From positions 1-27,898 of the IMG/VR virus record IMGVR_UViG_3300021178_000035: a stretch of DNA of 27,898 bases, one strand, 5' to 3'. How positions within the stretch are numbered: the stretch's first letter is position 1; every line of letters begins with the position of its first letter. The position numbers and the translations under genes were made by a program. This document shows positions 1-27,898 of the stretch, in pieces. Source of the stretch: a virus. The notes below the pieces were generated by a model. That model was given only the letters and a program-made list of their open reading frames with translations. It was not told the DNA's origin and made no database searches.

Positions 1-78
1 GACGGCTACGGCTGCGGCTCCGGCTACGGCTACGGCGACGGCTACGGCTGCGGCTACGGCTCCGGCTACGGCGACGGC
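1..78 (+). repeat. Hexanucleotide repeat tract (NNCGGC x13)
   Basis: Thirteen consecutive six-base units of the form (G/T)(A/G/C)CGGC are visible: GACGGC, TACGGC, TGCGGC and TCCGGC in mixed order. Only the first two bases vary, so every second codon is GGC (Gly) and the other alternates between Asp, Tyr, Cys and Ser. The tract begins at the window edge, so its true length is unknown. A repeat like this is prone to slippage and to assembly breaks. Confidence 0.9.
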
Positions 79-114
79 ACAGTCTCTTTAGCGGAAATCA
101 GAAGGCGAGCATGA
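1..114 (+). CDS. Glycine-rich repeat protein, C-terminal end only
   Basis: An open frame runs in from the left edge and stops at TGA 112-114. It encodes strictly alternating glycine: (Asp/Tyr/Cys/Ser)-Gly dipeptides for about 26 residues, then a short non-repetitive tail (TVSLAEIRRRA). The start and most of the protein lie outside the window, so the family and function cannot be judged. The stop overlaps the next start as ATGA, which supports this frame being translated and coupled to its neighbour. Such Gly-Tyr-Gly-Asp tails do occur in phage hypothetical proteins, but no role is claimed. The alternative is that this is only low-complexity DNA; the ATGA junction argues against that. Confidence 0.6.
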   Translation, partial: DGYGCGSGYGYGDGYGCGYGSGYGDGTVSLAEIRRRA

Positions 115-266
115 CCATATCTAAGCAACTACGCCAACGCATCATCGACGCCATCACCCAACTACGCAGCGAGGCGATAGCCACCACCGGCCGCTCGGCA
201 AGCTCAGCGGAAATCGTTGACGCGGTGCTGGCGTATGTGCTGGCGGAAATGGCGGTGAAGACGTGA
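111..266 (+). CDS. Small helical hypothetical protein (51 aa)
   Basis: ATG at 111 overlaps the previous stop (ATGA) and the frame closes at TGA 264-266. The product, MTISKQLRQRIIDAITQLRS..., looks mostly alpha-helical and ends ...LAEMAVKT. It has no Cys cluster, signal peptide or membrane segment. The family is not recognised. The next gene starts at a GTG overlapping this stop, so it is the second member of a coupled string of tiny genes. It is too short for homology-free functional calls; confidence that it is a gene rests on the junctions and on the coding-like, GC-rich third positions. Confidence 0.6.
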   Translation: MTISKQLRQRIIDAITQLRSEAIATTGRSASSAEIVDAVLAYVLAEMAVKT

Positions 267-478
267 TTATTACAGCCAGACTGACCCCCGCCGACGTTGG
301 ACGCGAGGTAATCTATCTCTCTCACGGCCAGGCCGAATACGGCTGGCTCAAGCATTGGAATAGCGAATATCTTTTCGTTCAATATGTCGGTTCAGGTGGT
401 CGCGGCATCGCCACGCGGGCAGCAGATTGCGACTTCACTCAGAATGCAGAGCCAGTGCCCGAGGAGTTGCGGCAATGA
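263..478 (+). CDS. Hypothetical protein (71 aa)
   Basis: A GTG start overlaps the upstream stop as GTGA, and the end overlaps the next ATG as ATGA. The 71-residue product begins MIITARLTPADVGREVIYLS and has the look of a small beta-rich fold (alternating hydrophobics, a GWLKHWNSEYLFVQYVGSGG stretch). Small phage proteins with a 'DVGRxVxYxxxxGxxExGxLxxWNxxYVFVxY' pattern are common in accessory regions, but their function is not established. No catalytic motif is seen. Confidence 0.75.
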   Translation: MIITARLTPADVGREVIYLSHGQAEYGWLKHWNSEYLFVQYVGSGGRGIATRAADCDFTQNAEPVPEELRQ

Positions 479-561
479 TCACCAAGCTGAGCTATCTCAT
501 CATAAAACTTTCGATCATCTTCCTGACCGCCAGCGCGATTGGCTTGCTGGTCAGTGTGTAG
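475..561 (+). CDS. Tiny single-pass membrane peptide (28 aa)
   Basis: ATG 475 overlaps the upstream TGA (ATGA) and the frame ends at TAG 559-561. The product is almost entirely one hydrophobic helix: MITKLSYLIIKLSIIFLTAS followed by AIGLLVSV. Two lysines near the N-terminus suggest the N-end stays in the cytoplasm. Its function is unknown; possible roles for such peptides are holin-like or host-membrane modulators, but nothing here decides. Support is the ATGA junction and the clear membrane segment. Confidence 0.5.
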   Translation: MITKLSYLIIKLSIIFLTASAIGLLVSV

Positions 562-572
562 AAGGCAAGGTC

Positions 573-812
573 ATGAATACACCAAAAGTTTCTAGTCGAT
601 CTAACGGCCAATGTCCTTCATTGCGCCCGAATACTACGCCAGCGAAGAGATCGGTACGATCTGGCCCCCGTGTGCGAGGGAGAAAACGCAGCATGAGAAC
701 GCCTGGAGCTAGAAGGCTGTCTGACGCGATAACACAAACAATCGCTAAGCTTGACGGGTGCACAATACGGCGTGACTTTGTCGGTGGGAGAGAAACCGAC
801 GTTTTATTTTAA
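573..812 (+). CDS. Basic hypothetical protein (79 aa), uncertain frame
   Basis: ATG 573 lies 11 bases after the previous stop with an AAGG just upstream, and the frame runs to TAA 810-812. The product is Arg/Ser/Pro-rich in its first half (MNTPKVSSRSNGQ...), with low-GC third positions that look non-coding. The second half, from an internal ATG at 693 (MRTPGARRLSDAITQTIAKL...), looks more protein-like, so a 39-residue gene at 693-812 is an alternative. It overlaps a competing frame at 611-712. The stop sits in the strong ribosome binding site of the next gene. Function unknown. Confidence 0.3.
   Translation: MNTPKVSSRSNGQCPSLRPNTTPAKRSVRSGPRVRGRKRSMRTPGARRLSDAITQTIAKLDGCTIRRDFVGGRETDVLF
611..712 (+). 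CDS. Small hypothetical protein (33 aa), competing frame
   Basis: ATG 611 to TAG 710-712 encodes MSFIAPEYYASEEIGTIWPP followed by CAREKTQHENAWS. Third codon positions are strongly G/C-rich and the residues are well mixed, unlike the overlapping 573-812 frame, so this may be the real gene over this stretch. No clear ribosome binding site precedes it. It may be an intact micro-gene or the surviving N-terminal part of a longer gene that has decayed. It would overlap a possible downstream gene starting at ATG 693 by 20 bases. Confidence 0.35.
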   Translation: MSFIAPEYYASEEIGTIWPPCAREKTQHENAWS

Positions 813-817
813 GGAGG
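811..817 (+). promoter_or_regulatory. Strong ribosome binding site (AAGGAGG) before an ACG codon
   Basis: AAGGAGG is the best Shine-Dalgarno match in the left block. The only frame downstream with recognisable protein similarity begins four bases later with ACG at 822, not ATG, GTG or TTG. The nearest ATG (838) is in another frame. The placement fits initiation at or near 822. Confidence 0.6.
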
Positions 818-821
818 CTAG

Positions 822-1001
822 ACGAAGTATCCAAAGTATGCCCATATTCGTCGCGCTACAGGCGCGGTTCATGACGCGATTACTAGAGGCGAGATTCCTG
901 GCCCGAAAAACTTCGCTTGTGTTGATTGCGGAAAAATGGCGACGGAATACGATCACCGTGATTACTCGCGCCCGCTTGACGTTCAGCCGGAGACAAAATG
1001 A
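822..1001 (+). CDS. HNH-like zinc-knuckle protein, noncanonical ACG start, C-terminally short
   Basis: The frame from ACG 822 to TGA 999-1001 encodes about 59 residues (KYPKYAHIRRATGAVHDAIT...) with CVDCG at residues 33-37 and the block EYDHRDYSRPLDVQP at 42-56. Phage HNH-like zinc proteins share this pattern (CxxCG, then YDHRDY.KPL.V.PVC..CN). Here the frame stops directly after ...DVQP with ETK, so the second CxxC knuckle is missing. No ATG, GTG or TTG start lies between the AAGGAGG site and the conserved part. Either translation starts at ACG, or the start was mutated and this is a remnant. The stop overlaps the next ATG (ATGA). Confidence 0.55.
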   Translation, partial: TKYPKYAHIRRATGAVHDAITRGEIPGPKNFACVDCGKMATEYDHRDYSRPLDVQPETK

Positions 1002-1198
1002 CCACCTCACCCCTCGCCCAGCTGATCGAGGCTGCGCAGCTAGTGAGCGCCACCTTTTGGCTCGGTGAACGATCCATTGGCGTAAAGCGGAAATGCTTTT
1101 TCCTGCTTAATCGGCAAGGGCTTTTCAAGGTCGATCACGATGTTTTTACAGCCTGCGAAGCCTTCGACCGCGCCGTCGGGGAAGGCGGGAAGACATGA
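998..1198 (+). CDS. Hypothetical protein (66 aa)
   Basis: ATG 998 overlaps the upstream TGA, and the stop overlaps the next ATG at 1195 (both ATGA). The product begins MTTSPLAQLIEAAQLVSATF and contains a basic beta-like centre (GVKRKCFFLLNRQGLFKV) and an acidic helical end. There is no recognised domain. Its place in the coupled string suggests co-expression with the other small accessory genes. It is a confident gene with unknown function. Confidence 0.65.
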   Translation: MTTSPLAQLIEAAQLVSATFWLGERSIGVKRKCFFLLNRQGLFKVDHDVFTACEAFDRAVGEGGKT

Positions 1199-1398
1199 AA
1201 AGCGCAAGTGAGTGGGGGCTTTCGTTCCTAGATTATGACCTTGATGGTTTCAAGAGCGCAAAAGATTTTATCGAAGCCATCCAGCGAGACGCGCTTGAGG
1301 CGGCGGCGAAGGTGTGCGACGAGGTAAGAGAGGATATCGAGAGCGGACGAGGACATGCTTATTATGCACTCGCTGCGATACGAGAGGTGGTCAAGTGA
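1195..1398 (+). CDS. Small acidic helical phage protein (67 aa)
   Basis: ATG 1195 overlaps the previous TGA (ATGA), and the next gene begins at a GTG overlapping this stop (GTGA). The product has the segment FIEAIQRDALEAAAKVCDEV followed by ...YYALAAIREVVK. Small phage proteins often carry this 'IQxDALEAAAKVCD ... AAIRxL' arrangement, but no biochemical role is known to me. The whole chain is predicted helical and acidic. It has no signal peptide or metal site. Confidence 0.7.
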   Translation: MKSASEWGLSFLDYDLDGFKSAKDFIEAIQRDALEAAAKVCDEVREDIESGRGHAYYALAAIREVVK

Positions 1399-1613
1399 TT
1401 AACGACCTCACCAACCGCCGCTTCGGTCGCCTACTCGTCCTTCGTCGCGCTACCATCGCTCAGCAGCACAAAGCTTTCTCCCAAAAGGCTTGCTGGCATG
1501 TCCGCTGCGACTGCGGCAACGAAAAGATTATGTTGAGCAATAACCTACGCCGCGCCACGTCATGCGGTTGCGCTAGAGCTAAACACAGTCAGAGTCATCT
1601 TGGAACGGCCTGA
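1395..1613 (+). CDS. Cys-rich zinc-ribbon phage protein (72 aa)
   Basis: The GTG start at 1395 overlaps the upstream TGA (GTGA). The sequence opens MINDLTNRRFGRLLVLRRAT and has WHVRCDCGNEKIMLSNNLRR followed by ATSCGC. This is the familiar phage pattern 'DLTGQRFGRLTVL ... W.CRCDCGN ... V....L..G...SCGC', a four-Cys zinc-binding module often next to AP2/HNH-type domains and presumed to bind nucleic acid. Here only the zinc module is present. Its last 35 bases overlap the end of the convergent gene at 1579-1836. No terminator hairpin was found at the junction. Confidence 0.75.
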   Translation: MINDLTNRRFGRLLVLRRATIAQQHKAFSQKACWHVRCDCGNEKIMLSNNLRRATSCGCARAKHSQSHLGTA

Positions 1614-1836
1614 CAATCGGATGCGTTGACGTTTCGGCGTTGCGTATGGTGTCACGAAGTAAGAGCTGTTCTTCTATCAGCTTTTGGATATCCCGCTTCT
1701 GCGCCTCATGCTCATCAAGCAAAACCGCTATTTCCTGTTCCAGCAGTTCGATGCGCTTATTGAGTTGAATCGCCCGCAGGCTGGCATGGCCAAGGGCTTC
1801 GAGTAGATCGGTGATGCTGACTGGTTCTTGCGGCAT
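1579..1836 (-). CDS. Coiled-coil hypothetical protein (85 aa)
   Basis: The ATG at 1836 follows directly on the stop of the upstream gene at 1837. Residues about 22-65 form a clear heptad-rich coiled coil (NKRIELLEQEIAVLLDEHEA, then QKRDIQKLIEEQLLLRD). There is no membrane segment or enzyme motif. As the last gene of the tail/appendage block, it could be a tail-fibre assembly or trimerisation factor, but this is inference from position. Its 3' end overlaps the convergent zinc-ribbon gene by 35 bases on the opposite strand. Confidence 0.6.
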   Translation of the reverse strand: MPQEPVSITDLLEALGHASLRAIQLNKRIELLEQEIAVLLDEHEAQKRDIQKLIEEQLLLRDTIRNAETSTHPIVRPFQDDSDCV

Positions 1837-2796
1837 TTAGTATCCAGGCACTGCGCCAGTCACGATGCCACCTGGCGCGGTGACGCTTGGGCCCGTGACG
1901 GCATATGGCCACGGTATGTCCAAGCGCGGTCCACATTCAAGCTGCATGAGCGATGCCTCGCCGCCGGCGGTCGTCATGAAGTTCCAAATGCCGCCTGAAA
2001 AATATTCAACGGTATAGATGAACATCCAACGGGTGCCGAGCGTAGGGCTATACCATTTGTATGTGATACCGTCATTGAATAGGTATCCAGTACCCATCTG
2101 TCCTGGCGCTGGTGTCCAAACCTGCCGAAACAGCATGGTATCGGGCGGGAAGGTTTCCGAGTTATCGCTGTTGATATAGAACGTAAAACGGATGTCAGTA
2201 CCGATCAGCAAGTCGCCTTGGAAATGAAAATTGATGTAGCGAAAGCCAGCGGTGGGACATCTAACATTGCCAACACCGATCGTCCGCGTAGAGAGCGATT
2301 GCTCATTGAACGTCTGGACATTCGCATTGTTGTCAGAGTTCTCGGGCATCCATTCGTATGGCGTCAGTGCGCCAGTGGTCTTAATCATGTTCAAGCTGGT
2401 CGGCGTCACTGGCAGTCCATAACGCGGTCCTGGCCGCACGCCATAATCGAACGGCAAATTAGGCACCCACGGATTCGAGACGCCAGAAATGGAGCGGTGC
2501 AGATGATCGCGTAGCGAGGATGCGGTATAGCCAGCCGGCAACGCGCTAGGAACAGCAATCACCGAGTTCGAGAATCCATAATTGCCATCCCAGGCATGAT
2601 TCACGCGAATAGCCACGATGCCACCTGGATACGTCTGGCCGTTGGTGTCAGTGGTATATGGCCACGCTTCCGCCTGCGGCAACATCGGTAGGCCAGACGC
2701 GCTTAAGGTATTGCGGCCAATGCTGCGCATGGCCGTTGCCTTGGTCCCACTGTTTGGCGGAACACCCATTTTCATGAATCGCGGAATCGTCGTCAT
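1837..2796 (-). CDS. Tail appendage-like protein with terminal repeats (319 aa)
   Basis: ATG 2796 overlaps the stop of the preceding gene (ATGA). The 319-residue product is Gly/Pro/aromatic-rich, with beta-strand-like alternation and no membrane segment or catalytic motif. It reads like a structural virion or receptor-binding component. Segments near the N-terminus (WPYTTDTNGQTYPGGIV) and at the very C-terminus (WPYAVTGPSVTAPGGIV) are repeats of one another, encoded by matching DNA. Its position, distal to the hub-like gene and a coiled-coil adaptor, suits a tail-tip or appendage protein. The family is not recognised. Confidence 0.7.
   Translation of the reverse strand: MTTIPRFMKMGVPPNSGTKATAMRSIGRNTLSASGLPMLPQAEAWPYTTDTNGQTYPGGIVAIRVNHAWDGNYGFSNSVIAVPSALPAGYTASSLRDHLHRSISGVSNPWVPNLPFDYGVRPGPRYGLPVTPTSLNMIKTTGALTPYEWMPENSDNNANVQTFNEQSLSTRTIGVGNVRCPTAGFRYINFHFQGDLLIGTDIRFTFYINSDNSETFPPDTMLFRQVWTPAPGQMGTGYLFNDGITYKWYSPTLGTRWMFIYTVEYFSGGIWNFMTTAGGEASLMQLECGPRLDIPWPYAVTGPSVTAPGGIVTGAVPGY
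1861..1913 (-). repeat. C-terminal copy of an internal 53-base repeat
   Basis: This stretch shares a 15-base exact block (1861-1875) and an 11-base exact block (1903-1913) with 2614-2628 and 2656-2666. The spacing between blocks is 42 bases in both copies. It encodes the C-terminal WPY...TAPGGIV segment. Confidence 0.7.
2614..2666 (-). repeat. N-terminal copy of an internal 53-base repeat
   Basis: This is the counterpart of 1861-1913: exact at the two ends, diverged in the middle, with the same spacing. It encodes WPYTTDTNGQTYPGGIV near the N-terminus of the same gene. Confidence 0.7.
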
Positions 2797-3257
2797 GGGA
2801 AGCTGACGGTGTAGGCAACAATGCTCGTCCCACCGCCGCCAGAAACAGGAATGGACACGGCGGGACCAGCGACCACAGGATCAGTATTGATGAGCGGATA
2901 GCTGAAAGATGAATAGGTGGTCGAATGAATGACGAGTACCGGCGTTGTGCTGGCGACGTTATTGGTCCACAAGATTGCACGGCCTATGCCGGTGACTGCG
3001 GTAAAAGTGCCAGGCACCTGCGACACGGTTGGATCGTAGAGCACAGGCACTGTGGTGATTGCCACGTTTGACCAGTTGATGCCGTAGTAGGTCGTACCGC
3101 CAGAATTGTAGACCGTTTGGCCATCGATGATGACGAGCTTGAGCTGCTTGGTGGATGTCGCGCTGACCGAGATGAGCGGGCGCTGGTCCAGCTCACGCCG
3201 CAACCTGCCTATCTCGCGCTCCTGCTCATCGATGCGCCGAATGGTGCGGTAATCCAT
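2793..3257 (-). CDS. Coiled-coil adaptor-like tail protein (154 aa)
   Basis: The start chosen is ATG 3257, which overlaps the previous stop as TAATG; an upstream in-frame codon at 3281 would overlap more and lacks support. Residues 1-25 (MDYRTIRRIDEQEREIGRLR...) form a short charged coiled coil, followed by a beta-rich, Thr/Val/Ser-rich body and a GGGG linker near the end. A coiled coil followed by a beta body is common in phage tail-tip adaptors and fibre attachments. No enzyme motif is seen. Its neighbours are the hub-like gene upstream and an appendage gene downstream. Confidence 0.65.
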   Translation of the reverse strand: MDYRTIRRIDEQEREIGRLRRELDQRPLISVSATSTKQLKLVIIDGQTVYNSGGTTYYGINWSNVAITTVPVLYDPTVSQVPGTFTAVTGIGRAILWTNNVASTTPVLVIHSTTYSSFSYPLINTDPVVAGPAVSIPVSGGGGTSIVAYTVSFP

Positions 3258-5509
3258 TATCGCAGATCCAGGTCTGACCAATCGGTGATCCAGGTCGTCA
3301 CACCATTGCTGCGGTTGGTGAAGTGAACCTTGGTGATCGGCGTGTTGATGGTATAGGGATCCGAGCTGTTGGCGCCGTGGCCGGCCGCCTTGAGCGTCGT
3401 CACTACCTGGCCAATGGTCGGATAGGCGGTGATTGTTGCCGCGCTATTTCCGTTGCCGTCGTCCTGGTAGAAGCCTGGCAGGAATCCGCATGCCTTGAGC
3501 TGCCAGGTTGCCGTGCGCCGCTGGTTCAGATACCATGAGCAGGCCATGGCATGCTCTCTCGCCAGCTTGGCGCGGTCGTCACGCAGGAAGCTGGCGCCAC
3601 GCTTGGCAATCGCGCCTATGGCGGTCACCGTGACGTCACTTAGGTCCCATATGGCGAGTTCATGAGCTACCCAGAAGTGCAAGCCACGATGGAACAGTTG
3701 CTTTTTGCGCGCGCCGTTGATGTCGCCGTTCGCCATGCGTACTCGGTACGGCATTTCCAGGCCAACCGTAACGACGAGTTGATTGATGTTGTGCGCAGTG
3801 CCATCGAAGAATCGTAGTCCAGCAGATTGATCGCCGGAATGCACTATCTCGATGCCATATTGCGTCACGCGAACGCTACAGGAATAAAAGTCATCGTCGC
3901 AGCGGATGAACTTAGTATTGTCGGTTGGATCCCTGACCATGAGTAGCGGTCGGCGCCGGCTAGGAGCTTCGGTTTCGGCGGCGCCGTCGTAACGGACTGG
4001 CGTCGATGCCGCATAGTTATACCCGACATACAGCGGCAAATCTTGCAAGACCGTCACGACATCGGGTGCAGTATCTGGCTGGCTCGTGCCACCTGGAATC
4101 AGCAATGCGCCGCTATCATCACAGCGATAGTCACAGCGGCCAGTAGAACCGCTGCCACTTGAGCCAGTCCCCAGCCAGTCTTTGCGCAGGCCATGCAATT
4201 GGTAAACGGCGTCCCAGCGCGATGTTTGCTTGACGCGGTTGATGTCGGCAGCTTTCGCATTGGCAAAGTCCGTAGCATCCTGATCAGACCAACGACGATC
4301 AAGCGTCCGACTACCGTCAGTTGGTCCGCTGGCATAATCCAGAGTCGCTAGAACCTGTATTTTCTCGCCAAGGCTTTCCACGTAGTCGTAGGCATGCTGG
4401 TTACGGTGGCCCAGCGCAAACGTCGCTGACACGTTGCGATGGTCGCCCATCAGATCGACGGCTACCGTGGTGCTGGCCGTAGTCGCGCCAGGAATGGAAT
4501 CAGCCGAGCCAACAATTGGCGTGTAGGTAATGTCGTCTTTCGTCTGTGGATTCAGGCGAATATAGACGGTGAGCGGCCCGGTTGGATTGGCTGAATCGTC
4601 GTCCCAATCAAGGAACGCAACGCCGCGTCCACGCTGACGCTTGAACATGTCAGACAGGAAGTCCCATGCGTTCATGCCGTCTTCTATCGGCCAGGCGTTG
4701 TTCGAGTTCGCGCCATTGATGAGCGTAGTCTGACCAGTGATATAGAAAAACGGTGTGTTTGGAACGCGACTAGATGCCAAGGCGTTCTCGATGGCTTGTA
4801 GATCGGTCCAAGTGGTACCACCGCCAAAGTTGGAATGGCAGAGCAACTTACTGCGAAATACAGTTTTTACGTCAACCGGCGTAGTTAGAAGATTGTCAGT
4901 GTCCCACGGCAGCGGAAAGCCAGACTGATACCACGTCACGCCTGTCGATTCACGATTGCCGAGAATACGCCCATCCCAGTTGGCGCTATTGTAGCCTGGA
5001 TGGCCGTAGGCGTTCACGAAGAACGTTCCATTGATATACATGCCATGCCGGTTCAGTGGCTGCTTCTTGGTGAAGGATGTCAGCAGGTCCAGGCAATGAT
5101 ATTTACGACTGCCAATCAGCGTGTCGCCACCTGGAGCTATCGTGTCTTCATGCAGCTCGACCACGCCGACCCAGACGGTTCGCCATGCTGGCGTTGAATT
5201 GTCGCCTGGATCTGGCGCGCATTGAATGCGGATACAGTTGCCTATGAGATTGATGTTGTCCTGCTCGACACCGTTGTTGTCGACGCCGTACACCTGGCCG
5301 TCAATCAGGCCCATGTCATAACGTATCGTTGCCTGTCCCGGTTCAGGAATGCAGGAGCGCCAGAATTCCTCAACAAAAAATCCCTGCGTCCAATTGTTGC
5401 CCACAAGCTTGGTCGCTACCAGCACATTCCATGTGCTATTCCATGTATCAGCTTGCAGAATACGCCAGAGTGGTGGCGTAAGAGTCGTGAGCGGCAGCAT
5501 AATGGTCAT
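3257..5509 (-). CDS. Large tail protein, hub/tip-like (750 aa)
   Basis: This is the longest gene in the window; its ATG at 5509 overlaps the preceding stop (ATGA). The 750 residues are beta-rich and aromatic-rich, with no membrane segment, signal peptide or recognisable hydrolase motif. A long N-terminal part resembles phage tail hub or baseplate proteins in general composition. Its place two genes after the tape-measure candidate is where tail-tip hub proteins (gpJ or Tal-type role) are found. The assignment rests on size and position; I do not recognise the family. The C-terminal region (WHELAIW..., then Arg/Lys-rich helices) could form a separate domain. Confidence 0.6.
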   Translation of the reverse strand: MTIMLPLTTLTPPLWRILQADTWNSTWNVLVATKLVGNNWTQGFFVEEFWRSCIPEPGQATIRYDMGLIDGQVYGVDNNGVEQDNINLIGNCIRIQCAPDPGDNSTPAWRTVWVGVVELHEDTIAPGGDTLIGSRKYHCLDLLTSFTKKQPLNRHGMYINGTFFVNAYGHPGYNSANWDGRILGNRESTGVTWYQSGFPLPWDTDNLLTTPVDVKTVFRSKLLCHSNFGGGTTWTDLQAIENALASSRVPNTPFFYITGQTTLINGANSNNAWPIEDGMNAWDFLSDMFKRQRGRGVAFLDWDDDSANPTGPLTVYIRLNPQTKDDITYTPIVGSADSIPGATTASTTVAVDLMGDHRNVSATFALGHRNQHAYDYVESLGEKIQVLATLDYASGPTDGSRTLDRRWSDQDATDFANAKAADINRVKQTSRWDAVYQLHGLRKDWLGTGSSGSGSTGRCDYRCDDSGALLIPGGTSQPDTAPDVVTVLQDLPLYVGYNYAASTPVRYDGAAETEAPSRRRPLLMVRDPTDNTKFIRCDDDFYSCSVRVTQYGIEIVHSGDQSAGLRFFDGTAHNINQLVVTVGLEMPYRVRMANGDINGARKKQLFHRGLHFWVAHELAIWDLSDVTVTAIGAIAKRGASFLRDDRAKLAREHAMACSWYLNQRRTATWQLKACGFLPGFYQDDGNGNSAATITAYPTIGQVVTTLKAAGHGANSSDPYTINTPITKVHFTNRSNGVTTWITDWSDLDLR

Positions 5510-5967
5510 GCATTACCGGCTTGCTTGCTGAGCTGCATGGTCCACTGCGCGATAACGACAGCGGTGCTGGATGACAAGCCGTTGCCAACCATCGAGCCGC
5601 GAAATACTTTCGGCACGCAATCGAGCACTTTGACATTCTTCCACCGATAGGTGGTGCCTGACAGCGATGCGGTCAGATCGCCAATCTGACCAATAGCCAG
5701 GAGGTATGTTTGCTGCTCAGTCCGTGCGGCAGAATAGGTATTTGCTGCGTTAAACGTCGTCTGCATGACGAACGGACGAAACTGCTTATTCACTCGCCGC
5801 CACCGTTTGCCGTCAATGCCGACGTCTGACAGCTCCTCCTGAATCTCGATAAGCTGATCGAGCGTCGATCCATCAGGATCAAACTTCACCGTCTCGAAAT
5901 TCATAGTGTAGCCAGAAAGTCCGGACACATACGTAGGCGTTGAAACGGTGAGTGTGCCCAGGCTCAT
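5506..5967 (-). CDS. Small tail protein downstream of the tape measure (153 aa)
   Basis: ATG 5967 overlaps the previous stop (ATGA) and its own stop overlaps the hub-like gene. The product begins MSLGTLTVSTPTYVSGLSGY and contains a charged segment (DQLIEIQEELSDVGIDGKRW) and a beta-rich remainder. Size and location between a tape-measure candidate and a large hub-like gene suit a distal tail or tail-tip initiator protein. No specific family is recognised, so the role is inference from synteny. Confidence 0.6.
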   Translation of the reverse strand: MSLGTLTVSTPTYVSGLSGYTMNFETVKFDPDGSTLDQLIEIQEELSDVGIDGKRWRRVNKQFRPFVMQTTFNAANTYSAARTEQQTYLLAIGQIGDLTASLSGTTYRWKNVKVLDCVPKVFRGSMVGNGLSSSTAVVIAQWTMQLSKQAGNA

Positions 5968-6953
5968 TTGAGTTCCTCATGAGCGTCGTGGCGTAAAATT
6001 TTCCTCTGTTGCATCTCTTCGGTGCGCTTATACAAGCCACTAAGACCGCCAAAAACTTGGCTCCAGAATCCTTTATGCATCTTATTATTTAGACGATTGG
6101 CTATGTCAGTTGCAGCGCCAACTGAGCCAGTTGCCCCCATAGCCGCTGCACCAATTGGATGTTCTACGGAAAATAATTCTTGATCTGATATGACTTCTCG
6201 CAGCTTGCGGCCCATATCTGAATTTGCGGACTCTTCTTCTCGTATCTTATTACGAAATTCATAGTCGCGTGATATGCCTTCGCCCTTGAGGCCGCTAGGC
6301 ATTGAGTTCAGCATGACCCCAATTGGATCAACAGTTCCAGCGGGCAGACCGGCACGCTTCCTGACGAATTCCTGTCCCATGACATTGACATCTTGGTTTA
6401 GGCCATAATTGAGATTCGGATCATCGAACATGCCGCTGATACCAGTGAGGTTCTTATCCCAAATAAGCGACCCGCCACGCCGACCAAGTTCTTGCGCCTG
6501 GTTAAACTGTGCCTGAGTTATGAGCGGCCAATTTTTTTTAGCGCGGGCTTCATTGATCGATGCTAACGATCCAGCTAGACTGGCCCTTTCTTCCAGAGTA
6601 GCCCTGCCGCCAGGCCTGTTAACCGTTGCCATTTCGGTGTCGATTTGGTCGCCCTTGAACCCAAAACCTACCAAACTAGATGCTAAATCATTTTGGCGAC
6701 CACCGATGTTCTTGTTGAAATCAGCAGTTTGCTTAGCGATTGTGGTAATCGATTCAGAGATGCGCTTCACCACTTCAGCGAGGCCAATGGAATGAGCGAG
6801 GCTTCGCTCTAGTCCGTGCGAGAACTTTTCACCGAGGTCAACCTGCTTATTGAGATGCCCAGTTGTCTTTTCATGGGCATCATTCATGCCCTTCACTTTG
6901 GCCATATACGCCGTGGTATTGGCGTCAAAATTTACCGTTGCGTCAGCTGGCAT
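5964..6953 (-). CDS. Probable tape-measure protein, unusually short (329 aa)
   Basis: The ATG at 6953 overlaps the preceding stop as TAATG. The N-terminus (MPADATVNFDANTTAYMAKV, then KGMNDAHEKTTGHLNKQVDL) resembles the start of many tape-measure proteins, where a 'FDA.T..Y...V..M' segment precedes helices. Residues about 15-100 are helical and amphipathic; the C-terminus has a Gly/Ala-rich weakly hydrophobic patch (IGAAAMGATGSVGAAT) and a charged helix. At 329 residues it is far shorter than typical tape measures. Position before the tail-tip genes supports the call. The alternative is an internal or ejection protein. Confidence 0.5.
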   Translation of the reverse strand: MPADATVNFDANTTAYMAKVKGMNDAHEKTTGHLNKQVDLGEKFSHGLERSLAHSIGLAEVVKRISESITTIAKQTADFNKNIGGRQNDLASSLVGFGFKGDQIDTEMATVNRPGGRATLEERASLAGSLASINEARAKKNWPLITQAQFNQAQELGRRGGSLIWDKNLTGISGMFDDPNLNYGLNQDVNVMGQEFVRKRAGLPAGTVDPIGVMLNSMPSGLKGEGISRDYEFRNKIREEESANSDMGRKLREVISDQELFSVEHPIGAAAMGATGSVGAATDIANRLNNKMHKGFWSQVFGGLSGLYKRTEEMQQRKILRHDAHEELK

Positions 6954-7552
6954 TATGCACCTGCATAATAGGTTGTTCTTCTGCGTATCGGCTTGCTTCC
7001 GTAGGAAGCACGCGGCTTAATACCAAGCGTCTGCCGTTGCTGAATCGTCAGTTGCATGCGCTCAGGCGATGGCGTTGCAGCACCATTGATGAGTCCGACA
7101 ATGGTCTTTGCAAACACTTCTGCCACGCGCTTGACTTCGAACTGTGGAACCGTTTGCAAGACATGTTGAACAATGCCATCGGCATTAAGCGCGTGACCTG
7201 TCGGCATCTTGACCGTAGCACTTGGATTGTCCTTGGTCGATTTCGCAACAACGTTTGTGCCTGCCTGGATTGCTCTAGCCATATCGCCAGACCAAATCAG
7301 CGGTGGCGCATCGCCGCCGAATCTCGCACGTTTTGCCTTCTCATATTTCATGGAAATGTGATAGCCAAGCGATTTCGCATAGTCGGTGAAACGCTTAGGC
7401 AGGAAAATATTCGCCCAGAATAGACCAACCTGACGCATGCCTTCGCGCAGAATCGCATTGCGTTCCTGCTGACTGAATATGCGCAACGCCTTCTCGTGCA
7501 GAATAATCTGCGCGCGAATAAAACCTTGTTTCGGCTGTTCAAAGAGCGGCAT
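6953..7552 (-). CDS. Tail-module protein before the tape measure (199 aa)
   Basis: The start chosen is ATG 7552 (MPLFEQPKQGFIRAQIILHE...), inside the last bases of the preceding gene; the frame upstream of this to 7612 is shadow sequence. The product is basic, with a helical first half (FSQQERNAILREGMRQVGLF) and an Arg/Lys-rich C-terminus (KPIRRRTTYYAGA). It is not recognised as a known family. Lying between the probable tube and the tape measure, it could be a tail assembly or minor tail protein. No frameshift signal was established between it and its neighbour. Confidence 0.55.
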   Translation of the reverse strand: MPLFEQPKQGFIRAQIILHEKALRIFSQQERNAILREGMRQVGLFWANIFLPKRFTDYAKSLGYHISMKYEKAKRARFGGDAPPLIWSGDMARAIQAGTNVVAKSTKDNPSATVKMPTGHALNADGIVQHVLQTVPQFEVKRVAEVFAKTIVGLINGAATPSPERMQLTIQQRQTLGIKPRASYGSKPIRRRTTYYAGA

Positions 7553-8156
7553 ACACTGCCGTTTCAGGCAAAGGCTTTGGAAAGCCGCTCGACGCCAACA
7601 GCACGCCACCAATCAAGGTATCGTCCAGCAGTTCCAGCGCATCGATAACGTCGCTAGAAAAGTGATAGACCGATTCAAGCAGGATATGCGTCCATTCGGC
7701 GATGATGTCGATAGGCACCTCGCCGAGCTTGCCAGACAGGATTTCAGTCCTGGCCGAGCCAGCTGCTATCAGCAAGCGTGCCTGTTCATCAGTTGGCGAC
7801 CGAACGCGAACGCCGTCTTTCTTGCCCCAGGGCAATGACAGCACGTCGCCGCCACCTTCGGCAAGGATCCGTGGCGCAAACCAGTCGACGCCCTTGGCGT
7901 TCTTGACGCGGATGCGTTCGATGTCCATGCGGCGCCGCAGGTAGCGGTCGTGGTCGATGCCGTTGGTGGTCGTGACCTGGTAGCCGTCGTCCAGGTCTTT
8001 CCATTTCACGCCGACTGGATCGACCAGGAACAGCGGATCGCCGGCCGTCAGCAGGTCGCCGTTGTCGGTCTGCATGCGTTGCAGCTCTGGGCAGCCTTCC
8101 AGCCAGGTAGGCAGGCGAGTGCCGCCATGCGATAGGGGATCGCGAAAAATCAGCAT
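7539..8156 (-). CDS. Tail assembly-region protein (205 aa)
   Basis: ATG 8156 overlaps the upstream stop as TGATG. The sequence begins MLIFRDPLSHGGTRLPTWLE and includes a basic segment (HDRYLRRRMDIERIRVKNAK) and an acidic helical end (SSDVIDALELLDDTLIGGVL). There are no membrane or catalytic motifs. It follows the probable tube gene, the usual place of tail assembly chaperones, and overlaps the next gene by 14 bases. That overlap could allow coupling or frameshifting, but no slippery heptamer was identified. The assignment is positional only. Confidence 0.55.
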   Translation of the reverse strand: MLIFRDPLSHGGTRLPTWLEGCPELQRMQTDNGDLLTAGDPLFLVDPVGVKWKDLDDGYQVTTTNGIDHDRYLRRRMDIERIRVKNAKGVDWFAPRILAEGGGDVLSLPWGKKDGVRVRSPTDEQARLLIAAGSARTEILSGKLGEVPIDIIAEWTHILLESVYHFSSDVIDALELLDDTLIGGVLLASSGFPKPLPETAVYAAL

Positions 8157-9061
8157 CAGGTACTCGGCGCCGTTGCTGCGATGGACGTAACCAGCGGATG
8201 CGTTGCCGTGCTCGACAGCGGAATCACATGGATTGCCGATTTGGCTGGATTGTTCTGACCAGCGTCGATGTTCTCGGCTACGATGCGCCCACTGGCGATA
8301 GCCGCGCTGACGCTGTTGGCCGTGCTTACGATCTGCGTTGTGACATCGAACGATTTCCAGTAAGCAATGACGTTCGCGCTGATGTTCACGCCAATCAGGC
8401 TCAGCGTGGTGAGCAGCGTAGCTGGATCGAGATGCTCGCCCGTAATCGTCGGTGAACCCGCCAAGAGCGCAGCGTTACGCGGGTACAGGTCGCCGTCAGA
8501 TACGCGCACGTCCAAGGTGTGGTTCATGGCCACCGAGAGCTGATTAAGGCCAGTGATAACCGAGCCATTGACCGACAGCGGCCCGAGCGTGTGTAGGATC
8601 GGCTCGCTACTGAGCGTCAGCATGGCATTGTTGTCTGATCGCGTCAGTGGATGCGTGGTGCCATCGGTCGACAGCGGCACCACGTCCACATCAGCAAGGC
8701 AGATGCCGCCTTGGCCGATTGACCAGCCGCTGATATAGGCGCAACCGCTCGACGCATTCCACTTGGTATGCACACTGGTCGTTGCCTTGATAAACGTCGA
8801 ATTGCTGAACTTGGCCAGCATGAAGTCCAGGTTGGTCAGCGCCAAGAGTCCAGTTCCGATCACCGTCAGCGCGTCCTTGATCGGCGTCTTGAATGCGATT
8901 CGAGGAATTGCGCCAGAGAGCACGGCGACCGATGGGAACAGGTTGCCGCTGTGCTGATAGACCTGGCTGGCGATGTTCGCGCTTAGCCGCAGGTCGGTGG
9001 CGGCCATGACAGTGGTATTTAATTTGCATGGAGAAGAACTATAGATCAAAGGCGCGGCCAT
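8156..9061 (-). CDS. Probable major tail (tube) protein (301 aa)
   Basis: ATG 9061 is preceded by AAGGGA. The 301-residue product (MAAPLIYSSSPCKLNTTVMA...) is Ser/Thr/Ala/Val-rich with regular beta-strand alternation, no membrane helix and no enzyme motif, as expected of a highly expressed virion structural protein. It directly follows the tail-terminator candidate and precedes the chaperone-region and tape-measure genes, the standard place of the tail tube gene. It could instead be another abundant tail structural protein. There is no sign of a contractile sheath gene nearby. Confidence 0.5.
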   Translation of the reverse strand: MAAPLIYSSSPCKLNTTVMAATDLRLSANIASQVYQHSGNLFPSVAVLSGAIPRIAFKTPIKDALTVIGTGLLALTNLDFMLAKFSNSTFIKATTSVHTKWNASSGCAYISGWSIGQGGICLADVDVVPLSTDGTTHPLTRSDNNAMLTLSSEPILHTLGPLSVNGSVITGLNQLSVAMNHTLDVRVSDGDLYPRNAALLAGSPTITGEHLDPATLLTTLSLIGVNISANVIAYWKSFDVTTQIVSTANSVSAAIASGRIVAENIDAGQNNPAKSAIHVIPLSSTATHPLVTSIAATAPST

Positions 9062-9070
9062 GGTTTTCCC

Positions 9071-9517
9071 TTACAGTGTTAAGCCGTAATCGATGAGAAT
9101 CTTTGCACAGCGAAACGATGGTGCCGAGCTGTCATCAATCGCGGCCTGTCTGCCGTCGCTGATTTCGCCGGCAAGTTCGGTTGACGCCGAGCGGATAGCC
9201 AAGCCAAAGCTGGCACCGGCAAGGTCAGACGCGATGCCCTGCGCAATGGTTTCAACGCTCGAAACGATATCATTGACATAGAGTTCAAGCGTCATGCGAC
9301 CCGCTGGCAGCGCACTCGGTCCAGCGGCATAGCTCTCGCGGTGGTGCTCGTCACGGACAACGCAGATGGCTGGAAATACCGTGGCATTGCTCACGGTAAA
9401 ATCCGGATAATGGATCTGCCCTTGCGCGCCACCATTACTGGTCCACTGCGTTGACAAGGCGAGCATGTCACGGATAGCCGTGACTTCGGCTGGTAATTGT
9501 CCGGTTGGCCAGCTCAT
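9071..9517 (-). CDS. Probable tail terminator/completion protein (148 aa)
   Basis: The start chosen is ATG 9517 (MSWPTGQLPAEVTAIRDMLA), which overlaps the previous stop as ATGA; an in-frame ATG at 9532 is less well placed. The size, an N-terminal helix (EVTAIRDMLALSTQW) and a following beta-rich core (FPAICVVRDEHH..., RMTLELYVNDIV) are in line with the small alpha/beta tail terminator or completion proteins of siphophages. It sits directly before the probable tube gene. There are no diagnostic residues, so the call depends on size, pattern and synteny. Confidence 0.45.
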   Translation of the reverse strand: MSWPTGQLPAEVTAIRDMLALSTQWTSNGGAQGQIHYPDFTVSNATVFPAICVVRDEHHRESYAAGPSALPAGRMTLELYVNDIVSSVETIAQGIASDLAGASFGLAIRSASTELAGEISDGRQAAIDDSSAPSFRCAKILIDYGLTL

Positions 9518-9705
9518 GACATCCAGTACCAAAGGATGATGCCGCCAGAACCTAATAGCGGTGGATTGACAACAAACGCTTCGCCAAAGCTATCGGCGTG
9601 CATATTAAGCAGGTTTGCCGCTGGTACCTTGGAACCAGCAACAAACGCTTCGCCGAAATTATCGGCATGCATGTCGAGTTGAGAACCTTGTGATGGTATT
9701 GGCAT
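9514..9705 (-). CDS. Small repeat protein (63 aa)
   Basis: ATG 9705 follows the previous stop by two bases and the end overlaps the next gene (ATGA). The 63 residues contain two near-identical blocks: MHADNFGEAFVAG (residues 12-24) and MHADSFGEAFVVN (35-47), 23 residues apart, ending with a Gly-rich hydrophobic tail (LLGSGGIILWYWMS). No family is recognised. Being wedged between the beta-helical protein and the tail terminator, it may be a capsid- or appendage-binding peptide with two equivalent docking segments; this is speculation. Confidence 0.6.
   Translation of the reverse strand: MPIPSQGSQLDMHADNFGEAFVAGSKVPAANLLNMHADSFGEAFVVNPPLLGSGGIILWYWMS
9572..9603 (-). repeat. Direct repeat copy, 32 bases
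   Basis: Matches 9641-9672 at 28 of 32 positions, offset 69 bases (23 codons). It encodes the second MHADSFGEAFV block of the small repeat protein. Confidence 0.85.
9641..9672 (-). repeat. Direct repeat copy, 32 bases
   Basis: Partner of 9572-9603. It encodes the first MHADNFGEAFV block of the same small protein. Confidence 0.85.
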
Positions 9706-9707
9706 GG

Positions 9708-11732
9708 CTATGCAATCGCCAAATCGTGGACGTAACCATTGAGCGTCGTGCCGCCATATGCCTCAGCATAAATGCAGACCACATCGGTAGCCGCTGGCGT
9801 TATGGAAAGCGTCAACTGGTCCCAGGTATTTATTGCCGCTGAACTTGTCTGGCTCACTTCCGTAGTAATCGCCGCACCCTGGATTGGGCAAACAATACGC
9901 ATGGTCAGGCCAGTATTATCGCGCTGTACCCATGCCGTGAATGTGTAGGTCGTTCCAGAATTTAATTCATAGGCGAATATGCATTGGCGCAGCGGAAAGC
10001 GCGTGCTGACGTAGGTACTGTCCAGAGGCGAGAACTTGCGCGACGTACCAGTTGCAGCATGGATCGTCGCGCTGGTGACGATGAGTCCGACCGCGCCGAT
10101 ATACTCCTTGTGCGTGCCGGCGACCTGGCCGTGGTTGTGGGAGAACAGCGAGTAGCGCGTGCCGGCTGAAGCCGTCGTTGGCTTCCATACGGTAGTGCCG
10201 TTAAAAATGCAATCCTTAGCAAGGATGTCACCAGTGGTCGAATCAACATCATAGGTATTATGTAATGATTGGCAGCCAACGAGTTGATATTCACGCGAAC
10301 GCTGACCGGAACTAGTGAAGTTAAAACCAGCAACGGTTGTAGATGCCATGGAATCAACGACGCAGTTAACTAGCTTAGAGTATTTGCCTATGGTGAATCC
10401 TGCGCCACTTCCGCCACCACCAGCACTGAATGATCCATAATGATGGCAGCTTTCACAATAGGCATATGATCCTACGGAAAACTCACTTGATTCCCCCTGG
10501 CTAAGAATGTTGACACGCAGATATTTATTCTGCGTAGAACTTTGCGCTACTTGACCATATCCACACATGAGCCAAACATCGGTAAATGTGCAGTTCTTAC
10601 CGGAACTCCAATTGATGCCAGTATTAGAACCAATAAAGCTGACATTATCGACGTTATTCCAGTCGTTGTTTATATTGATGCGCTGGCCAAAAACGTTTGG
10701 ATAGCAATAGAGCCATGTCTGACCATTCTGCGTGACCATATTACCAGATGTGTCCCAACCACCGCTATAGACTATAGGTCCGCCTTCGATTCCAGCCTTA
10801 ACCGTGTCGATACCAGGATCAGAAGTCAACGCGAGAGCATGACGGACATAGATGGCAATCGATGTCGATGTTGATGGCCGATAGACGTTCGGAACCACGC
10901 CAGAAGATTGGCTAACGTAAGAATCGAAATATATGGTCAGACCATCATTAGAAACGCGGCCAACTTTATACCAATAATCAAGCCCTGATGGCGCTGAATT
11001 GATGGCGAATACCGTATGGAGAGATATGCAATCGGTACCAGTCTTATCTTTACTCGCCCAGAAGCCACCCCAGTTCACAGAAGCATTGGCGCAATTATTC
11101 AGGCATGTAATGGCAATTGATTTGATGCCTGAATGCAGACTTCCGCCGCCATCGCGGTTCAATGCGAAATCATACCAACGCTGATTATTTTGGATGTTGG
11201 TAATGGTGAAGCTGTCAACAGGCGTTGCGCCGAGCGTGTCTGAACAAAGATCAAGGCGGATCGAGCTGGCAGCAATTGAGGTTCCTGAAGTCTCACGACA
11301 TTGCCAATTTAAGAGTGAGTAGGATGAGAGATCGAGCGTCGATGGTAACGTATAATATGCTGCCACTCCGGTCATACCTGTACCGTCGAAGGTTGTCGTC
11401 CGATTCCATCCAGAGTCGTTCTGTTTCGTGTTTGCCGTGGCCTGGCTGACGTGCGTAGCTACAGAAGTCCAGGCAATCGTGGCATCATTACCTTTAACCA
11501 CTTGAATGACGCTGCTCGACAGAACGCATGACTTACCACCGTTGGTAATAGTCCCTGTTGGCGTGAGCTGCGTCGGGTCCCAGGTTTTTGCGATGCGCCA
11601 CTGCCAGTCAGTGCTTGCTGTTCTAGCTGCTGAAGCACCTGCTGAGGTCGCCGTTAGAACTCGGTTAGCATATGTGCTGCCATCGTTCGCATTATTACCG
11701 CCGACAAAATCAATGAATCCTGCGGTAGTCAT
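9708..11732 (-). CDS. Beta-helix-like appendage protein with sugar-binding-like C-terminus (674 aa)
   Basis: ATG 11732 overlaps the preceding stop (ATGA). The opening (MTTAGFIDFVGGNNANDGST) is the '(F/Y)V...GN.ANDGST' start seen in many right-handed beta-helix proteins. The middle contains short beta repeats rich in Asn, Gly, Ser and Cys (NVSFIGSNTG, NCTFTDVWLMCG, LVNCVVDSMAS, LVGCQSLHNT, AKDCIFNGTT). From about residue 527 the pattern changes to a beta-sandwich of the carbohydrate-binding-module type (LNSGTTYTFTAWVQRD... TWDQLTLSITP ... VCIYAEAYGG). Likely a virion-bound receptor-binding protein or polysaccharide depolymerase; no catalytic residues can be assigned. AT-richer base use than its neighbours suggests exchange. 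Confidence 0.65.
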   Translation of the reverse strand: MTTAGFIDFVGGNNANDGSTYANRVLTATSAGASAARTASTDWQWRIAKTWDPTQLTPTGTITNGGKSCVLSSSVIQVVKGNDATIAWTSVATHVSQATANTKQNDSGWNRTTTFDGTGMTGVAAYYTLPSTLDLSSYSLLNWQCRETSGTSIAASSIRLDLCSDTLGATPVDSFTITNIQNNQRWYDFALNRDGGGSLHSGIKSIAITCLNNCANASVNWGGFWASKDKTGTDCISLHTVFAINSAPSGLDYWYKVGRVSNDGLTIYFDSYVSQSSGVVPNVYRPSTSTSIAIYVRHALALTSDPGIDTVKAGIEGGPIVYSGGWDTSGNMVTQNGQTWLYCYPNVFGQRININNDWNNVDNVSFIGSNTGINWSSGKNCTFTDVWLMCGYGQVAQSSTQNKYLRVNILSQGESSEFSVGSYAYCESCHHYGSFSAGGGGSGAGFTIGKYSKLVNCVVDSMASTTVAGFNFTSSGQRSREYQLVGCQSLHNTYDVDSTTGDILAKDCIFNGTTVWKPTTASAGTRYSLFSHNHGQVAGTHKEYIGAVGLIVTSATIHAATGTSRKFSPLDSTYVSTRFPLRQCIFAYELNSGTTYTFTAWVQRDNTGLTMRIVCPIQGAAITTEVSQTSSAAINTWDQLTLSITPAATDVVCIYAEAYGGTTLNGYVHDLAIA

Positions 11733-12043
11733 CCGTCACTCGCTCGAATGCTAGTGAGATAAGCTATAGCTTCCGTCTTTTCGTTTGCCGCACCTGTGCC
11801 ATCAGCGAATATCGTCGCCATCTGCGACTTGATATCTTTGCCAGACGTTGGGTCTTTCCAGTTTGTCACTGCTGCGATGATGCGGTCTCGCTCATTGTCC
11901 TTTTCTGCCTGAGTCCATACATGGTCAGTCTGTGAAATGAAAACACGGTTCACCGTGCCATCGGTGATAGTGATATAAATATCATGCCAACCAGGACGGC
12001 CTTCCTGATTTTGAACCGTTATGCTAACGAGCGACCAAGCCAT
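11729..12043 (-). CDS. Small phage protein after the fibre gene (104 aa)
   Basis: The start chosen is ATG 12043 (MAWSLVSITVQNQEGRPGWH...), two bases after the previous stop; an in-frame ATG at 12064 would overlap 20 bases and is an alternative. It has a beta-rich N-terminal half (HDIYITITDGTVNRVFISQT), an amphipathic middle (WTQAEKDNERDRIIAAVTNW) and an acidic helical end. The end overlaps the beta-helical gene (ATGA). No family is recognised with confidence. Its position between two appendage genes suggests an accessory or adaptor role. Confidence 0.6.
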   Translation of the reverse strand: MAWSLVSITVQNQEGRPGWHDIYITITDGTVNRVFISQTDHVWTQAEKDNERDRIIAAVTNWKDPTSGKDIKSQMATIFADGTGAANEKTEAIAYLTSIRASDG

Positions 12044-12044
12044 A

Positions 12045-13304
12045 TCAGTAACCGTCTCCAGCATATTGGATATCGTATTTGTCTGCCGTGGACTGATAAA
12101 CGAACAGCATATAAAGTGATTTATTTGCGGTTGTAGTCGCCGGCAATGTCGTGGATGCGCCTGACCTGAATTTCGTATCCCAGCTTAATGCACGCGCGGT
12201 TGTGCTTATAATACGCAATAAATATGGACGCATATTTACCGCTGCGACATTGGTCGGATTTAAGAACTGAGTAGCCTGAGAAATGGTCGCCAATGCACCG
12301 CCGTCTGCATTGTCCCAGTTCATGGTAACAGTCGCAGCATCAGCCAGCGTCTCAATGCGTTTATCGATACGCTTATTGGTCAACGTCTGCGTGTCAGAAG
12401 TGCCGACAATGTTTCCAGTCGGACCAGTGGTCAGTGATGCATTGGCGATACCGCTGATGGTGACAACACCAGTGCTGGCAGCGGTAATCGTTGCGCCACT
12501 GCCACTGACCGTTACTGGCGCATATGCCGTGCCGCCAGCATTGCCGACCAGAATCTGTCCGGCAGCAGGAGCGGTGTTTGGTGCAATCGCTGCCTTGGTT
12601 TGCGCATCGTTGGTGACATTTCCAAGCCCAACGTCAGACGACACCAGCGCCAGAATCGTCTTTGCATTCGCGGCTGTGAGTTCCTCAGGCGATCCAGCGC
12701 CAGCAGTAATACGACCGAGAAAGCGAGAAGTCGCAGAAACGTTTTGGATTTTCGCATAGGTGACCGCAGCGGCAGCAATGGTCGTGGCAAAGGATCCAGC
12801 ACCACTACCAGTGACATCGCCAGTGAGTGTTGTGGTTGGTAAGCCGAATGCGTACCATTTGCTCGCACCAGCGACGACAACCGTGATAAATAGAGCGCCA
12901 GTCGCTGGCGGTAGGCTTATGCCAGTCGCCGTTGCAATGTCATTGATGGTATCAGTGCCACGACCATATACCTGGCAAGAGGCCACGCCTGAATTATGAA
13001 CGTAATGATATTGGCCCAGAACTGCGGTCGGTAGCGCAACGGAATCGCCGGCTGTGGCGCATACGGTGATGTGGTGGATGACTTTGAGAGTGCCGAGACC
13101 GAAAGCGGCAGCCTGCGTGCCGCCAGCATGTGCCGTGATCGTGTCTTCAATCGCTGTCGTAGCGAAAGTGCCGGTGACGATCATGTTCACCAGTGCGGCA
13201 GCAAGCAGATAGGCATTGCCATTCGCATCCGCTAACGTGTCCGCTGCCTGAAGTTGTGCTTCAGGTGTGGTCGCGCCAGTCACCAATGGAATCTTATTTG
13301 CCAT
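12045..13304 (-). CDS. Tail-fibre-type protein (419 aa)
   Basis: The start chosen is ATG 13304 (MANKIPLVTGATTPEAQLQA), two bases after the previous stop; the open frame upstream to 13484 is shadow. The product carries hallmark phage-fibre segments: TGDVTGSGAGSFATTIAAAA, VTYAKIQNVSATSRFLGRIT, SSDVGLGNVTNDAQTKAAI and DTQTLTNKRI. Related repeats occur in the shafts of many tail fibres. The C-terminus is a beta-rich tip (LYMLFVYQSTADKYDIQYAG). It lies between head-side connector and tail genes rather than at the end of the tail module, so it may be a neck or side fibre. Confidence 0.75.
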   Translation of the reverse strand: MANKIPLVTGATTPEAQLQAADTLADANGNAYLLAAALVNMIVTGTFATTAIEDTITAHAGGTQAAAFGLGTLKVIHHITVCATAGDSVALPTAVLGQYHYVHNSGVASCQVYGRGTDTINDIATATGISLPPATGALFITVVVAGASKWYAFGLPTTTLTGDVTGSGAGSFATTIAAAAVTYAKIQNVSATSRFLGRITAGAGSPEELTAANAKTILALVSSDVGLGNVTNDAQTKAAIAPNTAPAAGQILVGNAGGTAYAPVTVSGSGATITAASTGVVTISGIANASLTTGPTGNIVGTSDTQTLTNKRIDKRIETLADAATVTMNWDNADGGALATISQATQFLNPTNVAAVNMRPYLLRIISTTARALSWDTKFRSGASTTLPATTTANKSLYMLFVYQSTADKYDIQYAGDGY

Positions 13305-13306
13305 GG

Positions 13307-14107
13307 TTAGAGCTGGATCGGTTGCACAATTTCGAGATCGAGCGTGAGTCCATTGGACGACGCCGTGCCAACCGGCTGCAACCAGCCGGCGACTGGCTTG
13401 ACGGATGTGATTTGTCCCGGTACCGCCGCGAGCCAATAGAGCGCGCCACCAGTCAGCGTTGCTATGCCAGCAACGGCAGTCCAATCGGTAAGTGTTACCG
13501 CGTTCTCAGACGCTACGGTTGCCGTACCACCAACAGCTACGCCACCATTGACCGTACAGAGTCCGAACGCCGATTTGCCAAGGGTATCATTCCGAGCCAA
13601 ACCAAAACCAGACGATGTGATGTAACAGACGGCACCGTAGAAGATGGTCGCCGCGCCTTCGATATTGGTGCCGGTGAAGGTGGACATGGTGTTTCCTGTA
13701 ACCGATGCGTCGGAACCTTCTGGATAGGTCTGGCCACGTTCTGCCGCGCCACGCAGCGGGATATCCCTGACCAGGTGATAGCGATAGATGCCGTTGCCGA
13801 TTTCGGCTTTATCAAAGGCATGGATCTTCCAATAAACCGAACTGGCATCGATTATCTCATCACCGATTTTCAGCGTTGGTGCTACCAGCGATGTCTGGTC
13901 ATAGAGCTTTGCGGTTGCCCGCTGGCGCCTGACTTTGGTGCCCGAGTAGTCGTCCATCTCTTCCGCGATCATCGTGGCCTTCACCTCGCCGTAGACCGTG
14001 GTCGTGCCTGACCAGGCACCATTGGTGTAGGTGCGATAGGTCAAAGCAGTGCCTATCGTCGTTGCGAACGACGCGAAGACTGGCTGGACCATGGTCGCGA
14101 GGCTCAT
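13307..14107 (-). CDS. Connector-like protein fused to a fibre-like C-terminal domain (266 aa)
   Basis: ATG 14107 overlaps the preceding stop (ATGA). Residues 1-117 look like a phage head-closure/head-tail joining domain: an 'R.Y.nG.w.GtttvygeVkA' strand region, a 'YSGTKVRRQRA' turn, 'LKIGDEIIDASSVYWKIHAF', then a strand to residue 114. Residues about 136-266 are a different Gly/Thr/Ala-rich beta domain (AGIATLTGGALYWLAAVPGQ ... LTLDLEIVQPIQL), a pattern common in phage fibre and appendage proteins ('...G.yyLs...PG.it...P..g...pVG.A.s...L.v.i'). The fusion could tether an appendage at the neck. Both domain calls are by eye. Confidence 0.55.
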   Translation of the reverse strand: MSLATMVQPVFASFATTIGTALTYRTYTNGAWSGTTTVYGEVKATMIAEEMDDYSGTKVRRQRATAKLYDQTSLVAPTLKIGDEIIDASSVYWKIHAFDKAEIGNGIYRYHLVRDIPLRGAAERGQTYPEGSDASVTGNTMSTFTGTNIEGAATIFYGAVCYITSSGFGLARNDTLGKSAFGLCTVNGGVAVGGTATVASENAVTLTDWTAVAGIATLTGGALYWLAAVPGQITSVKPVAGWLQPVGTASSNGLTLDLEIVQPIQL

Positions 14108-14679
14108 ACTGGTGGACTTGTCGCCGGCGGTGATTGCGGCTGATTCAGCATGGCATCAATGATGCCCTTGACGCCGATCTGCTGCTGGAATGCCGCATGC
14201 TGAGCCTTGAGCGCAGCAGCCTGCGCGTCGGTTTCGGCTGACGTCATGGATGTTCCGAATAGAACTGCTGCATGTGTCGCCAGGACGTATTTGCGGAAGT
14301 ACCAGATGGCCACGCCGACAGCCACAAGGCCAACGCCAAGAGCGACCCATGGCAGATACGGTAGAGCGGCCCTGGTCGTCAGTGATATGGCGAGCGTTGC
14401 GCCGAAACCGGCGGCTAGAGCGGCCCAGATTTTCTTGAGCGGCAAGAGTATGGATGCAACGACACAGCCACCGAGTCCCAGGATGGAAATTCCAGCGACC
14501 CACAGCAAGAACGAATAGGCATCTTTCTCTTCAGCTTGTCGCGCCAGTTCATGCGCTGCCGCCACTGTCATTGTTGGCGTTAAACGCACGCCACCGCACC
14601 CATTGAGCCAAACAATTGCGGCAACAATGAGCGCATAGATCAAGATCAAATCCCAGGTATTCTTCGCAAATTCTTTCAT
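14104..14679 (-). CDS. Multi-pass membrane protein, possible lysis-related (191 aa)
   Basis: ATG 14679 overlaps the previous stop (ATGA). Four hydrophobic segments are visible at about residues 10-27, 55-79, 83-101 and 107-128, followed by a cytoplasm-like helical tail ending in a Pro-rich stretch. The first segment ends LNGCGG with Cys28, a lipobox-like site with an unusual Asn at -2, so the first helix might instead be a lipoprotein signal. It pairs with the single-pass protein just upstream. Such pairs may be holin or antiholin components, but no endolysin gene is in the window to anchor this. Family not recognised. Confidence 0.6.
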   Translation of the reverse strand: MKEFAKNTWDLILIYALIVAAIVWLNGCGGVRLTPTMTVAAAHELARQAEEKDAYSFLLWVAGISILGLGGCVVASILLPLKKIWAALAAGFGATLAISLTTRAALPYLPWVALGVGLVAVGVAIWYFRKYVLATHAAVLFGTSMTSAETDAQAAALKAQHAAFQQQIGVKGIIDAMLNQPQSPPATSPPV

Positions 14680-14954
14680 GCGTGATCCCCTTGTTTTATG
14701 GATTTGAATTGATCGGTTTCGATATCGGTCAGTTTTTGAATGATACGCTGACTTGCGGCGAGCAGTTCATACTGACGGTCTTCATACACTTGCAGCCGAG
14801 CTACCAGTGACTGTTCGCGATCCTCGCATTTCTTTTGCTGCGCATCCACCTTTCGGTCCATGCGTATTTCACGACGGAAAAAATAGTAGATGGCAATGAT
14901 GAGCGCGAAGACTATCGGTCCCTGCTGTACCCATGGTGTTGGATCGAAGCTCAC
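14676..14954 (-). CDS. Single-pass membrane plus coiled-coil protein, holin-like (92 aa)
   Basis: GTG 14954 overlaps the previous stop (GTGA), and this junction fixes the start against an upstream ATG at 15014. The sequence MSFDPTPWVQQGPIVFALII continues with AIYYFF, then a basic REIRMDRK stop-transfer and a long charged coiled coil to the end. This layout (short N-terminus, one helix, cytoplasmic coil) is like BhlA/UviB-type holin-like proteins. The adjacent multi-pass membrane gene supports a membrane complex. Function remains inference. Confidence 0.6.
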   Translation of the reverse strand: MSFDPTPWVQQGPIVFALIIAIYYFFRREIRMDRKVDAQQKKCEDREQSLVARLQVYEDRQYELLAASQRIIQKLTDIETDQFKSIKQGDHA

Positions 14955-15412
14955 GCGAGCAGCCCAGCGTTTCTCAGAGCCTTGACGACTTGTCCGACTG
15001 TGTAGCCATCCCAAGTCGCAGTATCATTGGCAATTAACGATGTATTTGCCGCGAAAGTAGCAGCAGCAATGCCAGTAGTCGGTTGAACGATTGCATTCGC
15101 GCCCCAGAATGCCAATTTGTTATTGGCAGCAGTACCAATCTTTGTGCCGTTAGTCGTCGTATCGAATTGCATGTTCGCGCCACTGGCGAACGCAATGAGC
15201 AGATTGAATGTACAGGTATTGTAAAGCGTGACGGTATTATTGAAGAACACCGAATTGGTGAAATTCGTCGATGCCACATTCCAAACGACGGCCACCGTGA
15301 TGGCTGCTAAATCAGCGGCGAGCATTGGTGATGCGTCCCAATGCGTGCCATCATACCGCCAGTAGTTCCCTACTGACGGTGGTAGCGGCGCTGGAAGTGG
15401 ACCAATCGGCAT
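14951..15412 (-). CDS. Fibre/appendage-like protein (153 aa)
   Basis: The start chosen is ATG 15412 (MPIGPLPAPLPPSVGNYWRY), one base after the previous stop; the upstream extension to 15595 overlaps another gene and is implausible. The product opens Pro-rich, has a 'NYWRYDGTHWDAS' motif and a beta-rich middle, and ends TVGQVVKALRNAGLLA. That C-terminal helix ('.V.QVV.ALR..GLL') is common at the ends of phage appendage or fibre proteins. It lies in the connector/fibre cluster. The specific role is unknown. Confidence 0.6.
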   Translation of the reverse strand: MPIGPLPAPLPPSVGNYWRYDGTHWDASPMLAADLAAITVAVVWNVASTNFTNSVFFNNTVTLYNTCTFNLLIAFASGANMQFDTTTNGTKIGTAANNKLAFWGANAIVQPTTGIAAATFAANTSLIANDTATWDGYTVGQVVKALRNAGLLA

Positions 15413-15413
15413 C

Positions 15414-15821
15414 TTAGTAGTCCAACACGTTCGCAGTAACGTGAGCAACTTCTGATTTATACGTTGAAACATAGAGCGTATAATTGAAAGGAACATAAAG
15501 GTTAAGTGTGTTTGTTTTCTGGAATCCAATCGTTCCAGCGGCGACCGATATGGCAGTAACAGCCATGGCATCGACCAACCAGAAGGTGGTACCATCCTTG
15601 ATGAACAGCATGATTTGGCCGGCTGTGCTGGTCACGGTGTAATTCACTGTCCAATTTATCAGCAGCGAACCGTCAGTGCCGGTCGTGAACGCAGCATTGG
15701 TATTCTTGAACTGAATGACCGAGCCACTGGCGCCAGTCAGGTCCGTGTTCGCCGTGGTCACAGAGGCGTTGAGCGTCTGGATCTTGCGAGGCGTAAAGGC
15801 GATGGTGTTAATGCCGGTCAT
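15414..15821 (-). CDS. Beta-rich virion-like protein (135 aa)
   Basis: ATG 15821 follows the previous gene by six bases. The 135 residues are Thr/Ala/Asn/Val-rich, with alternating hydrophobics throughout (SLLINWTVNYTVTSTAGQIM, TLNLYVPFNYTLYVSTYKSE), which suggests an all-beta structural protein. There are no Cys, membrane helices or catalytic motifs. Its downstream neighbour is a fibre-like gene one base away. Possible role: appendage, neck or decoration subunit. Family not recognised. Confidence 0.6.
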   Translation of the reverse strand: MTGINTIAFTPRKIQTLNASVTTANTDLTGASGSVIQFKNTNAAFTTGTDGSLLINWTVNYTVTSTAGQIMLFIKDGTTFWLVDAMAVTAISVAAGTIGFQKTNTLNLYVPFNYTLYVSTYKSEVAHVTANVLDY

Positions 15822-15827
15822 TGGATA

Positions 15828-16064
15828 TTACCTCATGAATTGAGCGCGCAGGTAACGTTCTGCGGCATTAGGATTGGCGACTTGGAGTGATTCGCGCACG
15901 GCTTGTGGATCGGTGGCGAACAGAAGATTGAGTCCCAAAGGACGATTGACCGCTTGATTGAACGACGCCAGCACGCGAGCCAATGTTTGGGCGTCGAGCG
16001 TTGCCAGGCGCGCAGCGATTTGCGGAGCGGTGAGCGGCGATTGAACTGCGTTGAGGTCGCTCAT
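15828..16064 (-). CDS. Small helical protein (78 aa)
   Basis: ATG 16064 overlaps the previous stop (ATGA). The product, MSDLNAVQSPLTAPQIAARL followed by ATLDAQTLARVLASFNQAVN..., is predicted all-helical and ends YLRAQFMR. Size and location between a probable head protein and the connector/fibre genes could suit a small head-tail joining or assembly factor. No family is recognised and no motif decides. Confidence 0.6.
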   Translation of the reverse strand: MSDLNAVQSPLTAPQIAARLATLDAQTLARVLASFNQAVNRPLGLNLLFATDPQAVRESLQVANPNAAERYLRAQFMR

Positions 16065-16789
16065 GTCGTCCTCGTATCTGCCTGCCAGACCTGATTGAAG
16101 GTGTAGCGATTGGTCGTGACGATTATTTTAGGCGGACCAGTTTTGATAAATTGCAAATCACAGGTCCAGTTGACTGAGTTCTGTGTCGTCAATGCCGGAT
16201 GCTGCTGCGTATTCCAGCCGATATTGAAAGTCAGGCCGGGCACACTGACCACCGTTGCTGTAATCGGATAGGATGTGCCACCGGGCGCAGACATCAACGC
16301 GGCTTCGATAGTCAGTCCCGTCAGATCCGACTGCCCAAACGCTGTCAGCATACCAAGCGGAACCGTCAACGTTGGCGATTGGTAGCTGTCGCCGTCGATA
16401 ATGTCACCGAGGTTCGATGGCGATGCCGATTGCACCGCAGGCTGGCCTTGCTGCGTGAGCATGAGCGCAGCGAGCGAATCAAGGTCGTAGGCTTCAATTT
16501 CACCTTGGAAAATGTCAGGTGAGATTAGGTCATAGCCTGATGCCGGCATGATACGTTCGTTGAAGCGACCAGCCGTCGCGCCGAGCGTCACGGCAACCTT
16601 GTACTGTGAAAACTGATTCGGAATGTTCCCGACCAGTCCTATCTCAGTGACAGTCGTTACCGGTGTCGTGACGGTGCCGTCAAGTGATGGCGCCATGATG
16701 AAGTCGGCAGCGACTTTGCCAGACGCGCCCGCGCCGGCCGGCGTCTGCCGACCGATCATAAAATTTACGACTTCGCCCGGTACTGGCAT
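16061..16789 (-). CDS. Beta-rich virion structural protein (242 aa)
   Basis: ATG 16789 follows a GAGGAAG ribosome binding site. The sequence begins MPVPGEVVNFMIGRQTPAGA and is rich in Thr, Val, Pro and Gly with strand-like periodicity, suggesting a virion structural protein such as a neck, tail or surface subunit. It is the first gene after the probable decoration protein, separated by a hairpin. No enzyme motif or membrane segment is present, and I do not recognise the family. A second tube-like protein is one alternative. Confidence 0.6.
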   Translation of the reverse strand: MPVPGEVVNFMIGRQTPAGAGASGKVAADFIMAPSLDGTVTTPVTTVTEIGLVGNIPNQFSQYKVAVTLGATAGRFNERIMPASGYDLISPDIFQGEIEAYDLDSLAALMLTQQGQPAVQSASPSNLGDIIDGDSYQSPTLTVPLGMLTAFGQSDLTGLTIEAALMSAPGGTSYPITATVVSVPGLTFNIGWNTQQHPALTTQNSVNWTCDLQFIKTGPPKIIVTTNRYTFNQVWQADTRTT

Positions 16790-16803
16790 CTGTCTTCCTC
16801 AGA

Positions 16804-16829
16804 CCCGCCAGCATTTTCATACTGGCAGG
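16804..16829 (-). promoter_or_regulatory. Intercistronic RNA hairpin after the decoration gene
   Basis: On the minus-strand RNA, CCUGCCAG and CUGGCGGG form an eight-base-pair stem with one G-U pair and a 10-base loop. The reverse-strand version has an A-C mismatch instead, so the minus RNA folds better. No U-tract follows, so it is unlikely to be an intrinsic terminator. The ribosome binding site of the next gene lies just downstream. Confidence 0.55.
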
Positions 16830-16841
16830 TCGATTAGAGAA

Positions 16842-17186
16842 TCAGGCTCCAACGCAGGGCAGGCGCATGATCACATCACCGGTCGTCGAAGCGGCGGTAG
16901 CCGCGTCGTAGGCCGATGCTTGTGACATGTCGCCAGCGGTCGTGACCGCGAACGTCAGACCAGTGCCGACCGTCAGCGACTGACCAGCCAGCCACGCCGC
17001 TGTAGTCTTGGTGACAGACTTGACGAGACCGACGCACTTAACGGACGTCGGATTGCCCGAAGTCGCGGTGATGAGCGGCAGATAGGCGAAGGCTGAGGTG
17101 GTCGTGAAAACCATCGTTCCCGCTGTGGTCGGGACCAAGCTGGAAGCGATGGACATCGAGCCATCAAAGTCATGTGAGGTAGCCAA
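16842..17186 (-). CDS. Probable capsid decoration protein (114 aa)
   Basis: The start is TTG 17186, supported by AAAGGA seven bases upstream. The product (LATSHDFDGSMSIASSLVPT...) is small, Ala/Thr/Ser-rich and beta-patterned. The segment LVKSVTKTTAAWLAGQSLTV resembles the middle of gpD/DUF2190-type head proteins, in which 'G...A...wsaGdkv' motifs are usual. It immediately follows the major capsid gene, the normal place of gpD-like decoration proteins. RNA hairpins lie on both sides of the gene. It could be another small head protein; the assignment is mainly positional. Confidence 0.55.
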   Translation of the reverse strand: MATSHDFDGSMSIASSLVPTTAGTMVFTTTSAFAYLPLITATSGNPTSVKCVGLVKSVTKTTAAWLAGQSLTVGTGLTFAVTTAGDMSQASAYDAATAASTTGDVIMRLPCVGA

Positions 17187-17224
17187 GGGATATTCCTTTC
17201 AAGAAAATGGTGTGGTGGCGAATC

Positions 17225-17248
17225 GCCCGGCTGGTAATCCAGCCGGGC
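17225..17248 (-). promoter_or_regulatory. Perfect 10-base-pair hairpin after the major capsid gene
   Basis: GCCCGGCTGG, a four-base loop and CCAGCCGGGC form an uninterrupted GC-rich stem, 13 bases downstream of the capsid stop on the minus strand. There is no T-tract on either side, so it is more likely an mRNA stabiliser, processing site or attenuator than a simple terminator. Confidence 0.75.
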
Positions 17249-17261
17249 CCTATTCGTCAGA

Positions 17262-19214
17262 TCAGGTCGTTCCCTGCTGCGCGGCAGCAATGGTGTTGGT
17301 CGCGCTGATCGAGATGAAGTGCAGGTCCGCTTCGAACGGAGACCACAGCTTGTATTTGATGGCAGCCATGGCGCCGGCGTCGTACTGCTCAACCTGGATG
17401 CCTTCGAGTCCGGCCACCGTGCTGACCACGAGGCCAGTCACGTCGCCCGGATCGCAGAGCAGGTAGTAGCTGGTCGTGCTGTTGCCAGTCAGTGCTGACG
17501 CTTCGAGCCAGGCGGTCGGAATGACCGTCATGGTCGCGGACGGCTGAACGACGCCGGCCTGCAAGCCAGGGCCGTTGTCGCCGCAAATCGCGCGCGCTTC
17601 CATTTCGCGTGTCGGTCCGCAGATCAGGAATCGTGGGATGTTGCCAGTCGGATTGCCGTCGAGGCCCGTCTTGACCTGGAGCGCGGTACGCACCAAGCCG
17701 AGCTTGCCGCGAGCAGCCGCCATGAGGTCTTGAGTCGTATACACCAGCGAACCGCCTGAGGTGGTGTTGCTGGTCCAGGTCGAGGTGCCTTCCGCCAAGC
17801 TGGTGCCCATGAGCAGCTTCTGGAACACGCGGCGATCCATGGTCTTGTCCAAGAGCGCGCCGGCTTGCGACAGCACGCGGTTGAACTGGCCAAGATCGTC
17901 ATTCTTCAGCGCCTGGATGGTGAGCGACAGCGTGCCGCCCCACATTTTGGCGGTGTTGCTGTATACGCCGTCCGTCTTGGTCAGCTCAGGGAATGCCACG
18001 TCTTCGACGGTGTTAGTCAAATTACCGGCCGAGAGAGCACCGATATTGTAGGTTTTGAAATCAGGCACAGTCTGGAACGAACAGACTTTCTTGTACTGGC
18101 TCGAAGCCGCGCCGCGCTCATACCCCATCGCCAGGATTTTGGTGATGTTATTGAGGAAGACGAAGTTCGGAAAGCTGGATGTCGTGACGTTCGCGGGACC
18201 AGATCGCGTTCCCTGAATCTTCTCGTTACGTCCGAGTCCATACCAGGCGATGTCAGTATCATCCCAGTTGCTGGTGTTCTCGCCCAGCATGTTCGCCGTC
18301 TGGCGGATGATGTTGCGCATCGACTTTCCGACGAGCGGATTGCCGTCCTGCAACTTCTTGTCCTTAAAACCAGCGTTCCACGCCATCGCACCCAGGGCTG
18401 CATCGCGCGCCTTATCGGCGGCGTCGATGTTGGTATGCACGGGCACATTCTTGATTTCCGTGGCCTTTGCCTTGCGCTTAATTAGCGCCGTCAGGCCTTC
18501 GGTCTCGCTGGCGAACGAGCCAAGGTCGATACCGGCGGTATCGATGCCCTGTTCTACGGCAAGCGTCTGGAGTTTGAGAGTGCGCTCAGCTTTCGCAGCG
18601 CGTTCCTTCGACTCAGCCAGCTCCCGAACGAGAGCGGCATGGTCGACAGGCTTTTCCGCAGGAACTTCCTGCGACTTATTTACGACTTCGGTCATGACCG
18701 AGGTCCTTTCTGCCGCAGGTGCGACATTTTCATGAGATCCAGTCGGCATCGCGCGCACGTGCGCACGAGCATCAGCCGGAATAGGAGTGAGAGAAATTTC
18801 GAGTAGGCGCCATTTGTTGACCGTGAGTTCCCGAGTTTCCTCGTTGAACTGCGTGTCTTTCATGTCGTAGCTGTAGCCAATCGACACGCCGCCAAGCTGG
18901 CGTTTCTTGACGGCTTTGCGCACCGAGACGCCAGACTGCATCTTGGCGTCTTCATCGATATCGGCAGACGAACGCAGCTCGCCATTGAGCACATTCATGC
19001 CGCTAATCGAACCAGCGAGCTGATTCGGATTGTGATTGATGAGCAGCGACCTGGCTGCCTGCATGTCGATGCAGGTGCCGTCGTGCTTGAGCACTTCGCG
19101 CCAGTTGCCCCAGTCCACGGCTTTGTCGGTGCTGGCGATGAGATTGATCTGACCTTCAGCGCCGAGCTGTTCAGCGTCGGACAAAGCGCGAACGCGATGG
19201 AACATTTCGGTCAT
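17262..19214 (-). CDS. Prohead protease fused to major capsid protein (650 aa)
   Basis: ATG 19214 overlaps the portal stop (ATGA). Residues 1-155 form an S78/HK97-type prohead protease: LLINHNPNQLAG supplies the expected catalytic His (His61), GGVSIGY the expected Ser (Ser111), and RLLEISLTPIPADARA (136-151) is the conserved closing segment. Residues about 190-226 are a charged coiled coil like a scaffolding delta-domain. The remainder (about 270-650) is a major capsid domain with regular beta/helix patterning ending in a Thr/Ala tail. The protease should cleave the scaffold region and itself during head maturation. Many phages encode these parts as separate genes; the fusion is a known variant. 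Confidence 0.85.
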   Translation of the reverse strand: MTEMFHRVRALSDAEQLGAEGQINLIASTDKAVDWGNWREVLKHDGTCIDMQAARSLLINHNPNQLAGSISGMNVLNGELRSSADIDEDAKMQSGVSVRKAVKKRQLGGVSIGYSYDMKDTQFNEETRELTVNKWRLLEISLTPIPADARAHVRAMPTGSHENVAPAAERTSVMTEVVNKSQEVPAEKPVDHAALVRELAESKERAAKAERTLKLQTLAVEQGIDTAGIDLGSFASETEGLTALIKRKAKATEIKNVPVHTNIDAADKARDAALGAMAWNAGFKDKKLQDGNPLVGKSMRNIIRQTANMLGENTSNWDDTDIAWYGLGRNEKIQGTRSGPANVTTSSFPNFVFLNNITKILAMGYERGAASSQYKKVCSFQTVPDFKTYNIGALSAGNLTNTVEDVAFPELTKTDGVYSNTAKMWGGTLSLTIQALKNDDLGQFNRVLSQAGALLDKTMDRRVFQKLLMGTSLAEGTSTWTSNTTSGGSLVYTTQDLMAAARGKLGLVRTALQVKTGLDGNPTGNIPRFLICGPTREMEARAICGDNGPGLQAGVVQPSATMTVIPTAWLEASALTGNSTTSYYLLCDPGDVTGLVVSTVAGLEGIQVEQYDAGAMAAIKYKLWSPFEADLHFISISATNTIAAAQQGTT

Positions 19215-20701
19215 GGTGTATTGTCCTGCACTAATGGCGCTGATGCGGGAATGCCGTCTTGCGCTGCGACTTCTTCAGCCTGCGCCTTGCCAGTCGGATA
19301 GAGATGAGCCTCAAAGATTTCGTTGAGCAGTGGATCCTTGCGCTCTTTAGTCAGTTGCTCGATAAGCTTCTTGGCGTCTTCGCCACGCAGTCCTATTTCT
19401 TTCTCAAACGTCGAGAGGCCGCCGACAATCTTGAGTAAGCTCGCTTTAACATCTTTTTCAGGATCGACGTATGGTTGGCCATCGGGGATAAGTCGGTATT
19501 TCGCGCGCGGAGTCTTGATGCCTGCTTTGAGTGCCAGGTAGGGCAGGACCGCTTGATAGACGCGGCCAATCGTGGCGTGCCCAAACCACTCACGCACCGG
19601 CGCTAACAGTCGGTCGCTGTCGAGCATATCGGCGCGCATGCTGGAATAGTTCGCCCGACTGACGTCGCGGTCCAAGAACCGTTGCGGAATCCTGAGCGCA
19701 GCCGCGATGTCGCCGCGCAGCGTGTTCCGGAACTGCGCAATCTGCTGACTGGGACGCTGGCTTGTGAACGATTTGACCGTTTCGCCAGGGAACATGCGGG
19801 CAATGCCGCCTATGCGCAGCGTCTGTGCTGGATCGGTTACGGTGCCTTCTTCAGTCGTATCAAGCGTGTCATGGAACTCAGACTCGATGACCATGCTGAT
19901 AGCCGCGTTGTTGACTGCGGCTTTCAGCTCGGCGTCAACCAAATCGCGCTCTTGCTGCATGACTTCGATCAGCGGCGCGTACCATGGCTCACCGCGTGCC
20001 TGCAACGCGCGGCGCCGCTCGAAGTCATGAATCAGCTCAGACGCTGGCAGCGTCTCGATTTCTGAACCAGGAACTTCCGGATTGCGAATCTGATAGGCAA
20101 TCGGCTTGCCGAACTTGTCCACCCCAACGCCGCCGATCCAGACGCGGCCTTGGTCATCAGGATGGCCGATGGTATTGGCATGAACATTGAGCCATTCGGC
20201 TTCCAGCGGCAGCACGGCGAGCGGGATCTTGCCTTGGTCAATACGCGTCGGATCAGTCACCAGCCGCCAGATGAACTCGCCAGCAACGACGGTCTCGCGC
20301 AGTGCCTGACATTGCAGGTAGTACATGTCGTGCATGCCGTTCGCGGCACAGTCAGCGAGAAAATCCTGCCAGACGGCGCGTACGCGGTCGTCCAGCTCGG
20401 CAATGCCGGTATCCGGTTCGAGGCCAATGCCCGTGCCGACGATATTGGCAACCAAGCCCTCGACGCCGGCGCGGGCAGTCGGATTGTTGCGCTCAAGGTG
20501 TCGGCAATACGCACGCAAGAGCGGCAGGCTGGACGTGAGTAGCTGATTGGCTGTCGCGGTAGGCGGACGTATGCCAAGCGGCAGAATCTTTCGGCGTGGA
20601 TCGGTAGCGCTGTAGCCAGCCAGCCCAAAAAAGCCGCCAAGCGTCGTCCATGTCGAGCTGAAGAACGTCGATATAGTCGAACGGATGCCGCGTTTCGTCA
20701 T
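19211..20701 (-). CDS. Portal protein, lambda family (496 aa)
   Basis: ATG 20701 overlaps the stop of the small upstream gene (ATGA) and the end overlaps the protease-capsid gene. Lambda-type portal features are visible: an N-terminal RAYCRHLERNNPTARAGVEG, a following NIVGTGIGLEPD, the core ELIHDFERRRALQARGEPWY and LIEVMQQERDLVDAELKAAV, the stretch RIPQRFLDRDVSRANYSSMR, and ADMLDSDRLLAPVREW. As a dodecamer at one capsid vertex, the portal is the DNA entry channel, terminase docking site and head-tail junction. Length (496) is close to lambda gpB-family portals. Confidence 0.92.
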   Translation of the reverse strand: MTKRGIRSTISTFFSSTWTTLGGFFGLAGYSATDPRRKILPLGIRPPTATANQLLTSSLPLLRAYCRHLERNNPTARAGVEGLVANIVGTGIGLEPDTGIAELDDRVRAVWQDFLADCAANGMHDMYYLQCQALRETVVAGEFIWRLVTDPTRIDQGKIPLAVLPLEAEWLNVHANTIGHPDDQGRVWIGGVGVDKFGKPIAYQIRNPEVPGSEIETLPASELIHDFERRRALQARGEPWYAPLIEVMQQERDLVDAELKAAVNNAAISMVIESEFHDTLDTTEEGTVTDPAQTLRIGGIARMFPGETVKSFTSQRPSQQIAQFRNTLRGDIAAALRIPQRFLDRDVSRANYSSMRADMLDSDRLLAPVREWFGHATIGRVYQAVLPYLALKAGIKTPRAKYRLIPDGQPYVDPEKDVKASLLKIVGGLSTFEKEIGLRGEDAKKLIEQLTKERKDPLLNEIFEAHLYPTGKAQAEEVAAQDGIPASAPLVQDNTP

Positions 20702-20928
20702 GTGTTGCGGCCAAGTCCATGAATGACTCCGCGAACGAACATCGGCGCCGCGCCAGACGCGCGGTCGTACATCACATACAAATAATCAAGCCGACTCTGT
20801 AAAATGTCGCGGCGCTTGGTTATCTGGGTATTATCGCTGCCAACCGACGCGAGCAGGCTTTGCGCCGACTGCAATTCGGTTTCGAGAACGTTTATTTCGG
20901 CTTGGATGCTGGTGGTGCTGCGCGCCAT
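20698..20928 (-). CDS. Small protein in the gpW position (76 aa)
   Basis: ATG 20928 to a stop that overlaps the portal ATG. The product (MARSTTSIQAEINVLETELQ...) is mostly one long charged helix (SAQSLLASVGSDNTQITKRR, DILQSRLDYLYVMYDR). Lambda-like phages place the small gpW head-completion protein between terminase and portal, and this gene has that position and size. The sequence is not a clear gpW match, so it may be a functional analogue. It would be the first gene of a portal operon if the AT-rich leader upstream is a promoter region. Confidence 0.6.
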   Translation of the reverse strand: MARSTTSIQAEINVLETELQSAQSLLASVGSDNTQITKRRDILQSRLDYLYVMYDRASGAAPMFVRGVIHGLGRNT

Positions 20929-21017
20929 TACCTGTCAAGATAAATAGTGCCGCTTAGAACCATAAAAGCGTTTACGCCTTTATTATAAAAGGCGTCAGCA
21001 CCTTTTAATGAAACATA
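20929..21017 (-). promoter_or_regulatory. AT-rich leader before the portal operon
   Basis: This 89-base gap is among the longest non-coding stretches in the minus block and is clearly AT-rich. It contains two TATAAT strings on the minus strand and a hairpin with an eight-base-pair stem (20974-20981 with 20988-20995, six-base loop). No convincing -35 box at the right spacing was found. It could be a late promoter, an attenuator or a partial terminator. Confidence 0.35.
20974..20995. repeat. Perfect inverted repeat, 8-base arms
   Basis: ACGCCTTT and AAAGGCGT flank a six-base loop that reads TATAAT on the minus strand. Downstream on the minus strand is AAACGCTTTTATGG, only a weak T-run, so terminator function is uncertain. 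Confidence 0.7.
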
Positions 21018-21302
21018 TTATAATTTTGTAACGATTATTTTCCCATCTGGGAAATATTTGACGCTCATCAAACGACCACAGAGAGAGCACGACGTTGTCC
21101 GACAGTCGCCGCCAGTGCGCAAGACTTTCGGCGTCATGCCGCGCCCGCAGCACGGACACTTCATTGGCTGAATGTGCGGCAGCTTTGCCGCTTCTGGTAT
21201 CGGGATTATTTCCGTTGGCGCTTCTCGCGCAGCCACCACAGAATTAGGCGGTCGGCCCCGACGTACTGCGGGAGTCGCCATGCGATTATCAGGAATATCC
21301 AC
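21018..21302 (-). CDS. Zinc-ribbon protein with basic N-terminus (94 aa)
   Basis: The start is GTG 21302, backed by AAGGAG five bases upstream. The N-terminal half has an RRGRPP segment like an AT-hook core; the C-terminal half has CPCCG (residues 49-53) and CSLCG (72-76), the spacing of an Ogr/Com-like four-Cys zinc ribbon. Small proteins of this kind in phages act as DNA- or RNA-binding regulators of late genes in P2 (Ogr) and Mu (Com). That role here is inference. The next gene lies beyond an AT-rich leader, so it may control the portal operon or act elsewhere. Confidence 0.7.
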   Translation of the reverse strand: MDIPDNRMATPAVRRGRPPNSVVAAREAPTEIIPIPEAAKLPHIQPMKCPCCGRGMTPKVLRTGGDCRTTSCSLCGRLMSVKYFPDGKIIVTKL

Positions 21303-21339
21303 TGTTGCTCCTTGCCGTTAATGGCTTAGAAGGTGAGTA

Positions 21340-21362
21340 GATCTTTCCTTGGTTGGGAGATC
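21340..21362 (+). ncRNA. Candidate small-RNA hairpin upstream of a plus-strand terminator
   Basis: GATCTTTC and GGGAGATC pair as eight base pairs with a seven-base loop. Two pairs are G-U on the plus-strand RNA and would be A-C mismatches on the minus strand, so the structure favours plus-strand transcription. The intrinsic terminator begins nine bases downstream. No promoter was identified, so this is tentative. Confidence 0.3.
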
Positions 21363-21370
21363 AGGTGATA

Positions 21371-21410
21371 AAGGTCCCGGTCAGCGCATTTCTGGCCGGG
21401 TCTTTTTATT
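21371..21410 (+). terminator. Intrinsic terminator on the plus strand
   Basis: CCCGGTCAG (21376-21384) pairs with CTGGCCGGG (21392-21400) in a nine-base-pair stem with one G-U pair, followed directly by TCTTTTTATT. This is a canonical rho-independent terminator for plus-strand transcripts. On the minus strand the stem has an A-C mismatch and is followed by ACCTTTAT, a weaker terminator. All recognised genes here are on the minus strand, so it may be bidirectional, ending the accessory genes to the right, or may end an unseen plus-strand RNA. Confidence 0.7.
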
Positions 21411-21682
21411 TAAACGAATTCATCGCGGTATGGAGACGGGATCCTTTCTCGGGAACACTCGCCGGATGGCAGCTTCTCTCCCAGGACATGCTCCACCGTC
21501 TGCCACATATCATCGCCAGGCTTCGCCTGCTTGATAGTCAGCAGCATAATAAGCTGTTCTTTCGTCAGGCTCGTCATCTCGAAATCGTCCTGCGTTAGCT
21601 CGCAGCGATGGTAGGACGCATAGAGAATCTGGCGCAGGAGCACTAACTCGAAACCGGTGGTTGTGATTAGATCGCATAACAT
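21410..21682 (-). CDS. Hypothetical protein (90 aa)
   Basis: The start chosen is ATG 21682, two bases after the previous stop; an in-frame GTG at 21691 overlapping that stop is equally possible. The open frame extends to 21820, but that part overlaps the upstream gene and is shadow. The product has MTSLTKEQLIMLLTIKQAKP as a helical core and a charged end (CSRERIPSPYRDEFV). No family is recognised. It is the last minus-strand gene before the terminator at 21371-21410. Confidence 0.55.
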   Translation of the reverse strand: MLCDLITTTGFELVLLRQILYASYHRCELTQDDFEMTSLTKEQLIMLLTIKQAKPGDDMWQTVEHVLGEKLPSGECSRERIPSPYRDEFV

Positions 21683-21683
21683 A

Positions 21684-21881
21684 TCATTCACGCGGCGGCC
21701 AGTAGGTATATTCCGGATCAGGCGGCGGCATGCCAAGGATCGCCCTAGCCCGAGCGATTTCCGGCCACCATTCAACGGCGCAATCATGATGCTCGCATTC
21801 ATCGTCAGCATTCGCCGCAATTTCTGCGGCTCCCAAAAGGCTCATTAAAACTGCCCTCGGTACAAGTACGTCAGATTCCAT
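21684..21881 (-). CDS. Small acidic hypothetical protein (65 aa)
   Basis: Two consecutive ATG codons (21884 and 21881) follow AAGGAG; the second has the better five-base spacing. The sequence MESDVLVPRAVLMSLLGAAE is followed by an acidic His/Cys-containing segment (DDECEHHDCAVEWWPEIA) and ends PDPEYTYWPPRE. The CEHHDC cluster could bind a metal, but the pattern is not a known finger. The ribosome binding site overlaps the stop region of the DUF115 gene, so they are likely co-transcribed. Confidence 0.65.
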   Translation of the reverse strand: MESDVLVPRAVLMSLLGAAEIAANADDECEHHDCAVEWWPEIARARAILGMPPPDPEYTYWPPRE

Positions 21882-21890
21882 CATTGCTCC

Positions 21891-23339
21891 TTAAATGCAC
21901 AGATCACCTATCATCACCTCGCAAAGCGCATGCATCGTCAGCGCCTGACTACGCAGCGCCGCGCGGAATACCGTCTCCGCGTCTTGGCCTTTGGAAAACC
22001 GGTACTGCGTTTGCAAATTCAGGTTATTCGAAATCGAACAGAAGATGAAGTTGAACAATTGGCACAGATCGCGGTCGACCATTTCGCTGACGACGAGCAT
22101 TTTAGCGACGTGGCTGGAATCGCTGCCGTTTTCTAGCCAGGCAAGCGCCTTGTCACAGATTCCCTGAACTTTTTGCGCGTTCTCGATAATGCGCGGAATG
22201 TCCTGCATCCGATCACGAATCGGCTTGATGATATAGTTCGGTTCATGCACTAGAAACGGCGACACGTCCAGGTCGCCCATCACCGTACCCTTGATCTTGG
22301 CCAAGCCGCCGCAGTTGATCACCGTGCGATCAGGATACGCCGTCAAAATGTGCTCGATATCGGACTTGAATAGCGAATACAGCCCGCACGTCTCGACCTG
22401 CTGGCCGTTGTTGCCGTCGACCATGAATCGCCGCATGTGATGGACTTCGGCCATCGATTCATGCGGCGAACAGTGGCCGTCGAGCGCCAGCTTATGCGCC
22501 ACATCCGCATGCGTCACGCTGCCTTCGCCGTAGGCATGGTCTTGGCCAATCAGATAGATCGGATTGCAGCCAGCCAAGAGCGCCGCGGCAATCGACAGCG
22601 AGCCCGTGCTGCGTCCTGCATAGGCGCGGCCAACGTCAGGCGCGAGCCAGGAACACAGGTAATCAGGCGTCATCCACCACAGCGCCTTGCCGTTGAATGC
22701 GTAAGCAGCACGTCGGTCAATAACCGGCAGCGCAATCAGCCGCGAGCCGCCATCGCCAGCGGCTTCGACCATCATCAGGTTTTCCTTCGTGCGCTCCAAC
22801 ATGCAGGTAAACTGCGGCACAAAGTCGATGCCGGCCGCCATGGCGTCGCAGCAAAACACGTAATGCGTCTCGGGATTGATCCGCGACAGGTACGCTTGCG
22901 CCGTTGGCCCTGCGCCCAGGCATATTGCCGGCTTGCCGACCAGCGCGTTGTGTAGGCTTGCCGTATTCGGGCACGTCTCCAGATACTTGCCTTGCAGGAT
23001 CGCGTTACGAGCACCATGCCAACTATCCAATGGGCAATTGCCGATGTCGTCGATGATCATTTCCAGCAGGCGGTGGATCGCTGGCAGCCATTCGGCCCTG
23101 ATATCTGCCGCCGCTGTCGGATGGTCGTCCTGCACGCGCAATCCGCCCATGCTGGCAACCTGTTCGTGCGTGAAGAATCGCCAGCGGATAGCGCGTAGGC
23201 ATTCGTCGAGCGTTTCGACTTTGTGGAATGTAATAGTCTTATCACAATCTTCAGGAATCGTTTCGCCTGGCAGTACGATAACGTCTGACCGTGGATAGAT
23301 ATTGAAACAGCGACCGACGCCGATGCAGAGGACGGTCAT
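21891..23339 (-). CDS. DUF115 / MptE-like protein (482 aa)
   Basis: ATG 23339 overlaps the previous stop (ATGA). Residues 136-147 (KPAICLGAGPTA) form a nucleotide-binding-type GxGP loop. Residues 244-270 (STGSLSIAAALLAGCNPIYL followed by IGQDHAY) match the signature of the DUF115/6-hydroxymethylpterin pyrophosphokinase MptE-like family. Members occur as archaeal pterin enzymes and in bacterial Maf-type proteins that transfer nonulosonic (sialic-like) sugars to flagellin. In a phage it could modify a virion or host-surface protein, or act in nucleotide/cofactor chemistry; substrate unknown. It is the largest gene of the accessory island between terminase and portal. Confidence 0.75.
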   Translation of the reverse strand: MTVLCIGVGRCFNIYPRSDVIVLPGETIPEDCDKTITFHKVETLDECLRAIRWRFFTHEQVASMGGLRVQDDHPTAAADIRAEWLPAIHRLLEMIIDDIGNCPLDSWHGARNAILQGKYLETCPNTASLHNALVGKPAICLGAGPTAQAYLSRINPETHYVFCCDAMAAGIDFVPQFTCMLERTKENLMMVEAAGDGGSRLIALPVIDRRAAYAFNGKALWWMTPDYLCSWLAPDVGRAYAGRSTGSLSIAAALLAGCNPIYLIGQDHAYGEGSVTHADVAHKLALDGHCSPHESMAEVHHMRRFMVDGNNGQQVETCGLYSLFKSDIEHILTAYPDRTVINCGGLAKIKGTVMGDLDVSPFLVHEPNYIIKPIRDRMQDIPRIIENAQKVQGICDKALAWLENGSDSSHVAKMLVVSEMVDRDLCQLFNFIFCSISNNLNLQTQYRFSKGQDAETVFRAALRSQALTMHALCEVMIGDLCI

Positions 23340-23668
23340 CCGAGCTCCTTCTTTGCCTCAATTATTTTATGTAAATGTGCCCTAGCTAGATCCATGCATG
23401 TTTCTGACTGCCTTTTCCATTCATCACGATCCTTTTCAGCGGCCAACCGCTTTTTAGTTTCCTCCATAATGTCTCGGCGCAGATTAGCGATAATTTGGTC
23501 ACGGTCGCAATCTGGATTGCCTGGAATCGGCAACCCTAATTCCTGCGGAACGTCTTCCCATTTTGGCATTTCAATTGGTTGCCCAGAGAACCCAAAAGCA
23601 AGAGACGCTGACATCTGTTGCAGGATAAATTTTCCTTCACGTTTCACGAAACGCAGCGCGGCAATCAC
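23336..23668 (-). CDS. Coiled-coil hypothetical protein (110 aa)
   Basis: The start is GTG 23668, which overlaps the previous stop as GTGA; the longer frame to 23719 begins inside the neighbour and is less likely. The N-terminal half (MIAALRFVKREGKFILQQMS...) is mixed, with a Pro-rich segment (PKWEDVPQELGLPIPGNPDC). Residues about 62-108 form a charged helix or coiled coil (MEETKKRLAAEKDRDEWKRQ). It overlaps the DUF115 start (ATGA), suggesting coupled expression. Function unknown. Confidence 0.65.
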   Translation of the reverse strand: MIAALRFVKREGKFILQQMSASLAFGFSGQPIEMPKWEDVPQELGLPIPGNPDCDRDQIIANLRRDIMEETKKRLAAEKDRDEWKRQSETCMDLARAHLHKIIEAKKELG

Positions 23669-24048
23669 ACCGCCACCAATCCCACGCCTTCGCATTTCTC
23701 GCACGGCTTGCCGCTGCATGGCCGGCAGAGGTCGCAGACTTTCAGGCCTGAATTTTTCAGTTTTACTTCGCCTTTGCCCAAGCAGATAGTGCAGATATTG
23801 CCGTCAGCCGCATAACCTCTGCGGCCGGCTATCCGACACGGGCATACAACTTTATCTTCGGGATGGTGGCCGAAGACGTGGTACATGTGCACGCTGCCGG
23901 GGTCATACCGACCGACGTACTGGTCAGCGATTTGCTTCTTCAGCAGCCCGACGCCTTTGCATAGATCGCATTCGCCAATCAAGTCATTGCACTTGGGACA
24001 GCGGACTTTGACGAAAGTATAATAGAGGCGGGAGAGGAGTTTTTTCAT
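23665..24048 (-). CDS. DnaJ-like Cys-rich zinc cluster protein (127 aa)
   Basis: ATG 24048 overlaps the upstream stop (ATGA). The protein carries CPKC (17-20), CDLCKGVG (27-34), CPC (69-71), CTICLGKG (86-93), CDLC (105-108) and CEKCEGVG (116-123). Three of these are the CxxCxGxG repeat of the DnaJ central zinc-finger domain, yet there is no J-domain (no HPD motif). Stand-alone CxxCxGxG proteins bind unfolded or partner proteins or carry zinc for assembly; here a small co-chaperone or RNA-binding role is possible. The exact family is unclear. Confidence 0.75.
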   Translation of the reverse strand: MKKLLSRLYYTFVKVRCPKCNDLIGECDLCKGVGLLKKQIADQYVGRYDPGSVHMYHVFGHHPEDKVVCPCRIAGRRGYAADGNICTICLGKGEVKLKNSGLKVCDLCRPCSGKPCEKCEGVGLVAV

Positions 24049-24281
24049 TTTTTATCCGGTGATCCGTGAATTACGTAAATGAACCCTAGCGATTGCGTCG
24101 TTGCCGCGAAAAGATCAGTTAGCGCCTTCGTACAATTCTCTGGCATACCCTTTTTCTCCGCTCTCACATAAAGTTCAATGATACCGTGCAGCGTTTTGAG
24201 CGTCGTGTCTTGGTTGATCGGCAGAACATGATCGTCCTTATCCATCGTCATGACCTCGCCTGGCCTACATTTTTTGAACAT
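24045..24281 (-). CDS. Hypothetical protein (78 aa)
   Basis: The start chosen is ATG 24281 (MFKKCRPGEVMTMDKDDHVL), two bases downstream of a relic terminase stop codon. A longer frame from TTG 24353 reads through the duplicated terminase tail in another frame and is probably an artefact. The product is mixed alpha/beta with a helical centre (TTLKTLHGIIELYVRAEKKG) and ends ...IHGSPDKK. No family is recognised. In the inferred ancestor this gene followed the large terminase directly. Confidence 0.6.
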   Translation of the reverse strand: MFKKCRPGEVMTMDKDDHVLPINQDTTLKTLHGIIELYVRAEKKGMPENCTKALTDLFAATTQSLGFIYVIHGSPDKK

Positions 24282-24283
24282 AC

Positions 24284-24330
24284 TTATAACGTCCCTATAT
24301 TCCCATAAACCCGCTTGGGTCGTGGTTTGT
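24284..24330 (-). repeat. Relic second copy of the large-terminase 3' end
   Basis: Read on the minus strand this encodes KPRPKRVYGNIGTL and a TAA stop, matching the true terminase end KPRPKRIYGNIGTL at 13 of 14 residues. The 47 bases match 24519-24565 at 36 positions, and nearly all differences are synonymous or lie in the stop codon. It lies between two intact genes and is not part of a long frame in the terminase register. Confidence 0.9.
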
Positions 24331-24345
24331 AGTTTTTCACAGATA

Positions 24346-24522
24346 TTACTCAACCTCTATCAGCCTTTCGATGTCGAACCACTCCTCAACTGGCTCGCCC
24401 TTGCTATTCAGGGCAGAAACACCGCAACGGTCTTTCCCAGTAATATATCTACAGATTGCCGTCACCTTGCCAGTGAATCCAGTAATTATGTCTTTTGCAA
24501 TCATCCCGAGTTGAATAGTCAT
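24346..24522 (-). CDS. Small phage 'TGFTGKV' protein (58 aa)
   Basis: The start chosen is ATG 24522, which overlaps the terminase stop (ATGA); the longer open frame to 24651 lies over the terminase gene. The product has KDIITGFTGKVTAICRYITG followed by KDRCGVSALNSKGEP and WFDIERLIEVE. This pattern ('D.VTGFTG.VT.r..YltGc.r..v.......p...WFDe.RL') is a common small phage protein of unknown function that often lies near packaging or structural genes. It appears to have been inserted together with a second terminase tail, which lies just downstream. Confidence 0.75.
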   Translation of the reverse strand: MTIQLGMIAKDIITGFTGKVTAICRYITGKDRCGVSALNSKGEPVEEWFDIERLIEVE

Positions 24523-24565
24523 AATGTTCCTATGTTTCCGTAAATGCGCTTTGGGCGCGGTTTGT
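24519..24565 (-). repeat. Authentic terminase 3' end, partner of the relic copy
   Basis: These are the terminal codons KPRPKRIYGNIGTL and stop of the large terminase gene. They are the partner of 24284-24330, offset 235 bases. Confidence 0.9.
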
Positions 24566-26486
24566 TGAAGGTGAGTAAATGATACCGATGCATCGCCATG
24601 CAGTACGTGCGGCAATCGAGCCAATCCCAGCGGCCTTTGAACTTTTCCCAACGCATTTTCTTCTCATCGAACTTTTCGCCGCACAAATGCTCAAGATAAG
24701 CAAGATCCGAATGATTAGTGCCAAGTCCAGACGGTAGATGCGCGGCGCCTGGCTCGCCAATCATACGCAGAAAGCTGCGCTGCGCTTCCATACGCATAGG
24801 ATTGGTGTCAATATGAACACGATGCTGGCGCAGATGCCAGCCATCCGACCTGCGCATATAGAGAACGCCTGGATAATCCGCGACTTTATCGCCTGTTTTG
24901 TGATGCATCCGTGACGCTTTTTGCGCACTGGCGCCATAGAGTGGCCACCATTCGAAGCGCGTTTTGAGCCAATTTACGATATCATCCGTCCTGAAATTGG
25001 CGTCAACGCCCCGTTTGGCAATCGGCAGCTCGCCAGCAATCTCCCGCGTCAGACCATCGATGCGCGTCAGCACGCCATGTAGGTCATTAACCGTCATCTC
25101 TTCCCGCGCCATGGTCGCGTGCTCATAGCCCCAGGCAATATCCCAGGTCGAACCATCCGGTCCGCCGCCCATAAAGAGCCAATAACAGCGATTCGCCTGC
25201 ACATCCACTGCCACCGTGGCCCATTTCGCGCCTTCGGGATGATCGGCTATGTGCCGCGAATAGCTTTGCAGGTCCGTATTGTCTTTCCTGTCCGAGTACG
25301 CTTGCGTTGGCCCCCACTGGCTGGCCTCTGAGCGTCTAAGCAGATATTTCGAGTCGATTTGCGTGGCAATGTCGTCAACGTTTTCGTCGTCACGGTATTG
25401 TAGGACCTGTTGGTCGTGCGCGAACTGCCGCATTGGTTCGTGGTTGCCTTTGTCGCGGTCTGCGATGGCGGCAGCATGGCGTTCAGCCGACAGCACCAGC
25501 GTTTTCCATGGGCAATCGAGGGCTGTGCTCCTAAGTCCAAATACGCTTGATTGCAAATTATCGGATGAATATCGGAATGAACCAAAAGCAAAGCAGGACA
25601 TCCTTTCAGCTTCAGAAATAAGTTCCCCACATTTGGTGCAAAAGAGACATGCAGTATGGGCGTTCCCTCTGGCAGACTTTTCGTACTTGAACGTTTCCCA
25701 CTCAAATCGCGTCCATTCCGGACAGTGCGGGCATTTGTACTCAATCCGGCCTTTGGTGCTTTTTTCATACATGTCCACGATGTTGGAATGATCGTTCTCA
25801 CGGTGCTCGGAATCGTCTTTCTTGATCGTGCTCACATAAAACTGAATCGCCGTTTCTGCGTATCGGTCCACACGCCTGCCGATACGCATGAGTGCATCCT
25901 GCTCCCAGTCGTCAACCTCATCGACCAAGAGCTTGCGCGCCGTTAAAGCTGCTTGCCCTGACTGTCCACGGCCTCCAGCCGCCATGAACACGAGCGTACC
26001 GCCGCCCTTGCCGTTCTTCCTGACAAATGGGACAAACCGTGGTTTACTGCCGCCCTTGCTCGTTGGACCGATGTTTGGCAAATATCCTTCAAGACCGGCG
26101 CCAGTGATTGCTGGTCTGAGCTTGAGTTGCCAGATATCTCCACCGAGATCACGAGTCGGTAACGCATAGATGACATTCTGCCCCACTTCCACCATGTCGC
26201 GGAATCCGCATTGCTGCATGATCCATGATTTTCCACCGCCCTGCGCATCGCTGGCAAACATGAACTTGATGTATTTGTGATCTGGCTGGTCATAACCGCC
26301 ATCGAGTGCATTCAGCATGATCCACTGCGCCGGATGCGATGTGGGATCGTATGGCGTCATGCGCCCATTTTCATCCTGACTGTCTGGCAGCGTCAGTGTG
26401 TAGGCAAAAGCCAGATGCGACAATGGCTCAGGTCGCTGCTTCCAGAACTCAGCACGGCGGTTGTCGAGTTCGAGGAGGGTGCTCAC
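24519..26486 (-). CDS. Terminase large subunit, lambda GpA family (655 aa)
   Basis: ATG 26486 overlaps the small-subunit stop (ATGA). The N-terminal ATPase has a Walker A-like loop SDAQGGGKS (79-87) and Walker B LLVDEVDDW (186-194). A four-Cys zinc site follows (CPHC 252-255, CTKC 283-286), typical of GpA-type enzymes. The nuclease domain includes VAVDVQANRCYW with Asp428 and a C-terminal DWLDCRTYCMAMH stretch. It cuts concatemeric phage DNA and drives packaging through the portal, in complex with the small subunit. Length agrees with lambda gpA-type proteins (about 640-660). A diverged copy of its last 14 codons lies downstream. Confidence 0.93.
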   Translation of the reverse strand: MSTLLELDNRRAEFWKQRPEPLSHLAFAYTLTLPDSQDENGRMTPYDPTSHPAQWIMLNALDGGYDQPDHKYIKFMFASDAQGGGKSWIMQQCGFRDMVEVGQNVIYALPTRDLGGDIWQLKLRPAITGAGLEGYLPNIGPTSKGGSKPRFVPFVRKNGKGGGTLVFMAAGGRGQSGQAALTARKLLVDEVDDWEQDALMRIGRRVDRYAETAIQFYVSTIKKDDSEHRENDHSNIVDMYEKSTKGRIEYKCPHCPEWTRFEWETFKYEKSARGNAHTACLFCTKCGELISEAERMSCFAFGSFRYSSDNLQSSVFGLRSTALDCPWKTLVLSAERHAAAIADRDKGNHEPMRQFAHDQQVLQYRDDENVDDIATQIDSKYLLRRSEASQWGPTQAYSDRKDNTDLQSYSRHIADHPEGAKWATVAVDVQANRCYWLFMGGGPDGSTWDIAWGYEHATMAREEMTVNDLHGVLTRIDGLTREIAGELPIAKRGVDANFRTDDIVNWLKTRFEWWPLYGASAQKASRMHHKTGDKVADYPGVLYMRRSDGWHLRQHRVHIDTNPMRMEAQRSFLRMIGEPGAAHLPSGLGTNHSDLAYLEHLCGEKFDEKKMRWEKFKGRWDWLDCRTYCMAMHRYHLLTFNKPRPKRIYGNIGTL

Positions 26487-27007
26487 TTGTGCACCTTCCC
26501 CAGCGCATCCGCCATCTCATACCGCCACTTCTTGAACCGTTCCATGAACACCTTGCGAATGTCAGGTGTCACGCCGTCAATGCCGTCGATGAGTCGCTGA
26601 ACCTTTTCAGCTTCGACGACAATCGCTTGGTTCAAGAGATCGTCGCGTTCTTCGACGTCTTCTTTGGAAAACATTTCCTTCTTCGTCTGCTCCACTTCGA
26701 TCCTGAGCAGCTCGTTCTTCAGTTCCTGTTCACGAATCTGCTCACGCCGTATCGCTTCCAACGCTGGATACTGCTTGCCCATCGCCGCATCGTAGGAACA
26801 GGTCCCTGGTAGTTCCAGGCCATCAGGCCTGACATAATTGGTCGCCCAGTCTTTGCGCGTGATGCCTTTGCCATTGGCCACCATCCAGGCTTTCCACGCT
26901 TCAATGTCCGGCTCTTGCGGTGTTGTCGGATCTCTCTTCCAACGATGGAGATTCCTGACACTGACTTTCAGTGCTTCCGCCAAATCGGTCCAGCCGTCAT
27001 CGTTCAT
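26483..27007 (-). CDS. Terminase small subunit-like protein (174 aa)
   Basis: The start chosen is ATG 27007 (MNDDGWTDLAEALKVSVRNL), which overlaps the previous stop as ATGA; the longer frame to 27223 is shadow of the neighbour. Residues 6-26 form a helix-turn-helix (LAEALKVSVRNLHRWKRD), as in DNA-binding small terminases. The middle (about 85-125) is a charged coiled coil (EAIRREQIREQELKNELLRI) likely to mediate oligomerisation. The C-terminus (FKKWRYEMADALGKVHK) could contact the large subunit. It recognises the packaging site; position directly before GpA supports the call. Confidence 0.8.
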   Translation of the reverse strand: MNDDGWTDLAEALKVSVRNLHRWKRDPTTPQEPDIEAWKAWMVANGKGITRKDWATNYVRPDGLELPGTCSYDAAMGKQYPALEAIRREQIREQELKNELLRIEVEQTKKEMFSKEDVEERDDLLNQAIVVEAEKVQRLIDGIDGVTPDIRKVFMERFKKWRYEMADALGKVHK

Positions 27008-27306
27008 ATGTCTTTCAGATCTTCTGGGCTTGCCATACACTTCTCGGCTTCCTTCATGCGGATAACGGCACATTGAAAACAGCGCAGCAATGCTTGATCG
27101 AATGTTTTGCCAGCACCTGACGCAGTGACGAACGGCCATGCGCCCCAACGAACGCGCCATGCGACTCGATCCTCTCTGTCGAAGTCCATGCGCATGCACG
27201 CCCAGATGTGACGCTCCAGCCATGCCAGAGCACGATCGGGCGGGAAATGATCCGCGCGCAGCAATGCGTGGCCCTCTATCTCAATTTGTTCCTGGCAGAC
27301 TATCAA
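27004..27306 (-). CDS. Hypothetical protein (100 aa)
   Basis: TTG 27306 overlaps the HNH stop (TTGA) and the end overlaps the small terminase ATG (ATGA). The product contains RALAWLERHIWACMRMDFDR and WRVRWGAWPFVTASGAGKTF, then a Cys-containing helical end. The GAGKT string resembles a Walker A fragment, but there is no Walker B or fold context, so it is not called an ATPase. Its place between an HNH nuclease and terminase suggests packaging-associated expression. Family not recognised. Confidence 0.6.
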   Translation of the reverse strand: MIVCQEQIEIEGHALLRADHFPPDRALAWLERHIWACMRMDFDREDRVAWRVRWGAWPFVTASGAGKTFDQALLRCFQCAVIRMKEAEKCMASPEDLKDI

Positions 27307-27869
27307 ACGTTTGATACCTGCCGCTGATATGCCGCCATCGCTAACGGATGAATCTGCTTTTTATTCTTTTTTGCCCACAGCATGAGATCACTGATACGCT
27401 TACTGCTATTGCAGCTTTTGCAAGACGGCGCGATATTGTCGATGCGGTCACTGCCGCCGAGTTCTTGGCAGAGGATATGGTCAGCCGTCAGATCCTGACC
27501 GACCTTCAGCAGGTCCGATCGATAGGCGCCGCAATAGGCACACTGATATTCATACTGGATCAGCAGGTCGCACCATTCGTTCGGCGTCCAGTGTGCATGC
27601 ACGGCCGTCGACTTCGCCTTTGCCGCAGGAATCCCAGCGCCGGCACGGCCCATCGCCTCAAGGATCATGGCAATCGGCACATCCCAGAAGGCGGCGAGCT
27701 TCGCAACACTGGTCAGTGCCGGTCGAGATTTTCCCGACAGCCAGGCCGGCCAGATAATCATGCGACTACACCATGGTGGTCTCTCACGTTCTTGACAAAA
27801 GGCGGCCCATTTCGCATACTTCACAAGTGAATCGCCGAAGGTGATTGCCATATAAGAACTTACATCCAA
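27303..27869 (-). CDS. HNH endonuclease near the terminase (188 aa)
   Basis: The C-terminal half is an HNH nuclease: CAYCG (110-114), the catalytic-type DH pair at LTADHILCQELGGSDRIDNI (127-146) with Asn145, and CKSCNSSK (150-157), giving two zinc knuckles around a beta-beta-alpha metal fold. Phage HNH proteins next to terminase genes (HK97 gp74 type) stimulate terminase cutting and are part of packaging in several phages. The N-terminal half has a helix-rich stretch (SVAKLAAFWDVPIAMILEAM) reminiscent of the end of an XRE-type HTH but incomplete. Start: ATG 27869, with ATG 27851 as an alternative. Confidence 0.85.
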   Translation of the reverse strand: MDVSSYMAITFGDSLVKYAKWAAFCQERERPPWCSRMIIWPAWLSGKSRPALTSVAKLAAFWDVPIAMILEAMGRAGAGIPAAKAKSTAVHAHWTPNEWCDLLIQYEYQCAYCGAYRSDLLKVGQDLTADHILCQELGGSDRIDNIAPSCKSCNSSKRISDLMLWAKKNKKQIHPLAMAAYQRQVSNV

Positions 27870-27898
27870 ATAAAAGTGATAGGATTTACCGCGTAGCG
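27870..27898 (-). other. Window edge upstream of the HNH gene
   Basis: Only 29 bases remain. They are AT-rich near the gene and show no convincing promoter or ribosome binding site, so the transcription start of the minus block lies outside the window or cannot be seen. Confidence 0.4.

Follow-up and report, generated by a model that had tools for sequence, protein, structure and literature searches.

A duplicated terminase tail on either side of a small gene in an uncultivated phage: a probable recombination scar

Introduction

It is textbook knowledge that the joints of mosaic phage genomes lie at gene boundaries. A related anatomy is found in fungal mitochondria, where hybrid genes (Allomyces atp6; Glomus atp6, atp9, cox2 and nad3) carry duplicated C-termini together with mobile ORFs encoding endonucleases; the duplicated copies are 64-81% identical in DNA, and their protein is near-identical (PMC3630166). 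In phages, nucleases mark boundaries of exchange near terminases (PMC10448857). Lambda TerL that lacks its last 5 residues does not dock on the prohead portal (PMC4856287).

Here we study a locus at which two diverged TerL C-termini, which we call tails A and B, surround a single ORF of 58 codons. The window, by which we mean the whole stretch of DNA analyzed, is the complete uncultivated-virus record IMGVR_UViG_3300021178_000035 (27,898 bp), from a tailed phage whose genes lie mainly on the minus strand. By analogy, the locus resembles a mobile-ORF gene hybrid; it only resembles one, since no nuclease lies between its tails. With a probability of roughly three in four, we regard it as a recombination scar between two related phages, in which one of the tails was displaced downstream.

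Results

Gene order in the window

The genes are laid out in the order HNH nuclease, small terminase, GpA-type large terminase (TerL), small genes, MptE-like gene, small genes, portal, protease-capsid fusion, and more genes. TerL (24519-26486, minus strand; 655 aa) is a GpA-like large terminase with ATPase and nuclease parts, as indicated by its Pfam matches (GpA_nuclease, 2.4e-21; GpA_ATPase, 5.6e-16) and by the subfamily relatives described below. The HNH endonuclease gene, ahead of the small terminase gene, occupies positions 27303-27896, and the fusion is one 650-aa gene (17262-19214) that apparently unites prohead protease and major capsid protein (Peptidase_S78 and Phage_capsid_4; phrog_4523). 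The first 80 positions of the window form a low-complexity run, read as RLRLRLRL, which is possibly an artefact of the assembly end.

Two copies of the terminase tail

TerL's final 14 codons and its stop, at 24519-24565 on the minus strand (copy A, KPRPKRIYGNIGTL and stop), are present again on the same strand at 24284-24330 (copy B, KPRPKRVYGNIGTL and stop), 235 bp downstream. The copies are identical at 36 of 47 bases and at 13 of 14 residues; the coordinates, strand and both counts had been reported in an earlier note on this DNA, and all are correct on recount. By comparison, the second-best 47-mer match within the window is 24/47. The similarity between the copies fades about 16 codons upstream, and its downstream limit is the stop codon.

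When the downstream 6 kb are searched in translation, the 14-residue tail obtains a score of 75, whereas the best of 2000 shuffled tails reaches 43. The same screen, applied to 89 GpA-type terminase loci, places the tail of the window 41 points over its own null and the runner-up 6 points over; the other 88 loci, including L093-L097, have no copy of the tail downstream of the terminase. Given the score relative to the shuffles and the outlying position among the 89 loci, we conclude that the tail duplication is beyond a chance match.

Among the loci screened, L052 carries a zinc-ribbon-like gene right after its terminase (2508-2807) whose product ends in PPSRRTARSRYLGG, resembling the tail of L052's own terminase, AGRRVARSKYLRGGE. 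We rejected this locus as a second case of a duplicated tail, because its P of about 0.004 for one locus is not significant over 89 loci.

Type of divergence between the copies

Counted by codon position (1/2/3) in the terminase frame, the differences between the copies number 1/1/9, so that 9 of the 11 are at third positions. At the level of residues there is one I/V change, plus a swap of the TGA and TAA stops. In the remaining two frames of the tail copies, 9-10 of 15 residues differ; it is thus the terminase frame that is constrained, and not the TTG frame, an ORF of 102 aa running through the scar from a TTG start. Two claims of the earlier note are thereby supported, namely that copy B represents the 3' end of a terminase shaped by coding selection and that the TTG-started frame would be an annotation trap. 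Codon statistics are no guide to origin here, as 14 codons are too short to separate native from foreign.

If 5-6 of the 11 changes had been neutral on a displaced copy, the probability of at most one residue change would be 0.018-0.006; if 3 had been neutral, it would be 18%. The coding type of the divergence and the low neutral probability imply that most of the divergence is older than the joining, or else that copy B is still under selection. From the pattern of substitutions, it is probable that each copy diverged as the end of a terminase and that the two were joined afterwards.

A tandem duplication of the tail inside this phage, with divergence afterwards, would be a simple local event, and the spacing of only 235 bp is in its favor. 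A free copy, however, would diverge without codon bias, contrary to the excess of third-position changes, and we find this account hardly credible.

The possibility of continued selection deserves separate treatment. Copy B might be a live mini-gene: a candidate 18-aa peptide (24284-24340, minus strand) would be read from a GTG at 24340 to the TAA at 24284 by reinitiation after the 58-aa gene, and its portal-docking tail would modulate docking. The 18-codon frame is intact and begins 5 nt past the 58-aa stop, its divergence from copy A is almost purely synonymous, and in lambda the tail serves as a peptide for docking (PMC4856287). Yet the Shine-Dalgarno sequence is weak (GAG, 8 nt), the element is not conserved in any relative (the other 88 loci, including L093-L097), and a limited literature search gave no precedent. 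Moreover, selection acting in two terminase genes before the joining gives the same pattern. A live mini-gene is, in our judgment, unlikely. Quite unlikely, too, is the more specific proposal that copy B would act as a free 18-aa terminase-tail peptide, binding the portal so as to tune or block docking and serving as a portable docking tag in the packaging operon. The end of the L052 zinc-ribbon protein, with its resemblance to that phage's own terminase tail, is a faint parallel to such a peptide. That copy B is still intact does count against a scar, since a relic need not stay so.

An empty site in a distant relative

Degenerate patterns retrieved five TerL relatives from IMG/VR (L093-L097; 28-37% identity), and their membership of the subfamily was confirmed by tblastn with the window protein. 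The patterns were shaped by an artificial alignment (A2) of the window protein with three scrambled variants, which was put to no other use.

The genome most similar overall is IMGVR_UViG_3300037851_000504 (L092/L097). L097 and the window share TerL (28% identity), the MptE-like protein (32%, E 5e-34), the portal (36%, E 8e-74) and the capsid (32%, E 1e-74), along with tail genes and several further genes, and the order of TerL, MptE-like gene and portal is the same in both. TerL of L097 ends in SKPRARQYGIVGHYV with its stop at 1867, 8 nt before the ATG of the MptE-like gene at 1876. The boundary is an empty site: it contains neither the 58-aa gene nor the relic, nor the 78-aa gene (24045-24281 in the window, minus strand), nor either of two 127-aa genes. 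The first of these latter (23665-24048, minus strand) is rich in Cys, with CxxC repeats, and the second (23336-23719, minus strand; up to 127 aa) has atypical codon use and is the last in the block missing from L097. At this boundary the window thus carries genes where a syntenic relative has none.

The earlier note had anticipated relatives without the 58-aa gene, and L097, in which TerL is directly followed by the MptE-like gene, has neither this gene nor the relic. The note had further proposed that in the ancestor the terminase was directly followed by the gene at 24045-24281, and that the 58-aa gene was the newcomer. Neither proposal is established, nor is the 58-aa gene favored as newcomer over the block of 78-aa and 127-aa genes, because L097, which alone among the relatives is informative here, has neither the 58-aa gene nor the 78-aa gene and so does not give the order of their arrival. 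A terminase directly followed by the 78-aa gene may be regarded as one of two options equally compatible with the data. Moreover, at only 28% TerL identity, the empty site could also reflect a later loss in L097.

Behind TerL, L095 and L096 have a Cys-rich zinc-ribbon-like gene, then a small gene, then the portal; thus, the interval between TerL and portal is variable in general. Single-protein scans with TerL and capsid, and genome scans, found no close relative (>40% TerL identity) in the collections searched, nor does the relic tail form the true end of the terminase in any relative there. The match to terminase genes that the earlier note had proposed to look for did not appear: patterns of the tail DNA gave no match, or three chance matches outside terminase genes. 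The synonymous divergence, together with homologues of the 58-aa gene elsewhere, suggests that the joined segments come from different lineages, but no parent phage was found in the collections searched.

Two distant phages (window 21891-23339, minus strand; L097 1876-3336) both have an MptE-like gene between the terminase and the portal, an odd location for a protein of this kind. The window gene matches Pfam PF01973 (2.3e-14) and, weakly, a PseD-like protein; no relative was found in the phage records searched.

The gene between the tails

The 58-aa gene (24346-24522, minus strand) belongs to phrog_16275 (PHROG 6.2e-12). Its start overlaps the TerL stop (ATGA), and copy A contains an AGGA five bases before its ATG at 24522; the AGGA and the overlap make it probable that terminase and 58-aa gene are translationally coupled. 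The GC content is 0.46 in the 58-aa gene and in the 78-aa gene, versus 0.54-0.59 for TerL, portal and capsid. In Pseudomonas phage PMBT3, pyrophosphohydrolase and ThyX/DNA polymerase genes flank the phrog_16275 gene; Rhodobacter and Shewanella phages carry it near nuclease, resolvase, primase or AAA-ATPase genes; and one IMG/VR contig has a member outside any packaging module. The gene is absent from the records of the five TerL relatives, which are fragments or of unstated completeness. Its homologues in other phages belong to replication or early modules; the 58-aa gene is therefore probably imported cargo, which in this phage sits outside its usual place.

The structure model of the 58-aa protein is poor (pLDDT 63). 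An Spt4-like identity was rejected, the match being weak, far under the family cut-off, and not common to the protein's relative. So was a -1 frameshift joining the gene to the relic, as there is no slippery sequence. We find no promoter-like or terminator-like site around the gene on its strand, and by Pfam, PHROG and further profile searches neither the 58-aa product nor the 78-aa product has a nuclease domain.

This last result bears on the replacement of the terminase 3' end by a mobile ORF, that is, a selfish element that would have brought in a foreign terminase tail with its cargo and displaced the native tail. The anatomy is the same as in the fungal hybrids, with a core, an inserted C-terminus, an ORF, a displaced native C-terminus and mainly synonymous divergence (PMC3630166), and near phage terminases the boundaries of exchange are marked by homing endonucleases (PMC10448857). 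However, the 58-aa cargo has no nuclease domain and hence no sign of a homing endonuclease, and either tail could be the native one of the window TerL. We consider such a replacement improbable.

The gene after copy B

The ATG at 24281 follows the stop of copy B by 2 nt and has a poor Shine-Dalgarno sequence, whereas the ATG at 24245 is better served, with a strong one (GGCGAGG) 8 nt upstream. The 2-nt spacing described in the earlier note is therefore correct, but the first ATG may not be a real start, and the 78-aa gene may really encode 66 aa, starting at 24245. Its product has no match in Pfam, PHROG, NCBIfam or phage proteins, and no homologue in L097.

As the record is an uncultivated-virus contig, one might suppose that two co-existing variants, one with terminase and 58-aa gene and the other with terminase and 78-aa gene, were misjoined in a metagenome assembly. 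The joint would then fall past the 58-aa stop and before tail B, at a place where the similarity between the copies ends and where there is no obvious repeat common to the flank of the other copy; and the genes on both sides keep a tight operon. We therefore hold a chimera to be very unlikely.

Discussion

Under the reading that we prefer, a recombination scar, the parents would be two related phages with a near-identical terminase C-terminal peptide, whose DNA differed by about 23% there. Recombination would have occurred at, or adjoining, the terminase 3' end. Tail A would complete the working terminase, coupled to the 58-aa gene via the ATGA overlap, while tail B would have been moved 235 bp downstream, a remnant ahead of the 78-aa gene and outside any terminase gene. 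The tail peptide would have been kept constant in both parents, probably through its role in docking terminase on the portal; we propose this role for the window TerL by analogy, since the last residues of lambda TerL are needed for docking on the prohead. We infer both the recombination event itself and a joining that is recent relative to the divergence. The scar proposed in the earlier note is thus supported as regards recombination at the terminase 3' end; its polarity, with the 58-aa gene as the newcomer, is not established from L097.

The joint is real, clear and well preserved, yet it is an instance of ordinary phage gene mosaicism. Its value is that it records, in legible form, how a packaging operon can take up small cargo genes and leave the terminase unbroken: the intact tail, which probably docks on the portal, is kept, and the other is abandoned. 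For annotation, it follows that the downstream gene should not be lengthened through the scar by means of the TTG start. If tail B were translated, competition for the portal could be tested directly at this locus. No displaced terminase tail is reported in the literature covered by a limited search.

Three known systems invite comparison. As in the insertion of morons or cargo genes, extra small genes of lower GC lie between conserved morphogenesis genes; unlike a moron, the 58-aa gene is without a promoter-like or terminator-like site around it on its strand, its start runs into the terminase stop, and a terminase tail lies on either side of it. As in the fungal mitochondrial hybrids, the window has a core, one C-terminus, an ORF and a displaced second C-terminus; in those hybrids, however, the ORF is a homing endonuclease, whereas the window has a phage terminase as its gene, a cargo that shows no nuclease signature, and two tails of which either is possibly native. 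Finally, the locus is like the novel joints of tailed-phage mosaics, produced by illegitimate or homeologous recombination, in that the joint is at a gene boundary, small foreign genes are present, gene order is kept, and a piece of a neighbor is left over. It differs from the usual mosaic joint in that what is left over is the neighbor's own 3' end, in a second and diverged copy, so that the event is unusually readable.
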